A DNA stretch of 64,000 bases from Saccharothrix espanaensis DSM 44229 (GTDB taxonomy: Bacteria > Actinomycetota > Actinomycetes > Mycobacteriales > Pseudonocardiaceae), in the NCBI RefSeq assembly GCF_000328705.1, contig NC_019673.1, positions 9,063,501 through 9,127,500 on the forward strand. Reading direction: 5' to 3'. This document shows positions 1 through 64,000 of this stretch, piece by piece (position 1 is the first letter of the stretch; each line of letters begins with the position of its first letter). The position numbers and the translations under genes are program-made. The notes below the pieces were generated by a model. The model searched no databases and was not told the DNA's origin. It was given only the letters and a program-made list of their open reading frames with translations.

Positions 1-2
1 CC

Positions 3-407
3 GGCGCGACCCAGGCGGACTACTTCGTGAACAACGGCGGCGGGTGGTCGCGCGACGGCAAGACCCTGCCCGGGGCGCTGGACATGGAGTACAACCCGTA
101 CGGGGCCACCTGCTACGGGTTGTCGAAGGCGTCGATGGTGGCGTGGATCCGCTCGTTCAGCGACCGCTACCAGGCCCGGACCGGGCGCTGGCCGGTCATC
201 TACACGTCCACGAGCTGGTGGAACCAGTGCGCGTCCGGCGATTTCAGCTCGACCAACCCGTTGTGGGTGGCGCGCTACTCGTCCAGTGTCGGCACACTGC
301 CCTACAACTGGGGCTACCACACGTTCTGGCAGTACTCGTCGGCACCGATCGACCAGAACCAGTTCAACGGGGCCGCCGACCGGCTCCGAGCGCTGGCCAA
401 CGGCTGA
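3..407 (+). CDS. GH25-type lysozyme, 3' part (5' end outside window)
   Basis: C-terminal part of a glycoside hydrolase family 25 (Chalaropsis-type) muramidase, which cleaves the MurNAc-GlcNAc bond of peptidoglycan and is normally secreted. The reading frame is open from base 3 with no convincing start, so the gene begins before the window. GH25 hallmarks visible are the LDMEYN strand carrying the catalytic acidic residues, the GRWPVIYTS strand, LWVARY and the closing FWQYSS motif followed by a short helical end. It ends 23 bp before a strong inverted repeat and is convergent with purL. Confidence 0.85.
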   Translation, partial: GATQADYFVNNGGGWSRDGKTLPGALDMEYNPYGATCYGLSKASMVAWIRSFSDRYQARTGRWPVIYTSTSWWNQCASGDFSSTNPLWVARYSSSVGTLPYNWGYHTFWQYSSAPIDQNQFNGAADRLRALANG

Positions 408-429
408 GGCGTCCGCCCGCACCGGAAAG

Positions 430-468
430 GGGTGGTCGGGGAGCACTCCGCAAGCTCCCCGACCACCC
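430..468. terminator. Perfect 15-bp stem-loop between GH25 and purL
   Basis: A perfect inverted repeat at 430-444 and 454-468 with a 9-nt loop lies between two convergent genes. Read on the minus strand the stem is followed by CCTTTCC, a weak T-tract, so it can end purSQL transcripts; it may act for both directions. Confidence 0.7.
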
Positions 469-497
469 GCCTCCACGTCGGTCGACCAGTGCCCAAC

Positions 498-566
498 CGA
501 ACAGGACTCAGTCGAACAAGACTTAGCCGAACAGGACTCGGTCGAACAGAACTCAGTCGAACAGGG
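498..566. repeat. 15-bp tandem repeat (about 4.6 copies) running from the purL stop codon
   Basis: Units at 498-512, 513-527, 528-542 and 543-557 plus a partial at 558-566 follow CGAACAGGACTCAGT with few changes. The purL stop codon (553-555) lies in the gene-proximal copy. Because 15 is a multiple of three, downstream copies keep the purL frame and repeat its last codons and, in several copies, a stop. Confidence 0.85.
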
Positions 567-2814
567 CCGGGAGGGTGCCCTCCCAGGCCGCGCGCAGCTC
601 GTCGAGGTCGAGCTGACCCAGCTCCTGGATCTCCAGCGAGCGCGACTCCGGGTCCACCACGCCGACCTTGCGCCACGGCAGACCGCGCGCCGTGCACATG
701 TCGGTGAACCGCAGCTCCTCCGTGCGCGGCACGGCGACCAGCGCCCGGCCCGCGGACTCGCTGAACAGCTCGGTGAACAGGTCGCCCTCCAGGAACACCC
801 GCGCGCCGGTCTCGCCGATCAGGCAGGTCTCCACCAGCGCCTGCGCCAAGCCGCCCTCGGCCAGGTCGTGCGCGGCGGAGAGCATCCCGTCCCGCGACCC
901 GGCCACCAGCACCTCGCCGAGCAGCTTCTCGCGCGCCAGGTCGACCTTCGGCGGCACGCCGCCCAGGTGCCCGTGCACGACGTGCGCCCACTCCGAGCCG
1001 CCGAACTCCGCGTGCGTCTCACCGAGCAGGACCAGCGTCTCGCCGGCCTCCGCGCCCACCCCGGTCGGGATGCGGCGGCGCACGTCGTCGATCACGCCGA
1101 GCACGCCCACCACCGGCGTCGGCAGGATCGCCGTCGCGCCGGTCTGGTTGTAGAACGAGACGTTGCCGCCGGTCACCGGGATGCCCAGCGCGACGCAGCC
1201 GTCCGCGAGGCCCTTCACCGCCCGCTCGAACTGCCACATCACGCCCGGGTCCTCCGGCGAGCCGAAGTTCAGGCAGTTGGTGACCGCGACCGGCGTCGCA
1301 CCGCTGGTCGCCACGTTCCGGTACGCCTCGGCCAGCGCGAGCTGCGCGCCCGCGTACGGGTCGAGCCGGGTGTAGCGGCCGTTGCAGTCCGTGGACAGCG
1401 CCACGCCCCGGTTGGTCTCCTCGTCGATCCGGATCATGCCCGAGTCCGACGGCTGCGCGAGCACCGTGCCGCCCCGCACGTACCGGTCGTACTGCTGGGT
1501 GACCCACTTCTTCGACGCCAGGTTCGGCGACGCGGCCATCGTCTTCACCAGGGCCAGCAGGTCCTCGCGGGCCGGCTTGGGCAGCGCGTCCGGGGTGTTC
1601 GCGACCAGCTCGTCCTGGTCCGCTGGGCGCTCGATCGGCCGGTTGTAGACCGGGCCCTCGTGCGCGACGGTGCGCGGCGGGACGTCCACCACGACCTCGT
1701 CGTGCCAGGTGATCACCAGCCGCTCGCCCTCGGTGACCTCGCCGATCTCGGTGGCGATGACGTCCCACTTGGCGCAGACCGCCATGAACGCGTCCACGTC
1801 CTCCGGCCGCACGACCGCGCACATGCGCTCCTGCGACTCGCTGGACAGGATCTCCGCCGGCGTCATGCCGGTGGCGCGCAGCGGGACCCGCTCCAGGTGC
1901 ACGCGCATCCCGCCGTCACCGGCGGAGGCCAGCTCGCTGGTCGCGCAGGACAGGCCCGCGCCGCCGAGGTCCTGGATGCCGACCACGAGGCGCTCGCGGA
2001 ACAGCTCCAGCGAGCACTCGATCAGCACCTTCTCCGTGAACGGGTCGCCGACCTGCACGCTGGGCAGCTTCTTGCGCTTGCCGGCCGTGTCGTCGAACGT
2101 CTCGCTGGCCAGCACGCTCACGCCGCCGATGCCGTCCAGGCCGGTGCGCGCGCCGTAGAGGATGATCTTGTTGCCGGTGCCCGACGCGTGCGCCAGGTGC
2201 AGGTCCTCGACCCGCATCGCGCCGACGCACAGCGCGTTCACCAGCGGGTTGCCCGCGTAGGTGGCGTCGAAGACGACCTCGCCGCCGATGTTGGGCAGGC
2301 CCAGGCAGTTGCCGTAGCCGCCGACGCCCGCCACGATCCCCGGCAGCACCCGCCGGGTGTCCGGCGCGTCGGCCGGCCCGAACCGCAGCGGGTCCATCAC
2401 GGCCAGCGGGCGCGCGCCCATCGCCAGGATGTCCCGCACGATCCCGCCGACACCCGTCGCCGCGCCCTGGTAGGGCTCGACGTAGGACGGGTGGTTGTGC
2501 GACTCGGCCTTGAACGTGATCGCCCAGCCGTCGCCGATGTCCACCACGCCGGCGTTCTCGCCGATGCCCGCGAGCATCTTGGCGCGCATCTCGTCGGTGG
2601 TGGTGTCGCTGAAGTACTTCAGGTGCACCTTGGACGACTTGTAGGAGCAGTGCTCGCTCCACATCACCGAGTACATCGCCAGCTCGGCGTCCGTCGGGCG
2701 GCGGCCCAGGATATCCCGGATGCGGGTGTACTCGTCGTCCTTGAGGCCCAGCTCCTTGTACGGCTGGTCCTGGTCGGGCGTCGCCTCGGCGTTCTTGACG
2801 GTGTCGAGGCTCAT
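553..2814 (-). CDS. purL: Phosphoribosylformylglycinamidine synthase subunit PurL
   Basis: Synthetase subunit of FGAM synthase (de novo purine synthesis step 4): ATP-dependent amidation of FGAR with ammonia supplied by PurQ. The 753-aa length is that of the small PurL form that needs separate PurS and PurQ, and both lie immediately upstream. The N-terminal [12 protein letters not shown] motif, two AIRS-like halves and glycine-rich segments such as GGNVSFYNQ are visible. The ATG at 2814 overlaps the purQ stop by 4 bp; the longer upstream frame is out of phase with real genes and ignored. The C-terminus ends in a tandem repeat that duplicates the stop codon. Confidence 0.97.
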
Positions 2815-3482
2815 GCGCCCACCACCGCGTCGAGCAGGGACAGGAACAGGCCCAGGCCGTCGTCGGTCGGACCGGTGAGGGCGTCGATCGCGTGCTCCGG
2901 GTGCGGCATGAGGCCGACGACCCGGCCGTTCGCGCTGGAGATGCCCGCGATGTCGTTGCGCGACCCGTTGGGGTTGCCGCCGACGTAGCGGAACACCACG
3001 CGGCCCTCGTCCTCCAGCTCGCGCAGCGTGTTCGCGTCGGCCTGGTAGCCGCCCTCGCCGGACTTCAGCGGGACCAGGACCTCGGCGCCCTTGTCGTAGC
3101 GCGAGGTCCACGCGGTCCGGTTGTTCTCGACCCGGAGCCACTGGTCGCGGCACACGAAGTGCAGCTTGTCGTTGCGGGTGAGCGCGCCCGGCAGCAGGTG
3201 CGCCTCGCACAGGATCTGGAACCCGTTGCAGATGCCCAGGACCGGCATCCCCTTGCGGGCGGCCTCGACCACTTCCTGCATGACGGGCGCGAACCGGGCG
3301 ATGGCACCGGCCCGCAGGTAGTCCCCGTAGGAGAAACCGCCGGGCACGACGACCGCGTCGACGCCCTTCAGGTCGTGCTCGGCGTGCCAGAGCGGGACGG
3401 CCTCGCCGTCCGCGTACTTGACGGCACGGGCGGCGTCGACGTCGTCCAAGGTGCCGGGGAACGTGATGACCCCGACCCTCAT
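2811..3482 (-). CDS. purQ: Phosphoribosylformylglycinamidine synthase subunit PurQ
   Basis: Class I glutamine amidotransferase subunit of FGAM synthase; hydrolyses glutamine and channels ammonia to PurL. The 223-aa protein shows the nucleophile Cys85 in VLGICNGFQ and the His194/Glu196 pair in MPHPEH, completing the triad. The start ATG overlaps the purS stop by 4 bp and its own stop overlaps the purL start, so purSQL is one translationally coupled unit. Confidence 0.97.
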
Positions 3483-3718
3483 GCGTCGAGCCGCCTGACG
3501 ACGAAGTCCTCGATCACCGGGTTGGCGAGGAAGGTCTCGGCGATCTTGGCGAGAGCGGTGTCGTCGACGTCGTCGGCGACCTCCAACTCGAAGTGCTTGC
3601 CCTGGCGGACAGTGGTGATTCCGTCGAAACCCAGACGGGGCAGCGCGTTGGCCACCGCCTGTCCTTGCGGGTCGAGGATTTCGGGCTTCGGCATGACGTC
3701 GACGACGACTCGGGCCAC
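3479..3718 (-). CDS. purS: Phosphoribosylformylglycinamidine synthase subunit PurS
   Basis: Small (79 aa) structural subunit that bridges PurL and PurQ. The N-terminal [10 protein letters not shown] strand, DPQG turn and ELEVAD segment are typical of PurS. The GTG at 3718 is preceded by GGGAG about nine bases upstream, so unlike purB, purC and purD this unit has a conventional leader. It is the first gene of purSQL. Confidence 0.95.
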
Positions 3719-3761
3719 GACAGGCTGCTCCCTGGTAGGAGGTGGCTGGCGGTACTGGCAG

Positions 3762-3767
3762 AGCCTA
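3762..3767 (-). promoter_or_regulatory. Probable -10 box of the purSQL unit
   Basis: TAGGCT on the minus strand, 44 bp before the purS start, leaves room for a roughly 35-nt leader with a Shine-Dalgarno sequence. The same hexamer precedes purC, purB, purD and purA here. The rest of 3719-3954 holds no gene; a GCGCGGC/GCCGCGC inverted repeat near 3904-3937 could end the DUF3800-like transcript. Confidence 0.5.
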
Positions 3768-3954
3768 CCTGAGCTGGGTGTTCATCGACTTCACAGGTGG
3801 CGGGAGGCACACGTTCACCTGCATTCACCCGATCGTGAAGCCCAGTCCTCCCAGCCCTTCTGCTAGCCTTTGGTCAGCTTCGGCCAGTAGGTCGGGGAAG
3901 TGAGCGCGGCACCCCTCCGGACGGTGGGCGGCCGCGCTTCGCGCTTTCCCGGGG

Positions 3955-4488
3955 CTACTTCACGTCGATCACGGCGCCGAGCACGGGCGCGGCCCGCCGG
4001 GCCCAGTCGCCGCCCGCCCCGAAGCACCACGCCGCGAGGTCCGCCGTCCACAGCAGCGGCTCGCTGGTGCTGTCCCAGTGCTCGTAGGCGACCTCGTCCC
4101 GGCGCGGCCGGTCGGCCAGGACGCGCTGGATCGTGAGCTGGTCGATCCGGTCGCGGCCGGAGCGGCTGTCCAGCACCAGCCGGCCCATCCTGAGGTCGAG
4201 CAGGTCCCCGGTCGCCCGCGCCAGGCACTTCTGCCGCGCTGCCTCCTCGCTCGACCGGCAACCCGACCGGTAGACGTCGACCCGGAAGTCGAACTTCACC
4301 ACGCTCGCCAGGAGAAGTCGGCGACGCGCCGGCTTCTCCTTGTGGAAGCGCAGTTCCCGCTGCCCCGGCAACAACAGGCCGCGCAGGTGCTTGCGCAGCC
4401 GGGTGAGGTCTTGGGGCTGGATCACCGCCACCGCCAGCAGGTACGTGTCGTTGCGGCGGGATTCGTCTACGAACGCGTGCACTGTCAC
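3955..4488 (-). CDS. DUF3800-like protein
   Basis: A 177-aa protein opening with VHAFVDESRRNDTYLLAVAV, the FVDESG-type strand seen at the start of DUF3800 proteins, which are thought to have an RNase H-like fold. Acidic residues recur in DLRMGRLVLDSRS and DQLTIQ. DUF3800 function is not established; some members sit near mobile or defence genes, but nothing of that kind flanks this one. The GTG start at 4488 is the first plausible one; no Shine-Dalgarno sequence is evident, so the start is uncertain. Confidence 0.6.
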   Translation of the reverse strand: MTVHAFVDESRRNDTYLLAVAVIQPQDLTRLRKHLRGLLLPGQRELRFHKEKPARRRLLLASVVKFDFRVDVYRSGCRSSEEAARQKCLARATGDLLDLRMGRLVLDSRSGRDRIDQLTIQRVLADRPRRDEVAYEHWDSTSEPLLWTADLAAWCFGAGGDWARRAAPVLGAVIDVK

Positions 4489-4650
4489 GTCGGTGCATCG
4501 GCATCCCACCACCCCTACCGGAGCACGGCCACTCGAACGTGTGTTCGTACGTTGCAGCAACGTCCGGCGCTTCCCGGCAATCCGGTGAGCGGCGTTCGCT
4601 GTGGGCGTACGGGCTGGCGGCAGGCGGCGATCCGGCCCACTGTGGGGATC

Positions 4651-5619
4651 ATGCGGATCCTGGTGCTGGGCGGGACGGTGTTCCTCGGCAAGGCGATCGC
4701 CGCCGAGGCGGTGCGGCGGGGTCACGACGTGGTGTGCGCGGCGCGCGGCGAGGGCGGGCCGGTGCCCGAGGGCGCGACGCACGTGCCCGTCGACCGGAAC
4801 GAGGGGCTCGGACCGCTGGTCGGCCAGTCGTTCGACGCGGTGGTCGACGTCGCCACGATGTCGGTCTCCTGGGTCCGCGACGCCTTGCGCAGCCTCGACG
4901 CCGGGCACTGGACGTTCGTCTCCAGCTGCTCGGTCTACGCCGACCACGCCACCCCGGGCGGCACCCGCACGCTCCCGCCGCTCGAGGACGACCCGACCGC
5001 CGAGAAGACCCCGGACCGGTACGGCTCGGTGAAGGTCGCCAGCGAGAACGCGGTGCGCGACGCCCACGACGGCGCGCTGATCGTCCGCGCGGGCCTGATC
5101 ACCGGCCCCGGCGACAAGAGCGACCGGTTCGGGTACTGGGCGAACCGGCTGTCCCGGGGCGGCCGGGTGGCCGTGCCGGACGCGCCGGACCAGGCCACCC
5201 AGCACGTCGACGTGCGCGACCTGGCCGACTGGATCGTCGGCTGCGCCGAGAACGGCACCGGCGGCACGTTCGACGCGATCGGTCCGGCCAACCCGCTGAG
5301 CCTGGTGCTCGGCGAGATCGCGGGCGCGGTCGCGCCGCAGGGCACCGAGCTGGTGCGGGTGCCGGAGGCGGTCCTGCAGGAGCAGGAGATCGTGCCGTGG
5401 TCCGGCCCGCGCAGCCTGCCGCTGTGGCTGCCGGACTCGCACAAGGCGCTGATGTTCCGGGACGCCGGGCCGGTGCTGGCCGCGGGCCTGCGGCTGCGCC
5501 CGACCGCCGAGACCGCGCTCGCCTCGCTGGAGCACGAACGCGATCTCGGCCTCGACCGGCAGCGCCGGGCGGGCCTCTCCTCGGCCGAGGAGGAGTCCCT
5601 GCTCAGCGCCCTGGTCTGA
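4651..5619 (+). CDS. NAD-dependent epimerase/dehydratase family protein
   Basis: A 322-aa extended short-chain dehydrogenase/reductase. The N-terminal MRILVLGGTVFLG carries the GxxGxxG nucleotide-binding motif; a VSSCSVYAD segment and YGSVK (catalytic Tyr and Lys) follow near residues 90-132. Such proteins act on nucleotide-linked or other small substrates; the substrate is not visible. It stands alone, divergent from the DUF3800-like gene and convergent with the protease. Confidence 0.85.
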   Translation: MRILVLGGTVFLGKAIAAEAVRRGHDVVCAARGEGGPVPEGATHVPVDRNEGLGPLVGQSFDAVVDVATMSVSWVRDALRSLDAGHWTFVSSCSVYADHATPGGTRTLPPLEDDPTAEKTPDRYGSVKVASENAVRDAHDGALIVRAGLITGPGDKSDRFGYWANRLSRGGRVAVPDAPDQATQHVDVRDLADWIVGCAENGTGGTFDAIGPANPLSLVLGEIAGAVAPQGTELVRVPEAVLQEQEIVPWSGPRSLPLWLPDSHKALMFRDAGPVLAAGLRLRPTAETALASLEHERDLGLDRQRRAGLSSAEEESLLSALV

Positions 5620-5696
5620 CTACCGCGACCTGGTCACAGCGGTCTGATCACAGCGTTTCGACTACCGCGGTCCGGTTGCCGCGGTCTGATCACAGC
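5620..5696. repeat. Short direct repeats including the protease stop codon
   Basis: GCGGTCTGATCACAGC occurs at 5639-5654 and exactly again at 5681-5696, with related CTACCGCG and GGTCACAGC pieces between. The stop codon of the leftward protease gene (5690-5692) lies in one copy, so the repeat duplicates the stop region. Confidence 0.7.
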
Positions 5697-6817
5697 ACCG
5701 GGTTGATCTGCGCGGCGATCAGGTCGATCCGGACGCCCTGGTTCGGGCAGCCGCCCCAGTGGTGCAGGCCGACCACCTTGTGGGTCTGCCGGGACAGCAC
5801 CGGCGAGCCGGACGAGCCGCCCTCGGTGTCGCAGCGGTAGGCGATGTCGGACTGGGCGGAGTCGCCGTTGACCCGGACCGCCGAGACCTTGCAGTAGCCG
5901 CCGGCGTTCTGGTCGTCGCGCAGCGACAGCTTCTTGAGCTTGCCCGCCGGGTGGCCGATGACGTACATCTCCTCGCCCACCGCCGGCACCCGTGCGTCCA
6001 GCTCCAGGTAGCCGAACGAGCTGATGTCGGCGAAGTTGGTGACGCTGAACAGCGTGTAGTCCAGCGCCGTGCTGGTCTTGAGCACGGACTGCACCAGCAC
6101 CTTCGTGACGGTCGCGGAGGTGGTGCTGCCGCACGTCGCGCACTGGTAGTTGAACCACACCTCGATGCCCGTGCCGCTGGTGAAGCAGTGGTTGTTGGTG
6201 AGCATCTTGTTGTTCGGGCCGACCCGCCACGCCGTGCACAGCGATCCGCCGTTGCGCAGCAGCTTGGCCACGGCCTTGGTGCGGCCGAACTCGGTCGGGT
6301 TGCTGGTCTGGTAGCAGACGGCGTCCTTGTAGTCGTTCGCGCCGCAGATGCTCTGCGGACCGACCGACGCCGCCAGCTCGGCCTCCGTGTAACCACGGGT
6401 GATCTTGTCGAGCTTCACGCGCGACGCCGGGTGCGCGCGTCCGCCGTCACGGCCCTTGATGGACACGACGGCCTGGTCACCGGTCACCGACATCGCCCAG
6501 AACCCGGTGGCGTCCTTGGACGCGGTGCCGGACGCCAGGACGTCCGAGGTGTACCGGTAGGACTCGGTGCCCGCCGGGTTGGCGACGGTCAGCACGTCGC
6601 CGCCGACCAGCCGGAGCCCGGTGAAGTGGGCTTTCAGGTACCACGAGCCGGGCCGGACGACGGTGGTCGACGTCGACGGGCCGCCCAGGACGGTCGAGAC
6701 GACCTCGTCCTGACCGACCTTCTGCGTCTGCTCGAAGTGCTCCGCCGCGGTTGCGGTTCCGGCGAAGACGGGTACAACGAGCAGGGCGGCAGCAAAGAGG
6801 CGCAGGGTGCCTCGCAC
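5690..6817 (-). CDS. Secreted trypsin-like (S1 family) serine protease
   Basis: A 375-aa exported peptidase. A signal peptide (residues 1-24, ending TATAA) is followed by a beta-rich N-terminal domain and an S1 domain from about residue 180. The triad is visible as His210 (LTNNHC), Asp253 (ALDYTL) and Ser336 (GGSSGSP). Many cysteines suggest disulfides. The layout resembles extracellular lysyl/glutamyl endopeptidase-like S1 enzymes, but specificity cannot be read. GTG at 6817 is chosen because GAGGTGA lies just upstream; other starts lack this. Confidence 0.88.
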   Translation of the reverse strand: MRGTLRLFAAALLVVPVFAGTATAAEHFEQTQKVGQDEVVSTVLGGPSTSTTVVRPGSWYLKAHFTGLRLVGGDVLTVANPAGTESYRYTSDVLASGTASKDATGFWAMSVTGDQAVVSIKGRDGGRAHPASRVKLDKITRGYTEAELAASVGPQSICGANDYKDAVCYQTSNPTEFGRTKAVAKLLRNGGSLCTAWRVGPNNKMLTNNHCFTSGTGIEVWFNYQCATCGSTTSATVTKVLVQSVLKTSTALDYTLFSVTNFADISSFGYLELDARVPAVGEEMYVIGHPAGKLKKLSLRDDQNAGGYCKVSAVRVNGDSAQSDIAYRCDTEGGSSGSPVLSRQTHKVVGLHHWGGCPNQGVRIDLIAAQINPVL

Positions 6818-6929
6818 TGGTTCACCTCACGTTGTGAGCTGGGACAGTTACAACCAGTGATGCTCCCGGACGCCACCGGCGGGTGTCTGCCGCCGAACGT
6901 CGGAAAAACGCAACAAAGGGGACAAAGGG

Positions 6930-7541
6930 ATGCGGATCGTCCACTTCGGACACTCCTGCCTGCTCGTGGACACCGGGACGGCCCGGCTGCTGTTCGACCC
7001 GGGCACCTGGTCGACCGGCTTCGAGGAGGTCACCGGCCTGGACGCGGTGCTCGTCACGCACCACCACCCCGACCACCTGGACACCGGGCGGCTGCCGGAC
7101 CTGCTCGCGAACAACCCCGGCGCGCAGCTCTACTCGGCCGAGGAGCTGGAGGGCGCGACCCCGGCCCGGCCGGGTGACGTGCTGGCCATCGCCGGGGCGT
7201 CCGTGCACGTCGTCGACGCGCCGCACGAGCAGATCCACCCGACCGTCGAGGTGCCGGTGAACGTCGGCTACCTGGTCGACCACGGCGCGTTCTACCACCC
7301 CGGCGACTCGCTCACCGTGCCCGAGCAGAAGGTCGACGTGCTGGCCGCGCCCGCCGCCGCGCCGTGGATGAAGCTCTCCGACGCGACCGCGTTCGTGGCC
7401 GCCGTGGCACCCCGGGTCGCCGTGCCGATCCACGAGGCGATCCTGGCCCGGACGGACCTGTACTACCGGGTCCTGGCCGGCACCTCGCCCGAGGGCACCG
7501 AGTTCCTGGTGCTGCCGCGCGGCGAGTCCGTGGAGCTGTAG
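6930..7541 (+). CDS. Metallo-beta-lactamase-fold metal-dependent hydrolase (UlaG-like)
   Basis: A 203-aa cytoplasmic protein with the metal-binding HHHPDHLD motif at residues 44-51 and further ligands in VDAPHEQ, YHPGDS and IHEAI. The short MRIVHFGHSCLLVD opening is typical of UlaG/RomA-like L-ascorbate lactonase relatives; the real substrate is unknown. Purine-rich GGGGACAAAGGG precedes the ATG. Its 3' end overlaps the convergent DUF2334 gene by 79 bp. Confidence 0.85.
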   Translation: MRIVHFGHSCLLVDTGTARLLFDPGTWSTGFEEVTGLDAVLVTHHHPDHLDTGRLPDLLANNPGAQLYSAEELEGATPARPGDVLAIAGASVHVVDAPHEQIHPTVEVPVNVGYLVDHGAFYHPGDSLTVPEQKVDVLAAPAAAPWMKLSDATAFVAAVAPRVAVPIHEAILARTDLYYRVLAGTSPEGTEFLVLPRGESVEL

Positions 7542-8182
7542 GTCACCGCCTCGGCCCCGTGGTGCAGGGCCAGCTCGACCGACTCCAGCACCATGTCCCG
7601 GACCCCGATCCGGTCGAGGTCGGCGGCGTCCACCCCGAGCCGCACGAACCCGCCGCGCCGGGCCGCCCGGCCCACGCTGAGCAGGTGGCTCCAGTGCTCA
7701 CCGACCATCCGCACCCGGCCGGTCCGCACGTCCCCGGTGCGCAGGTCGCGCACGCCGGCCATGTCCGCGCACACCGCGAACCGGTGCCGGCGCAGCGCGA
7801 CCACCGTGCCGGGCGACGCGAGCCAGCTCGGCGGCGCGAACACGTCCGTGGCCAGCCCGAGCCGGTGCACCGCGGCCCGCGCCGCGACCAGCCGCAACCC
7901 GGCCTCGTGCGCGGGGAGGGCGGAGAACTCGGCGCGCCGGCGCAGCGACACGGGCCGGTGGCACGGGTCGGTGCTGTGGTCGAAGCCGTGCAGGACCAGC
8001 GCGTCCCGCCCGCGCACGCGTTCCCGGACCCAGTCCAGCGCCGCACCCGGCACGAACTTGCGCGGGGCCAGCAGCAGCGACAACGGCACCGAGCGCCGGT
8101 CGAGCTCGGCACCGAGGTCGGCGCACCGGGCGAGCGTGCTCGGCCCGATGCCGGACAGCGAAACCACGAGGGTGGCGACCAT
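7463..8182 (-). CDS. DUF2334 (polysaccharide-deacetylase-like) protein
   Basis: A 239-aa protein with the barrel layout of DUF2334: a first strand VATLVVSLSGI, LVLHGFDHSTD (the H-F-D-H metal-site region) near residue 65, FAPPSWLAS, and a late LELALHHG segment. DUF2334 belongs to the polysaccharide deacetylase superfamily. No signal peptide is present. The last 26 codons overlap the convergent hydrolase gene and form a hydrophilic tail that may be dispensable. Confidence 0.75.
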   Translation of the reverse strand: MVATLVVSLSGIGPSTLARCADLGAELDRRSVPLSLLLAPRKFVPGAALDWVRERVRGRDALVLHGFDHSTDPCHRPVSLRRRAEFSALPAHEAGLRLVAARAAVHRLGLATDVFAPPSWLASPGTVVALRRHRFAVCADMAGVRDLRTGDVRTGRVRMVGEHWSHLLSVGRAARRGGFVRLGVDAADLDRIGVRDMVLESVELALHHGAEAVTYSSTDSPRGSTRNSVPSGEVPARTR

Positions 8183-8255
8183 GCCACCCAGTGCGCCGCA
8201 CGGTCATGGCGAAGGCTTGACGGCCAGGTGACGTGCGGTGACCGATCGCGCGAAC

Positions 8256-9143
8256 TTACGCGCCGATCCAGTCCGCGAACGACAGCCCGCTGATCCGCTC
8301 GTACGCCTCGACGTAACGGGCGCGCGTCGCCGCCACCACGTCGTCGGGCAGCGGCGGCGGGGGCGTGTCGGACGCCCGGTCCCAGCCGGATTCTGCCGAG
8401 GTCAGCCAGTCGCGCACGAACTGCTTGTCGAACGACGGCTGCACCCGGCCCGGCTCGTACCCGTCGACCGGCCAGTACCGCGACGAGTCCGGCGTGAGCA
8501 CCTCGTCACCGAGCACCAGCGTGCCGGAAGCGTCCAGCCCGAACTCGAACTTGGTGTCGGCCAGGATCACCCCACGCGACCGCGCGAACTCCCGCGCCGC
8601 CGAGTAGACCGCCAGCGTCGCGTCCCGCAACCGCCCGGCCAGTTCGGCCCCGACCTCGCCGGCGACGTGCTCGAACGAGACGTTCTCGTCGTGCTCCCCG
8701 AGCGCCGCCTTCGTCGCGGGCGTGAAGATCGGCGAGGCCAGCTCCGATGCCTCCACCAGCCCGGCCGGCAGCGGCACACCGCAGACCGACCCCGTCGCCC
8801 GGTACTCGACGATCCCCGACCCGGTCAGGTAGCCGCGCGCGACGCACTCCACCTGCACCATGTCCAGCTTGCGCACCAGCAGCGCCCGCCCGCGCACCTC
8901 GGCCGGGATGCGCGGGTCGTCCCAGGCCACCACGTGGTGGGGGACCAGGTCGGCGAACTTCTCGAACCAGAACACGCTCATCGCGGTGAGCACGCGCCCC
9001 TTGTCGGGGATCTCCGAGCCCAGCACGTGGTCGAACGCGGAGATCCGGTCCGACGCCACCAGCAGCAGCAACTCCGCGTCCACCTCGTACAGGTGGCGGA
9101 CTTTGCCGGCGGCAACGGGACGGTAGTCAGCAAGCTTCGACAC
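8256..9143 (-). CDS. purC: SAICAR synthetase
   Basis: Phosphoribosylaminoimidazole-succinocarboxamide synthase: ATP-dependent joining of CAIR and aspartate. The 295-aa length fits. Visible family segments are [35 protein letters not shown] and [13 protein letters not shown] at 9143 is used because the [14 protein letters not shown] segment follows at once and a TAGGCT box lies seven bases upstream, which fits a leaderless mRNA. It stands alone rather than next to purSQL. Confidence 0.96.
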
Positions 9144-9150
9144 GGCCCGC

Positions 9151-9156
9151 AGCCTA
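9151..9156 (-). promoter_or_regulatory. Probable -10 box of purC (leaderless)
   Basis: TAGGCT on the minus strand followed by 7 nt and the GTG start; transcription would begin at or next to the start codon. No clear -35 is seen. Confidence 0.5.
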
Positions 9157-9500
9157 CTGGCCACCCCCACCCGACCCACCCCACGGCCACCACCCACCCA
9201 CACCCCCGGACCCGCCCCGATCCGCTCACACCCACGCCGCCGCCCCTCCTCCGCCCTCGCGCCGCCAGCGCCGCCGTCGGTCGGAGCCCGCATGGCCGGA
9301 GTTCGGTGGCCGGAGTTCGGTGGCCGAGGCCGGGCGGCCGGGGCCGGAGCTTGAGAGGCCATGACGGCAGGACGCGGCGCGGCGGCGGTCGCGCGGCAGG
9401 ACGCGCCAGCAGGACGCGCCGGGAGGGCGGAGCCCGGGGGGTGCGACACCGGGCCGAAGGTGAGCTGTCCCAGGTCATGGGCGGGTCTTCCCACTTGCGG
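9157..9500. other. Intergenic region with low-complexity C-rich run and a 14-bp direct repeat
   Basis: No credible gene. A C/A-rich stretch fills about 9160-9240 and GGCCGGAGTTCGGT is repeated in tandem at 9294-9307 and 9308-9321. The right end holds the CAAGAT box before the ABC transporter operon. Confidence 0.6.
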
Positions 9501-9513
9501 CAAGATTTCCCCC

Positions 9514-10368
9514 ATGCGTGCACCCGCACTGATACTCACCGTGACCGCCGCCCTGTTCGCGGTCGCCTGCGCCCCTGCCGAGGACACACCGGTGGTACCG
9601 ACCGCCGTCAACGGCGTCGCCTGCACCAAGGACAAACTGGCGACCCTGACGCCGGGCAAGATCACCTTCGGCACCGACCAACCCGCCTACGCGCCGTGGT
9701 TCGTCGACGACGACCCGACCAACGGGAAGGGCTTCGAGTCCGCCGTGGCCTACGCCGTCGCCGAGGAGCTCGGCTACGCCAAGGCCGACGTCGTCTGGAC
9801 GCGGGTGCCGTTCAACGCGGCCATCCAGCCCGGCAAGAAGACCTACGACGCCGACATCAACGAGTTCTCCATCACCGAGGAGCGCCGGCAGGCCGTCGAC
9901 TTCTCCGCGCCGTACTACGACGTGGACCAGGTCGCGATCACGTTGAAGTCGTCGAAGGCCGCCGAGGCGAAGACCCTCGCCGACCTGAAGCAGGTCAAGA
10001 TCGGCGCGCAGGTCGGCACGACCTCGTTCGAGTCCGCCCAGCGGCTGTCCGCCGAGCAGGACGTCGCGGTGTACAACACCAACGACGACGCCAAGGCCGC
10101 CCTGCGGGCCGGGCAGATCGACGTGCTGGTGGTGGACCTGCCCACGGCGTTCCACATCACGTCGGCGGAGATGACGGACGGCCGGATCATCGGCCAGATC
10201 CCCGGTGCCGACCGGCGGCCCGAGCAGTTCGGCATCGTGCTGGACAAGGGCAGCGCGCTGACCGGGTGCGTGTCCAACGCCGTGGAGTCCCTGCGCTCCA
10301 AGGGCAAGCTCACCGCGATCGAGCAGGAGTGGCTCTCGGCGGCGGGCAGTGCACCCGAGCTGAAGTGA
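9514..10368 (+). CDS. Polar amino acid ABC transporter substrate-binding lipoprotein
   Basis: A 284-aa SBP of the bacterial extracellular solute-binding family 3. A lipoprotein signal peptide ends at a lipobox (FAVAC). The mature part has the family-3 pattern: [49 protein letters not shown] and [16 protein letters not shown] followed by seven bases precedes the ATG at 9514. It heads a three-gene operon with permease and ATPase coupled by 4-bp overlaps. Confidence 0.93.
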
Positions 10369-11198
10369 CGATCAGCAACGTGCAGCGGGAACGCTTGGCG
10401 TACAAGCGTTCCCGCTCCCGACGCTCCACCCTGGTCGCCCTGGTCTCGACCCTGGTGTTCGCCGCCGTCGCCTACGTCACGGTCACCCGCGCGCCGGGCT
10501 GGCCGCGCGTCCAGGACTCCTTCTTCAACGTGGAGATCGCCTGGCGCTCGCTGCCCGCGGTGCTGGAGGGCCTGTGGCTGAACCTGCGGGTGCTGCTGGT
10601 CTGCGGTGCGCTGATCCTGGTGCTCGCGCTGGGCATCGCGGCCGTGCGCACGCTGCGCGGCCCGGTGTGGTTCCCGCTGCGCGTGCTGGCCACGGCGTAC
10701 GTGGACGTGTTCCGCGGCCTGCCGTTGATCATCCTGCTGTACCTGGTGGGGTTCGGGCTGCCCGCGCTGCGGCTGACCGGCGTGCCCAACGACTACGTGG
10801 TCCTGGGGGGTGCCGCGCTGGTCCTGGCCTACACGGCGTACGTGGCGGAGGTGTTCCGGGCCGGGATTGAATCGGTCCACCCGTCCCAGGTGGCGGCGGC
10901 GCGGTCGCTCGGGCTCGGGCCGCGCAAGACCATGCGGCTGGTGGTGCTGCCGCAGGCGGTGCGCCGGGTCGCGCCCGCGCTGCTCAACGACTTCGTCGCG
11001 TTGCAGAAGGACTGCGGGCTGATCTCCGTGCTGGGCGCGGTCGACGCGGTGCGGGCCGCCCAGATCGAGCAGGCGAAGTCGTTCAACTTCACCCCGTACG
11101 TCGTGGCCGGCCTGCTGTTCGTGCTGCTCGCGGTGCCGTCCGCGCGCTTCGCCGACGCCATGGCCCGGCGCGCCGAACAACGTCAGGGGGGCCGATGA
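10365..11198 (+). CDS. Polar amino acid ABC transporter permease
   Basis: A 277-aa HisM/GlnP-type membrane permease with about five membrane segments. The EAA-loop is visible as FRAGIESVHPSQVAAARSLG about 70 residues before the C-terminus. The GTG at 10365 overlaps the SBP stop (GTGA); the gene lies inside a much longer open frame whose upstream part is antisense shadow. Confidence 0.93.
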   Translation: MTISNVQRERLAYKRSRSRRSTLVALVSTLVFAAVAYVTVTRAPGWPRVQDSFFNVEIAWRSLPAVLEGLWLNLRVLLVCGALILVLALGIAAVRTLRGPVWFPLRVLATAYVDVFRGLPLIILLYLVGFGLPALRLTGVPNDYVVLGGAALVLAYTAYVAEVFRAGIESVHPSQVAAARSLGLGPRKTMRLVVLPQAVRRVAPALLNDFVALQKDCGLISVLGAVDAVRAAQIEQAKSFNFTPYVVAGLLFVLLAVPSARFADAMARRAEQRQGGR

Positions 11199-11944
11199 CC
11201 TCGCCCGTCCTCCAGGTGCGCGACATCGTCAAGCGCTACGGGCCCAACACCGTCCTGGCCGGGATCGACCTCGACGTGCACGAGCACGAGGTGGTCGCCC
11301 TGATCGGCTCGTCCGGCTCCGGCAAGTCCACGCTGCTGCGCTGCGTGAACCTGCTCGAAGACCTGGACGACGGCCGGATCCTGCTCGACGGCGTGGACGT
11401 GTCGGACCCCCGGGTCGACGCCGACGTCGCCCGCCGCCGGATGGGCATCGTGTTCCAGTCGTTCAACCTGTTCCCGCACATGACCGTGCTGGACAACATC
11501 ACCCTCGCGCCGCGCGAGGTGCACGGCGTCCCGAGGGACCGGGCCGAGGCCCGCGCCCGCGAGCTGCTGGCCAGGGTGGGCCTGGCGGACCGCGCGGGCA
11601 GCTACCCGGACCGGCTCTCCGGCGGCCAGCAGCAGCGGGTCGCCATCGCGCGGGCGCTGGCCTACTCGCCGAGGCTGCTGCTGCTCGACGAGATCACCAG
11701 CGCCCTGGACCCGGAACTGGTCGGCGAGGTGCTGGCCCTGGTCCGGGAGCTCGCGGCGCAGGGGGCGACCATCCTGATGGCGACCCACGAGATGGGCTTC
11801 GCCCGCCAGGTCGCGGACCGGATCTGCTTCCTCGACGGCGGCAGGCTGGTCGAGCAGGGCCCGCCCGAGCAGGTCCTGGGGTCCCCGAAACACGACCGGA
11901 CCAGGCAGTTCCTGAAGAGGATCATCGACGCCGGCCGGTTGTGA
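11195..11944 (+). CDS. Polar amino acid ABC transporter ATP-binding protein
   Basis: A 249-aa GlnQ/HisP-type ATPase: Walker A GSSGSGKST (residues 38-46), Q-loop in FQSFNLFPH, signature LSGGQQQR, Walker B LLLLDEI, and switch His in ATHEMGFA. ATG at 11195 overlaps the permease stop. With its two partners it forms a complete importer; the amino acid is not predictable. Confidence 0.95.
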   Translation: MTSPVLQVRDIVKRYGPNTVLAGIDLDVHEHEVVALIGSSGSGKSTLLRCVNLLEDLDDGRILLDGVDVSDPRVDADVARRRMGIVFQSFNLFPHMTVLDNITLAPREVHGVPRDRAEARARELLARVGLADRAGSYPDRLSGGQQQRVAIARALAYSPRLLLLDEITSALDPELVGEVLALVRELAAQGATILMATHEMGFARQVADRICFLDGGRLVEQGPPEQVLGSPKHDRTRQFLKRIIDAGRL

Positions 11945-11992
11945 ACGGACCACTCTTGGGCATCGCGGGCAGGCCCCCTACCCTGGCTACCC

Positions 11993-12418
11993 GTGATGGC
12001 CCGAAAGGCAGCCTGGGCGACCGCCGCCGCGAGCGTCGGTCTCGGCCTGCTGCTCGGCGGGTGCGGCAAGCCCCAGGCGTCCCCGACCCCGGTACCGATC
12101 CCGAGCATCTCGACGTCGCCGGTGCCCAGCTCGATCCCGGCCGTGGCCTCCATCTCGGTGCGGCCGATCCCGACCACCCCGCCGCCGCCGACGGTCGACC
12201 CGACCACCGAGGAACCGCCGCCCCCGCCGCCCGCGCCGCCACCCACCCCGGTCCAGCCGACCGAACCGCCGGTCGAGCCGACCGAACCGGAGTTCGAGGA
12301 CGTGGCGCTGCAGGGCTTCCCGTGCGACGAGGAGGGCGCGACGGCGGTCGACCCCGCCCGCCGCCCGCTGGTGTGCGAGAAGACCCGGCGGGGCCGGCTC
12401 GTCTGGGGCAAGCCCTGA
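11993..12418 (+). CDS. Proline-rich lipoprotein, unknown function
   Basis: A 141-aa protein with a lipoprotein signal peptide (lipobox LLGGC), then about 70 residues of Pro/Thr/Glu-rich, probably extended, linker, and a small C-terminal module with two cysteines (GFPCDEEG and LVCEKT). TACCCT lies eight bases before the GTG at 11993, as in leaderless genes; the next codon, ATG at 11996, is the alternative start. Its stop is 4 bp from the end of convergent purB. Confidence 0.6.
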   Translation: MMARKAAWATAAASVGLGLLLGGCGKPQASPTPVPIPSISTSPVPSSIPAVASISVRPIPTTPPPPTVDPTTEEPPPPPPAPPPTPVQPTEPPVEPTEPEFEDVALQGFPCDEEGATAVDPARRPLVCEKTRRGRLVWGKP

Positions 12419-12422
12419 CCCG

Positions 12423-13853
12423 CTAGAGGATCGGCTCCGGCACGTACCCGGCCGCGGCCGGGAACTTCGCCACCACGTCCTCGACCTGCGCGACCACCGA
12501 CGCCACCTGGTCGCCCGCGACCCCGGTGAACGACAGCCGGTCGTCGAGCAGCGCCTGGACCGCGTCCCGGTCGAGCGGGATCCGGGGATCGGCGGCCAAC
12601 CTCTCGACCAGGTCGTTGCCCGCCCCCTGCTCCCGCATCGCCAGCGCGACGGCGACCGCGTTCTCCTTGATCGCCTCGTGCGCCGTCTCCCGCCCGACAC
12701 CGCGGCGGACGGCCGCCATCAGCACCTTGGTCGTGGCCAGGAACGGCAGGTACCGGTCCAGCTCCTTGGCCACCACGGCCGGGTAGGCCCCGAACTCGTC
12801 CAGCACGGTCAGGAAGGTCTCCAGCAGCCCGTCGAACGCGAAGAACGCGTCCGGCAGCGCCACCCGGCGCACGACCGAGCAGGAGACGTCGCCCTCGTTC
12901 CACTGGTCGCCGGCCAGCTCGCCGACCATCGACAGGTAGCCGCGCAGGATCACGGCGAACCCGTTGACCCGCTCGCACGACCGGGTGTTCATCTTGTGCG
13001 GCATCGCGCTGGACCCGACCTGGCCGGGCTTGAAGCCCTCGGTCACCAGCTCGTGCCCGGCCATCAGCCGGATCGTCTTGGCCAGGCTCGACGGCCCGGC
13101 GGCCAGCTGCACCAGGCTCGACACGACGTCGAAGTCCAGCGAGCGCGGGTAGACCTGGCCGACGCTGGTCAGCACCTTCGAGAACCCGAGGTGCCCGGCG
13201 ACCGCCCGCTCCAGCTCGGCGAGCTTCGCGTGGTCGCCGTCGACCAGGTCGAGCATGTCCTGGGCGGTCCCCACCGGCCCCTTGATGCCGCGCAGCGGGT
13301 AGCGCGCGATCAGCTCGTCGAGGCGGTGGAACGCGGCCAGCGTCTCGTCGGCGGCGGAGGCGAACCGCTTGCCCAGGGTGGTGGCCTGCGCGGCGACGTT
13401 GTGCGAGCGGCCGGCCATGACCAGGTCGGTGTGCTCGGCGGCGAGCCTGGCCAGCCGCGCCAGCACCGCCGCGACCTTGCCGCGGACGGCTTCGAGCGAG
13501 CGCAGGACCTGGAGCTGCTCGACGTTCTCGGTGAGGTCGCGCGAGGTCATGCCCTTGTGCACGTGCTCGTGCCCGGCGAGGGCGTTGAACTCCTCGATCC
13601 GGGCCTTCACGTCGTGCCGGGTGACCCGCTCGCGGGCGGCGATGGACCCCAGGTCGACCTGCTCCAGCACCCGCTCGTAGTCGGCGACGGCCTCGGCCGG
13701 GACGGTGATCCCGAGCCCGGCCTGGGCCCGCAGGACAGCGAGCCACAGCTGCCGCTCCAACACGATCTTGTGCTCGGCGGACCACAGGGTGGCCAGTTCG
13801 GCGGAGGCATAACGACCTGCGAGGACGTTGGCGATGCGCGGCTTGCTAGTCAC
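12423..13853 (-). CDS. purB: Adenylosuccinate lyase
   Basis: Cleaves SAICAR to AICAR and adenylosuccinate to AMP, both with release of fumarate. The 476-aa protein carries the fumarase/aspartase superfamily signature GSSAMPHKMN, the TSRDLTENVEQLQ region and the AGRSHNVAAQA helix. GTG at 13853 lies six bases after TAGGCT, like purC and purD. The gene is monocistronic between the convergent lipoprotein and the anti-sigma-like gene. Confidence 0.96.
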   Translation of the reverse strand: MTSKPRIANVLAGRYASAELATLWSAEHKIVLERQLWLAVLRAQAGLGITVPAEAVADYERVLEQVDLGSIAARERVTRHDVKARIEEFNALAGHEHVHKGMTSRDLTENVEQLQVLRSLEAVRGKVAAVLARLARLAAEHTDLVMAGRSHNVAAQATTLGKRFASAADETLAAFHRLDELIARYPLRGIKGPVGTAQDMLDLVDGDHAKLAELERAVAGHLGFSKVLTSVGQVYPRSLDFDVVSSLVQLAAGPSSLAKTIRLMAGHELVTEGFKPGQVGSSAMPHKMNTRSCERVNGFAVILRGYLSMVGELAGDQWNEGDVSCSVVRRVALPDAFFAFDGLLETFLTVLDEFGAYPAVVAKELDRYLPFLATTKVLMAAVRRGVGRETAHEAIKENAVAVALAMREQGAGNDLVERLAADPRIPLDRDAVQALLDDRLSFTGVAGDQVASVVAQVEDVVAKFPAAAGYVPEPIL

Positions 13854-13859
13854 CGCGCA

Positions 13860-13865
13860 AGCCTA
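13860..13865 (-). promoter_or_regulatory. Probable -10 box of purB (leaderless)
   Basis: TAGGCT on the minus strand, 6 nt before the GTG start of purB. No obvious -35. Confidence 0.5.
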
Positions 13866-13989
13866 CCCAGCCGCCGCGCCGCGAGCCCCCGACCAGGCCC
13901 CCTGGACGGACGACGGGCGCGGCACGCGATTGCCACGCCCGCCGCCCAGGGGTGGGGGTCGCGATCCGGGTCCGGTCGGGCCGGCCCGG

Positions 13990-14799
13990 TCAGAACTTGA
14001 ACAGCCGGGGGTCGGTCGCGAGGGCGATCAGCTGGTCGCGGGTCAGCGGCACGCTCCGGACGGGCCCGTCGTTGCGGCCGGGCTCGGTGTTGTACCCGGC
14101 CAGCTGGACGGCCGTGCCGTCCGGCCGGTAGTAGCCCACCGAGTGGCCGCCCAAACTCCGGGTGACCGGGCCCACGGCGGTGCCGTACTCCAGCACGCTG
14201 CCGTCCGGCCAGGTCATGTGGTTCACGCAGGTCAGCCCGCGGCAGAAGCTCTCCCGGGTGCCGACCTCGGCGGCCGGGCCCAGGTTCACCATGATCCCGG
14301 TGCCGCCCTCCCGGTCGGTGAAGTAGACGTACCCGCTCACCACGCCGTCGGGCGACGTGAGCCGGCCGTCGACCAGTTCCACCCGCACGTTCGACGCGCC
14401 CGGCACGATCTCGGGGAACCGCGCGGTCAGGTAGCCGGTCAGCGTCGTCGCCTTCCAGGCCGCGCTGTCCCACGGCGGGGCCACCTGGCTCGGCGGGGTC
14501 AGCGTGACCGACGGCTGCCCGTCGGTGGGCTGCCCGTTGGTGGCTGGCGCGGTGGTGTTCAGCAGCCGCTGGTCCAGGGCGTCGACCTCGACCGCGTCCC
14601 GGAGGAGCACGTTGGGCAGCGTCAGCACCGCCGCCATCAGCACCACCGTCGCCACACCGACGGCCACCAGCGCGCGCCGCCTTTTCCGGGCGGCCCGCAG
14701 CCCGTGCGCCCGTCGGATCAGCGCGTCGGCGTCGAAGTCCAGCGGCGGCTCGCCGTCGACCGCCGCGCGCAGGCCCTCCCTCAAGTCCGCTTCGCTCAT
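13990..14799 (-). CDS. Membrane-anchored protein paired with SigE-family sigma factor (anti-sigma-like)
   Basis: A 269-aa protein: acidic/basic cytosolic N-terminus (about residues 1-42), one membrane segment (ALVAVGVATVVLMAAVLTL), then a long extracytoplasmic domain with one Cys pair (SFCRGLTCVN). Its ATG overlaps the upstream sigma gene stop by 4 bp. The topology and coupling suggest an anti-sigma partner, but there is no HxxxCxxC zinc motif of the ZAS class, so the role is inferred from position only. Confidence 0.65.
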   Translation of the reverse strand: MSEADLREGLRAAVDGEPPLDFDADALIRRAHGLRAARKRRRALVAVGVATVVLMAAVLTLPNVLLRDAVEVDALDQRLLNTTAPATNGQPTDGQPSVTLTPPSQVAPPWDSAAWKATTLTGYLTARFPEIVPGASNVRVELVDGRLTSPDGVVSGYVYFTDREGGTGIMVNLGPAAEVGTRESFCRGLTCVNHMTWPDGSVLEYGTAVGPVTRSLGGHSVGYYRPDGTAVQLAGYNTEPGRNDGPVRSVPLTRDQLIALATDPRLFKF

Positions 14800-15323
14800 G
14801 ACGCCACCACCACCCTCTCCAACCCCTCGACCGCCGTGCGCAGTGCCACCAGGCCCCGCGCGGTCTGGCTCTTGACCGTCCCCTCGGTGCACCCCATGGC
14901 CACCGCGACCTCGCTGACCGGCAGGTCCTCGAAGTACCTCAGCACGAGCACGGCCCGCTGCCGGGGCGGCACGCGCAGCAGCGCCGCGTGCACCAGGTCC
15001 CGGGCCCAGAGCCGTTCGCCCGCCAGTTCCGGGTCCGACGACGAGTCGGCGACGTCGGGCAGTTCGCCGTCGCGCTGCTCGGCCCGCCGCCACGGCCTGC
15101 GCTTCTCGTCCAGCCAGGTCCGCAGCAGCACCTTGCGCGCGTACGCCGAGGGGTGGTCGCGCCACTCCACCCGGTGCCACGCCTGGTAGAGCTTGAGCAG
15201 GCTGGCCTGCATCAGGTCCTCGGCGGTGTGCCAGTCGCCGCAGAACAGGTACGCGGTCCGGCGCAGCGCGGCGGCGTGACTGATCGCGAAATCGCGAAAC
15301 GCCTGCTCGTCGGCCCCGCGCAT
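14796..15323 (-). CDS. SigE-family RNA polymerase sigma-70 factor (copy A)
   Basis: A 175-aa ECF-size sigma factor. Region 2 is visible in AYLFCGDWHTAEDLMQASLLKLY and region 4 in VPPRQRAVLVLRYFEDL...VAMGCTEGTVKSQTARG (helix-turn-helix). This is the actinobacterial SigE-family pattern. ATG at 15323 (MRGADEQAF) is preferred; a start further upstream would add a non-conserved head. It is coupled to the following membrane protein and closely resembles the sigma factor at 17257-17775. Confidence 0.88.
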   Translation of the reverse strand: MRGADEQAFRDFAISHAAALRRTAYLFCGDWHTAEDLMQASLLKLYQAWHRVEWRDHPSAYARKVLLRTWLDEKRRPWRRAEQRDGELPDVADSSSDPELAGERLWARDLVHAALLRVPPRQRAVLVLRYFEDLPVSEVAVAMGCTEGTVKSQTARGLVALRTAVEGLERVVVAS

Positions 15324-15408
15324 GAGCACCCCTTCCGACCCCCACCTGTAACCACGTCCCAGGGGGGCGGGAGGTTGCACCGCCGGCGGAGCTGTTCGCG
15401 AAAAAACT

Positions 15409-15996
15409 TCAGCGCGGCGGCATCGCCTTGGCCAGCATCCGCCGCGCCGAGGCCCGGGGGTCCGGGCTGATCTCGATCAGCGCGTTGACCACCGCGCCGT
15501 CCACGAGCGCGATCAGCTCCTCGACCCGCTCCCGCCCCACCGGCAGGCCGGCCCGGGCGAAGATCTCGATCAGCAGCCCGTGCAGCTCGCCGCTGAGCCG
15601 GCGCATCAGCGGCCGCAGGTAGGGCCGCCGCCCGGTGGCGACCAGCCGCTCGTAACGCAGCAGCACCGCCTCGGCGTCCCGGTCGCCCGCCGGCGGGCCG
15701 AGCAGCAGGTCGAGCACCAGGTCGATGAACGCGTCACCGCCGCACGCCTCGACGTCCAGCTCGGTCAGGCGCGCCTTGCCGTAGGCCAGCTCGCCCTCGC
15801 CGTGCAACTCCAGCGCGGCGGTGACCAGGTCGTCCAGCGAGTCGAAGTAGTAGGTGGTGGACGCGAGCGGCAGGCCCGCGCGCTCGGCGACCGCGCGGTG
15901 CCGGACCGCGTCGAAGCCGCCGTCGACCAGCAGGCCCGCGGCGGCTTCGACCAGCGCCTGGCGGCGGCGCTCGCCCTTGGGCGTTGCGGCTGTCAT
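15409..15996 (-). CDS. TetR-family repressor
   Basis: A 195-aa regulator with an N-terminal helix-turn-helix (RRQALVEAAAGLL...VRHRAVAERAGLPLASTTYYF) and a C-terminal ligand domain. It lies 13 bp after sugE on the same strand, so it probably controls its own operon with the efflux pump through palindromes just upstream of sugE. Start ATG 15996 (MTAATPK) is chosen over a start 9 codons upstream that would overlap sugE. Confidence 0.85.
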   Translation of the reverse strand: MTAATPKGERRRQALVEAAAGLLVDGGFDAVRHRAVAERAGLPLASTTYYFDSLDDLVTAALELHGEGELAYGKARLTELDVEACGGDAFIDLVLDLLLGPPAGDRDAEAVLLRYERLVATGRRPYLRPLMRRLSGELHGLLIEIFARAGLPVGRERVEELIALVDGAVVNALIEISPDPRASARRMLAKAMPPR

Positions 15997-16009
15997 TCGG
16001 GGAAAGGTA

Positions 16010-16333
16010 CTAGTGCCCGCCACCGGCCAGGTTCAGGCCGATGACGCCGCTGACGATGAGGCCGAGGGACACCAGCTTGATGGTGGACACCCCGTCGCCC
16101 AGCCAGAGCATCCCGATCACGGCGGTGAGCGCGGCGCCGATGCCGGTCCACACCGCGTACGCCGGTCCGGCCGGCAGCTGCTTCATCGCCCAGGCCAGCC
16201 CGGCGAAGCTGATCAGCGCGCACACCGCGAACGCGACCGTCCACCACAGCCTGCTGAAACCGTCGGACAGCTTCAACGCGACCGCCCAGCCGGCTTCGAA
16301 GAACCCGGACACGATGAGCACGGCCCACGCCAT
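16010..16333 (-). CDS. SMR-family multidrug efflux protein (SugE/EmrE-like)
   Basis: A 107-aa, four-helix small multidrug resistance transporter. The essential membrane glutamate is at residue 13 (SGFFEAGWAV), and PAGPAYAVWTGIGA with WLGD are family marks; the sequence is nearer SugE/Gdx (guanidinium exporters) than EmrE, judged by eye. GAGGAGG precedes the ATG at 16333. First gene of a sugE-tetR pair. Confidence 0.9.
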   Translation of the reverse strand: MAWAVLIVSGFFEAGWAVALKLSDGFSRLWWTVAFAVCALISFAGLAWAMKQLPAGPAYAVWTGIGAALTAVIGMLWLGDGVSTIKLVSLGLIVSGVIGLNLAGGGH

Positions 16334-16355
16334 GGCAACCTCCTCGGGACGAAAC

Positions 16356-16390
16356 TGGCACGAGCGTACCAAATTACTGGCACACCAGTA
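16356..16390 (-). promoter_or_regulatory. Two palindromes upstream of sugE, candidate TetR operators
   Basis: TGGCACGAGCGTACCA (16356-16371) is a near-perfect palindrome, and TACTGG-CACA-CCAGTA (16375-16390) is a perfect one. Both share TGG/CCA ends and lie 23-57 bp before the sugE start, where a promoter is expected. They are the natural binding sites for the TetR protein in the same operon. Confidence 0.6.
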
Positions 16391-16492
16391 CCACTCTGCG
16401 CCACGGGTCACCACCGGGCACGCCGAGAACGCTGAAGACACCCGTCCGAGCCGGCCAGAACCAGAACATGCCCGGTGCAGCACCCGCCCGGG

Positions 16493-17239
16493 TCAGAGCC
16501 GCCCGGCCACCCGGGAGGCGAGATCGGTCAACACGCCCTCGAACGGCCCCACCGCGGAGCCCTGCGCGGGCTCGCTCAACACGAAGACCGTTCCGCCACG
16601 AGCGGGCGCGCGGCCCTCGGAGGGCGACGACGAAGCCAGCGTCTGCACGCCGGGCGGCACCAGCACCACCGAGACCACCCCGTACACGCCCTGCTCGTCG
16701 CGCACCAGGTACCCGGCCCCGCGCGCCCCGGTCGGGCAGTTGGCCACCGCGTGCGAGGGCTGGAGCCCTTCGGCGGCCGGGAGCTCGTCGGCGAGGGCGA
16801 CGGCGAGCTCCCGGTCCACCTCCTGGCACCCGGAGGCACCACCGGTCGTCGGACGACCGGTCGTCCCCGATGTCCCGTCCCCCTGCGTAGACGGATCGTC
16901 GGGGATGCTCTTGGGCGGCATTCCGCCGCTCATCTCGGGGACTGCGGCGGTGTCACCGCTCCGCGGCTCGGGAACCGCGAACGGGCTGAGGTTAGGGGAC
17001 GTGTGGTCTTCAGCGGAACCCGCAGACGTACTGACGTTCTCCCGCGGCACCAGGTTGGCGTACGCCACGACACCGCCGAACGCGAGCACCACCACCATCG
17101 CCGAGCCGAGCGCGAGCCGCGTGCGCCGGCGGGCGGTCGCCCGCGCCGACGCCGAGCGGACGTTGCCCACGTCGAAGGACGCGGGCGGGGCTCCGTTCGT
17201 CGCGTCGCGGAACAGCTCCGCGATCTTGCGCTCGTCCAC
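16493..17239 (-). CDS. Membrane-anchored protein paired with SigE-family sigma factor (anti-sigma-like)
   Basis: A 248-aa protein: cytosolic head (residues 1-40, DERKIAELFRDATNG), one membrane segment (LGSAMVVVLAFGGVVAYA), a Ser/Thr/Pro/Gly-rich linker and an extracytoplasmic domain with one Cys pair. GTG at 17239 follows GGAGGTAG. It lies 17 bp after a SigE-family sigma gene, like the pair at 13990-15323. No zinc motif is seen, so the anti-sigma role is a positional inference. Confidence 0.65.
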   Translation of the reverse strand: MDERKIAELFRDATNGAPPASFDVGNVRSASARATARRRTRLALGSAMVVVLAFGGVVAYANLVPRENVSTSAGSAEDHTSPNLSPFAVPEPRSGDTAAVPEMSGGMPPKSIPDDPSTQGDGTSGTTGRPTTGGASGCQEVDRELAVALADELPAAEGLQPSHAVANCPTGARGAGYLVRDEQGVYGVVSVVLVPPGVQTLASSSPSEGRAPARGGTVFVLSEPAQGSAVGPFEGVLTDLASRVAGRL

Positions 17240-17256
17240 CTACCTCCACCTCCCGG

Positions 17257-17775
17257 TCACTGCGCAGGCCTCAGGTCGTCGATGGTGTCGCCGAGCGCTT
17301 CGCGCAGGGCCTCCAGACCCCGTGAGGTCTGGCTCTTCACGGTCCCCTCGGAACACCCGAGCGCCTCGGCCGCCGCCGCCACGTCCAAGCCTTCCAGGAA
17401 CCGCAGCACGAGCACCGCCCGTTGCCGGGGCGGGACCCGCTTCAAGCCCGCGACCAGAGCCTCCCGCGTGGCGACCGCGTCGGCGATCTCCCCGTCGTGC
17501 GAGGGCGTCTCCGGGACCTCGTCCACGAAGCGCTCCCGCCGCCAGGGCCGGCGCGACTCGTCGATCACCGCGCGCACCACGGACCGGCGGACGTAGGCGT
17601 CCAGGGCCTGCTTGTCCCGGACCTTGCGCCACCTGCGGTGCAACGCGACGAACGCGGTCTGCGCGAGGTCGTCCGCGCGGTGCCAGTCACCACAGAGCAG
17701 GAACGCCGTTCGGCGCACGGCCTCCCGGCGAGCTGCGAAGTACTCCGCGAACTCCTGCTCGTCGCGCTGATCCAC
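17257..17775 (-). CDS. SigE-family RNA polymerase sigma-70 factor (copy B)
   Basis: A 172-aa ECF-size sigma factor with region 2 (AFLLCGDWHRADDLAQTAFVALH) and region 4 helix-turn-helix (ALGCSEGTVKSQTSRGLEAL). DESRRPWRRERF and VPPRQRAVLVLRFLEGL are shared almost word for word with the sigma at 14796-15323. GTG at 17775 follows GGAGAGAG with good spacing; a start 10 codons upstream is possible. It probably competes with or parallels copy A. Confidence 0.88.
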   Translation of the reverse strand: MDQRDEQEFAEYFAARREAVRRTAFLLCGDWHRADDLAQTAFVALHRRWRKVRDKQALDAYVRRSVVRAVIDESRRPWRRERFVDEVPETPSHDGEIADAVATREALVAGLKRVPPRQRAVLVLRFLEGLDVAAAAEALGCSEGTVKSQTSRGLEALREALGDTIDDLRPAQ

Positions 17776-17927
17776 GCGGACTCTCTCCGCTCGTCGTGCT
17801 TGCACTTACCTGACGGAACCGGGCCGTTCTACGGTTGCACGCCGGTTGCCCGAGACTTGGGTCACCCCCATGGTGGTACGGCAGGCGGTAACCGGTAAGG
17901 GCTTGCCCGGTGTGATGTGATCCATTC

Positions 17928-18947
17928 GTGACCCAGCTCGCGCCCCTGGACTTCCGCTCCGACACCGTCACCCGACCGGACCAGGACATGCGCCTGGCCA
18001 TGTCGGCCGCCGAGGTGGCCGACGACGTGCTCGAACACGATCCGACGATGAAAGCCCTGGAAGAACGGGTCGCCGACCTGCTCGGCGTGGAGGCCGCCCT
18101 CTGGGTGCCGTCCGGCTCGATGGGCAACCTGATCGCGCTGACCGCCCACCTGCGGCGCGGCGACCGGTTCCTGGCCGCGCGCGGCGCGCACGTGCTGGAC
18201 AACGAGCTGGGCACCGCCGCGTGGATCGCCGGCGGTATGCCGCACCCGCTGGAGTGCGAACTGCCAGGGCGTTTCACGGCGGACTCCGTCCGCGCGGCCG
18301 CCGGTTCGGACGGGCCCTACTACACGCTCAGGACCACGCTGCTGTGCCTGGAGAACACGCACAACGCGGCCGGCGGCGCGGTGACCCCGCCCGACGAGCA
18401 CGCGCTGCTGGTGTCCGCCGCCCGCGAGACCGGGCTGAAGGTGCACCTCGACGGCGCGCGGCTGTGGAACGCCTCGATCGCGCTCGGGGTGCCGCCGGCG
18501 GCGCTGACCGTCGGCGTCGACACCGTGCAGGTGTGCCTGAGCAAGGGCCTGGGCGCGCCGGTCGGGTCGGTCGTCGCGGGGACGGCCGCGTTCGTCGTGG
18601 AGGCGCGCCGGCTCCGCAAGATGCTCGGCGGCGGCGTGCGGCAGGGCGGCGTGCTGGCCGCGGCCGGGCTGGTCGGGCTGGACCGGATCGACGACCTGGC
18701 CGCCGACCACGCCAACGCCCGCACGCTCGCCCGGGGGCTGGGCGAGCTGGGCTGGCAGGTGGCGGAGCCCGCCACCAACATCGTGCTGGCCGGCGTGCCC
18801 GACCTCGACGTGACGCTGACCGGGCTGCGGCACCTCGGGGTCTACGCCGGGCCGATGGCGGGCAAGGTCCGCTTCGTGACCCACCGCGACGTGAACGCCG
18901 CGGACGTGGCCGAAGCCCTGCGCCGGATCCAGTCGGTGAGCTCGTGA
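17928..18947 (+). CDS. ltaE: Low-specificity L-threonine aldolase
   Basis: PLP-dependent cleavage of L-threonine/allo-threonine to glycine and acetaldehyde. The 339-aa protein opens with [11 protein letters not shown], typical of the family, has [10 protein letters not shown] (Asp175 contacting PLP) and the Schiff-base Lys206 in [12 protein letters not shown]. The GTG start at 17928 has a weak TGTGAT box six bases upstream. The following HAD gene overlaps its stop by 4 bp, so the two are co-translated. Confidence 0.92.
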
Positions 18948-19540
18948 CCCGCTGGGTGGTGTTCGACTACGGGAACGTGATCAGCGAGGCCAACGCCAAC
19001 CTGGACCGGCTGGCCGCGATGCTGGACTCGCCGCCGGAGCGGTTCGCCAACCCCTACTGGGCCTTCCGCAACGCCTACGACCACGGCGCGTCCGAGGTCG
19101 AGTACTGGCAGTCGGTGGGCCGTGAGCTGGACCGGCGGGTCTCCGCGGAGCAGGCGCTGGAGCTCACCGCCGTGGACACCGCGGGCTGGCTGGTGACCTC
19201 GCCCGCCGCGCTCGCGCTGATCGGGGAACTGGCGGCCGCCGACGTGCCGCTGGCGCTGCTGTCCAACGCGCCGTCGTCGTTCGGCCGGATCGTGGCCGAG
19301 CAGCCGTGGACCGAGCCGTTCCGGCACCTGGTGTTCTCCGGCGACCTCGGCGTGATCAAGCCCGCGCCCGCGATCTGGACCGCGCTCGCCGACCGGCTCG
19401 GCACCCGCGACTGCGTGTTCTTCGACGACCGCGAGGAGAACACCGACGGCGCGACCGAGGCCGGCCTCATCGGCATCCACTGGCGGGGCGCGGCCCACGC
19501 CCGGGACCAGCTCGTCGCGTTGGGCGTGCTGCCGGCCTGA
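18944..19540 (+). CDS. HAD-family hydrolase
   Basis: A 198-aa haloacid-dehalogenase-type phosphatase. Motif I is [10 protein letters not shown] (the second catalytic Asp is replaced by Gly-Asn, as in some HAD-IA members), motif II LLSNAPS, motif III lysine in [10 protein letters not shown], motif [10 protein letters not shown]. Substrate unknown. GTG overlaps the threonine aldolase stop. Confidence 0.85.
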
Positions 19541-19543
19541 GGG

Positions 19544-20284
19544 TCAGCCCTTCGCGGCCCTCAGCTCGGCCCGCAGCTCGGCCAGCTCCGCCTTGAGCGA
19601 CCGCAGCTCGGCCACCGTCGCCTGCTCGGCCTCCACCACCTGCCCCTCGACCCCGCTCAGCCGCTCCACCAGCCACGACGCGATCGTTCCGGTGATCACA
19701 CCGAGCAGCGCGATCCCGCCGATCATCAGCAGCGCGGCGACCAGCCGCCCCTCCCACGTCACCGGGTAGCGGTCGCCGTAGCCGACGGTCGAGATCGTGG
19801 TCAGCGTCCACCAGGCGGCGTCGCCGAAGGTGGTGATGGTCGCGTCCGGGTGGGCGCGCTCGGCGTCCAGCACGGCCAGCGACGCGCACAGCCCGACCAG
19901 CGTCGTCACCCCGGCGACGTACACGCCGACCTGGTGCCGGATCTTGCCGGAGAACCGGCGGTTGAGCACCTTCAGCACGGTGAGCAGGCGCAGCACGCGC
20001 AACTGCCGGACCACCGGCAGCAGCACCGCGAGCAGGTCGAACAGGTGCGTGACGAAGAACCGGCGCTTGTCGACGGCCAGCACGAACCGCGTGCCGTAGT
20101 CGACGGCGAACACCAGCCACACCGCCCACAGCACGACCTCCAGGACCACGTGCAGGCCCGGCGTGGAGCGGTTGTCGAGCACCTCCCAGGCGTAGGCCAC
20201 CAGGAACACGACGGCCAGCACCGTCAGCGGCCACTCGGCGCGCCGCTCCCAGCCGGCCAAACGGGGCTCATCTGTCTCCAGCAC
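19544..20284 (-). CDS. Voltage-gated-type potassium channel
   Basis: A 246-aa six-helix potassium channel subunit. S4 is visible as RQLRVLRLLTVLKVLNRR (residues 93-110), the selectivity filter as TVGYGD (166-171) and an acidic C-terminal coiled coil at about 210-246 (VAELRSLKAELAELRAEL), probably for tetramer assembly. Similar in plan to KvAP-like bacterial channels. ATG at 20284. It converges on the HAD gene with a 3-bp gap. Confidence 0.92.
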   Translation of the reverse strand: MLETDEPRLAGWERRAEWPLTVLAVVFLVAYAWEVLDNRSTPGLHVVLEVVLWAVWLVFAVDYGTRFVLAVDKRRFFVTHLFDLLAVLLPVVRQLRVLRLLTVLKVLNRRFSGKIRHQVGVYVAGVTTLVGLCASLAVLDAERAHPDATITTFGDAAWWTLTTISTVGYGDRYPVTWEGRLVAALLMIGGIALLGVITGTIASWLVERLSGVEGQVVEAEQATVAELRSLKAELAELRAELRAAKG

Positions 20285-20329
20285 CGCCCCATGGTGACCC
20301 CTCCGCCTGCGGTATTCCAGGCCAGGTGA

Positions 20330-20506
20330 CTAGCGCGGCCCCTTGATGCCCTTGCGCCCGCTGCCGCTCTTGATCGCTCCGTACGCGGCCGTCGCGAGGA
20401 ACAGCACCCCGCCGATGACCGCCAGCCACACCAGCCCCTTGACGACCGCGCCGACCAGCGTCAGCACCAGCCAGGCCGCCAACAGCCACAGGATAATCTT
20501 GACCAT
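20330..20506 (-). CDS. Small membrane protein, unknown function
   Basis: A 58-aa protein with two adjacent hydrophobic helices (IILWLLAAWLVLTLVGAVV and LVWLAVIGGVLFLATAAYG) and a basic tail. GGAGGGGAC immediately before the ATG at 20506 is a strong ribosome-binding site, which supports a real gene. No family recognised. Confidence 0.7.
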   Translation of the reverse strand: MVKIILWLLAAWLVLTLVGAVVKGLVWLAVIGGVLFLATAAYGAIKSGSGRKGIKGPR

Positions 20507-20544
20507 GTCCCCTCCAACGTACGGCGTGACGTGCGGGTTCCTGA

Positions 20545-21690
20545 TCAGGTCCAGGTCTTGAGCCGCCGCAGTGCCTCGTCGATGTCGGCCGCCGAGCCGG
20601 CGAACGACATCCGCACGAACTCGTGCCCGTGCACCGGGTCGAAGTCTATGCCCGGAACGATCGCCACCCCCGTGTCCGCCAGCAGCCGGCGGCAGAACCC
20701 CATGGTGTCGTCGGTGAGGTGCGAGACGTCGGCGTAGGCGTAGAACGCCCCGTCGGCCGGCGCGACCCGGTCGATCCCCAGGTCGGCCAGCCCGGCCAGC
20801 AGCACGTCCCGGTTGCGCCGGTAGCCGTCGACCAGCCGCGCGGTCTGCTGGTAGGACTCCGGCTCGAACGCCGCCACCGCCGCGTGCTGGGCCAGCGCCG
20901 GCGGGCACAGGGTGAAGTTGCCGGTCAGGCAGTCGACCGCGCGGCGCAGCGCCGGCGGCAGCAGCATCCAGCCCAGCCGCCAGCCGGTCATCGCGAACGC
21001 CTTGGAGAACGAGTTGACCACGATCGCGTCCCGCGAGGTCTCCCACGCGCACGCGAGCGGCGCGCCGTAGCTGATCCCGTGGTAGATCTCGTCGCTGACC
21101 AGCCGGGTGCCGCGCTCGGCGCACCACTCGGCCAGCCCCTTGAGCTCGGCCGGGGTCAGCACCGTGCCGGTCGGGTTCGCCGGGCTCGCGACGACCAGGC
21201 CGTCCAGCGGGCCGGCCTCGTCGAGCATCGCCACGGTCGGCTGGAACCGGGTGTCCGGCCCGCACGGCAGCTCGACCACCTCGCAGCCCAGCGCGCGCAG
21301 GATGTTGCGGTAGGCCGGGTAGCCGGGCCGGGCCAGCGCGACCCGCGCCCCGGCGTCGAAAGAGGCCAGGAACGCCAACAGGAACGCGCCGGACGAGCCG
21401 GTGGTGACCACCACGTCGTCCGGCGTGACGGCGAGCCCGTACTGGCGCTCGTAGTGCCCAGCCAGCGCGGTGCGCAGCTCCACGATCCCGAGCTGCTCGG
21501 TGTAGCCCAGCGGCTGCTCGCGCAACGCCCGCGCGGCGGCCCGCAGCACCGGTTCCGGCGCGGGGCTGGACGGTTGGCCCGCCGCCAGCGAGACGACGTC
21601 ACCGTGCGTCCGCTGCCGGCGCGCGGCGGCGGACACGATGTCCATGACGTGGAACGGCGGCACGTCCGCCCGAGCGGCTACACCCAGCAT
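20545..21690 (-). CDS. Class I/II pyridoxal-phosphate aminotransferase
   Basis: A 381-aa fold-type I aminotransferase. The PLP lysine is Lys230 in SFSKAFAMTGWR; PANPTGTV and SDEIYHGISYG hold the Asn and Asp/Tyr that bind the cofactor, and VRMSFAGS the substrate-carboxylate Arg. Amino-acid specificity cannot be told. ATG at 21690 has TAGCCT six bases upstream, fitting a leaderless transcript. Confidence 0.9.
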   Translation of the reverse strand: MLGVAARADVPPFHVMDIVSAAARRQRTHGDVVSLAAGQPSSPAPEPVLRAAARALREQPLGYTEQLGIVELRTALAGHYERQYGLAVTPDDVVVTTGSSGAFLLAFLASFDAGARVALARPGYPAYRNILRALGCEVVELPCGPDTRFQPTVAMLDEAGPLDGLVVASPANPTGTVLTPAELKGLAEWCAERGTRLVSDEIYHGISYGAPLACAWETSRDAIVVNSFSKAFAMTGWRLGWMLLPPALRRAVDCLTGNFTLCPPALAQHAAVAAFEPESYQQTARLVDGYRRNRDVLLAGLADLGIDRVAPADGAFYAYADVSHLTDDTMGFCRRLLADTGVAIVPGIDFDPVHGHEFVRMSFAGSAADIDEALRRLKTWT

Positions 21691-21721
21691 GCCGCCAGGC
21701 TAGTAGCCCGCCCGCGCCCCG

Positions 21722-22876
21722 CTAGTAGCCCTGGTAGCCGCCGCCGCCCGCCATCGCCTTCAGGCCCGGGTGGCCGTCGAAGCCGCCGTAGCGGGAGAAC
21801 GTGTAGCGGACGCCGGCGATGATGTTGTCCACCGGGTTCCAGATGTCTTCGTGGCCGGGCAGCTTGTGCGCCTGGAACGTCGGGTCGATGCACTGCATGA
21901 GGCCCTTGGACGGGGTGCCCGCGACGGCGTTGGAGTCCCAGTCGTTGAGCGCGTGCGGGTTGCCGCCCGACTCCTTCTCGATGATCGTCCAGATCTGGTT
22001 GATGTTCGCCTCGGTGACCGGGATGCCGGCGGCCTGGAGGATCTTGATCGCCTCCCGGATCCACTGCTCGACGTTGCCGGGCGGCGGCCCACCGGCCGGC
22101 GGCCCACCACTGGACCCGAGCCCGCTCATACCGCCACCACCACCGCCACCGTGCGAACCGCCAGCGGACCCGCCACCGCCACCACCCGACGGCTGGGACT
22201 GTGGCTGGGACTGCGCGGGCGCGGGCGGCGGCTCGGCCGACGACGTCTGCGTCGTGGCCTCCGGCGTCGGGTTCCACACGATCGGCTGCCCCGGAGCCGG
22301 CACGAACGCCTGCGTGCCGGGGTCCGGCATGGTGGAGAACGCGGGCGTGACCGAGCCGGGCCGGCCCTTCAGCGCGCCCAGCGCCGTGCCCAGCGCCGCA
22401 TCGGCCTGCGCGATCACCGGCTGGGCGTCGCCCGCCGCCTCCCCGCACAGCCCGCGGATGGCGTTGTCGACGTCGGCCTGCGGCATCCCCTGGTGCCGGG
22501 CGCGCACCTGGCGCACTCGTCCCAGCAGGGTCTCGCAAATGCGCGTGATCGACGCCTTCGCCGATTCCAGCGCGGCCGCGGCCGATTCGAGATCACCCGC
22601 CGCCGCGGTGAGCGCGTCGGTCAGCGCGGTGCCGCCCTTGGTGAATTCGCCCATGTACGCCACGAATCCGTCGGCCGACCCGCCTTCCCACGCGTTGTCC
22701 AACTTGCCGACCCGCTGCGCGATGTCGTTGCCCGATTCCGCGCTCTTCGCCGCGGCCTGCTTCCACCGGTTCGCGATCTCCCGGACGGCCTCCGGCCGGG
22801 CCTGGTCCACCTTGCCCGCGAGCTCGGCCAGCGCCTGCCCGCCGGGCAGCGCCGCGACCTCGTCCACCGCGCTCAT
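21722..22876 (-). CDS. WXG100-type domain fused to lytic transglycosylase domain
   Basis: A 384-aa two-domain protein. Residues 1-170 form a helical hairpin of WXG100 type with Trp63-Glu-Gly65 at the turn and two cysteines (114, 144). Residues 175-270 are a Pro/Gly/Ser-rich linker with long glycine runs. Residues 271-384 are a transglycosylase SLT/goose-lysozyme-like domain: likely catalytic Glu302 in IEKESGGNP, then SKGLMQCIDPTF and NIIAGVRYTFSRYGG. No Sec signal peptide. This predicts a peptidoglycan-cleaving protein exported by type VII secretion. It lies 4 bp after a small WXG100-like gene that may be its partner. Confidence 0.85.
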   Translation of the reverse strand: MSAVDEVAALPGGQALAELAGKVDQARPEAVREIANRWKQAAAKSAESGNDIAQRVGKLDNAWEGGSADGFVAYMGEFTKGGTALTDALTAAAGDLESAAAALESAKASITRICETLLGRVRQVRARHQGMPQADVDNAIRGLCGEAAGDAQPVIAQADAALGTALGALKGRPGSVTPAFSTMPDPGTQAFVPAPGQPIVWNPTPEATTQTSSAEPPPAPAQSQPQSQPSGGGGGGSAGGSHGGGGGGGMSGLGSSGGPPAGGPPPGNVEQWIREAIKILQAAGIPVTEANINQIWTIIEKESGGNPHALNDWDSNAVAGTPSKGLMQCIDPTFQAHKLPGHEDIWNPVDNIIAGVRYTFSRYGGFDGHPGLKAMAGGGGYQGY

Positions 22877-22880
22877 CCGC

Positions 22881-23186
22881 TCACACCACCCGGAACGACG
22901 CCGCGTTGGCGTCCTCGACGTCGACCACCGCGCCCTGGATCCGGTCCAGCGCGCGCTCCACCTCGCCCAACAGCGACTCGGCCGCCGCGAACTCCGCGCC
23001 GGCCTTGGTGTCGAGCTCGGCGGCGGCCGCGGAAAGGCCGCCCGAATTCGCCAGCTTGCCGAAGATGTCCGGATCGGGGTAATGCCCGGCGAACCCGTCA
23101 CCCACCGCGCCGAATTGCCCGGCCTGGGCGCCGACCGTGCTCCGGCACTGCTCCATCGCCTCGGCGTTGAACTTCGCGACCGCCAT
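22881..23186 (-). CDS. Small WXG100-like helical protein (possible ESX partner)
   Basis: A 101-aa, mostly helical protein of the length of Esx proteins, with helices around residues 8-32 and 52-98 and a central HYPDPDIFG turn in place of a clear W-x-G. ATG at 23186 (MAVAKFNAE) is chosen over an upstream one. Its stop is 4 bp before the WXG-transglycosylase fusion, so the two are almost certainly co-expressed; heterodimer formation is an inference. Confidence 0.7.
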   Translation of the reverse strand: MAVAKFNAEAMEQCRSTVGAQAGQFGAVGDGFAGHYPDPDIFGKLANSGGLSAAAAELDTKAGAEFAAAESLLGEVERALDRIQGAVVDVEDANAASFRVV

Positions 23187-23225
23187 TCCGCACACCTTAG
23201 GGTTTTCGACTCGCGGGTACCCCCG

Positions 23226-23756
23226 CTATGGACGAAGTTCAGCCAGCAGCGCGGCGATCCCGGACCGCAGCACCGCCGGGTCGACCGGCCCGTGGAAGTC
23301 GACCACGTCCGCCGCCCGCCGCCGACGCCCGGCGGCGTCGATCACCGCCGCGCCGAACCGGCCGCTCAGGTCGGGACCGCCGACCAGGTCCTCCCCGTGC
23401 CGGGGCAACAGCTCCACCAGCGCGCCGGCCAGGTCGGTCGCCGACTCGCGCACCGTCAGCCCGTTCCCGGACAGCACCACCAGCACCACCTCGGCGCCCG
23501 CCGACGCGGCCAGCGCCCGCACCGCCGAACTGCCGAACCCCAGCCGCAGGTCGACCGACCTCGGCGGGTTCGCGACGAGCTTGCAGGCCGCGCCCAGCCA
23601 CGGGTCCAGCTCGCCGCCGCGGGCGAGCCCCCGCTCGGTCAGCTCGTGCCACGGCGCGGGATCGTCCGGCACGTGCAGGACGATCGGCATCGCGCCGAGG
23701 TCGAGGTGGTCCCAGGCGGTGCGGAAAGCGCTTGCGCTCAACCTCGCGGTGATCAC
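23226..23756 (-). CDS. EspG-like ESX secretion-associated chaperone (short)
   Basis: A 176-aa protein with EspG-family patterns: LPLVLHVP-type first strand, HELTERGLARGG, PWLGAACKLVANPPRSVDLRL and a GSGNGLTV turn. EspG proteins bind PPE-type substrates and take them to the type VII machinery. It is shorter than typical family members of about 250 aa and lacks most of the C-terminal half. It is separated from the full-length paralog by 103 bp without a gene. Confidence 0.7.
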   Translation of the reverse strand: MITARLSASAFRTAWDHLDLGAMPIVLHVPDDPAPWHELTERGLARGGELDPWLGAACKLVANPPRSVDLRLGFGSSAVRALAASAGAEVVLVVLSGNGLTVRESATDLAGALVELLPRHGEDLVGGPDLSGRFGAAVIDAAGRRRRAADVVDFHGPVDPAVLRSGIAALLAELRP

Positions 23757-23859
23757 CAGACGTCACTCCCGGATGACGGCGGGTACTGCTGCGGCCACCG
23801 GTGTTGACGCCGCGACCGCCGCCGCGGTTCCCCCGCCACTTCGGTGCCCGAACCACCCG

Positions 23860-24633
23860 CTAGACCTCGTGGACCAGCTCCCACACGCACGCCGCGAGCC
23901 GCGCGTTGTCGATCGGGGTGATCGTGCTCCAGCTCCGGCCGTCCGAACTGGGCCGCACCAGGTGCAGGTAGCGGCCGGACGGGGTGTCGTGCCAGGAGAC
24001 CACGCGGTCCGCGCGCGCCGGGGGACCGCCGGCCTGCGCGCGTTCGGCCCCGAACTGCCCGCGCGTGCCCATGCCGTCGCACATGCCGGCCAGCTCCTGC
24101 GCCTCGTGCAGCGGGAGCCCCTGGCGTTCCAGGGCGAGCACCAGCTTCTCGGCGTCCCGCCCGGCCTCGTCGGAGGCCGCCCGCAGCAGCTCGTTGGGCA
24201 GGCTGATCGACCGCCCGTAGCCCGCCGGCACCTCCCCGGTGACCGACACCGCGGCCTCGGCGAGCGCGGAGGCCCGTGCCTCGATCAGCCACACCTCGTC
24301 ACCGTCGACCACCGCGAGGACCGCCTCCTCGCCGGACGCCGCCGCGAGCCCCTTGATCTTGCGCCGCTCCACCCAGATCCAGAGGTCGACCGACAGCCGC
24401 GGGTTGGCCAGCAGCGCGAAGGTGTCGGCCAGTTCCGGCGTCAACCTCCGCCCGGCCGCCAACCCGCGCTGCGCCAACGACTCCCAGGCGCGGTCCACGA
24501 TCACGGCCCGTTCGGAGTGCGTGATCCCGGGGCTGGGCACGTCGAGCGCGACGTTGCGACGGGTGTGCCGCTCGGCCTCCCACGCGACGTCGAACTCGAC
24601 CGAGGAGAGGACGACCGTGCCCGCCGAGGTCAC
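23860..24633 (-). CDS. EspG-family ESX secretion-associated chaperone
   Basis: A 257-aa EspG-family protein: FDVAWEAERHTRRNVALDVPSPG opening, RAWESLAQRGLAAG, LANPRLSVDLWIWVERRKIKGLAA, and a C-terminal VRPSSDGRSWSTITPID segment. Role: cytosolic chaperone for the PPE-like protein encoded just upstream, whose stop it overlaps by 4 bp (GTG start at 24633). This tight coupling supports a cognate pair. Confidence 0.82.
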   Translation of the reverse strand: MTSAGTVVLSSVEFDVAWEAERHTRRNVALDVPSPGITHSERAVIVDRAWESLAQRGLAAGRRLTPELADTFALLANPRLSVDLWIWVERRKIKGLAAASGEEAVLAVVDGDEVWLIEARASALAEAAVSVTGEVPAGYGRSISLPNELLRAASDEAGRDAEKLVLALERQGLPLHEAQELAGMCDGMGTRGQFGAERAQAGGPPARADRVVSWHDTPSGRYLHLVRPSSDGRSWSTITPIDNARLAACVWELVHEV

Positions 24634-25934
24634 TTGGTCTCGGGCTCGTCGCCGATGACGGACTGGACGACCATCCGCTCGTCACCGAAGACGTCGTCGG
24701 AGTCCACGCCGTACTTGCGGACGTGCTCGCCGTCCTCCTCGCCCTCACCGCTGCGCGCGGCGGGCTGGAGCATCGACCCACCAGCGGCGCCCTTGACGCC
24801 GCCGGCGACGACCCCGCCCTTGCCGGCCACCCCCGCCCGCGCTTCGGCACCAGGCCGCGACGCGACCCGCTCGTCGGGGTCGATCGCCCCGATCGTGGCG
24901 GACACCCCGGCCTTCCCGGCCAGCGCACCCGGGACCGCGCCCTTGCCACCGCCCTTCGGCACCGCCTCGCCACCGGGCTTGCCGCCACCCTTGGCCCCGG
25001 CAGCGGACGGGTTGCGCTCCACCCGCCCACCCCGAGCCGTGGCCGCCACAGCACCGAGGGCGGCCCCACCGGCCAACCCCAACCCCAACCCGAGCCCGAG
25101 GTTCGACCCACCGGCCTTACCCTGCACCACCGGGGCGACCGGAGTACCACCCTGGGCACCGGGCACGAACGGCGAGACCCCCGTCCCCCCACCCCCGGGA
25201 AGCTGACCGGGCAACTGACCCGGCAGCTGAGGCGGCAACCCCACCGACCCACCAGGCACCTGCCCCGAACCACCGCCGGGCAACCCACCGGGAAGCCCAC
25301 CGGTCGTCCCCGGGATGCCCCCACCGAACTGGTGCACCGAGGCAACGGGCGTGGCAACAGCGGCAGACGCCGTGGTCACCTCGAACTCCCGAGGCTTGTT
25401 CATGCCCTGGTACTGGTTGAGCGAGTCGCGGCTGACGTCGACGTACTGGTCGAACCCCCGGATCACCTGCTCCCGCGCCGCCTGAGTCTGCTTCACTTCC
25501 TTCGCGTGGTCGGTCTCGTAACCGAAGAAACCGCCCGCGTCGTCCCAAAAACTCGTCTCGGTGTCGCCGCGCAACTGCTGCGGGTCCGGCATCCCGTTGC
25601 GGGACTGGCTGTAGCTGGCGCCCTGCACGGCGGTCGCCTGCGAGTTCCGCTTGCCCGCCTCGTCGCCCTGCGTCGCCACGTCGGCCGACACGGTGACCGC
25701 CTGCCCGGCGTTGTCCCCCGCCGCGCCCTGCCACTCGATGCCCAGCTTGCGCAACTCGGTGCGCAGGGTCTCGTCCACCTCGGCGAGACTGCCCGCCAGG
25801 CTGCGCAGCGCGTGCGAGGCGTTGCTGAACTGCTGGGCCGCGTCGCTGGTCGCGAACTTGCCGACCAGGTCGGCCAGCGCGTGGTTGTCGTAGCCTTCGA
25901 AGCGGTGATCCTGGATCTGCCTGAAGCCGGTCAC
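24630..25934 (-). CDS. PPE-like/WXG-type type VII secretion substrate
   Basis: A 434-aa protein. The N-terminal 180 residues are helical with a W-x-G turn (Trp68-Gln-Gly70), resembling PPE/WXG proteins of Pseudonocardiales; the middle is Gly/Pro/Leu-rich (about 200-290), and the C-terminal part is Gly/Lys/Ala-rich ending in an acidic segment (EGEEDGEHVRKYG). No signal peptide. It is coupled to the EspG gene, as expected for a chaperone client. Function after export is unknown. Confidence 0.75.
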   Translation of the reverse strand: MTGFRQIQDHRFEGYDNHALADLVGKFATSDAAQQFSNASHALRSLAGSLAEVDETLRTELRKLGIEWQGAAGDNAGQAVTVSADVATQGDEAGKRNSQATAVQGASYSQSRNGMPDPQQLRGDTETSFWDDAGGFFGYETDHAKEVKQTQAAREQVIRGFDQYVDVSRDSLNQYQGMNKPREFEVTTASAAVATPVASVHQFGGGIPGTTGGLPGGLPGGGSGQVPGGSVGLPPQLPGQLPGQLPGGGGTGVSPFVPGAQGGTPVAPVVQGKAGGSNLGLGLGLGLAGGAALGAVAATARGGRVERNPSAAGAKGGGKPGGEAVPKGGGKGAVPGALAGKAGVSATIGAIDPDERVASRPGAEARAGVAGKGGVVAGGVKGAAGGSMLQPAARSGEGEEDGEHVRKYGVDSDDVFGDERMVVQSVIGDEPETK

Positions 25935-25944
25935 AGCTTCCCCC

Positions 25945-26541
25945 TCACTTCAAGGTCCGCAGTGTCGAAAGGGCGGATTCGGCGCCCTTGGTCGCGTTCT
26001 GGCACATCTCGTCCTGGGTGAACGCCTTGGACGTGTACGGCAGGAACTGCACGTGCAGTTGCTGCCCGTCCGCGACGTCGAGGGTGACCGAGCAGTCGAA
26101 CGACGAAGTCCCCTTCAGGAACACCTGCGAGGCGTCGTAGCCGGCGACCGTCTTGGGAGCCACGTCGAGGTTGCTCGGCCCGTCCCAGAAGTCGATGCCC
26201 TCATTGGACACCAGGGTGATGTTGTAGCCGGCGGATTTCGAACCGTTGATCGTGTACGCGCACGAGGGTGAATCCGTGCCCTTCACGACGTCCGCGGTCT
26301 CGTTCTTGAACTCGTCGATCTTGAGATCCGACTTCTGCGTGTCCGTGAGCAGCTTGCACGGGTCCACGCCGTCGAGCTTGAGCTCTTTCGGACGTGTCGA
26401 CGGAGCCTTCGAGGTCGTCGTGGGATCGGACGACCCGGTGCCAGGGGACGCGGTGGGGGTGCCACCGGTCGTTCCGGGCGTGCAGGCTGCCACCGCGACG
26501 AGCGCGAACAGTGCCGCGACCACCCCTTTAGTCAGCCGCAC
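25945..26541 (-). CDS. DUF3558-family lipoprotein
   Basis: A 198-aa lipoprotein: signal peptide with lipobox (AVAAC), a Gly/Ser/Thr/Pro linker to about residue 50, and a DUF3558 domain (GVDPCKLLTDTQKSDL, SPSCAY, FDCSV, QDEMCQ with four spaced cysteines). DUF3558 lipoproteins commonly sit beside ESX genes in this order. The GTG start overlaps the end of the preceding gene by 14 bp. Confidence 0.85.
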   Translation of the reverse strand: MRLTKGVVAALFALVAVAACTPGTTGGTPTASPGTGSSDPTTTSKAPSTRPKELKLDGVDPCKLLTDTQKSDLKIDEFKNETADVVKGTDSPSCAYTINGSKSAGYNITLVSNEGIDFWDGPSNLDVAPKTVAGYDASQVFLKGTSSFDCSVTLDVADGQQLHVQFLPYTSKAFTQDEMCQNATKGAESALSTLRTLK

Positions 26542-26989
26542 GTGCCGACCCCATCGCCGCCTTGACCTCTTCCTCGGTGTGGCCGTACTGCACGGCGGTC
26601 GCGCGGAGCTGGGTCACCAGCCCTTCCAGGCTGGTCATGTACTCCATGATCCGCTGCGCGTACGAACCCTCGCTGTCGACCAACCGGTCGTTCCAGGCTG
26701 CCGCGATGTCGGAGTTCACGTCGTCCGCGTTCTCCAACCGGACCTTCAGGTCACGGGACGCGTCGCGGTACGAGCGCCTCAAGCTCTCCAACTGGTTCTC
26801 GATGACGTGACCGGCCTGGAGGACCGTTTCCTTCGTCACCGCGAATTTCTGTCCCGCGGCCGGCGAGTTGGCCATCGTGTCGTTCAGGCGCTTCTCCGCC
26901 GCGAACACCTCGCCGACCGCACGCCCGATGGCCCCACCCACGCCGGCGACGGCTCCCAGTAGGCCGTTCTCCTCTGCCACGACGCCCAT
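26528..26989 (-). CDS. PE-like helical protein with YxxxE export motif
   Basis: A 153-aa, mainly helical protein. A Gly/Ala-rich first helix, then a long helix pair with Trp99 near the turn (AAAWNDRLVD) and, late in the last helix, Tyr135-Gly-His-Thr-Glu139. That matches the YxxxD/E type VII secretion signal. It begins the minus-strand ESX-related gene run, two genes before the PPE-like protein, so it could be the PE-type partner. ATG 26989 is chosen; the longer frame upstream is unsupported. Confidence 0.65.
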   Translation of the reverse strand: MGVVAEENGLLGAVAGVGGAIGRAVGEVFAAEKRLNDTMANSPAAGQKFAVTKETVLQAGHVIENQLESLRRSYRDASRDLKVRLENADDVNSDIAAAWNDRLVDSEGSYAQRIMEYMTSLEGLVTQLRATAVQYGHTEEEVKAAMGSARAAD

Positions 26990-27069
26990 CCCCCGTACGG
27001 TCGGTAACGGATTGGTCCCGGTCCGCAGGCTACCAACGACCGCGTGAACCGGGTCTGAGGTTGGACGAA

Positions 27070-27098
27070 AGCGAGGGCGGACAGGTTCCGCCCTCGCT
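27070..27098 (-). terminator. Terminator downstream of purD
   Basis: A perfect 12-bp stem (27070-27081 with 27087-27098) and 5-nt loop 48 bp after the purD stop. On the minus strand the stem is followed by TTTCG, so it is oriented for purD. Confidence 0.8.
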
Positions 27099-27145
27099 CG
27101 GATGTCGTAAGAACGGGTGGCGTGGATCACCACCGATGGGTGACG

Positions 27146-28402
27146 CTAGGGGACCTCGATCTCACCGTTCGCCGCGCGCAGCGCGATGTCCGTGCGGTGG
27201 TGGGAGCCGGTCAGGTGAACGGATTCCACGCGGCGGTACGCCTCCGCGCGGGCCTCGGCCAGGGACGCGCCCGTGCCCACGACGGACAGCACGCGGCCGC
27301 CCGTAGAGACCACGGCTCCGTCTTCACGGCGGCGCGTGCCGGCGTGCAGGACGCCCTCGGCGTCACCGCCCGTGATCACGTCGCCGGTTCGCGGCCGGCC
27401 CGGGTAGCCCTCGGCGGCGACGACCACGGTCACCGCGTAGCCGTCCGCCCAGTCCAGCGGCTCGACCGAGGCCAGGGACCCCTGCGCCGCCGCCAGGAAC
27501 AGCCCGGCCAACGGCGTGCGCAGCAGGGCCACGACGGCCTGCGTCTCCGGGTCGCCGAACCGGCAGTTGAACTCGATGACCTGCGGGCCGTCGGACGTCA
27601 GCGCCAGCCCCGCGTACAGCAGCCCGCTGAACGGCGTGCCGCGCGCGGCCAGCTCGTCCACCACCGGCTGCACGCACGTGGACACGATGGTCGACACCAG
27701 CTCGTCGGACGCCCAGGGCAGCGGCGAGTACGCGCCCATGCCGCCGGTGTTCGGGCCGGAGTCGTTGTCGCCGACGCGCTTGAAGTCCTGCGCGGGCAGC
27801 AGCGGCACCACGGTGGAGCCGTCGACCAGGCAGAACAGCGACACCTCGGGCCCGTCGAGGAACGACTCCAGCAGCACCGGGTGGCCGTGGTCGAGCAACG
27901 TCATCGCGTGCGCCCGCGCCACCGCCCGGTCGGAGGTGACCACGACGCCCTTGCCGGCGGCGAGCCCGTCGTCCTTCACCACCCAGCGCGGCCCGAAGTG
28001 GGTCAGCGCGGCGTCGAGGCGGGCCGGGTTGTCGACCACCTCGGAGGTCGCCGTGGGCACGCCGGCGGCGGCCATCACGTCCTTGGCGAACGCCTTGGAG
28101 CCTTCGATCCGGGCCGCCGCGGCGGACGGGCCGAAGCAGGGGATCCCGGCGGCGCGGACGGCGTCGGCCGCGCCCGCCACCAGGGGCTGTTCCGGCCCGA
28201 CCACGACGAGGTCGGCGTTCCACTCCTTGGCCAGCGCGGTGACCGCGTCCGGGTCGCCCGGGTCGACCCCGTAGATCTCCGCCAAGCCCGCGATCCCGGC
28301 GTTGCCGGGTGCGCAGGCGAGCGCGATCACCGAAGGGTCCCGCGACAACGCGAGGGAAAGGGCATGTTCACGGGCGCCAGACCCGATGACCAGGACACGC
28401 AC
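27146..28402 (-). CDS. purD: Phosphoribosylamine-glycine ligase
   Basis: GAR synthetase, an ATP-grasp ligase for purine synthesis step 2. The 418-aa protein starts [16 protein letters not shown] and shows [26 protein letters not shown] (ATP-grasp loop), [12 protein letters not shown] and GSNHRTDI-like closing residues. GTG at 28402 lies eight bases after TAGGCT. A terminator follows. It is downstream of the TRAP transporter genes on the same strand but has its own promoter signal. Confidence 0.96.
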
Positions 28403-28410
28403 GGTGCGGA

Positions 28411-28416
28411 AGCCTA
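28411..28416 (-). promoter_or_regulatory. Probable -10 box of purD (leaderless)
   Basis: TAGGCT on the minus strand, 8 nt before the GTG start of purD. A TTGACC lies only 12 bp further upstream, too close for a standard -35. Confidence 0.5.
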
Positions 28417-28430
28417 GATGACCCGACCGG

Positions 28431-29411
28431 TCAACCGCCGAACGCGTCCAGTGAACCGGCGTGCAAGGGCACCGGATCGGTCAAGGGGGCCTTCTCCTTG
28501 ACGATGTCCCGCGCGGCCGGGTGGATCTTCTCCAGCTCGGCCTTCTTGTCGAACAGCAGCCGGGTCACGGCGCACGCGTCGGCGTCGGGGAAGTCGGCCC
28601 GCACCAGCAGCACGTTGGGCACGACCACGGTGGGCACGTCGGCGGCCTGGCCGTAGGCGGCGGCGGGGATGGTGCCCTTGTCGTAGACCGGGTTGACCTC
28701 CTTCAGCTTGGGCAGCAGCGGCGTGATGTCGATGAACTTGACCTGGTCCTTCAACGACGTGGTGAGGTCGGTGATCTGCGCCGTGGGCAGCCCACCGGAC
28801 CACACCAGCCCGTCGAGGCTGCCGTCCTTCATCCCGTCGGCGGTCTTGGCGAGGTCGAGCCGCTGGGCCTCGACGTCCTGGGCGGGGTCGAGCCCGGCGG
28901 CGGTGAGCAACCGGTTGGCGATCACCTCGGTGCCGGACTTGGGCGACCCGGTGGAGATCCGCTTGCCCTTCATGTCGGCGATCGAGTTGATGCCGCTGGA
29001 CGCGCGCACCAGGACCTGCGTGTAGTTCGGGTAGAGGCGGGTGAGCGCCTGCACCTTCTGCGGCTTGCCGTCGAACGCGCCCTTGCCGTTGACGGCGTCG
29101 GCGGCGGTGTCGGCGAGCGAGAACGCCAGGTCGTAGTCCCCGGCAACGAGCTGCTGGACGTTCTGCACGGACGCGCCGGTCTCGGCGGCCGTGGCCTTGA
29201 GCTTGGTGTTGTCACTGATCAACTTCGCCAGCCCACCCCCGATGACGTAGTACACGCCGCCGGAGTTGCCGGTGGCGATGGTGACCCGCCCTTCGGACGC
29301 CTCACAAGCCGCGCCACCCGACGCGCTCTCGTCGGCCGCGCGCTTACCGCCGCACCCGGCCGCCACCAGAGCGACCGCGAGGACGGCGACAGGGACCTTC
29401 CAGCTACGCAT
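28431..29411 (-). CDS. TAXI-family TRAP transporter solute-binding lipoprotein
   Basis: A 326-aa SBP with lipobox (VAAGC) and the TAXI signature region [20 protein letters not shown], followed by [12 protein letters not shown] and [14 protein letters not shown]. It captures a small organic acid or amino acid (glutamate and others in known members) for the fused permease. ATG at 29411 follows GGGAACGAG; its first bases overlap the permease stop by 8 bp. Confidence 0.92.
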
Positions 29412-31386
29412 CTCGTTCCCTTCCCCGTACGAGGACCTTCGGCAAAAGCAGGTGCACACCGACCGCAGCCAGCAAAAAACCCACCCCCACAACCACAGAC
29501 CAGCCCTGAAGAAACAGCAGAAGAATCGCCGCAGGCAGACAGAGCAACCGTTCCGGCCACCGCGCAGGCCCGAACATCCACCCCCCGGTGAGAACGGCCA
29601 ACGCCGCCACCCCTACCACGGAAACGCCAAACGCCCACAGCACATCACCCACGGACGCCCGCAACAACAACCCGGCGCCGCTATCGGTCAACACAAATGC
29701 AAGTGGCACCAGGAATGCCGGCAACGTGTACTTCCACGTACGCCACATGGTCTTCATGACATCGCCACCGGTGATCGCCGCAGCAGCCACTGCGGCCAGC
29801 GCGGTAGGCGGCGTCACCTCGGACAGCACGGCGTAGTAGAAGATGAACATCGCGGCCTCTTCACGAGCCACCCCCAGCTCGATCAACGCAGGCCCGATCA
29901 CCACCCACGAAATGATGAAGGAAGCCGTAACCGGAACCGCCAAGCCCAACACGCTGACCGCAACAGCCGCCAACACGACCGTGACGAAAAGAACAACAGC
30001 GGGATCCGACGAAGCAAACCCGGCGACCTCGACCAAGGCAGAGGCCAACTCCTGCCCCAACCCGGTCTTGGTGATGGTCGAGGTGATGACCCCCGCCGCC
30101 GCACAGACAGCGATCACCGGCAACGCACTGCGCACCCCGAGCGCCAACGAGTCCACCATCGCCCGCGCCCATCCGCGAACGTCCCCCCGCCGCGCCACCA
30201 ACGCGAAAACCGCAGCCACTCCGGTCGCGTAGACCACGGCCGAATACACCGGAATGTCCAACGCCAGAAAAACCACGATCACCGCAAGCGACAAGAAGTG
30301 GTACCCACCCCGCCGGAGCAACACCCAAGGCCCCGGCACGTCGACCTCGACCGGTTTGGCCCCGAACCGACGAGCGTCGACCTCCACCGCCAGCGCGATG
30401 CCCAGGTAGTACAAGAGAGTGGGCAGGATCGCCCAGGCCAACACCTGCAGGTAAGAAGTCTCCAGGTACTCCGCGATGATGAACGCCGCCGCCCCCAGCG
30501 TCGGCGGCGACAAGATCGCCCCGATCCCCGAAGCCGCCAGCAACCCACCGGCGTTCTCCTTCGGGTACCCGGCCTTCTTCAACATCGGCCAGGTGACGGC
30601 ACCCAGAGAAACGGTAGTAGCCGTACCCGACCCGGAAACAGTCCCCAACAAGAACCCGGCCGTAGCCGCCGTACGCCCAGGAGCAGTACGCGACTTCCGG
30701 AACGCCGAAAAGCTGATATCGACGAAGAACGCCCCCGCTCCCGAAGCGTTCAACACCGACCCGTAGATCGTGAAAAGCACGATATAGGTGGCTGCCACGT
30801 CCAACGGCGTCCCGTAGAACCCGGTGGCATCGTTGTAGAACCCATTGATGATCTGCCCAAAATCCACCCCCGCGTGCGAAATCGCCCAGGACGGCGGCAG
30901 ATACCCCCCATAATAAGCAAACGCGATGAACCCGATGCACACCACCGGCAACACCCACCCGGTAGTACGCCGACAGGCTTCCAGAACCAACAGCAACAAC
31001 ACGGACCCGGCCACCACGTCCAGATCCGTCAACTGCCCCTGACGGTCCAAAAACGCATCAAACCCGCCAAACAACGGATAAGCGCCGACCACAAACGCCA
31101 AACCCGCCAAGACCCAATCGACGACATGCGGATCGTTCCCGCCGCGCCACCCCCGATAACACAAAAAGACCAGCGGCAGCGTGACCGCGAGAAAAATAAC
31201 GAGATAGTACTGACCCCCCTTCGCGAAGGGCCAAAAAACTTGCTTGAGCACCAGCAACGCCACCCCGAGCGTCGCCGCCCAAACACCTGACTCCCACTGC
31301 CGGGACAACACCCGGGACGGTCGCTCCTCGTCGTACTCGGCAATCAACTCGGAAACATCAGCCTGCGGTTTGGTCGACACGCGCAC
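29404..31386 (-). CDS. TRAP transporter fused permease (DctQM)
   Basis: A 660-aa membrane protein combining small (DctQ) and large (DctM) TRAP permease parts, as usual for TAXI systems: about 17-19 helices, with GTVSGSGTATTVSLGAVTWP and the GASEVTPPTAL-type loop (here SEVTPPTALAAVAAAAI) of the DctM half. Start GTG 31386. Codons are odd for this window: many TTT, ATT, GTT, TAT, TGT and GGG, unlike the C-ending bias of the next gene. Translationally coupled to the SBP. Confidence 0.92.
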   Translation of the reverse strand: MRVSTKPQADVSELIAEYDEERPSRVLSRQWESGVWAATLGVALLVLKQVFWPFAKGGQYYLVIFLAVTLPLVFLCYRGWRGGNDPHVVDWVLAGLAFVVGAYPLFGGFDAFLDRQGQLTDLDVVAGSVLLLLVLEACRRTTGWVLPVVCIGFIAFAYYGGYLPPSWAISHAGVDFGQIINGFYNDATGFYGTPLDVAATYIVLFTIYGSVLNASGAGAFFVDISFSAFRKSRTAPGRTAATAGFLLGTVSGSGTATTVSLGAVTWPMLKKAGYPKENAGGLLAASGIGAILSPPTLGAAAFIIAEYLETSYLQVLAWAILPTLLYYLGIALAVEVDARRFGAKPVEVDVPGPWVLLRRGGYHFLSLAVIVVFLALDIPVYSAVVYATGVAAVFALVARRGDVRGWARAMVDSLALGVRSALPVIAVCAAAGVITSTITKTGLGQELASALVEVAGFASSDPAVVLFVTVVLAAVAVSVLGLAVPVTASFIISWVVIGPALIELGVAREEAAMFIFYYAVLSEVTPPTALAAVAAAAITGGDVMKTMWRTWKYTLPAFLVPLAFVLTDSGAGLLLRASVGDVLWAFGVSVVGVAALAVLTGGWMFGPARWPERLLCLPAAILLLFLQGWSVVVGVGFLLAAVGVHLLLPKVLVRGRERDA

Positions 31387-31545
31387 CCCTTCGTGCCGCG
31401 CGGAAAACCCGATAACCGGAAGCTACTTGTGCCACCCACCACAGCAATAGCCCCACCGTCTAAAGGGACTGTAAAGACCACAACAAGGTCAAACTCCACT
31501 CTCAACGGCGACCCCCCTCAGGCCGACCCGCCCCACGCCCTCAGA

Positions 31546-31674
31546 GTCGTGTTCTCCCCGTATGGCCTGCCCGCAGGGCAACCGCGCTTGGTCAGGGAGT
31601 GCAAGCACGCTCTTCGCTTGCGCTCCCTGACCAAGGGTGGTGGTCTTTGACAGGCCATACGGGGAGAACACGAC
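31546..31674. repeat. Nested palindromic element
   Basis: An outer perfect 24-bp inverted repeat (31546-31569 with 31651-31674) encloses a second 20-bp stem (31587-31606 with 31616-31635, one G-T pair) with a 9-nt loop, plus a small TGCCC/GGGCA hairpin at 31568-31580. The 129-bp unit could form a cruciform or three-armed RNA. It carries no gene and lies upstream of the TRAP permease, 160 bp from its start. Confidence 0.9.
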
Positions 31675-31971
31675 GGTCGCTCTTCTCCCCCGGAGGCCTG
31701 CCCAGCGGCGAGCGTCGCCCTAAAACCGCAGCTCAAAGCCTTACCGGCCGACTCACGGCCGGCCTCCGGCCCCCAACACCATCATCCCACGCCCCACCGA
31801 CAATCAACGCTCCCGCGCCACCACCAGCCTCACAGCAACCCCACGCAGCAACCCCTCGCAGCAGCCCCTCACAGCAGCCCTCCTCCACAGCAATCCCTCG
31901 CTGTAGCCCTCCGCAGTCCGCACAGCAGCCCCCTCACCCCCACAGCGGCCTCCGGCAGCCGGCTAACCCCG
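31675..31971. repeat. Degenerate copy of the palindrome arm and C/A/G low-complexity repeats
   Basis: 31680-31716 resembles the left arm of the preceding palindrome (TTCTCCCCCGGAGGCCTGCCC). A CCGGCCG/CGGCCGG hairpin lies at 31744-31762. From about 31820 to 31965 the sequence is a run of imperfect 12-13-bp units of the form CAGCAGCCCCTC. No gene is seen in 31387-31971. Confidence 0.65.
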
Positions 31972-32232
31972 TCACACCACGCGGCGGTCCTCGTAGCACC
32001 AGCGCCAGTCCTCGCCCGGTTCGAACGAGCGCATCACCGGGTGGCCCTCGGCGTGGAAGTGCGCCGTGGCGTGTCGACGGGGGCTGGAGTCGCAGCAGGC
32101 CACGTGGCCGCAGACGAGGCACATCCGCAGGTGGGCCCAGTTGTGTTCATCCGCAGCCAGGCAGTCCGTGCAGCCCTCTGCCGTGGACGGCGAGACCGAC
32201 TCTGGCAACGTGGCGACGTGAGGACAGGTCAT
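31972..32232 (-). CDS. UBP-type zinc-finger protein
   Basis: An 86-aa protein that is essentially a single ZnF-UBP domain: CPH at the N-terminus, CTDC, CLVCGHVACC and spaced histidines in RRHATAHFHAEGHP, closing with WRWCYEDR. In eukaryotes this domain binds ubiquitin C-termini; bacterial stand-alone copies have no settled role. ATG at 32232 or 32241 could be the start. It is divergent from the antiporter. Confidence 0.85.
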   Translation of the reverse strand: MTCPHVATLPESVSPSTAEGCTDCLAADEHNWAHLRMCLVCGHVACCDSSPRRHATAHFHAEGHPVMRSFEPGEDWRWCYEDRRVV

Positions 32233-32260
32233 ACCCGCCATCATCACGCAAGATTGCCGC

Positions 32261-33802
32261 ATGCACGGTCCGGAACTGCTCCTGCTCCTGCTCGTCACCG
32301 CGGTCGCCCGGCGCTTGTCCGCGCCCGCTCCGCTGGTCCTGGTGGCCACCGGCCTGGCCGTGTCCTTCATCCCCGGCCTGCCGACCTTCGAACTCGAACC
32401 CGAGCTGATCCTGGTGCTCGTCCTGCCGCCGCTGCTCTACTCCGCTGCCCTGGACAGCTCGTACCACAACATCCGCGCCAACATGCGGCCGATCGGGCTG
32501 CTCGCGGTGGGGCTGGTCATCGCCACGACCGCCGGGGTCGGCTGGGTCGCGCACCTCGCCCTGCCCTCGCTGTCCCTGCCCGCCGCGCTCGTGCTCGGCG
32601 CGGTCGTCGCGCCGCCGGACGCCGTCGCGGCCGTGGCGATCGGTCGCCGGCTCAACCTCCCGCGCCGCACGATGACGCTGCTCACCGGCGAGAGCCTGAT
32701 CAACGACGCCACCGCGCTCACCGTCTACAAGGTGGCCATCGCCGCCGCACTCGGCACCACCGCCACCTGGCTGGACGGCACCCGCACGTTCGTGATCAGC
32801 GCCGGTGGCGGCGTCCTGGTGGGCCTGGTGATCGGCCTCGGCGTGTGCAAGATCCGGGCGCACCTGCACGACGGCGTGATGGAGAGCTCGCTGGGGATGC
32901 TGGTCCCGTTCGGCGCGTACCTGTTCGCCGAGGAACTCGGCGCGTCCGGCGTGCTCGCCGTGGTCGTCGCGGGCCTCTACATCGGCCACCAGGCACCGAA
33001 GAGCTCCTACTACACCCGACTCCAGGACACCGCGGTCTGGCGCTCGGTGGACGTCCTGCTGGAGTCCTTCGTGTTCGCGCTGATCGGCCTCCAGCTCAAG
33101 ACCATCGTCCTGGACGTCGAGATCACCTCGGCCCTGGTCGGCGGCGCAGCGGCCGTGCTGGTCGCGACGATCGCCGTCCGCTTCGTCTGGATGTACCCGG
33201 CCGCCTACCTGCCCCGCTTCCTGTCCAAGCGGATCCGCGCCCGCGAGAGGGCACCGGGTTGGCGCGGGGTCACCGTGCTGTCCTGGGCCGGGATGCGCGG
33301 CGTGGTCTCGCTGGCCGCCGCGAGCGCGCTCCCGCTCGACCTGCCCGGCCGGGACGTGATCGTGTTCTGCGCGTTCGTGACCACCGTCGGCACGCTCCTG
33401 CTCCAGGGTCTCACCCTGCCGTGGGTGATCCGCAAGCTCGGCTTCCACGGCGACGAGGAGCAGGCCGACGCGCTCGCCGAGGCCCAGGTGCAGCACGCCG
33501 CCGCGCAAGCCGCCGTGGACCGCTTGGACGAGCTGACCGGCGAGGGCGACCAGACCCCCTACCACATCGTGGAGCGGCTGCGGATCATGGCCGAGCACCG
33601 CGGCAACGCGGCGTGGGAACGCCTGGGCCGCCAGGAGGACGAGAGCCCCGCCGCCTCCTACCGCCGACTGCGCCGCACCATGCTCGACGCCGAGCGCCAG
33701 GTCTTCATCGAAGCCCGCGACAGCGGCCGGATCGACGACGAGGTGCTGTTCCGCGTGCTCCGCGAACTCGACCTCGAAGAAGCCGCCATCGCTCGCGAGT
33801 AG
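32261..33802 (+). CDS. CPA1-family sodium/proton antiporter
   Basis: A 513-aa membrane protein with 12 or so helices and a cytosolic C-terminal tail of about 120 residues. Ion-binding motifs APPD (117-120) and TGESLINDAT (142-151) are visible, as in NhaP/Nhe-type exchangers, and SWAGMRGVVSLAAA lies near the last helices. CAAGAT six bases before the ATG at 32261 fits a short or absent leader. Confidence 0.92.
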   Translation: MHGPELLLLLLVTAVARRLSAPAPLVLVATGLAVSFIPGLPTFELEPELILVLVLPPLLYSAALDSSYHNIRANMRPIGLLAVGLVIATTAGVGWVAHLALPSLSLPAALVLGAVVAPPDAVAAVAIGRRLNLPRRTMTLLTGESLINDATALTVYKVAIAAALGTTATWLDGTRTFVISAGGGVLVGLVIGLGVCKIRAHLHDGVMESSLGMLVPFGAYLFAEELGASGVLAVVVAGLYIGHQAPKSSYYTRLQDTAVWRSVDVLLESFVFALIGLQLKTIVLDVEITSALVGGAAAVLVATIAVRFVWMYPAAYLPRFLSKRIRARERAPGWRGVTVLSWAGMRGVVSLAAASALPLDLPGRDVIVFCAFVTTVGTLLLQGLTLPWVIRKLGFHGDEEQADALAEAQVQHAAAQAAVDRLDELTGEGDQTPYHIVERLRIMAEHRGNAAWERLGRQEDESPAASYRRLRRTMLDAERQVFIEARDSGRIDDEVLFRVLRELDLEEAAIARE

Positions 33803-33900
33803 CCAGCCACCCTCCCACCACACGACCCACCCACGACCCGCCCACACCGTCACCCACCCACCACCCCACAACACCCACACCCACACCCCACGCGTTCACG
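33803..33900. repeat. C/A-rich low-complexity stretch after the antiporter
   Basis: Runs of CCCACC/CACCCA units make a strongly strand-biased, gene-free segment between the antiporter and the phosphodiesterase. Confidence 0.6.
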
Positions 33901-33994
33901 ATGACGTGGTTTGCACTTCACCCTGACGTGACGAGGGCGTCGCGGTGCGCAACAAGGCTCCGCGGGTCTGGTTCGCGGAACAGGGAGGTCGGCG

Positions 33995-35104
33995 ATGGTG
34001 CGCACGAGGATCGTCTGGGCTGCGCTCGCGGCGCTCGCGGTGGCAGGGGCGGTGACCTTGCCCTCGGCGTCGGCGCACGAGGACAGCGCGGCGGGCGTGC
34101 ACCGCCCCAAGGGCCCGACCGTCATCGGCCACCGGGGCGCGTCGGGCTACCGGCCCGAGCACACCCTGGGCGCCTACGAGCTGGCGGCGCGGATGGGCGC
34201 GGACTACGTCGAGCCCGATCTGGTGTCCACAAAGGACGGCCAGCTGGTCGCCCGGCACGAGAACGAGATCGGTGGCACCACCGACGTCTCGGCCAAGCCC
34301 GAGTTCGCGGGCCGCAAGACCACCAAGGTGATCGACGGCGCGTCGATCACCGGCTGGTTCACCGAGGACTTCACGCTCGCCGAGCTGAAGACCCTGCGCG
34401 CCACCGAGCGCATCCCGGACGTCCGGCCGCGCAACACCCTCTACAACGGCCGCTACGAGATCCCCACGCTCCAGGAGGTGGTCGACCTCTCCCGCCGGCT
34501 CTCCCGCGAGCTCGGCCGGGACATCGGCATCTACCCGGAGACCAAGCACCCCACCTACTTCCAGGAGATCGAGCTCCCGCTGGAGCAGAAGCTGGTGGAC
34601 GTGCTCAACCGCAACGGGCTCAACCGGCCGGGCGCGAAGGTCTACGTGCAGTCCTTCGAGGTGGCCAACCTCAAGGCGCTCAAGAAGAAGCTCCGCGTCC
34701 CGCTGGTGCAGCTGGTCAACTCCTCCGGCGCGCCGTACGACTTCGTCAAGGCCGGCGACAAGCGCACCTACCGCGACCTCGTCACGCCGGCCGGCCTGCG
34801 CGAGATCCGCACCTACGCCTCGGGCATCGGCGCGGCCAAGGACCTGATCATCCCGCGCAACGCCCAGGGCTCCCTGCTCGCGCCCACCACCCTGGTGAAG
34901 GACGCGCACGTGCGTGGCCTGATCGTGCACTCCTGGACGTTCCGCAACGAGAACGCCTTCCTGCCCGCCGACCTCCGCTCCTCCACCGACCCGGCCGCGT
35001 ACGGCCGGGCCTTCGAGGAGTACGCCAAGTTCTACGCGACCGGCCTCGACGGCGTCTTCGCCGACAACCCCGACACCGCCGTCGAAGCGCGCTCGTCCCG
35101 CTGA
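33995..35104 (+). CDS. glpQ: Secreted glycerophosphodiester phosphodiesterase
   Basis: A 369-aa GlpQ-type enzyme releasing sn-glycerol 3-phosphate from glycerophosphodiesters. Signal peptide at residues 1-27 (SASA cleavage). Catalytic motif GHRGASGYRPEHT (His46, Arg47), metal ligands in YVEPDL (Glu73, Asp75) and His88 are visible; YPETKHP and a C-terminal DGVFADNPDT complete the TIM barrel. ATG at 33995 in a stretch with a purine-rich GGGAGG upstream. Confidence 0.93.
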   Translation: MVRTRIVWAALAALAVAGAVTLPSASAHEDSAAGVHRPKGPTVIGHRGASGYRPEHTLGAYELAARMGADYVEPDLVSTKDGQLVARHENEIGGTTDVSAKPEFAGRKTTKVIDGASITGWFTEDFTLAELKTLRATERIPDVRPRNTLYNGRYEIPTLQEVVDLSRRLSRELGRDIGIYPETKHPTYFQEIELPLEQKLVDVLNRNGLNRPGAKVYVQSFEVANLKALKKKLRVPLVQLVNSSGAPYDFVKAGDKRTYRDLVTPAGLREIRTYASGIGAAKDLIIPRNAQGSLLAPTTLVKDAHVRGLIVHSWTFRNENAFLPADLRSSTDPAAYGRAFEEYAKFYATGLDGVFADNPDTAVEARSSR

Positions 35105-35159
35105 GAAGCACACCGCTCAACGCAACGCCTATCGCGCTGGACGCAACGCCGACCACCGC

Positions 35160-36302
35160 TCAACTGGTCGGCGTGAGCACGACCTCCCTCGGCGCGGCCT
35201 CCTCCACCCGGAGCAGGCCGCGCCGGGCCAGTTCCGGCCGCACGCCCTCCCCGAACCAGTACGCCTCCTCCAGGTGCGGGTACCCGGACAGCACGAACTC
35301 GTCGACGCCCAGCGCGTGGTACTCCTCGATCAGGTCCGCCACCTCCGCGTGGCTGCCGACCAGCGCCGTCCCCGCGCCGCCGCGCACCAAGCCGATGCCG
35401 GCCCACAGCCCGGGGTGGATCTCCAGCCCGCGCACGCCCTTCGACAGGTCACCGCCGTGCAGCGCGACCATCCGCTGCTGCCCCACGGACTGGCTGGCCC
35501 GCAACTGCTCCTGCGCCCGCTGCACCTGCACGGGGTCCAACGCCTCCAACAACTTCTCCGCCTCACGCCACGCCTCCGCCGACGTGTCGCGCGAGATGGT
35601 GTGCAGCCGGATCCCGAACCGGATCGGCCGGTCGCCCGCCAGCGCCCGCACCCGGCCGATCTTCTCGGCCACCGACGCCGGCGGTTCGCCCCACGTCAGG
35701 TACACGTCGGCCCGCCGGGCCGCGACCGGCAGCGCCGCCTCCGACGACCCGCCGAAGTAGATCGGCGGCACCGGGTCCGGCGGCACCGACAGCGTCGCGC
35801 CGACCACCTGGAAGTGCTCGCCGGCGAAGTCGACCGGCTGCCCGGACCACACCGCCCGCACGACGTGCAGGAACTCGTCGGTCCGCGCGTACCGCTGGTC
35901 GTGGTCCAGCCAGTCGCCGAACCGCTGCTGCTCGACCGCGTCGCCGCCGGTCACCACGTTGAGCAGCAGCCGCCCGCGCGAGATCCGCTGGTAGGTGGCG
36001 GCCATCTGGGCGGCCAGCGTGGGCGAGATCGCCCCCGGCCGGAACGCCACCAGGAACTTCAGCCGGGCCGTGCGCGAGATCAGCGCCGCGGTCGCCAGCC
36101 AGGCGTCCTCGCACCACGTCCCGGTCGGCGTCAGCACGCCCTCGAACCCGTTGCGCTCGGCCGCGACCGCGACCTGCTCCAGGTAGTCGATGTCGGGGTC
36201 GCGCAGCGCGGGCCCGCCCAGGGAGCGGTTCGCGTGGAAGCGCTCCACGACCGTCCGCCCGTCGCCCGAGGTGGGCAGGAACCAGTGCAGCACCACGCTC
36301 AT
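35160..36302 (-). CDS. ssuD: FMNH2-dependent alkanesulfonate monooxygenase
   Basis: A 380-aa bacterial-luciferase-like monooxygenase that desulfonates C1-type alkanesulfonates to aldehydes and sulfite. LHWFLPTSGDGR opening, TGTWCEDAW, FRPGAISPTLAAQMAAT and GRLLLNVVTGGD match SsuD. Last gene of ssuCBAD; its ATG overlaps the ssuA stop by 4 bp. An NADPH-FMN reductase (SsuE) is not in the window, so reduced flavin must come from elsewhere. Confidence 0.93.
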   Translation of the reverse strand: MSVVLHWFLPTSGDGRTVVERFHANRSLGGPALRDPDIDYLEQVAVAAERNGFEGVLTPTGTWCEDAWLATAALISRTARLKFLVAFRPGAISPTLAAQMAATYQRISRGRLLLNVVTGGDAVEQQRFGDWLDHDQRYARTDEFLHVVRAVWSGQPVDFAGEHFQVVGATLSVPPDPVPPIYFGGSSEAALPVAARRADVYLTWGEPPASVAEKIGRVRALAGDRPIRFGIRLHTISRDTSAEAWREAEKLLEALDPVQVQRAQEQLRASQSVGQQRMVALHGGDLSKGVRGLEIHPGLWAGIGLVRGGAGTALVGSHAEVADLIEEYHALGVDEFVLSGYPHLEEAYWFGEGVRPELARRGLLRVEEAAPREVVLTPTS

Positions 36303-37360
36303 GACAGCTCTCCTTGGAATCGACCGTCCACGAACTTCCGGAAATCGACCTTGCCCGGCAGCGTCCCGTCCGCCGTGAACGCGTCGGCCAGCCCCTGCTC
36401 GGACGCGATCACCGCGTCGTCCAGCTTCACCGGCAGGTCCGCGCCCCGGTTCACGGCGGCGCGCGCGACCTCGGGCTTCAGCCCGGTTTCGGCCGCCCAC
36501 GCCTTCGCCCACTCCTCGCGGTGCTCGTCGGCCCACCGCTGGGCCTTGCCGATCCGCTTGAGGAACTCCTTGATCGCGGCACTCTTCCCCTCGTCGTCCA
36601 ACGCCGCCCTGCCGGCCACCTGGAACGTGTACCCGTTGGCCGTCGCCACACCTCCAGCCACACCTCCAGCCACCCCACCAGCTACATCACCAGCCACAGA
36701 CCCAGCTCCACCCACCGACCCGGCACCGTCCGCCAGCACCCGCGCCGAAGCCTCCAACAACGCCTGCGACGTATAGGGGTCCCAGACCGCCCATGCGTCG
36801 ACCCGCTTCTGCTGGAACGCCGCGTACGCGTCCGACGGCTGGAGGAAGTTCAGCGTCACGTCCTTGGTCGTCAACCCGGCCGCACCCAACGTCGTGAGCA
36901 CCTGCCCGTGCGCCGAACTGCCCTTCGACACCGCGATGTTCCTGCCCCGCAGGTCTTTCACGTCCTTGAGCGGCGAGTCCTCCGGCACCAGGATCGCGTC
37001 GCTCTCGACGTTCCCCTTGGCGGAGTAGACGATCGCGATCTTGGCGTTGGCCGCCGCGGCGAAGATCGGCGGCGTGTTGCCGACCCCGCCGATGTCGATC
37101 GCGCCCGCCGAGGCCGCCTCCAGCAACGGCGGCCCGGAGGTGAACGTGGACCACTCGATCTCGTGCGGGAAGTCGGCCAGCAACCCCGCCGCCGTCAACA
37201 ACGTCTTGGAGTTGCCCTTCTGGTCCCCCACCTTCAAGACCACCCCACCCGAGCCCGAGCCCGACCCACCGCCCGACCCACAACCAGCCGCAGTCACAAC
37301 CACAGCCACAGCCAGCAAGAACGCCGGCCCCACCACCGACCCGCTACGCGGCTTCGACAT
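36299..37360 (-). CDS. ssuA: Aliphatic sulfonate ABC transporter substrate-binding protein
   Basis: A 353-aa lipoprotein SBP (lipobox TAAGC) for sulfonate uptake. VGDQKGNSKTLL, IDIGGVGNTPPIFAAAA and VDAWAVWDPYTSQALLE are SsuA-like. Between about residues 215 and 240 it carries an unusual low-complexity insert of Gly-Gly-Val-Ala units encoded by a 12-bp tandem repeat. Its start overlaps the ssuB end by 17 bp. Confidence 0.9.
   Translation of the reverse strand: MSKPRSGSVVGPAFLLAVAVVVTAAGCGSGGGSGSGSGGVVLKVGDQKGNSKTLLTAAGLLADFPHEIEWSTFTSGPPLLEAASAGAIDIGGVGNTPPIFAAAANAKIAIVYSAKGNVESDAILVPEDSPLKDVKDLRGRNIAVSKGSSAHGQVLTTLGAAGLTTKDVTLNFLQPSDAYAAFQQKRVDAWAVWDPYTSQALLEASARVLADGAGSVGGAGSVAGDVAGGVAGGVAGGVATANGYTFQVAGRAALDDEGKSAAIKEFLKRIGKAQRWADEHREEWAKAWAAETGLKPEVARAAVNRGADLPVKLDDAVIASEQGLADAFTADGTLPGKVDFRKFVDGRFQGELS
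36645..36716. repeat. 12-bp tandem repeat inside ssuA (6 units)
   Basis: Units at 36645, 36657, 36669, 36681, 36693 and 36705; the first two are identical (GCCACACCTCCA) and the others drift. The array is in frame and encodes Val-Ala-Gly-Gly-type tetrapeptides within the mature binding protein. Confidence 0.85.
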
Positions 37361-38048
37361 CGTCCACCCCCAAGTCCGCCAGCACTTCCGCCCGAAGGTC
37401 CACAAAGGACGCGCGCCGGCGCGGCCGGGGCAGTCCCACCCGGTGCTCCGCGACGATCCGCCCCGATTCCAGCACCACGACCCGGTCGGCCAGCAGCAGC
37501 GCCTCGTCCACGTCGTGCGTCACGAACAGCACCGACGGCCGGTGCTCGCGCCAGAGCTGCTCCACCAGCCGGTGCATCGCCAGCCGGGTCAACGCGTCCA
37601 GCGCGCCGAACGGCTCATCCAGCAGCAGCAGGTCCGGTTCGCGGACCAGCGCCCGCGCCAGCGACACCCGTTGCGCCTCGCCGCCGGACAGCGTCAACGG
37701 CCACGCGTCGGCGTGCGCTTCGAGCCGCACCTCGGCCAGCGCCTTCGCCGCCACCGCGCGGCCGTCGACCGCGCGCCCGTCGACGTCCCGCAGGCCCAGC
37801 ACGATGTTGCGCCAGACCCGCCGCCACGGCAGCAGCCGGGGCTGCTGGAACGCCACCGAGACCCGTTGCGGCACCGTGACCGAGCCCTCGACCTCCGCGT
37901 CCAGCCCGGCCAGGATCCGCAGCAGGGTCGACTTGCCACAGCCGGACCGGCCGAGCAGGGCCACGAACTCGCCAGCGCCGACCTCCAGGTCCAGCCCGTC
38001 GAGGACCCGGCGGGACCCGAACTCCTTGACCAGGCCCCGGATGCTCAC
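37344..38048 (-). CDS. ssuB: Aliphatic sulfonate ABC transporter ATP-binding protein
   Basis: A 234-aa ATPase: Walker A LGRSGCGKST, Q-loop FQQPRLLPW, signature LSGGEAQR, Walker B LLLLDEPFGALD and switch His in VTHDVDEA. This PRLLPW pattern is usual for SsuB/TauB. GTG 38048 overlaps the ssuC stop; GTG 38060 is an alternative start. Confidence 0.93.
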   Translation of the reverse strand: MSIRGLVKEFGSRRVLDGLDLEVGAGEFVALLGRSGCGKSTLLRILAGLDAEVEGSVTVPQRVSVAFQQPRLLPWRRVWRNIVLGLRDVDGRAVDGRAVAAKALAEVRLEAHADAWPLTLSGGEAQRVSLARALVREPDLLLLDEPFGALDALTRLAMHRLVEQLWREHRPSVLFVTHDVDEALLLADRVVVLESGRIVAEHRVGLPRPRRRASFVDLRAEVLADLGVDDVEAA

Positions 38049-38869
38049 CTCGCCCGCCACCGCAGCACCCTCCTCTCCAAGCCGCGCACCAGGGCGTCCG
38101 TGGTCAGGCCGAGCAGCGCGTACACCACCAGGCCCACGACGACGACGTCCGTGCGCAGGAACTCCCGGGCGTTGTTGATCAGGAAGCCGATGCCCGCGTC
38201 CGCGTTGACCTGCTCGCCCACGATCAGCGACAGCCACGCGGTGCCGAGCGAGATCCGCAGTCCCACCAGGGTTTGCGGCACCGCGGACGGCAGCACGACG
38301 TGCACGACCCGTTCGAACCGCGAGAAGCCCAGCACCCGTGCGGCTTCCAGCAGCGCCGGGTCGGTCTGCCGGATGCCCGCGTGCAGGTTCAGGTAGAGCG
38401 GAAACGCCACGCCCGCCGCGACCAGCGCCAGCTTGGGCTCCTCGCCGATGCCGAACCAGAGGATGAACAGCGGGATCAACCCGAGGTGCGGCAACGTGCG
38501 CAGCATCTGCACCGGCGGGTCGACCAGCCGGTCGCCCCACCGGGACAGCCCGGCCGCGAGGCCGAGCGCGCCGCCGAGCAGCGCGCCGAGGACGAAGCCG
38601 ACCGCGACCCGGCCGAGCGACACCAGGAACGCGTCGACCAGCGAGCCGTCCAGCACCAGCGCGTACCCGGACCCGAGGACGGTCAGCGGTGAAGCGAGCT
38701 TGTCCGGCGGCAGCACGCCGGTGCCGCTCGCCGCCTGCCACAGCAGGACCAGGCCCAGCGGGCTGATCCAGCGGGCCAGGTCGGGCCACTTCCGGTTGTT
38801 CTTGGCGGGTGTGCGCGAAGCAGTGCCGGATTCTGGGCGCGCGACAACACCCGCGGTGGAAATCGACAC
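38045..38869 (-). CDS. ssuC: Aliphatic sulfonate ABC transporter permease
   Basis: A 274-aa permease with about six helices; the EAA loop is LLEAARVLGFSRFERVVHVVLP. First gene of the operon. GTG at 38869 is preceded by GGGAGAAATC, a good ribosome-binding site; an upstream start would add 69 non-conserved residues. Confidence 0.92.
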   Translation of the reverse strand: MSISTAGVVARPESGTASRTPAKNNRKWPDLARWISPLGLVLLWQAASGTGVLPPDKLASPLTVLGSGYALVLDGSLVDAFLVSLGRVAVGFVLGALLGGALGLAAGLSRWGDRLVDPPVQMLRTLPHLGLIPLFILWFGIGEEPKLALVAAGVAFPLYLNLHAGIRQTDPALLEAARVLGFSRFERVVHVVLPSAVPQTLVGLRISLGTAWLSLIVGEQVNADAGIGFLINNAREFLRTDVVVVGLVVYALLGLTTDALVRGLERRVLRWRAR

Positions 38870-39061
38870 GATTTCTCCCGTGGGACACCGAAGAACGAGC
38901 AGGGAAGGAGAGTTCGTCAGCGCGCGCGACAGATCGCGCTCGCCTGCCGCCGGAGATCGACGTGCAGGCGGGTCACCAGGAATGCCCGCCCACTCATGCC
39001 GCCGAGTTTTCGGCGCGGCCCCTCGGATGTCAACGGGCGGACAGCCCCGTCCCGGATCGTG
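38870..39061 (-). promoter_or_regulatory. Upstream region of the ssu operon
   Basis: About 190 bp without a gene between the ssuC start and the purA terminator. It must contain the ssu promoter. A GCGCGCGCGA...TCGCGCTCGC inverted repeat near 38922-38942 could be a regulatory site; no known sulfur-regulator motif was recognised. Confidence 0.4.
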
Positions 39062-39105
39062 AAAGTGCCTCCGCACCCGACTACATCGGGACCGGAGGCA
39101 CTTTT
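39062..39105 (-). terminator. Terminator downstream of purA
   Basis: A 12-bp stem (39062-39073 with 39093-39104) continues into an inner CCCGA/TCGGG stem. It lies 39 bp after the purA stop and has CTTTC on the minus-strand side and CTTTTG on the plus side, so it can work both ways. Confidence 0.85.
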
Positions 39106-39143
39106 GTCAGAACAGGCCGACCGAACAAGCCGATCAGACAGCG

Positions 39144-41944
<2,801 letters not shown>

Positions 41945-41945
<1 letters not shown>

Positions 41946-42193
41946 TGGCGGACCACTCGTCTCCGATCGTGGCCGGGCCCGGTGGCGTGATGACCGACGA
42001 GGTCGGCGTCGTCACGGGCGACCTGGAACTGCGCACGTCACTCGTGGACGGCGTCGTGCGGGCCAGGGTGCGCTACGAGGGTGCCGACGAGTGGTACGCC
42101 GTCACCGGAGCCGCGTGCCGCGTGGCCGACCCGCGCGACCACGCCGGCGTCCACCAGGTGCTCCTCGGGGTCCTGCACCGCCCCCTCGGCTGA
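41945..42193 (+). CDS. Small protein coupled to the HNH nuclease, unknown
   Basis: An 82-aa soluble, acidic beta-rich protein (VGVVTGDLELRTSLVDGVVRARVRYEG) ending VLLGVLHRPLG. Its ATG shares one base with the nuclease stop (TGATG), so it is translationally coupled. No signal peptide, so a cytosolic inhibitor or regulator of the nuclease is possible but unproven. No family recognised. Confidence 0.65.
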
Positions 42194-42194
42194 G

Positions 42195-42225
42195 GCCGTT
42201 GCCGCCCTCCCAGGGCGGCAACGGC
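42195..42225 (+). terminator. Strong stem-loop after the nuclease operon
   Basis: A perfect 14-bp stem (42195-42208 with 42212-42225) and 3-nt loop beginning two bases after the stop codon. No T-tract follows. Confidence 0.7.
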
Positions 42226-42252
42226 TCCGCCCAACCGCAGCTCCACCACGCC

Positions 42253-42365
42253 ACCCAGCCGGGCCACAGCTTCACCCGCAGAACCCAGCCGGGCTACGGC
42301 TCCACCCCACCACCCAGGCGGGCCACGCCACCGCGCCACCCAGCCGGGCTACGGCTCCACCCCAT
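42253..42365. repeat. Degenerate about 28-bp tandem repeat overlapping the FUSC stop codon
   Basis: Four copies beginning ACCCAGCCGGGC at 42253, 42283, 42312 and 42338. The TAG stop of the leftward FUSC gene (42349-42351) lies in the last copy and recurs in the second copy. Confidence 0.75.
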
Positions 42366-43509
42366 CGGTCGCCACCGGCTCCGCGGCGGGCAGCACGGGC
42401 GGCGCGGCGGCGCGGCTGTCGTCGGGGCCCTTGCGGGACAGCGGCGGCAACGACTCGGCGGCTTCCGCCCGGGACAGGCCGGTGGCCTGCAGCAGGTCCA
42501 CCGCGACCGACCGGACCTGGGCCAGCACCACCCTGGTGGAGAACCCCTCACCGCCGAGCTGGTGGGTGGTCGCCACGGCCACCGCCTCGCGCACCGCCGA
42601 GCGGGCCCGCACCGGCTCGTCGCCGCGGGCCAGGTCGACCCGCAGCAGGTCCAGCGCGTCGGAGTACTTGCGCAGCACCTCGGGCAGGTTCGCCGGCATC
42701 CGCTCGCCGTCGCCGAGCGCGGCCAGCGCCCGCCGGGCCAGCACGCGGGTGTTGCGCAGCGCGTAGTCGATCGGCGTGGCGGTGGCCTGGTAGCGGCCCA
42801 GCTCGTCCTTGCGCCGCCAGCGGATCGGCGCGATGGTCGCGATCTCGCCGCCGGCCTGCAACGCGGCCTTGAAGTCGTCGACGGCCTCCTGGCTGGACCT
42901 CAGCCGGGCCAGCACGCCCGCCGCCGCGACCGGGTCCTGGTCGGTCACCGCCTTCGCCACCCCGCGCAGCGCCGTGATCAGCTCGCCGAGGACCACCTTG
43001 GCCTGCCGGTGCGCCACGGTCAGCGGGTTCGCGGGCAGCAGCGCGGTGACCGCCAGCCCGACCAGGCCGCCGACCAGCGCGTCGACCATCCGGTCCAGGC
43101 CGCCACCGGCGCTGGGCGGCAGCAGGGTGGCCACCAGCACGGCCGACGAACCGGACTGGAGGGCGATCACCGCGCCGCCGTCGAGCAGCACGGCCGCGGA
43201 CATGGCCAGCGCCACGACCAGCGCGATCTGCCACGGGCCGGAGCCGATCAGCGAGATCAGCACGTCACCGACGCCGACGCCGACGGACACGCCGACGACG
43301 AGTTCCACCACCCGCCGCAGCCGCTGCCCGAGCGAGACGCCCAGGCAGACGACGGCGGCGATCGGCGCGAAGAACGGGTGCGCGTGGCCGACGACGGAGG
43401 TCGCCACCAGCCACGACAGCCCCGCGGCGAGCGCGGCCTGGCCGATGGGCAGGGCCGTGCCGCGCCAGCGCTGCAGCCGGCGCACCACCTCGTCGCGCAC
43501 GGCTCCCAC
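42349..43509 (-). CDS. FUSC/ArAE-family membrane protein
   Basis: A 386-aa protein of the fusaric-acid-resistance/aromatic-acid-exporter group. About six N-terminal helices (residues 20-165, e.g. PFFAPIAAVVCLGVSLGQRLRR, which is the conserved turn) are followed by a long cytosolic helical domain. GTG 43509. The gene follows DUF3151 by 3 bp on the same strand. Substrate unknown. Confidence 0.85.
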   Translation of the reverse strand: MGAVRDEVVRRLQRWRGTALPIGQAALAAGLSWLVATSVVGHAHPFFAPIAAVVCLGVSLGQRLRRVVELVVGVSVGVGVGDVLISLIGSGPWQIALVVALAMSAAVLLDGGAVIALQSGSSAVLVATLLPPSAGGGLDRMVDALVGGLVGLAVTALLPANPLTVAHRQAKVVLGELITALRGVAKAVTDQDPVAAAGVLARLRSSQEAVDDFKAALQAGGEIATIAPIRWRRKDELGRYQATATPIDYALRNTRVLARRALAALGDGERMPANLPEVLRKYSDALDLLRVDLARGDEPVRARSAVREAVAVATTHQLGGEGFSTRVVLAQVRSVAVDLLQATGLSRAEAAESLPPLSRKGPDDSRAAAPPVLPAAEPVATDGVEP

Positions 43510-43512
43510 GGG

Positions 43513-43920
43513 TCAGCCCAGGCCGAGCGCGGCGGGTGCGGCCGGGTCGCTGTCGGTGAGGAACTTCCGGCAGCGCTCGTACTCCTCGACCTCGCCGATG
43601 CCGTCGGCGGCGCGGGCCAGCGCGGCGAGCGCGCGCAGGAAGCCCTGGTTGCCGCGGTGCGCCCACGGCACCGGGCCGAAGCCCTTCCAGCCGGCGCGGC
43701 GCAGCTGGTCCAGGCCGCGGTGGTAGCCGGTGCGGGCGAAGGCGTAGGCGGTCACCGGGTCGCCGGTCTGCAACGCGCGTTCGGCGAGCAGCGCCCACGC
43801 CTCGCTGAAGTCCGGGTAGGCCCGGACGATCTTGGCCGGGTCGGTGCCCGCCTCGGCGGCGGACTGCGCCTCCGGCCGGTCGGGCAGCAGCGTCGGTTCG
43901 GGGCCGAGCAGGTTGTCCAT
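43513..43920 (-). CDS. DUF3151 family protein
   Basis: A 135-aa cytosolic protein of the actinobacterial DUF3151 family: LLGPEPTLLP opening, YPDFSEAWALLAERAL and AYAFARTGYHRGLDQLRRAGWKGFGPVPW with TPR-like helices. A DUF3151 gene near fba and purA is a conserved arrangement in actinobacteria (from memory). Function unknown. Confidence 0.88.
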   Translation of the reverse strand: MDNLLGPEPTLLPDRPEAQSAAEAGTDPAKIVRAYPDFSEAWALLAERALQTGDPVTAYAFARTGYHRGLDQLRRAGWKGFGPVPWAHRGNQGFLRALAALARAADGIGEVEEYERCRKFLTDSDPAAPAALGLG

Positions 43921-43924
43921 GCGC

Positions 43925-44011
43925 TCAGGATAGGAATACCCGGGCCACGGCGGCGACCAGTGCCACTACCAACGCGGTCACCACGATCCCGGCGACGACC
44001 TTCTTGCCCAT
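43925..44011 (-). CDS. Possible 28-aa single-helix membrane peptide
   Basis: A short frame encodes MGKKVVAGIVV followed by a continuous hydrophobic helix ending RVFLS. GGGGAG lies about ten bases before the ATG, and the stop is 4 bp before the DUF3151 start, as in an operon. The positive head plus single helix is typical of small membrane proteins, but length alone makes it uncertain. Confidence 0.4.
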   Translation of the reverse strand: MGKKVVAGIVVTALVVALVAAVARVFLS

Positions 44012-44233
44012 GGCTTCGACACTCCCCGGCTGCTCTCGACCCGATCCGGAGTTCTCAGCGAACTCTCAGGCCAGCACCCTTCCGCGCTGGACCGAACAGA
44101 GCAACGCCGATCACCCGTTCGCGCCAGGACACCGCCGAACGTGCTGGTCACCACAGGCCCCTAGGGGACATCTCGGCAAAGACCAGGGGAGCCCTCCCTT
44201 CCCGACCGCCGGCGCGGGACGCATCATGTTCGG
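44012..44233. other. Intergenic region
   Basis: No gene is seen. It separates the divergent small-peptide/DUF3151/FUSC unit from the membrane protein at 44234. CATCAT six bases before the GTG at 44234 may be its -10 box. Confidence 0.5.
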
Positions 44234-45370
44234 GTGAAAACGGGGGTTACCGAACGCGTCGCGCAGTTCCGCGACCAGTACTGGGAGCGGGGCGAGCCGG
44301 GGCGCGCGACCCCGCCGGCGCTCGTCGCCGGGCTGTACAAGCTGTGGCTGCTCGGGCTGCTGCTCAAGCTGCTCGGCTCGTCCTGGGACGTCGCCTGGCA
44401 CTTCAAGTGGCTGCGCGACGAGCTCGCGCCGCCCCACCTGATCAACACGGTCGGCACGGTGCTCGTCGTCGGGCTGACCCTGTTCCACACCTACACCGGG
44501 TACGGCGCGGACCGGCGGTCGTTGCGCCTGATGCAGTGGGGCACCGGGATCTTCCTGGTGGCGCTGCCCATCGACCTGATCAACCACCGGATCAACGGCC
44601 TGGACATCACCTCGTGGAGCGGCTCGCACGCGCTGCTCTACCTCGGCACCGCGATCATGCTGGCGGGCGCGCTGCGCGGCTGGATCGGGCTGTTCCCGCA
44701 GTCGCGGTGGCGGCTGCCGGGCCTGGCCGCGCTGTGGTTCTTCTTCCTGGAGAACATGTGGTTCCCCAACCAGCACCAGGAGTACGGGGTGCTGGAGATC
44801 GCGTCGTGGGACCGCGGCGACCCGTACGCCGAGCCGATCCTGCTCCAGTTCGCCGCCGACCAGATCGGCCGGCCGGTGGACCGGGAGTCGATCGTGCAGT
44901 TCTCGCTGCCGATCCCGGACTGGGTGTACCCGGTGTGGGGCCTGGTCGCGGCGGCGCTGGTGCTCGTCGTGGCGCGGCGGACGATCGGCCGGCGGTGGGC
45001 GGCCACGGCGGTCGCCGCCGGGTACGTGGCCTACCGGTGCCTGATCTGGCCGCTGCTCGCGGGCGCGGACTTCCCGCTCTCGGCGGTGCCGGTGTTCCTG
45101 GTGCTGGTCGGGCTCGCGGTGGACGCGGCGCACCTGGGCCGGGTGCCCGCGCCGGTCGCGGCGGTGCTCGGCTCCGCCGCGGTGACCGGGCTGGGCTACG
45201 GCGGCATCCGGCTCCAGCAGTCGCTGGACGCGGCACCGCCGATCCTCTACGCCTCGGCCGCCGTCACGTTCGTCGTGCTCGCCGCGCTGTGGACGGCCGG
45301 CGACGTCGTGGCGCGCCGCCGGCTGCCGGGGGCTGCCCGGCCCGCGGAGGTGGGGACAGGCCCCCGCTGA
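44234..45370 (+). CDS. Polytopic membrane protein, unknown function
   Basis: A 378-aa protein with about nine to ten hydrophobic helices (for example LYKLWLLGLLLKLLGSSW, LINTVGTVLVVGLTLF, WVYPVWGLVAAALVLVVA). Conserved-looking polar motifs are SSWDVAWHFKWLRDE near residue 55 and FLENMWFPNQHQEYGVLEI near residue 175, with several His and Trp, which could bind metal or cofactor. No family recognised. Confidence 0.75.
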   Translation: MKTGVTERVAQFRDQYWERGEPGRATPPALVAGLYKLWLLGLLLKLLGSSWDVAWHFKWLRDELAPPHLINTVGTVLVVGLTLFHTYTGYGADRRSLRLMQWGTGIFLVALPIDLINHRINGLDITSWSGSHALLYLGTAIMLAGALRGWIGLFPQSRWRLPGLAALWFFFLENMWFPNQHQEYGVLEIASWDRGDPYAEPILLQFAADQIGRPVDRESIVQFSLPIPDWVYPVWGLVAAALVLVVARRTIGRRWAATAVAAGYVAYRCLIWPLLAGADFPLSAVPVFLVLVGLAVDAAHLGRVPAPVAAVLGSAAVTGLGYGGIRLQQSLDAAPPILYASAAVTFVVLAALWTAGDVVARRRLPGAARPAEVGTGPR

Positions 45371-45456
45371 CCACGGGTGGCCGCCGGCCTCCCGAAACTC
45401 CCGCCGACGCCCAGGATTGGTCTCGCACTCCCGACCGATCCTGGGGGATTTCCCTG

Positions 45457-46638
45457 ATGACGAAACGATTTCGAGCGCTGACCGCCGCCGTCCTGGCGGT
45501 GGCGGTCGCGGTGTCGACGGCCGGCGTGGCGGCTGCCTCGCCGGCGCGCCTCTCCCAAGCGGTGCAACGGTTCTCCGCCGCCGGCGTGCCCGGTGTCGCG
45601 GTCCGCGTGGACGACGGGCGCGGCCGGCCGGTCGAGCTCGTGCGGCAGGCGCGGTGGACGCTGGCCGACCACCGACTGAGCCTGGGCGACGAGTTCCGGA
45701 TGGCGTCCAACACCAAGACGGTGACCGCGACGATCCTGCTGCAACTCGTAGCCGAGGGCCGCGCCGGACTGGACGACCCGGTCGAGCGGTGGCTGCCGGG
45801 CGTGGTCCCCAACGGGTCCGCGATCACCCTGCGGATGCTGCTCAACCAGACCAGCGGCCTGTTCGACTTCCTCAACGACGCGGCCACGTTCGGGCTGCTC
45901 ACCGGCCAAGCTCCGCGCCCATGGCCGCCGAGCGCGCTGCTCGGCGTGGCGTTCGCCCACCCGCCGCTGTTCGCGCCCGGCGTGCGGTGGGGCTACAGCA
46001 ACACCAACTACATCCTGCTCGGCCTGGTGCTGGAAGAGGTCTCCGGCGCGCGGTACGCCGACCTGGTCCGGGACCGGATCATCAAGCCGTTGCGGCTCAA
46101 GGACACCTACCTGCCCACCGACGCCGAGTTCCGCGGCCGGCACGCCGTCGGCTACGAGCCGGACGCCGAGCACCTGGCCCCGCTGTTCCCGCCGGGGGTG
46201 CCCATCGGCGACGGGTTCGCCGGGCCGCAGCACCACCAGCACGTGAACACCAGCGCGATCGACCTGAGCGCCGCGTGGGCGGCGGGCGGCCTGGTGTCGA
46301 CCGCGGCGGACTGGAACCGGTTCCTGACCGCGCTGATGTCCGGGCGGCTGCTGCCCGCCGCGCAGCTCGCGCAGTTGCGCACGGCCGTGCCGCAGGGCGG
46401 GACGACCGACGACGGCTACGGCCTGGGCGTCATGCAGATCAACACCCCGTGCGGCACGGTGTGGGGCCACTCCGGCGGCTTCCCCGGCTACCGCAGCCAC
46501 AACTACGCCGACGCCACCGGACGGCGCACGGTGAACATCCTGGCCACCACGACGTACGCGCTGCTGGCCCCGGAGGCCGCCGCGGCGCAGCGGGAACTCG
46601 TAGACGCCGCCGTGTGCCGGATGTTCGGCAAGTCCTGA
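45457..46638 (+). CDS. Secreted serine hydrolase (class C beta-lactamase/DD-peptidase family)
   Basis: A 393-aa protein with signal peptide (residues 1-27). Active-site motifs are SNTK (Ser84-Lys87), YSN (Tyr180-Asn182) and HSGG in VWGHSGGFPG, as in Streptomyces R61-like D-Ala-D-Ala carboxypeptidases and related esterases. It may trim cell-wall peptides or hydrolyse beta-lactams. ATG 45457. Confidence 0.9.
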   Translation: MTKRFRALTAAVLAVAVAVSTAGVAAASPARLSQAVQRFSAAGVPGVAVRVDDGRGRPVELVRQARWTLADHRLSLGDEFRMASNTKTVTATILLQLVAEGRAGLDDPVERWLPGVVPNGSAITLRMLLNQTSGLFDFLNDAATFGLLTGQAPRPWPPSALLGVAFAHPPLFAPGVRWGYSNTNYILLGLVLEEVSGARYADLVRDRIIKPLRLKDTYLPTDAEFRGRHAVGYEPDAEHLAPLFPPGVPIGDGFAGPQHHQHVNTSAIDLSAAWAAGGLVSTAADWNRFLTALMSGRLLPAAQLAQLRTAVPQGGTTDDGYGLGVMQINTPCGTVWGHSGGFPGYRSHNYADATGRRTVNILATTTYALLAPEAAAAQRELVDAAVCRMFGKS

Positions 46639-46704
46639 ACCACCCGACAACCCGACCTCACCGCCCGCCGAACCCCGACCACACCGACAACGCACCGACA
46701 ACGC

Positions 46705-46740
46705 GGCAGCGCCCGACCGGAACCCCGGTCGGGCGCTGCC
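46705..46740. terminator. Strong stem-loop between convergent hydrolase and fba genes
   Basis: A perfect 16-bp stem (46705-46720 with 46725-46740) with loop AACC. No T-run; likely bidirectional. Confidence 0.8.
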
Positions 46741-46744
46741 CGTC

Positions 46745-46787
46745 GTTCGTCGTGCGGTGTTCGTCGTGCGGGTGTTCGTCGTGCGGT
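46745..46787. repeat. Tandem GTTCGTCGTGCGGT repeat (3 copies)
   Basis: Copies at 46745-46758, 46759-46773 (one extra G) and 46774-46787, just past the fba stop and before the stem-loop. Confidence 0.85.
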
Positions 46788-46798
46788 GTCGCGGAACG

Positions 46799-47833
<1,035 letters not shown>

Positions 47834-47928
47834 CGTGTGGTCCTCCTCGGGTGCCCGGAACGCGGTGTCGCGCAGCATCCTACGGGCACCGTCGGGCGGA
47901 GTAAGTTGATCACCTGCATAGTGGAGCC

Positions 47929-48213
47929 ATGGCGATCGCACGGTGGAACGGCGAGATCATCGCCGAGAGCGACAAGACCGAGATGGTCGAGGGGAACCAC
48001 TACTTCCCGCTGGAGTCGGTGCACGCGCAGTACCTGCGGCCCTCGGACACCACGTCCGTGTGCCCGTGGAAGGGCACCGCGAACTACTACACCCTGCACG
48101 TGGACGGCGAGGACAACCCCGACGCCGCGTGGTTCTACGCCGAGCCGAAGGACGCGGCGGCGAACATCAAGGGCCACGTCGCCTTCTGGAAGGGCGTCGA
48201 GATCTCCGACTGA
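47929..48213 (+). CDS. DUF427 family protein
   Basis: A 94-aa protein matching the DUF427 pattern: ARWNGEIIAESDKTEMVEGNHYFP, CPWKGTANYYTL, AAWFYAEPKDAA and HVAFWKGVE. It is a small soluble beta protein of unknown function. CATAGT lies six bases before the ATG; GTGGAG may also serve as ribosome-binding site. Confidence 0.92.
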   Translation: MAIARWNGEIIAESDKTEMVEGNHYFPLESVHAQYLRPSDTTSVCPWKGTANYYTLHVDGEDNPDAAWFYAEPKDAAANIKGHVAFWKGVEISD

Positions 48214-48220
48214 CCACCCC

Positions 48221-48246
48221 GGGGGCGGTCCGCCGGGACCGCCCCC
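48221..48246. terminator. Stem-loop between convergent DUF427 and oxidoreductase genes
   Basis: A perfect 11-bp stem (48221-48231 with 48236-48246) and 4-nt loop, 7 bp after the DUF427 stop. No T-tract. Confidence 0.7.
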
Positions 48247-48295
48247 GACCACGTCCCCCGGGACCACCGATCCGACCGCGTGGACGGACCCCCGG

Positions 48296-49123
48296 CTAGC
48301 CGGCCAGGGCCGCCGCCAGGTCGCGGAACCGCGCCGAGTCCTCCCGGTGCTCGCCCAGGACCTGCACGGACACGTGGTCCGCCCCCGCCTGGTGGTGCTC
48401 GCGCAGCCGGTCCGCGACCCGCTCCACCGGCCCCCACGCGACCAGCGCGTCGACCAGCCGGTCGCTGCCGCCGTCGCGCAGGTCGTCCTCGGTGAAGCCG
48501 CCGCGCAGCCAGTTCTTCCGGTAGTTCTCCAGCGTCAGGTAGAGGGCCAGGTTCTCCCGGCCGACCGCGCGCGCCCGCGCCGCGTCCTCCTCCAGCACCA
48601 CGTGCTGCTCGGGCGCGAGAACGGTCGCCGCGCCGATCTCCTCCCGGGCCCGCGCCGTGTACTCGGGCGTGACCAGGTACGGGTGGGCCACGCTGGTGCG
48701 CGCGGCGGCGAGCCGGAGCACGCGCGGGCCGAGCGCGGCCAGGGCCAGCCGGTCGCGGGGGACGTCGAGTTCGTCGAGGTAGTGCACGAGCTTCTGGTAA
48801 GGGCTGTGATACACCTCACCCACGCTCTCCCGGTGGCCCGCGCCGACCCCGACCAGGAACCGGTCGGTCCACGCCAGGTCGCGGTAGCCCGCGTTGACCT
48901 CCGCCGCCGGGGTGGTCCAGACGTTCAGGATGCCGGTCGCGACGACCAGCCGCTCGGTGACCCCGAGCAGCTCGCCGACCAGGCCCAGGACGCCGCCGTC
49001 CGGCGCGCCACCCAGCCACAACGTGCCGAAACCGATTTCCTCCAGCTCCGCCGCGCGGTCCGCGCGCCCCTCCCAGTGCGCCGCGATCGTCCACACCCCG
49101 AACCTGCCCAGCTCGACGGTCAT
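48296..49123 (-). CDS. LLM-class F420-dependent oxidoreductase
   Basis: A 275-aa luciferase-like barrel protein. AAELEEIGFGTLWLGGAPDG, VVATGILNVWTTPAAEV and FLVGVGAGHRE match a group of actinobacterial F420-dependent oxidoreductases (TIGR03620-like, by eye). It likely uses coenzyme F420 in a hydride-transfer reaction; substrate unknown. ATG 49123. Confidence 0.85.
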   Translation of the reverse strand: MTVELGRFGVWTIAAHWEGRADRAAELEEIGFGTLWLGGAPDGGVLGLVGELLGVTERLVVATGILNVWTTPAAEVNAGYRDLAWTDRFLVGVGAGHRESVGEVYHSPYQKLVHYLDELDVPRDRLALAALGPRVLRLAAARTSVAHPYLVTPEYTARAREEIGAATVLAPEQHVVLEEDAARARAVGRENLALYLTLENYRKNWLRGGFTEDDLRDGGSDRLVDALVAWGPVERVADRLREHHQAGADHVSVQVLGEHREDSARFRDLAAALAG

Positions 49124-49234
49124 TCCGGCCCCTCTCGATGTACGGCGGTCGACCACGGCAACCGGCGGGTCCCACCATTTAGTCCTGGCTGTGACGTTCG
49201 GCGCGACCGCCGGCCGTGGGGTTGGCTTCGACCC

Positions 49235-50173
49235 ATGACGAAACTGGGAAGCAGCGATCTCGACGTGGCGCGGCTGTGCCTGGGCGGGAACGTGTTCGGG
49301 TGGACCGCGGACGAGGACGCCTCGTTCGCCGTGCTGGACGCCTACCTCGCGGCCGGCGGCAACTTCGTGGACACCGCCGACGTGTACTCGGCCTGGGCCG
49401 ACGGGCACTCGGGCGGCGAGTCGGAGACGATCATCGGCCGGTGGCTGCGGGCTCGCGGCAACCGGGACCGGGTGATCGTGGCCACCAAGGTCGGGATGCT
49501 GGAGGTCGGCGGCCTGGACAACCTGCGCGCGGACACCATCGCCGCGGCGGCGGAGAACTCGCTGCGCCGGCTCGGCGTGGACCACATCGACCTGTACTAC
49601 GCCCACCAGGACGACCTCGGCACGCCGCAGGAGGAGACGCTCGCGGCGTTCGACGTGCTGGTGCGGGCGGGCAAGGTGCGGCACGTCGCGGCGTCGAACT
49701 TCACCGCCGAGCGGCTCACGTCCGCGCTGGCGGTGGCCGAGCGCGAGGGCCTGCCGAAGTACGTGGCCCTCCAGCAGCACTACAACCTGGTGGAGCGGTC
49801 CTACGAGGGCGGGCTGGCCGAGGCCGTGGCGGCGGCCGGCCTGTCGTCCGCGCCGTACTGGTCGCTGGCGCGGGGCTTCCTGACCGGCAAGTACCGGCCC
49901 GGCGTCACGGTGGACAGCGTCCGCGCGAAGGGTGCGTCGAAGTACCTCGACGAGCGCGGGCTGCGGGTCCTGGGCGTGCTGGACGAGGTGGCGGCGGCGC
50001 ACGGCACGACCGTGGCGGCGACGGCGCTGGCGTGGCTGGCGGCGCAGCCGACGGTGGCCGCGCCGATCGCGAGCGCGCGCACCACCGGGCAGTTGGCCGA
50101 CCTGCTGCCGGCGCTCGACCTGGAGCTGGCGGCCGACGAGATCGCCCGGCTCACGGCGGCGAGCGAGGGCTGA
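49235..50173 (+). CDS. Aldo/keto reductase
   Basis: A 312-aa NADPH-dependent reductase. The tetrad is visible in NFVDTADVYSAW (Asp, Tyr), VATKVGM (Lys) and LYYAHQDD (His). The close ARLCLGGNVFGWTAD opening places it in the group of YajO/PLP-reductase-like AKRs. ATG 49235. Divergent from the F420 enzyme. Confidence 0.92.
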   Translation: MTKLGSSDLDVARLCLGGNVFGWTADEDASFAVLDAYLAAGGNFVDTADVYSAWADGHSGGESETIIGRWLRARGNRDRVIVATKVGMLEVGGLDNLRADTIAAAAENSLRRLGVDHIDLYYAHQDDLGTPQEETLAAFDVLVRAGKVRHVAASNFTAERLTSALAVAEREGLPKYVALQQHYNLVERSYEGGLAEAVAAAGLSSAPYWSLARGFLTGKYRPGVTVDSVRAKGASKYLDERGLRVLGVLDEVAAAHGTTVAATALAWLAAQPTVAAPIASARTTGQLADLLPALDLELAADEIARLTAASEG

Positions 50174-50180
50174 CATTTAC

Positions 50181-50219
50181 TTGACTCAGCAGTAGCTTAC
50201 TCGCGGTAAGTTGCGTTAC
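50181..50219 (+). promoter_or_regulatory. Promoter/operator region of the SDR gene
   Basis: TTGACT at 50181 may be a -35 box. The palindrome CTTAC-TCGCG-GTAAG (50196-50210) and a following TTAC (50216) give three GTAA/TTAC half-sites, a form common for TetR-family operators of lipid or steroid genes. Confidence 0.4.
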
Positions 50220-50255
50220 GGTGACCTCCAGGCGAACCCGTTCGAGGAGGTCACC

Positions 50256-51128
50256 GTGGACGTTGCGGGCAAAGTCGTGCTGATCACCGGCGCGGCGCGG
50301 GGGATCGGCGCGGAGGTGGCGCGGCGGCTGGCCGCCAAGGGCGCGAAGCTCGCGCTGGTCGGGTTGGAGGGCGACCACCTCCGGGAGGTCGCCGAGCAGT
50401 GCGGCGGCCGGGCCTGGGAGGCCGACGTCACCGACTGGCGGGCGCTGGAGACCGCGGTGGCCGGGGTGGTCGAGCACTTCGGCGGGATCGACGTCGTGGT
50501 GGCCAACGCGGGCATCGCGGCGACCGGGTTCGTCCGGTCGATGGACCCGGCGGCGTTCGAGCGGGTGATCGAGGTCAACCTGCTCGGCGTGTGGCGGACC
50601 GTGCGGACCTGCCTGCCGCACCTGGTCGCGAGCCGCGGCTACTGCCTGGTGGTGTCCTCGCTGGCGGCCATCGTGCACATCCCCGGCAACGCGGCCTACT
50701 CGGCGGCCAAGGCGGGCTGCGAGGCGTTCGCCGACAGCCTGCGCGCCGAGGTCCGGCACCTCGGGGTGGACGTCGGCGTCGCGTACTTCTCGTGGATCTC
50801 CACCGACATGGTCGACAGCGCCGACCAGCACCCGGTGTTCGGGCCGCTGCGCAGCGGGATGCCCGGCCTGGCCGGCAAGAAGTACCCGGTCTCCGCCGTC
50901 GGCCGCGCGGTCGTGCGCGGGATCGAGAAGCGGTCCAGGGCGCTGCACGTGCCCGGCTGGGTCGGCGGGCTCAAGATCTTCCGCGCGCTCACCCCCCGCG
51001 TGGTCGACCGGCAGGCGGCGAGCCAGGTGCCGGCCGCCGACCGCGAGATGGCCGACGGCGGCCGGTCCGGCCTGGTCGGACCAGGAGGACGGGCCGCCGG
51101 GACGAAGGGCCGCGCCGAGCAGCGCTAG
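50256..51128 (+). CDS. Short-chain dehydrogenase/reductase
   Basis: A 290-aa classical SDR: VLITGAARGIGAEVARRL (TGxxxGIG), VANAGIA, VVSSLAAI with the catalytic Ser and YSAAK (Tyr, Lys). A C-terminal extension of about 60 residues includes VPGWVGGLKIFRALTPRVVD, often seen in membrane-associated lipid SDRs. GTG 50256 follows GAGGAGG, better than the upstream start. Confidence 0.9.
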   Translation: MDVAGKVVLITGAARGIGAEVARRLAAKGAKLALVGLEGDHLREVAEQCGGRAWEADVTDWRALETAVAGVVEHFGGIDVVVANAGIAATGFVRSMDPAAFERVIEVNLLGVWRTVRTCLPHLVASRGYCLVVSSLAAIVHIPGNAAYSAAKAGCEAFADSLRAEVRHLGVDVGVAYFSWISTDMVDSADQHPVFGPLRSGMPGLAGKKYPVSAVGRAVVRGIEKRSRALHVPGWVGGLKIFRALTPRVVDRQAASQVPAADREMADGGRSGLVGPGGRAAGTKGRAEQR

Positions 51129-51144
51129 CCGGACCTCCGACCGC

Positions 51145-51429
51145 TCAGTCCTTCAGCCAGCTGCCCATCACCGTCTGCCACTCGTGCACGCGCGTCTCGG
51201 CCACCACGCCGGCGGGCGTGTACGGGTCGGCGGCCAGCAACTCGCGCAGCTCGGCCTCGTCGGCCACCTCGTACACCAGCACCGCGCCCGACTGGTCGGT
51301 GTACGGCCCCGACACCAGGAGCCTGCCCTGGTCGACCAGGGTCGCCAGGTAGTCCCGGTGCGCGGGCCGGGCCGCCAACCGATCGTCCACGTTGTCCCCG
51401 AACACCAGCTCGACCACGAACCTGGCCAC
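51145..51429 (-). CDS. YciI-like protein
   Basis: A 94-aa ferredoxin-like-fold protein of the YciI/YCII family: RPAHRDYLATLVDQGRLLVSGPY with the conserved His, AVLVYEVADEAE and ADPYTPAGV. Some members have dehydrochlorinase or peroxidase-like activity; function here is unknown. GTG 51429 follows GGAGGTGG. Confidence 0.88.
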   Translation of the reverse strand: MARFVVELVFGDNVDDRLAARPAHRDYLATLVDQGRLLVSGPYTDQSGAVLVYEVADEAELRELLAADPYTPAGVVAETRVHEWQTVMGSWLKD

Positions 51430-51482
51430 TGTCCACCTCCGCGAGACGCCTACGCCGGCCCCGAAGCTACCGGTCGACCAGG

Positions 51483-51488
51483 TACCGT
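51483..51488 (+). promoter_or_regulatory. Probable -10 box of the sigma factor gene (leaderless)
   Basis: TACCGT, 7 nt before the GTG start at 51496. Confidence 0.45.
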
Positions 51489-51495
51489 CATTTCC

Positions 51496-52074
51496 GTGGT
51501 CGGTTCGGAGCAGAGCAACGGCGGCATCGCGCGCGTGCAGGACACCCTGACGAACCTGCGCATCCAGGACGGCGTGGCACCACCGCCGTCCGGTCCGCTG
51601 ACCCTGGAGGACCTCTACCGGCAACACCGGATGCGGCTGGTCCGGCTCGCCCTGCTGCTGGTGGACGAGCCCGCCACGGCCGAGGACGTGGTGCAGGAGG
51701 CGTTCACCGGGCTGCACCGCAACTGGGCGAACCTGCGTGACGCCCAGGCGGCCGTCGGCTACCTGCGGACCGCCGTCGTGAACGGGTCGCGCAGCGTGCT
51801 GCGCCGCCGGAAGACCGCCCGCGACTACACCCCGCCGCACGTCGCGAACGCGCGTTCCGCGGAAAGCCTCGCGATGCTCACGGCGGAGCACCAGGCCGTC
51901 GTCGCGGCGCTGTCCCAGCTGCCGCCGCGACAGCGGGAGGTGCTGGTCCTGCGGTACTACGGCGACCTGTCCGAGGCCGAGATCGCCGAGGCCACGGGCA
52001 TCTCCAAGGGCACCGTGAAGAGCACCGCGAGCCGTGCGCTGGACGCCCTCCAGAAGATCATGGCCGGCCGCTGA
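51496..52074 (+). CDS. SigE-family RNA polymerase sigma-70 factor (copy C)
   Basis: A 192-aa ECF-size sigma factor: region 2 ALLLVDEPATAEDVVQEAFTGLH, region 4 LPPRQREVLVLRYYGDLSEAEIAEATGISKGTVKSTASRAL. An N-terminal extension of 35 residues precedes region 2. Unlike copies A and B it has no anti-sigma-like gene next to it. Its own promoter appears leaderless, and a strong terminator follows. Confidence 0.9.
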   Translation: MVGSEQSNGGIARVQDTLTNLRIQDGVAPPPSGPLTLEDLYRQHRMRLVRLALLLVDEPATAEDVVQEAFTGLHRNWANLRDAQAAVGYLRTAVVNGSRSVLRRRKTARDYTPPHVANARSAESLAMLTAEHQAVVAALSQLPPRQREVLVLRYYGDLSEAEIAEATGISKGTVKSTASRALDALQKIMAGR

Positions 52075-52089
52075 CCCACTCCCTCCTCC

Positions 52090-52126
52090 GGCGCGCGCAC
52101 CCGTAGCACGGGTCCGCGCGCCTTTT
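52090..52126 (+). terminator. Rho-independent terminator of the sigma factor gene
   Basis: GGCGCGCG (52090-52097) pairs with CGCGCGCC (52115-52122), enclosing ACCCGT/ACGGGT (52099-52104 with 52108-52113), followed by TTTT at 52123-52126. The best intrinsic terminator in the window. Confidence 0.88.
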
Positions 52127-52406
52127 CGCGTACCCGGGTCTTGGGCTGCCGGCGCACCTGGCTACCCGGCACCCGGGGTGGTCGGCGCACAGGGCGGCCG
52201 AACGGGAGGTGGCCGACGAACCGGAGGTGGCCGGCGAACCGGAGGCGACCGGCCGGCAGGGCGGCCGATGAACCGAGGGTGGCGGGCGGCCCCGGGGGTC
52301 CAACTGCGCCGCTCGGGTGTCCGCTCACCGGACAAATCCCGTAACGGGTGTCTGTCAAGCGGGTGCGAAGGGTGGGCGGACGTGTACCGGGTGGGGGAAT
52401 CGGGCA
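52127..52406. other. Intergenic region with 18-bp tandem repeat
   Basis: No gene supported. GGAGGTGGCCGACGAACC-type units repeat at 52205-52222 and 52223-52240 with a third, decayed unit after them. The right end leads into the dre site before the ROK gene. Confidence 0.55.
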
Positions 52407-52422
52407 CTTGGTATAGACCAAT
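52407..52422 (+). promoter_or_regulatory. DasR-responsive element (dre) upstream of the ROK-nagA operon
   Basis: CTTGGTATAGACCAAT contains the palindromic core TTGGTATAGACCAA and matches the dre consensus known from Streptomyces (AGTGGTCTAGACCACT) in most positions. Its TATAGA may also be the -10 box. It lies 30 bp before the ROK start, so DasR (a GntR repressor released by GlcNAc-derived sugar phosphates) probably controls the operon. Confidence 0.75.
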
Positions 52423-52451
52423 GGTGGTTGGATGCCGCACTATCGGACCTC

Positions 52452-53366
52452 GTGGCGCGCACTAGACACGTGATAGCCGTCGATGTCGGCGGTACGGAGA
52501 CCAAGGCTGCCCTGGTGGCCGGGACGGCCCTCGACGTCCGGGCGGTCCGGCAACGGCGGCGGGCGACGACCCGCGACGCCGAGGCCGTGGTCGACGATGT
52601 GGCCTCGCTGGTCGAGGACCTGCGTGCCGGCGGCGACGCCGAGATCGAGGCCGTGGGCCTGGTGGTGCCCGGTGTCGTCGACGAGGACAACGGCATCGGG
52701 GTGTACTCCGCCAACCTCAAGTGGCAGGACTACCCGTTCGTGAAGGAGGTCGAGGCCCGCACCGGGCTCAAGACCGCGTTCGGGCACGACGTGCGGGCCG
52801 GAGGGCTCGCCGAACTGCGCATCGGCAACGCCAGGGGCCTGCAGAACGCCGTGATCATGCCGATCGGCACCGGCATCGCGGCGGCCCTGGTCCTGGACGG
52901 GCGGATCTACCGCGGCGACGGCAGCGTCGGCGAGGTCGGGCACGTCGACGTCGGGCACGGCGACCCGTGCGGCTGCGGCCAGACGGGTTGTGTCGAAGCG
53001 CGGGCCTCCTCGGCGGCCATCGCCCGGCGGTATTCCGAGCGGACCGGCAACCCGGTGAACGGGGCGGCGGAGGTGGCCGGACTGGTCCGAGCGGGCGACC
53101 CGGACGCGGTGACCGTGTGGCAGGAGGCGGTGGACGCCCTCGCCCGGGGCATTCTGCTGGTAGCGGCTCTACTGGGGCCCGAGGCGGTGGTGCTCGGCGG
53201 CGGACTCGCGCTGGCCGGCCCGCTGCTGGTGGACCCGTTGCGGGACCGGCTGGACGGGTTGATCACGTTCCAGCGGCGTCCGGAACTGCGGCTGGCGGCG
53301 CTGGGCGACGAGGCCGGGTGCCTCGGGGCCGCGTTGCTGGCCATCGACATGCTGGAGGAGAGATGA
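52452..53366 (+). CDS. ROK-family sugar kinase (probable N-acetylglucosamine kinase)
   Basis: A 304-aa ROK kinase: AVDVGGTETKAALV (ATP site, residues 9-22), PIGTGIAAALVLDG, EVGH (161-164) and the zinc-binding cysteines in DPCGCGQTGC. It is coupled to nagA by a 4-bp overlap and has a dre site upstream, so GlcNAc is the likely substrate (NagK role) and glucose the alternative. GTG 52452 is chosen; GTG 52470 is possible. Confidence 0.85.
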   Translation: MARTRHVIAVDVGGTETKAALVAGTALDVRAVRQRRRATTRDAEAVVDDVASLVEDLRAGGDAEIEAVGLVVPGVVDEDNGIGVYSANLKWQDYPFVKEVEARTGLKTAFGHDVRAGGLAELRIGNARGLQNAVIMPIGTGIAAALVLDGRIYRGDGSVGEVGHVDVGHGDPCGCGQTGCVEARASSAAIARRYSERTGNPVNGAAEVAGLVRAGDPDAVTVWQEAVDALARGILLVAALLGPEAVVLGGGLALAGPLLVDPLRDRLDGLITFQRRPELRLAALGDEAGCLGAALLAIDMLEER

Positions 53367-54514
53367 GCACGTGGGGTGGACCGGTGGACGTGGCCCTGAC
53401 CGGTGGTCGGGTCGTCACGCCCGACGGGGTGCTCGACCACGGCTGGGTAGCGGTGCGCGACGGCCTGATCGTCGCGGTCGGTGAGGGGGCGCCACCGGAC
53501 GGCCCGACCACCGACCTCGGCGGGGACTGGCTGGTGCCGGGCTTCGTCGACATCCACTGCCACGGTGGCGGTGGGGAGGCGTTCACCAACGCCGATCCGG
53601 AACGGGTGCGCAAGGCCGCCGCCGCGCACCGCCGGCACGGCACGACGACGTTGCTCGCGAGCCTGGTGTCCCGCCCGATCCCGGAGCTGGCCGACCAGGT
53701 GAAGGCGCTGTCCGAGCTGGTCGAGGACGGCGTCGTGCAGGGCATCCACCTCGAAGGACCGTTCCTGTCCGCGGCCCGCTGCGGCGCACACGACCCCGCC
53801 ATCCTGTGCGCACCGGACCGCGACTCCGTCGACCAGCTGCTCAGGGCCGGTCGGGGGATGGTCCGGATGGTGACCGTCGCGCCGGAGCTGGAGCACGGTG
53901 TGGACGCGGTGCGCCAGTTGGTCGACAACGATGTCCTGGCCGCGATCGGCCACACGGACGCGACCGAAGCCCAGATCCGGCCCGCCGTGGAGGCCGGAGC
54001 GAGGGTGGCGACGCACCTGTTCAACGGGATGCGCCCGCTGCACCACCGGGAGCCGGGTCCGATCGGCGCGCTGCTGGACGACGAGCGGGTCACCGTGGAG
54101 CTGATCTGCGACCTGGTGCACCTGCACCCGACCGCGGTGCGGCTGGCCGCGCGGCACGCCGGCGTCGGCCGGACCGTGCTGATCACCGACGCCATCGCGG
54201 CGGCGGGCGTGGGCGACGGCGTGTACGACGTGGGCGGGCTGGAGGTCCGGGTCGTGGACGGCGTGCCGACGCTCGCGGGCGGCGCGTCGCTGGCCGGCAG
54301 CACGCTCACCATGGACACGGCGTTCCGCAACGCCATCACGTCCTGCGGGCTGACCGTCCAGGAGGCCGTGTACGCCGCCTCGACCCGGCCCGCGCAGCTG
54401 CTGGGCCTCGACACCGGTGAGGTCCGGGCCGGTCTGGCCGCGGACCTCGTGGTGCTCGACGCGGAGTTCAAGCCGCGCGAGGTGATGAGCCAGGGCGCCT
54501 GGGTGAAAGACTGA
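53363..54514 (+). CDS. nagA: N-acetylglucosamine-6-phosphate deacetylase
   Basis: Converts GlcNAc-6-P to GlcN-6-P and acetate. The 383-aa amidohydrolase shows DIHCHGGGGEAF (His65, His67), HLEGPFLS (Glu131 metal ligand), AIGHTDA (His197), THLFNGM (His218) and LITDAI (catalytic Asp276). ATG 53363 overlaps the ROK stop. With the chitinase 1.1 kb downstream this forms a chitin-use locus; nagB is not in the window. Confidence 0.95.
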   Translation: MSTWGGPVDVALTGGRVVTPDGVLDHGWVAVRDGLIVAVGEGAPPDGPTTDLGGDWLVPGFVDIHCHGGGGEAFTNADPERVRKAAAAHRRHGTTTLLASLVSRPIPELADQVKALSELVEDGVVQGIHLEGPFLSAARCGAHDPAILCAPDRDSVDQLLRAGRGMVRMVTVAPELEHGVDAVRQLVDNDVLAAIGHTDATEAQIRPAVEAGARVATHLFNGMRPLHHREPGPIGALLDDERVTVELICDLVHLHPTAVRLAARHAGVGRTVLITDAIAAAGVGDGVYDVGGLEVRVVDGVPTLAGGASLAGSTLTMDTAFRNAITSCGLTVQEAVYAASTRPAQLLGLDTGEVRAGLAADLVVLDAEFKPREVMSQGAWVKD

Positions 54515-54518
54515 CCGG

Positions 54519-54722
54519 GTGCCCGACGACCAGGAGCGGCTGGTGGCCGACGCGTTGCGCGCGCAGGCCACCAGCACCGGCGGACTGCCCGTCACCCCGG
54601 CCCCGGCGGTGCCCCCGTCCGGGTCGGCCCGGCCGGCGCTGGGCGCGGGGTGGGTGCTGATGATCGCCGTGCTGCTCGGCCTGGCCGCCGGAACGGTCGT
54701 GGCGGTAATCACCCTGCGTTAA
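54519..54722 (+). CDS. Small single-helix membrane protein
   Basis: A 67-aa protein: acidic/polar head (DDQERLVADALRAQA), a Pro-rich linker, and one C-terminal membrane helix (WVLMIAVLLGLAAGTVVAVITL). It starts (GTG) 4 bp after nagA, so it is probably co-transcribed. No family name known to me. Confidence 0.7.
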   Translation: MPDDQERLVADALRAQATSTGGLPVTPAPAVPPSGSARPALGAGWVLMIAVLLGLAAGTVVAVITLR

Positions 54723-54727
54723 GCCTG

Positions 54728-54733
54728 TACCGT
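54728..54733 (+). promoter_or_regulatory. Probable -10 box of the DedA gene (leaderless)
   Basis: TACCGT, 7 nt before the GTG at 54741. Confidence 0.4.
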
Positions 54734-54740
54734 GGTTCGG

Positions 54741-55445
54741 GTGACGGTCGCGATCGCCTCCACCTCGCTCGCCCTCGGCCCGGAGTGGCTGGACCCGCAG
54801 AAGCTGCTCGAGAACCTCGGGCCGTACATGCTGGTCGGGCTGTGCTTCATCATCTTCGCCGAGTGCGGGCTGCTGGTCGGGTTCTTCCTGCCCGGCGACT
54901 CGCTGCTGTTCACGGCCGGCCTGTTCGTGGCCAACGGGGTGCTCGACTACCCGCTGTGGCTGGTGTGCCTGTTGCTCACCGCGTGCGCCATGCTGGGCAA
55001 CGTGGTCGGGTACTGGATCGGCCACCGCGCCGGACCGGCGCTGTTCAGCAAGCCGGACTCGAAGATCTTCAAGAAGGAGTACGTCGAGAAGACGCACGGC
55101 TTCTTCGAGAAGTACGGCGCGCGGGCGATCGTGATGGCCCGGTTCGTGCCGATCGTGCGGACGTTCATCACCGCGATGGCGGGCGTGGGCCGGATGGACG
55201 CGCGCAAGTACTTCACGTACTCGTTCATCGGCGGTGTCGCGTGGGCGGCCGGGCTGACCGTGCTGGGCTACTTCCTGGGCCAGCTCCCGTTCGTGCGCGA
55301 CAACATCGAGATGATGCTGATCCTGATCGTGCTGATCTCGGTGGTGCCGATCATCATCGAGGTGATCAAGGCCCGGCGGGAGAAGAAGGCGCTCCTCGTG
55401 CAGGAGGCCGACGACATCACCCAGCAGTTCAAGCGCATCGACTGA
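54741..55445 (+). CDS. DedA-family membrane protein (copy A)
   Basis: A 234-aa DedA/SNARE-associated-type protein with about five helices. ECGLLVGFFLPGDSLLFTAGLF, GNVVGYWIGHRAG, ARFVPIVRTFITAMAGVGRM (the conserved FxRxxPxxR-like motif) are visible. DedA proteins act as phospholipid transporters/scramblases (undecaprenyl phosphate or PE). GTG 54741 follows TACCGT plus seven bases; GTG 54732 is the alternative. Confidence 0.9.
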   Translation: MTVAIASTSLALGPEWLDPQKLLENLGPYMLVGLCFIIFAECGLLVGFFLPGDSLLFTAGLFVANGVLDYPLWLVCLLLTACAMLGNVVGYWIGHRAGPALFSKPDSKIFKKEYVEKTHGFFEKYGARAIVMARFVPIVRTFITAMAGVGRMDARKYFTYSFIGGVAWAAGLTVLGYFLGQLPFVRDNIEMMLILIVLISVVPIIIEVIKARREKKALLVQEADDITQQFKRID

Positions 55446-55599
55446 CGTCCCCCGGCGACGCCCGACCCGACCACCGGCTCGATCGCGCCGCGGGCGGAGT
55501 GCCGCCCCGGTCGCCTCTCGCCCGACCCGCGACCCGGTCCCGCGTCGCTTCGCCCCGGACGCGTCGGCTGAGGCTCTTCGGCGGTTGACCGTCACCCTC

Positions 55600-55615
55600 A
55601 TTGGTCTGTACCACT
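55600..55615 (+). promoter_or_regulatory. DasR-responsive element (dre) at the chitinase promoter
   Basis: ATTGGTCTGTACCACT agrees with the dre consensus AGTGGTCTAGACCACT at 13 of 16 positions. TTGACC (55585-55590) could be the -35 and TGTACC (55607-55612) the -10, so a bound repressor would cover the promoter; it ends 6 bp before the start codon. Confidence 0.7.
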
Positions 55616-55621
55616 TGAGGG

Positions 55622-56788
55622 GTGGTTCGCACTGTGTCGGCCGCCTGCGCGGCCTTGCTGCTGCTCCTCGGGGCCGTCGTGCCCGTCTCCGCGACACCGG
55701 ACCGCGGTTCCCGCGCGGTGATCGGGGCCTACTACGGCAACTGGTTCAGCGCGGCCGAGCCGATCTCCGCGATCCCCTCCGACACCCCCATCACGCACCT
55801 GTTCTACGCGTTCTCCACGATCGAGGACGGCCGGTGCGTGCTCAACGCCCCCACCGCGGCGAAGGACTTCGCCGACATCGCCGACCTCAAGCGCCGCAAG
55901 CCGGGCCTCAAGGCGCTGATCTCGGTCGGCGGCTGGGGCGCGGGCGGGTTCTCCGACGCCGCCCTGACCCGCGCGTCCCGCTCGGCGTTCGTGGCGTCCT
56001 GCGTGGACCGGTTCTTCACCCGCGCGCCGGGCGTGTTCGACGGCGTCGACGTCGACTGGGAGTTCCCCGTCTACGGCGGACCGGCCGAGATCACCGACCG
56101 GCCCGAGGACAAGCGGAACATGACCCTGCTGGTCCGCGAGTTCCGCCGGCAGCTCGACCGCGGCGCGCTGGTCACCGCCGCACTGCCCACCGGCCGGTTG
56201 CAGACCGACGGCCCGTACGACCCGGCCCGCAGCTTCGAGCTGGGCGCGCTCGGCCGCGAACTCGACTTCATCACCCTGATGACCTACGACATGGGCACCG
56301 GCTTCTCGCCCGTGGCCACGTTCAACGCCCCGCTGCGCGAGGTCCGCGAAGACCCGATGCCCGCCGCCGACCGCCGCTGGAACAACGTCACCGGCGCGGT
56401 CGACTACTACCTGCGCCACGGCGTGCCCGCGCGCAAGCTGGTGCTCGGCACCCCGTTCTACGGGCGCGGCTTCCAGGTGCGCCAGGAAGGACCGGACCAC
56501 GGGCTGTACCAGCCGTACGAGAGCGCGTTCTGGGTCGACGGCTGGGACGAGGTGCAGCGGCTCAAGGCGACCCCGGGGTGGCGCGAGCACTGGCACCCGG
56601 TGGCCCGCTCGCCGTGGCTCTACAACGCCGCCGAACGCAAGTTCGTCAGCTTCGAGAACCCGAGGTCCATCGGGATCCGGGCGCAGTACGCCAAGCAGCG
56701 CGGCCTGCGCGGCACGTTCATGTGGGAGCTGGGCCACGACGACGCCGAGCACAGCCTCCTCGACGCGATGAGCAAGCCGTTCCGCTGA
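55622..56788 (+). CDS. Secreted GH18 chitinase
   Basis: A 388-aa family 18 chitinase with a signal peptide (residues 1-24, PVSA). The catalytic motif is DGVDVDWEF (Asp140, Asp143, Asp145, Glu147); SVGGW (101-105), MTYDM and FMWELGHDD (closing Trp) complete the barrel. There is no separate chitin-binding domain. It hydrolyses chitin or chito-oligosaccharides to feed the nagA operon and carries a dre site at its promoter. GTG 55622 gives the only start with a positively charged signal head. Confidence 0.94.
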   Translation: MVRTVSAACAALLLLLGAVVPVSATPDRGSRAVIGAYYGNWFSAAEPISAIPSDTPITHLFYAFSTIEDGRCVLNAPTAAKDFADIADLKRRKPGLKALISVGGWGAGGFSDAALTRASRSAFVASCVDRFFTRAPGVFDGVDVDWEFPVYGGPAEITDRPEDKRNMTLLVREFRRQLDRGALVTAALPTGRLQTDGPYDPARSFELGALGRELDFITLMTYDMGTGFSPVATFNAPLREVREDPMPAADRRWNNVTGAVDYYLRHGVPARKLVLGTPFYGRGFQVRQEGPDHGLYQPYESAFWVDGWDEVQRLKATPGWREHWHPVARSPWLYNAAERKFVSFENPRSIGIRAQYAKQRGLRGTFMWELGHDDAEHSLLDAMSKPFR

Positions 56789-56833
56789 GCACGCCGCTGC
56801 GCTGGCGCTGAGCAAGCTGTCCCACCGGGCAGG

Positions 56834-58210
56834 CTAGGCGCTGAACATCGAGCCCGGGTTGAACAGGTTGTGCGGGTCCAGCGCCTTCTTGATCTCGCGG
56901 TGGACCCGCAGGCCGACCGGGCCGATCTCCTTGGCCAGCCACTCCCGCTTGATCTTGCCCACGCCGTGCTCGCCGGTCACCGTGCCGCCGAGCGCGAGCC
57001 CCACCGCCAGGATCTCGTCGAACGCCCGGCGGGCGCGGGCGAACTCGTCGGGCGACGACGGGTCATAGACGATCGTCGGGTGCATGTTGCCGTCGCCGGC
57101 GTGCCCGACGACCGCGATCCGCAGCCCCACCTCGGCGCTGATCCGCTCGCACCCGGTGATCAGGTCGGTGATCCGCGTCCGGGGCACGCACACGTCGTCG
57201 GTCAGCCACGCCCCGTAGACCTCCAGCGCGGTCAGCACGGACCGGCGGGCGGTCAGCAGGTCCCGGCCCTCCGACAGGTCGTCGGTGACGTGGGTGAGGG
57301 TCGCGCCGGCGTCCGCGCAGACCTGCTCGATGGCCGCCAGCTCGCCGCGGGCCGCCTCGCCGCCCGAGTCGGACTGGCAGATCAGCAGCGCCTCGTCGGC
57401 GTTCAGGTCGGTCTTGAGGTACTGCTCGACGGCCTTGATGGACGTCCGGTCCATGATCTCCATCAGCGACGGCACCACGCCCTCGCGCACCACCCGGGCC
57501 ACCGCCGCGCCCGCGTCGGCGGTGCGGTCGAACGTGGCGACCAGCGTCCACGGGGCCTGCGGCAGCGGGCGCAGGGCGAGGGTGGCCTTCGTGATGACGC
57601 CCAGCGTGCCCTCGCTGCCCACGAACAGCCGGGCCAGGTCGTAGCCGGCGACGCCCTTCACGGTCCGCCGCCCGGTCCGCAGCAGCTCGCCGGAGGCCAG
57701 CACGACCTCCAGGCCGAGCACGGAGTCCGTGGTCACGCCGTACTTCACGCAGCACAGCCCGCCCGCGTTGGTGGCCAGGTTGCCGCCGATCGTGCACCAG
57801 TCGTAGCTCGACGGGTCCGGTGGGTAGAACAGCCCGTGCTTCTCCACCGCGCCGCGCAGGTCGAGGTTCACCACGCCCGGCTCCACCACGGCCAGCCGGT
57901 TGTCCGCGTCGATCTCCACGATGCTGTTCATCTTGGTGGTGACCAGCACCACACAGCCGTCGATCGCGTTGGCCGCGCCGGACAGCCCGCTGCCCGCGCC
58001 GCGCGGCACGATCGGCACCCCGGCCGACGCGCACGCCCGCACCACCGCCTGCACCTGTTCGGTGGACGTCGGCAGCACCACGGCCAACGGCTGCCCGTAA
58101 GGCGCGAGCGGCATCATGTCGCGCTGGTAGGAGGCCGTGACGTCGGCATCGGTCAGCACACCACCGGTTCCGAGGGCCGCGCGCAGTTCCGTGAGCAGGA
58201 CCATATTCAC
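56834..58210 (-). CDS. FAD-linked oxidase (GlcD/D-lactate dehydrogenase-like)
   Basis: A 458-aa flavoprotein of the VAO family. FAD-binding part: VPRGAGSGLSGAANA, TIGGNLATNAGG and LFVGSEGTLGVIT; the C-terminal cap has VGHAGDGNMHPTI (catalytic His) and GTVTGEHGVGKIKREWL. Substrate is probably glycolate, D-lactate or another 2-hydroxy acid. GTG 58210 is favoured as GGGAG stands seven bases upstream; ATG 58204 is the alternative. Confidence 0.93.
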   Translation of the reverse strand: MNMVLLTELRAALGTGGVLTDADVTASYQRDMMPLAPYGQPLAVVLPTSTEQVQAVVRACASAGVPIVPRGAGSGLSGAANAIDGCVVLVTTKMNSIVEIDADNRLAVVEPGVVNLDLRGAVEKHGLFYPPDPSSYDWCTIGGNLATNAGGLCCVKYGVTTDSVLGLEVVLASGELLRTGRRTVKGVAGYDLARLFVGSEGTLGVITKATLALRPLPQAPWTLVATFDRTADAGAAVARVVREGVVPSLMEIMDRTSIKAVEQYLKTDLNADEALLICQSDSGGEAARGELAAIEQVCADAGATLTHVTDDLSEGRDLLTARRSVLTALEVYGAWLTDDVCVPRTRITDLITGCERISAEVGLRIAVVGHAGDGNMHPTIVYDPSSPDEFARARRAFDEILAVGLALGGTVTGEHGVGKIKREWLAKEIGPVGLRVHREIKKALDPHNLFNPGSMFSA

Positions 58211-58213
58211 ACG

Positions 58214-58813
58214 CTAACTCCCGCGCTCCGCTCGATCGAGAGGGTGCAGACCGGGCCCGGAGGCGTGCACCCGGTCGCCGGCGAAGGTGAGCCGGTAGCG
58301 GGCGGGCATCGGCATGGCGCGGCACAACGGCCAGTCCACCGCGACGCCGAAGCCGGCCGGCGCCCGCGCGATGAACGTCCCGTGGCTGCCGACCACCACC
58401 GTCCCCCCGGCGAAACGGAGGGCCAGCGCCCGCAACGCGCCCACCGCCCGTGCGGACAGTTCCGCGAGGCTCTCCCCGCCGGGACGGGTGAAATCCGGGT
58501 CCGCCCAGCTCAGGGCGTAGTGGTCGGCGTAGTCCGGGCGTGCCTCCAGGCCCGAGTCCCACTCCCGCAGCAGCGGGTCCGAAAGCACCGCGAGGTCGAG
58601 GGTCCGCGCGGTCGGCGCCACGGTCTGCACCGCCCGCAGGTACGGGCTGGACACCACCGCCGCCGGTCGCGGGTCCACCAGGTCGACCACGAGCGCCTGG
58701 GCCTGTTCGTGGCCGCGCGCGGTCAGCCCGCGCCCGTAGTCGTCCGGCCCGCCGGGCCGGGGCAGGTACGGCTCCGCGTGCCGGACCAGCACCACGTCTG
58801 CGCGCACGCCCAC
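58214..58813 (-). CDS. Histidine phosphatase (phosphoglycerate mutase superfamily)
   Basis: A 199-aa protein with the RHAEPY motif (phospho-acceptor His about residue 11), SSPYLRAVQTV (second Arg), REWDSGLEA and VGSHGTFIAR (second His). General phosphatase rather than mutase, as usual for such short members. It lies 3 bp before the flavoprotein start on the same strand. GTG 58813 is chosen so RHAE falls near the N-terminus. Confidence 0.87.
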   Translation of the reverse strand: MGVRADVVLVRHAEPYLPRPGGPDDYGRGLTARGHEQAQALVVDLVDPRPAAVVSSPYLRAVQTVAPTARTLDLAVLSDPLLREWDSGLEARPDYADHYALSWADPDFTRPGGESLAELSARAVGALRALALRFAGGTVVVGSHGTFIARAPAGFGVAVDWPLCRAMPMPARYRLTFAGDRVHASGPGLHPLDRAERGS

Positions 58814-58917
58814 CAGTGTGCGCCGGGTCACGGTGAAACCCGGCCCCGTACGCCCGGTTGTCAAGCTTTCGGCAAGCGTTCGCCCGGAGTGGGCATGCGG
58901 ACCGCACTCGTGCACGT

Positions 58918-58923
58918 AGGGTG
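58918..58923 (+). promoter_or_regulatory. Probable -10 box of the second DedA gene (leaderless)
   Basis: TAGGGT lies about 7 nt before the GTG at 58930. Confidence 0.4.
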
Positions 58924-58929
58924 GCACCC

Positions 58930-59598
58930 GTGGTGTTGTCCGCATCGTCCGAAGTCATGGCGTTCGACCAGTTGGATTCCGCCGGCCCGTTGGCCGTGTG
59001 GCTCATCACGCTGAGCTTCGTCTTCTTCGAGTGCGCGTTCATCTTCGGCCTGTTCCTGCCCGGCGACTCGCTGCTGTTCGCGGCCGGCGTGGTGCTCGCG
59101 CAGCACGACGGTGAGCTCAGCGCGTGGCTGCTGTCGATCGCCGCGATGGTGGTGGCCGTGGTCGGCAACCAGATCGGCTACTACATCGGCCGGCACACCG
59201 GGACGAGACTGCTCGCCCGGCGCGGCGGCAAGGTGCTCAACAAGGAGAACCTGGCCAAGGCCCGCGACTTCCTCGACCGCCGCGGCTTCTGGGCGATCGT
59301 GCTGGCCCGGTGGATCCCGTGGGTGCGCACGCTGGCCCCGATGATCGCCGGCGCGGCCCGGATGGACCCCCGCCGGTTCATGCTGGCCACCACGATCGGC
59401 GCGCTCGCCTGGGTGCCCACCCTGGTGCTGGCCGGCTACTACGGCGCGGGCCTGCTGACCTCGATCCCGTGGCTGCAGACGGCGGCCGTGATCGCCAGCG
59501 TGGCCTTCTTCGTGGTCGGCACCGGCTACGGCCTGGTCCGCTACCGGCAGGAGATGCGCAAGCCGGTCGAGGAAGAGCTGAACACCACCGGCAACTGA
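58930..59598 (+). CDS. DedA-family membrane protein (copy B)
   Basis: A 222-aa DedA protein, paralog of the one at 54741: ECAFIFGLFLPGDSLLFAAGVVL, GNQIGYYIGRHTG, ARWIPWVRTLAPMIAGAARM. About five helices with the re-entrant LPGDSLLF loop. GTG 58930 follows TAGGGT plus seven bases; ATG 58957 is a shorter choice. Confidence 0.9.
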   Translation: MVLSASSEVMAFDQLDSAGPLAVWLITLSFVFFECAFIFGLFLPGDSLLFAAGVVLAQHDGELSAWLLSIAAMVVAVVGNQIGYYIGRHTGTRLLARRGGKVLNKENLAKARDFLDRRGFWAIVLARWIPWVRTLAPMIAGAARMDPRRFMLATTIGALAWVPTLVLAGYYGAGLLTSIPWLQTAAVIASVAFFVVGTGYGLVRYRQEMRKPVEEELNTTGN

Positions 59599-59619
59599 CG
59601 GGGCCGGTGCGGCGGGCCC

Positions 59620-60240
59620 TCAGAGGACGTCGGTGATCAGCAGGTCGGCGGTGGACGTCGAGGCGTTCACCAGCAGCGCGTTGACGTGGTCGGTGCCGTT
59701 GAGCACCCGGTCGCGGGCTTCCTCCACCGGGCGGCCGTACCGGACGTGGCGGTCGATCAGGCGGGCCACCCGCAGGTCCTCGTCGATCAGCAGGAACCAC
59801 GCCTCGTCCAGCACGATCCGGACGCGCTTCCACCTGTCGTACTGCAGCAGCAGGTAGTTGCCCTCGGTCACCACCAGCGGCACGTCGGGCGGCACGGGGA
59901 CCGCGCAGGCCACCGGTTCCTCGATCTCCCGGCGGAACTCCGGGGCGTAGACGACGTCCGGGCCGCACGCCTTGAGCCGGCCGAGCAGGTCGACGTAGCC
60001 CGGGACGTCGAACGTGTCGGGCGCGCCCTTGCGGTCGGCGATGCCGAGCCGGTCCAGCTCGCGCTGCGCCAGGTGGAAGCCGTCCATCCCGACCAGGGCC
60101 GCCGTGCCGTCCAGCGCGTCGACCAGCCGGCGCGCGAGCGTCGACTTGCCCGAGCCCGGCGCGCCGCCGATCCCGAGCAGGCTGCGCTCGCCGGACCCGG
60201 CCAACCGCCGCGCCCGGTCGACCAGCTCCTCGAACCTCAT
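59620..60240 (-). CDS. P-loop nucleoside/sugar kinase (uridine-kinase-like)
   Basis: A 206-aa kinase: GGAPGSGKST (Walker A, residues 25-34), VGMDGFHLAQRELDR (substrate Asp), VTEGNYLLLQ and a lid segment RLIDRHVRYGR. It resembles the PRK/uridine kinase/pantothenate kinase group, including FrcK-like proteins near sugar operons. Its ATG overlaps the PfkB gene stop by 4 bp, so it likely acts in the same sugar pathway. Confidence 0.87.
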   Translation of the reverse strand: MRFEELVDRARRLAGSGERSLLGIGGAPGSGKSTLARRLVDALDGTAALVGMDGFHLAQRELDRLGIADRKGAPDTFDVPGYVDLLGRLKACGPDVVYAPEFRREIEEPVACAVPVPPDVPLVVTEGNYLLLQYDRWKRVRIVLDEAWFLLIDEDLRVARLIDRHVRYGRPVEEARDRVLNGTDHVNALLVNASTSTADLLITDVL

Positions 60241-61082
60241 CCCCGCCACCGCACCAGCTCCTCCACCCAGTCCCACGCGGTGTGCCGCACCCGCACGGCG
60301 GCGACCGCGTTGGCCCACCGCACGGCCTGCGCCACCGGCAGGCCGCGCGCCACCGCGACCGCCAACGCCCCGTGCCACACGTCGCCCGCGCCGTTGGTGT
60401 CCCGCACGTCGTCCACCGGGGACACCGGCTCCTCCCCGGTCACGCCGTCGTGCGACCACGTGACGGGGGCGGCCCCGTTCGTGCGGATCACCAGCGGCAC
60501 GCCGCGGGCGTGCAACCCCGAGGGGAGCGCGCCGCGTCCGGGCAACGCGAAGGAGGCCGAGCACGCGGCGACGTCCACGAGGGGCAGCAGGTCGTCCAGC
60601 ACAGGCTTCCAGCTCCCCGCGTCCAACACCACCGGCACGCCGCGGCGTCGCGCCGAGCGGGCGGCGGCCAGGGCGGCGGGGCCGAGGTGACCGTCGACCA
60701 GGACGACGTCGGACTCCGCCACCAGCCCGTCGTCCACTGTGGTCCGCGGCTCGAACGCGGGCGCGTTGCGGGAGACCACGGTCCGCTCGCCGTCGCGCTC
60801 GCGCACCACGACCATGCTCAGCGCCGGGCCGCCGGGCCCGAGGTCGTGCACCTCGACACCGGCCAGCAGCCCCCGGGCGAACCCGCCGAGCTCGTCGCCC
60901 AGCGCGGTGAGCAGCACGGCCCGGTGCCCCAGCGCGGCCACGGCGCGCGCGGCGTTCGCGGCGGGTCCGCCGGGTGCCGAGTGGACACCCAGCGACTGGA
61001 CCTTCTGCCCCGCCAACGGGAACTCGGCGACCTGCTGGGTCACGTCCACCGTCGTGAGGCCGACACACAGCACCGTTGCCAC
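60237..61082 (-). CDS. PfkB-family carbohydrate kinase
   Basis: A 281-aa ribokinase-fold kinase: SAPGGPAANAARAVAALG (PfkB motif 1) and DTNGAGDVWHGALAVAVA (motif 2, catalytic Asp234). DVACSASF and VIRTNGA lie between. Substrate could be a ketose, deoxy sugar or nucleoside. GTG 61082 follows GGAGGTG with good spacing. Divergent from the LacI gene, with the operator in between. Confidence 0.9.
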   Translation of the reverse strand: MATVLCVGLTTVDVTQQVAEFPLAGQKVQSLGVHSAPGGPAANAARAVAALGHRAVLLTALGDELGGFARGLLAGVEVHDLGPGGPALSMVVVRERDGERTVVSRNAPAFEPRTTVDDGLVAESDVVLVDGHLGPAALAAARSARRRGVPVVLDAGSWKPVLDDLLPLVDVAACSASFALPGRGALPSGLHARGVPLVIRTNGAAPVTWSHDGVTGEEPVSPVDDVRDTNGAGDVWHGALAVAVARGLPVAQAVRWANAVAAVRVRHTAWDWVEELVRWRG

Positions 61083-61113
61083 GCCCGCGCACCTCCGAGC
61101 CGGTATCGTCGCC

Positions 61114-61127
61114 CGCAATCGCTTGCG
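61114..61127. promoter_or_regulatory. LacI-family operator between PfkB and LacI genes
   Basis: CGCAATCGCTTGCG is a 14-bp palindrome with one mismatch and a central CG, the form bound by LacI/GalR repressors. It lies 31 bp from the PfkB start and 23 bp from the LacI start, so one site can control both. Confidence 0.65.
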
Positions 61128-61150
61128 CATGGCCGAACGGGGACGTGTCC

Positions 61151-62107
61151 ATGGTCACCATGAAGGAGGTCGCCGCGCTGGCCGGCGTCTCCATCACCAC
61201 GGTCTCACACGTGATCAACGAGACCAGGTCGGTCGCGTCGGACACCCGGCAGCGGGTGCTCAAGGCGATCGACGAGACCGGGTACACCGGGGACGCGATC
61301 GCCCGCTCGCTGGTCACCGGCGGCACGAAGTCGCTGGGCCTGGCCGTGTCGCTGGTGTCGCACCCGTACTTCGCCGAGCTGATCGCGGCGATCGAGAGCG
61401 AGGCGACCCGCGCCGGGTACTCGCTGGTGCTGATCGACACCCGCGGCAAGGCCGAGTCCGAGCAGGCCGCGGTGCGGATGCTGCGCTCCCGGCGGGTCGA
61501 CGGCGTGCTGCTGACGCCCACCTCGGGGTCGGCGGCGCTGCCCGAGCTGCGCCGGCTGGGCGTGCCGACGGTGCTGGTCGACCGGCTGACCGTGGCCCAG
61601 GACCTGGACCAGGTGGGCCCGGAGAACGTGCAGGCCACGTCCACGCTGGCGCGGCACCTCGCGGAGCTGGGCCACCGCCGGATCGGGCTGGTCACCGGCA
61701 CGCCGGGGCTGGCCACCACCGACGAGCGGGTGCTCGGCTACCGGCTGGGGCTCGGCCGGGCCGGGCTCCAGTGGGACGAGGACCTGGTGGCGGGCGGGCT
61801 GGAACCGCTGCTGGGCCGGACCACGGCGGTCGTGGTGGGCGACCACCAGGTGCTGGTGGACGTGCTGCGGACGGCCCGCGCGCGCGGCGTGCGGATCGGG
61901 ACCGACCTGGCGCTGGTCGCCTACGACGAGGTGGAGTGGGCCGAACTGGTCGACCCGCCGCTGACCACCATGGCGCAGCCGGTCGAGGAGATCGGCCGGA
62001 CCGCGGTGCGGCTCCTGCTGGCCCGGATCGCGGACCCGGCGCGCGCGCCCGAGACGATCCGGCTGCCGCCGGCGTTGAAACACCGCCATTCCTGCGGGTG
62101 CCACTAG
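61151..62107 (+). CDS. LacI-family transcriptional regulator
   Basis: A 318-aa repressor. HTH: MKEVAALAGVSITTVSHVIN (residues 4-23) and hinge helix DAIARSLVTGGTKSLGLAV; the effector domain has the periplasmic-binding fold with VDGVLLTPTSG, GHRRIGLVTG and VAYDEVEWAELVDPPLTT. GGGGA precedes the ATG at 61151. It should control the divergent kinases and possibly the next gene. Confidence 0.93.
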   Translation: MVTMKEVAALAGVSITTVSHVINETRSVASDTRQRVLKAIDETGYTGDAIARSLVTGGTKSLGLAVSLVSHPYFAELIAAIESEATRAGYSLVLIDTRGKAESEQAAVRMLRSRRVDGVLLTPTSGSAALPELRRLGVPTVLVDRLTVAQDLDQVGPENVQATSTLARHLAELGHRRIGLVTGTPGLATTDERVLGYRLGLGRAGLQWDEDLVAGGLEPLLGRTTAVVVGDHQVLVDVLRTARARGVRIGTDLALVAYDEVEWAELVDPPLTTMAQPVEEIGRTAVRLLLARIADPARAPETIRLPPALKHRHSCGCH

Positions 62108-62119
62108 TACGGTGGGGCG

Positions 62120-62890
62120 GTGCTGGTACCCGGCCTGGTTTCGGTGACCTTCCGCGCGCTCTCCGTTGCCGAGGTGGTCGACCTGGCGCGGTCGTGCGGG
62201 TTGTGGACCGTCGAGTGGGGTGGCGACGTGCACGTGCCGATGCACGACCTGGCGGGTGCGCGGGACGCGCGGAACCGTTGCGCGGACGCGGGTCTGAGCG
62301 TGTCGGCGTACGGCTCGTACTACCGGGCGGGCAGCACGGACCCCGCCGAGTGGCCGGCCGCGGTGGCCGCGGCGGCCGAGCTGGGCGCGCCCCGGATCCG
62401 GCTGTGGGCCGGGACGACCGGGTCGGCCGGCACCTCCGCCGGGCAGCGCTCCCGGGTGGTGGCGGCGATCCGGGACGCGGCGGAGTTCGCCGAGGACTAC
62501 GGGATCCGGATCGCGGTGGAGCACCACCGCGACACGCTGACCGACACGCTGGAGTCGGCGAACCGGCTCTACGCCGAGGTCGGCCACGGCTCGGTGGTGC
62601 CGTACTGGCAACCGCGCGGCGCGCAGGACGTGGCGAGCGCGGTCGAGGAGGTGCGCACCCTGCTGCCCAGGCTCACCACGGCGCACGTGTTCTCGTGGGG
62701 CGCGGGCGGCGGGTGCGACCGGCTGCCGCTGGCCGCGCGGGAGGACCTGTGGCGGCCGGTGCTGGCGGAGCTGGCGCGCGACGGCGTGGACCGGCACGTG
62801 CTGCTGGCGTTCGTGGCCGACGACTCGCCGGAGCGGTTCCGGGCGGACGCGGCCGTGCTGCTGGAGTGGGTCAACGCCGCGGCGGCGTGA
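62120..62890 (+). CDS. Xylose-isomerase-like TIM-barrel protein (sugar isomerase/epimerase)
   Basis: A 256-aa protein: VEWGGDVHVP (strand with metal Glu), SAYGSYYRAG, RIRLWAGT, IAVEHHRDTLTD (second Glu and His) and HVFSWGAGG, matching AP endonuclease family 2/sugar isomerase barrels. It lies 12 bp after LacI; TACGGT plus six bases before the GTG suggests its own leaderless start too. Probable isomerase or epimerase of the same sugar. Confidence 0.85.
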   Translation: MLVPGLVSVTFRALSVAEVVDLARSCGLWTVEWGGDVHVPMHDLAGARDARNRCADAGLSVSAYGSYYRAGSTDPAEWPAAVAAAAELGAPRIRLWAGTTGSAGTSAGQRSRVVAAIRDAAEFAEDYGIRIAVEHHRDTLTDTLESANRLYAEVGHGSVVPYWQPRGAQDVASAVEEVRTLLPRLTTAHVFSWGAGGGCDRLPLAAREDLWRPVLAELARDGVDRHVLLAFVADDSPERFRADAAVLLEWVNAAAA

Positions 62891-63977
62891 CGGGGTCGCG
62901 CGGCGGCGTGCCGCCCTCGCGTTCCAGCAGGGCCGCGGCTTCCAGCGCCATCCACCCGCCCAGCTGCACGGACAGGTCGCGTTCGGCGCTGCCCGCAACG
63001 GCTCTGCCGGTGGCCTCCGTCCACTCCGGACCGAACAGCGGGCCGCTGACGACCATGGACCGGTTGTCCCACACCGCATCCGCCGACCGGAACACCAGGT
63101 CGGCGGCCTTCGCGGCCTCCGGGCGGTCCAGCCGGAGCGCGGCCTGCGCGAGGTAGCGCACCAGGATGCCGCTGAACAGGCCGCCGTCACCGCCGCCGTG
63201 GCCGCGCAGGACCCCTTGCGCGGCAAGGTGCTTGTCGACCGAGGCGATCACCTCGGCGGCGAGGTCCTGGTACGGCGGCCCGAGTTCGACGCACGCGCCG
63301 AGCACCACGCCCTGGCAGTAGGTGTAGAAGTTCTTCTCGACCTCGCGCACCGAGCCGTCCGGGTGGACGTGCAGGCCGTCCCAGAACAGCCCGGTGTCCG
63401 GGTCGCGCAGGCAGTCCCGCATCCAGTCCACGATGGACCGCGCGCGGGTCAGGTCCTCGCGCTCGCCGCCGGTCCCGGCGAGCCGGGCGAAGAAGATCGC
63501 GGCCGGCCCGTTCGCCGGGACGTTCTTGAAGTCGTCGTTGCGCTTCCACCAGATCCCGCCGCCGCCGTGGTCGGTCCACCCGGACCGCAGCCGGCGCGCG
63601 ATGACGTCCACGGCGTGCGGGTTGCCCACCCCGGCCCGGTCGGCGCGTTGCAGGGCGAGGCCCAGCCAGGCGACGTCGTCGTAGAAGTCGTTGGTCCAGC
63701 CGACCAGGTTGCGCACCCGGATCCCGCGGACGAGCCGGCGGACCAGCTTCAGCCGGGCTTCCGACGGCGCGCGCAGTTGCGCGTCCAGCACGCAGTCCAG
63801 CAGGTGCGCCTGCCACCAGTAGTTGAACCGGACGTGCACCCGGCCGGGCCAGTCCACCGGCCACCCGGCGGAACCCAGGACGGTGCCCGGCAGCCCCCAG
63901 ACCCGGCGCAGGTGGCGCGACTCGACTGCACGTTCGGCCACGCCGGCGCGGGCGCCCGAGAGCTGGGGGGTGGTCAC
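62871..63977 (-). CDS. GH76-like glycosidase (alpha-1,6-mannanase family)
   Basis: A 368-aa (alpha/alpha)6-type protein with the GH76 active-site pattern WTNDFYDDVAW (Asp100, Asp101), WWKRNDDFKNVPANGPAAIFFARL and FWDGLH. GH76 enzymes cleave alpha-1,6-mannan. No signal peptide, so it would act in the cytosol on imported oligosaccharides, unless a start lies outside the window. It overlaps the convergent TIM-barrel gene by 20 bp. Confidence 0.82.
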   Translation of the reverse strand: MTTPQLSGARAGVAERAVESRHLRRVWGLPGTVLGSAGWPVDWPGRVHVRFNYWWQAHLLDCVLDAQLRAPSEARLKLVRRLVRGIRVRNLVGWTNDFYDDVAWLGLALQRADRAGVGNPHAVDVIARRLRSGWTDHGGGGIWWKRNDDFKNVPANGPAAIFFARLAGTGGEREDLTRARSIVDWMRDCLRDPDTGLFWDGLHVHPDGSVREVEKNFYTYCQGVVLGACVELGPPYQDLAAEVIASVDKHLAAQGVLRGHGGGDGGLFSGILVRYLAQAALRLDRPEAAKAADLVFRSADAVWDNRSMVVSGPLFGPEWTEATGRAVAGSAERDLSVQLGGWMALEAAALLEREGGTPPRDPVTPPRR

Positions 63978-64000
63978 GGCTCAAGCTTGCGGACTGGATC

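Follow-up and report, generated by a model that had tools for sequence, protein, structure and literature searches.

A WXG100-lytic transglycosylase fusion of Saccharothrix espanaensis as a candidate type VII-exported enzyme acting on the producer's own cell wall

The 64,000-nt stretch of Saccharothrix espanaensis DSM 44229 analysed here, which we call the window, carries a gene for a 384-aa protein at 21722..22876 (ATG start at 22876, TAG stop), on the minus strand, as are the other window genes described below between 20545 and 28402, and its homologues align from Met1. A preliminary description had placed an N-terminal WXG100-type domain and a C-terminal lytic transglycosylase in this one polypeptide, and we find the fusion to be real, the coordinates correct and both Pfam domains in a single frame. 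PF06013 (WXG100) matches residues 26-106 with 37.2 bits against a cut-off of 27.3, and PF01464 (SLT) matches residues 294-375 with 40.5 bits against a cut-off of 21.3, while the NCBIfam WXG100 model TIGR03930 scores 37.4, below its own cut-off of 44.85. In a profile search of solved structures the hairpin matched EsxA/EsxB-type WXG100 chains, together with chance helical chains, and residues 264-384 alone gave no match at E 1. There was no Pfam match to a CHAP domain in the fusion. Database records already name the domains, as WXG100 family type VII secretion target and as transglycosylase SLT domain-containing protein.

The AlphaFold2 model of the fusion was built on a 43-sequence alignment, with a mean pLDDT of 77.6 and a pTM of 0.50. 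It has helices at residues 28-62 and 66-127 flanking the W63-E64-G65 turn (22682..22690), and a third helix at residues 133-175 (22352..22480), with pLDDT of 80-97 for this block. It had been set beforehand as a check that structure prediction should find a helical hairpin within residues 1-170, and it does, the hairpin with its W-E-G turn being refined to residues 28-127 (22496..22795). The N-terminal half has the sequence and the predicted helices of a WXG100 hairpin. The third helix is followed at residues 187-206 (22259..22318) by a linker motif, QxFxPxPG....W, that is near-invariant in alignments: Q189, F191, P193 and W201 are present in all 43 aligned fusions, and are kept in 77, 73, 80 and 79 respectively of a wider set of 81 sequences, which comprises the window's fusion and those of 80 related loci. 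This motif, which separates the helical module from the Gly linker, recurs in close form in versions of the protein with NlpC/P60 (P0124 and P0125). The Gly/Pro linker of the preliminary description is seen in the sequence as a Gly/Pro/Ser-rich stretch at residues 208-263 (22088..22255), with residues 208-257 modelled as disordered (pLDDT below 50).

The C-terminal domain, residues 264-384 (21725..22087), is helical in the model and by PF01464 and PHROG 167 belongs to the SLT lytic transglycosylases, being of the type found in phage tape-measure proteins. The Glu302 pointed out earlier (21971..21973), like W63 and G65, is invariant in 81/81 sequences, although the stretch around it, residues 301-330, is modelled with low confidence (block pLDDT 53-59). 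We take Glu302 to be the catalytic residue, a role known for the SLT/GH23 fold, and on the conservation of this residue we regard it as very probable that the domain would be an active enzyme. PHROG 167 (tape measure) is the best match of residues 245-384 (E 2.9e-39), 903 of 50,697 phage records match the fusion somewhere at E 1e-5, and the best phage tape-measure match, among those listed, has about 51% identity over residues 268-384.

The gene upstream (22881..23186) ends 4 nt before the start codon of the fusion, which is thus one half of a two-gene unit. It encodes a 101-aa protein, which we refer to as the partner, with predicted helices at residues 2-31 and 48-99 and a C-terminal V87xxxE91xxN94xxxF98. 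The window's partner was modelled as a two-helix protein with modest confidence (pLDDT 70), the other four models having pLDDT of 52-60. It has no match to a Pfam family and no WXG motif, and of 40 members of the partner family 4 match DUF2563, 4 the coiled-coil model DUF7310 and 2 WXG100, all weakly. Membership of the EspC family was considered and rejected, as PF10824 matches 0/40 members at E 0.1. With the window's own partner as query there were matches in 67/80 related loci at E 1e-4, and with 40 family queries in 80/80, a figure that is partly circular in that 39 of those queries come from the same loci. The partner gene had been overlooked in the preliminary description, as had the lack of a canonical YxxxD/E secretion signal.

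As had been stated, the window's fusion has no recognisable Sec signal, no 15-residue stretch within the first 60 residues exceeding a mean hydropathy of 0.99; by the same measure values reach 1.69 among the 81 fusions, and 1.81 in the N-terminal 90 residues of a paralogue in the same genome that has no WXG100 domain. The available parts of PMC3935865 state that mycobacterial type VII substrates need YxxxD/E, with an extended pattern H-xxx-D/E-xx-h-xxx-H. Within the final 35 residues, YxxxD/E is found in only 1/40 partners. In 9/40, including that of the window (YPDPD), the motif is at residue 36, within the loop that joins the two helices. Among 43 fusions it is found before residue 260 in 6, in 4 of these at residue 10 alone, ahead of the hairpin, and in 2 after the WXG turn; the window's own fusion has none before residue 260. 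By comparison, the two WXG100 proteins of the ESX region in the same genome have YSAAE and YVQQE.

The extended pattern fares better. Position 87 of the partner is V, M, I or L in 40/40 (V in 34) and position 91 is D or E in 36/40, and the hydrophobic-xxx-D/E-xxxxxx-hydrophobic spacing, with the second hydrophobic residue at 98, is found in 35/40, including the window's partner, with the Tyr replaced. PE25 is printed as YATAEADNIKTF in the available text of PMC3935865, and the window's partner reads VVDVEDANAASF. The canonical YxxxD/E is absent from the pair, and what appears to be a version of the extended signal without Tyr is present, with Val at the Tyr position. Given the result for YxxxD/E we do not class the pair as a canonical T7SSa (ESX) substrate, and suggest only that it may work like one.

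Five further genes lie between the partner gene and purD. The first encodes a short EspG-like protein of 176 aa (23226..23756; PF14011, E 2.8e-21) and the second an EspG-family (chaperone family) protein of 257 aa (23860..24633; PF14011, E 7.8e-74), the gene for which has a 4-nt overlap with that for a PPE-like protein of 434 aa (24630..25934; PF00823, 29.9 bits against a cut-off of 26). They are followed by genes for a DUF3558 protein with a lipoprotein-like N-terminus (25945..26541; PF12079, the lipobox being read by eye) and a weakly WXG100_2-like helical protein (26528..27133; PF25547, 18.9 bits, under the cut-off of 27). The upstream conserved landmark is purD (27146..28402; TIGR00877) and the downstream one is an aminotransferase gene (20545..21690; PF00155). 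The truncated EspG-like gene beside the full-length one has its best match at its own place in 7/80 related loci (Saccharothrix, Umezawaea and two of Lentzea type), and is also present in the purD-aminotransferase interval of 6/6 genomes of the same genus. Next to purD there is a TRAP-type uptake pair (window 28431-31386, an NMT1-like binding protein and a DctM permease), matched in 39 and 37 respectively of the 80 loci, and window 14796-17805 has two ECF-type sigma factor genes around a TetR regulator, an SMR transporter gene and a gene for a 248-aa protein without a Pfam match. PADLOC gave no defence system match for six window proteins.

The only type VII-related genes near the pair in the window are those for EspG and the PPE-like protein, with no ecc genes. 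The genome, a single contig of 9.36 Mb, has one EccB match, surrounded in one region by EccC, EccD and MycP-kind subtilase genes and two WXG100 genes, and the fusion pair is about 0.36 Mb from this eccB. EccB was found in 149/150 genomes of the family, so its co-occurrence with the fusion does not discriminate.

A search for the same fusion in other Pseudonocardiales had been suggested, and the best 80 of 479 relatives, which we surveyed with flanks of up to 10 kb, comprise 62 Pseudonocardiales loci and 18 Streptosporangiales loci; one record counted with the Pseudonocardiales is titled Nocardia, and groups inside Lentzea in the tree. In the 62 Pseudonocardiales loci purD is present in all, the aminotransferase gene in 59, and the EspG, PPE-like, DUF3558 and WXG100_2-like genes in 54. 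The 8 loci in which the EspG/PPE-like module is missing (six of Saccharopolyspora, one of Crossiella and one of Longimycelium) retain the partner and fusion, which shows that one module can occur without the other. EccB, C or D was found in the flank of 0/62 of these loci.

The Streptosporangiales loci are very different, as no neighbour from the window other than the partner was matched in any of the 18, and EccC is present in the flank of every one of them. In 15/18 the pair follows eccC in the same orientation, at distances of up to 526 nt, and in 11 of the 18 the partner start overlaps the eccC stop or is within 30 nt of it; in 8 the partner and fusion genes overlap by 4 nt, start codons being those that we selected in both cases. 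The other three loci (L076, L084 and L087) have the pair near eccB, eccD and eccC in a different arrangement. L080 also has a separate WXG100 gene pair, and thus the fusion pair is not a replacement for it there. In this Nonomuraea ESX locus (L080, 11072-13546) a gene with a protein-kinase domain follows the pair. The 18 ESX-linked fusion sequences are on one side of a branch with support of 87/95, L076 being a long branch.

We see the eccC linkage in this sister order as the strongest evidence for the type VII export that the preliminary description had predicted, and on the basis of gene order and sequence we consider export of the fusion by this route highly probable. A cytosolic or otherwise non-exported protein, in which the WXG100 likeness is structural only, would be in keeping with the absence both of a signal peptide and of a canonical YxxxD/E after the hairpin, but would leave the presence of EccC at 18/18 Streptosporangiales loci without explanation. 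We also know of no cytosolic substrate for a peptidoglycan lyase, which counts further against this alternative, and we consider it very improbable.

With regard to the enzyme itself, the genome of S. espanaensis has four SLT matches, and the closest paralogue (at 6663107) is a 270-aa protein, 69% identical, that lacks a WXG100 domain and has a hydrophobic segment at its N-terminus. Use of residues 1-206 as query gave at least 63 proteins from 7998 candidates, and of these 63 listed proteins 60 have SLT, 2 have NlpC/P60 and 1 (285 aa) has neither. The two with NlpC/P60 are Streptosporangium proteins in which the same N-terminal module (43 and 41% identity) is joined to that domain. In Sphaerisporangium melleum (L065) the gene order is eccC, partner, WXG100-NlpC/P60 and WXG100-SLT, and in Sphaerisporangium perillae (L070, 9235-9972) the partner itself is fused to NlpC/P60 and is followed by WXG100-SLT, such that a single dimer, as predicted, would bring together two enzymes that cut the wall. 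The latter architecture was found in one genome, as a query with L070 residues 1-140 found the L070 protein alone. The C-terminal domains being SLT or NlpC/P60, the C-terminal enzymes seen are all of wall-cutting families.

The combination of an export module with alternative enzymatic domains, SLT or NlpC/P60, would also fit an antibacterial type VII effector directed at competitors, with shuffling of C-terminal domains as in polymorphic toxins, and in the available sections of PMC3482391 the toxin domains include NlpC/P60 and a glycohydrolase family that cuts peptidoglycan, and the export domains include WXG; the word transglycosylase was not found in those sections. CpnT of Mycobacterium tuberculosis, as described in the accessible part of PMC8092274, is an ESX-5 substrate with a C-terminal enzyme, a YxxxE motif, Esx partners and an antitoxin gene. 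It resembles the fusion in general layout, with an N-terminal type VII export module, a C-terminal enzyme and small Esx genes in the operon, and this too speaks for an effector. However CpnT is a NAD glycohydrolase with YxxxE and an antitoxin gene, whereas the fusion has neither of these features and belongs by its enzyme domain to a peptidoglycan-cutting family. The LXG toxins with their Lap partners, as treated in the portions of PMC11217815 at hand, are alike in that their long helical module depends on a small helical protein as partner, in which WXG is optional. They differ in that the fusion has WXG, in an actinomycete with ESX rather than type VIIb, and has no immunity gene among the neighbours tested. 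The main text of PMC11217815 has no mention of peptidoglycan, hydrolase or transglycosylase.

The results on immunity count against the effector proposal. The preliminary description saw no obvious cytosolic immunity gene next to the fusion, and we find that no tested window neighbour behaves as one, either across the 80 loci or in six genomes that lack the fusion; in the 18 ESX-linked loci only the partner, of the window neighbours tested, was matched at all. The DUF3558 protein was the likeliest candidate for immunity outside the cytoplasm and was rejected, being matched in 54/80 loci, unmatched in 26 that have the enzyme, and kept in 6/6 genomes without it. An effector would also not be expected to have SLT as its most conserved part, or to show order-wide synteny, and we regard this role as improbable. 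The evidence favours type VII export and action on the producer's own wall over a rival-killing effector, and taken by itself the producer's own wall is the probable target.

Selection on the fusion can be judged only roughly, as NG86 estimates of dN/dS are rough in GC-rich genomes, but the values are 0.20-0.31 for the SLT part and 0.31-0.45 for the hairpin in comparisons of the window with six Saccharothrix loci, 0.02-0.04 and 0.16-0.20 respectively for three Lentzea-type pairs, and 0.20 and 0.43 for one Saccharopolyspora pair. The fusion is under purifying selection and SLT is its most conserved part. In the six Saccharothrix comparisons dS of the SLT segment (21725-22087) is about half that of the hairpin (0.18-0.25 against 0.36-0.56). 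Within the family there is a match at E 1e-10 in at least 130/150 genomes, often of the SLT part alone, and a near full-length single alignment in at least 77/150.

Among the candidates scored, the fusion is nevertheless missing from 6/6 genomes of the same genus that were searched. That this was an artefact of the search was considered and rejected, as the pair is gone from the purD-aminotransferase interval in all six. Every other gene of the module is kept in these intervals, EspG/PPE and DUF3558 included, and the space at the place of the pair is 15-608 nt, against 1535 in the window. In one of them (L115, 5168-5777) there are decayed pieces of the partner start, the fusion middle and the fusion end, which shows secondary loss of the pair there. 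All six genomes keep EccB and a related SLT protein without WXG100. Two records under the NCBI name Actinosynnema have the fusion at 86-87% identity, and as our genus sets cannot be linked to taxon names, the loss may be less than genus-wide. Loss from six EccB-bearing genomes means that neither growth nor ESX strictly needs the enzyme, which by its sequence record is conserved but dispensable.

Our preferred explanation, to which as a whole we give a probability of about 0.6, is that the fusion is a lytic transglycosylase of peptidoglycan which is exported through an ESX (type VII) system and works on the wall of the producer itself. The WXG100 half would form a dimer with the helical partner encoded just upstream, and EccC would recognise the C-terminal helix of the partner by its V-xxx-E-xx-N-xxx-F spacing, with Val at the usual Tyr position. 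The pair would then be exported folded, and the flexible linker, to judge from the invariant residues, could allow the tape-measure-type SLT domain to reach and cut nearby glycan strands. The outcome would be a local opening of the wall, for secretion or for growth.

The preference given earlier to a housekeeping role holds up in part, with synteny, the invariant Glu, purifying selection and the fact that no neighbour other than the partner is present in all loci in its favour, and the absence of the fusion from the six EccB-bearing genomes of the same genus against it. Similarly, of the two options then offered, a growth enzyme acting on the producer's own wall and an effector, the evidence supports the own-wall side of the choice, but the choice omitted a wall-opening enzyme that serves the secretion system itself, and this third reading fits at least as well.

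There are then two more specific forms of our preferred explanation. In the first the enzyme is dedicated to secretion, being delivered by ESX and opening the wall around the ESX apparatus for ESX substrates. The position of the pair after eccC in 15 of the Streptosporangiales loci, the SLT plus NlpC/P60 combinations in related loci, a pairing also employed in Gram-positive conjugation, and the phage tape-measure type of the SLT domain are in accord with it, as is EssH, a wall hydrolase required for type VIIb secretion according to the available text of PMC13059805. However it has to accommodate the loss of the fusion from six genomes that keep EccB, though all of them keep a related SLT protein without WXG100, and the lack of ecc genes in the flanks of all 62 Pseudonocardiales loci. 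Further, the first ESX complex could not rely for a way through the wall on an enzyme that is itself exported by ESX, unless secretion is able to get past at an early stage without it. We put this form forward as a tentative one.

The second form is general wall remodelling in hyphal growth, branching or sporulation, with ESX merely the exit and with functional overlap with the paralogue that has a hydrophobic segment. Inheritance of the fusion in synteny beside housekeeping genes, the presence of that 69%-identical SLT protein in the same genome and a near full-length match in so many genomes of the family (77 at the least) are as expected for such a role. On the other hand it accounts less readily for the presence of the pair at eccC loci of another order, and it too must allow for the absence of the fusion from the six genomes of the same genus. 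Taken on its own it is about as tentative as the first.

Several known systems are relevant to how the fusion should be viewed. The WXG100/ESX substrate pairs (EsxB-EsxA, PE-PPE and EspC) have in common with it a WXG hairpin, an adjacent small helical partner and a partner C-terminus with the H-xxx-D/E-xx-h-xxx-H spacing given in PMC3935865. They differ in that the fusion has a large enzymatic C-terminal half, and its partner has Val at the signal Tyr and in the window has no Pfam family, with only the 2 weak WXG100 matches among 40 members. The transglycosylases of phage tail tape-measure proteins (PHROG 167) have an SLT domain of the same kind, which in the phage is on a tail protein and here is on a WXG100 module. 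CwlT and TraG of Gram-positive conjugation have SLT and NlpC/P60 paired on one Sec-exported or anchored protein, and are alike in that a domain for cutting glycan and one for cutting peptide come together at a secretion machine, the difference being that here the domains ride on ESX-type modules. We found no paper on a WXG100-SLT fusion in the open-licence literature among the matches listed; Amycolatopsis type VII genes are treated in PMC11004387, in the available part of which there is no transglycosylase.

To our knowledge, how type VII substrates cross the peptidoglycan layer is an unsettled matter. The one dedicated type VII wall enzyme that we found described is the staphylococcal EssH, which in the available text of PMC13059805 is a Sec-exported CHAP hydrolase of Staphylococcus aureus needed for type VIIb secretion. 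The fusion is like EssH in that a wall hydrolase is associated with type VII secretion, and unlike it in that EssH has a CHAP domain and is Sec-exported independently of the type VII machinery (PMC13059805, same text), whereas the fusion lacks a signal peptide and carries its own WXG100 domain. A broader proposal, which we advance tentatively and consider less likely than not, is that non-mycobacterial actinomycetes use their ESX systems to send out a wall drill of their own, in which the partner, with its Tyr-less signal, and WXG100-SLT form a folded heterodimer, and that this drill opens the peptidoglycan at the secretion site. In Sphaerisporangium such a drill would be supplemented by, or made double-headed with, an NlpC/P60 endopeptidase, and if the proposal is true the fusion would be a self-exported actinomycete counterpart of EssH. 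The pair may also offer a naturally occurring case in which Val replaces the Tyr of the YxxxD/E signal, supposed to be obligatory, and a widespread actinomycete hydrolase with a WXG100 module, placed behind eccC in one order, makes the question of how the wall is crossed testable in soil bacteria.
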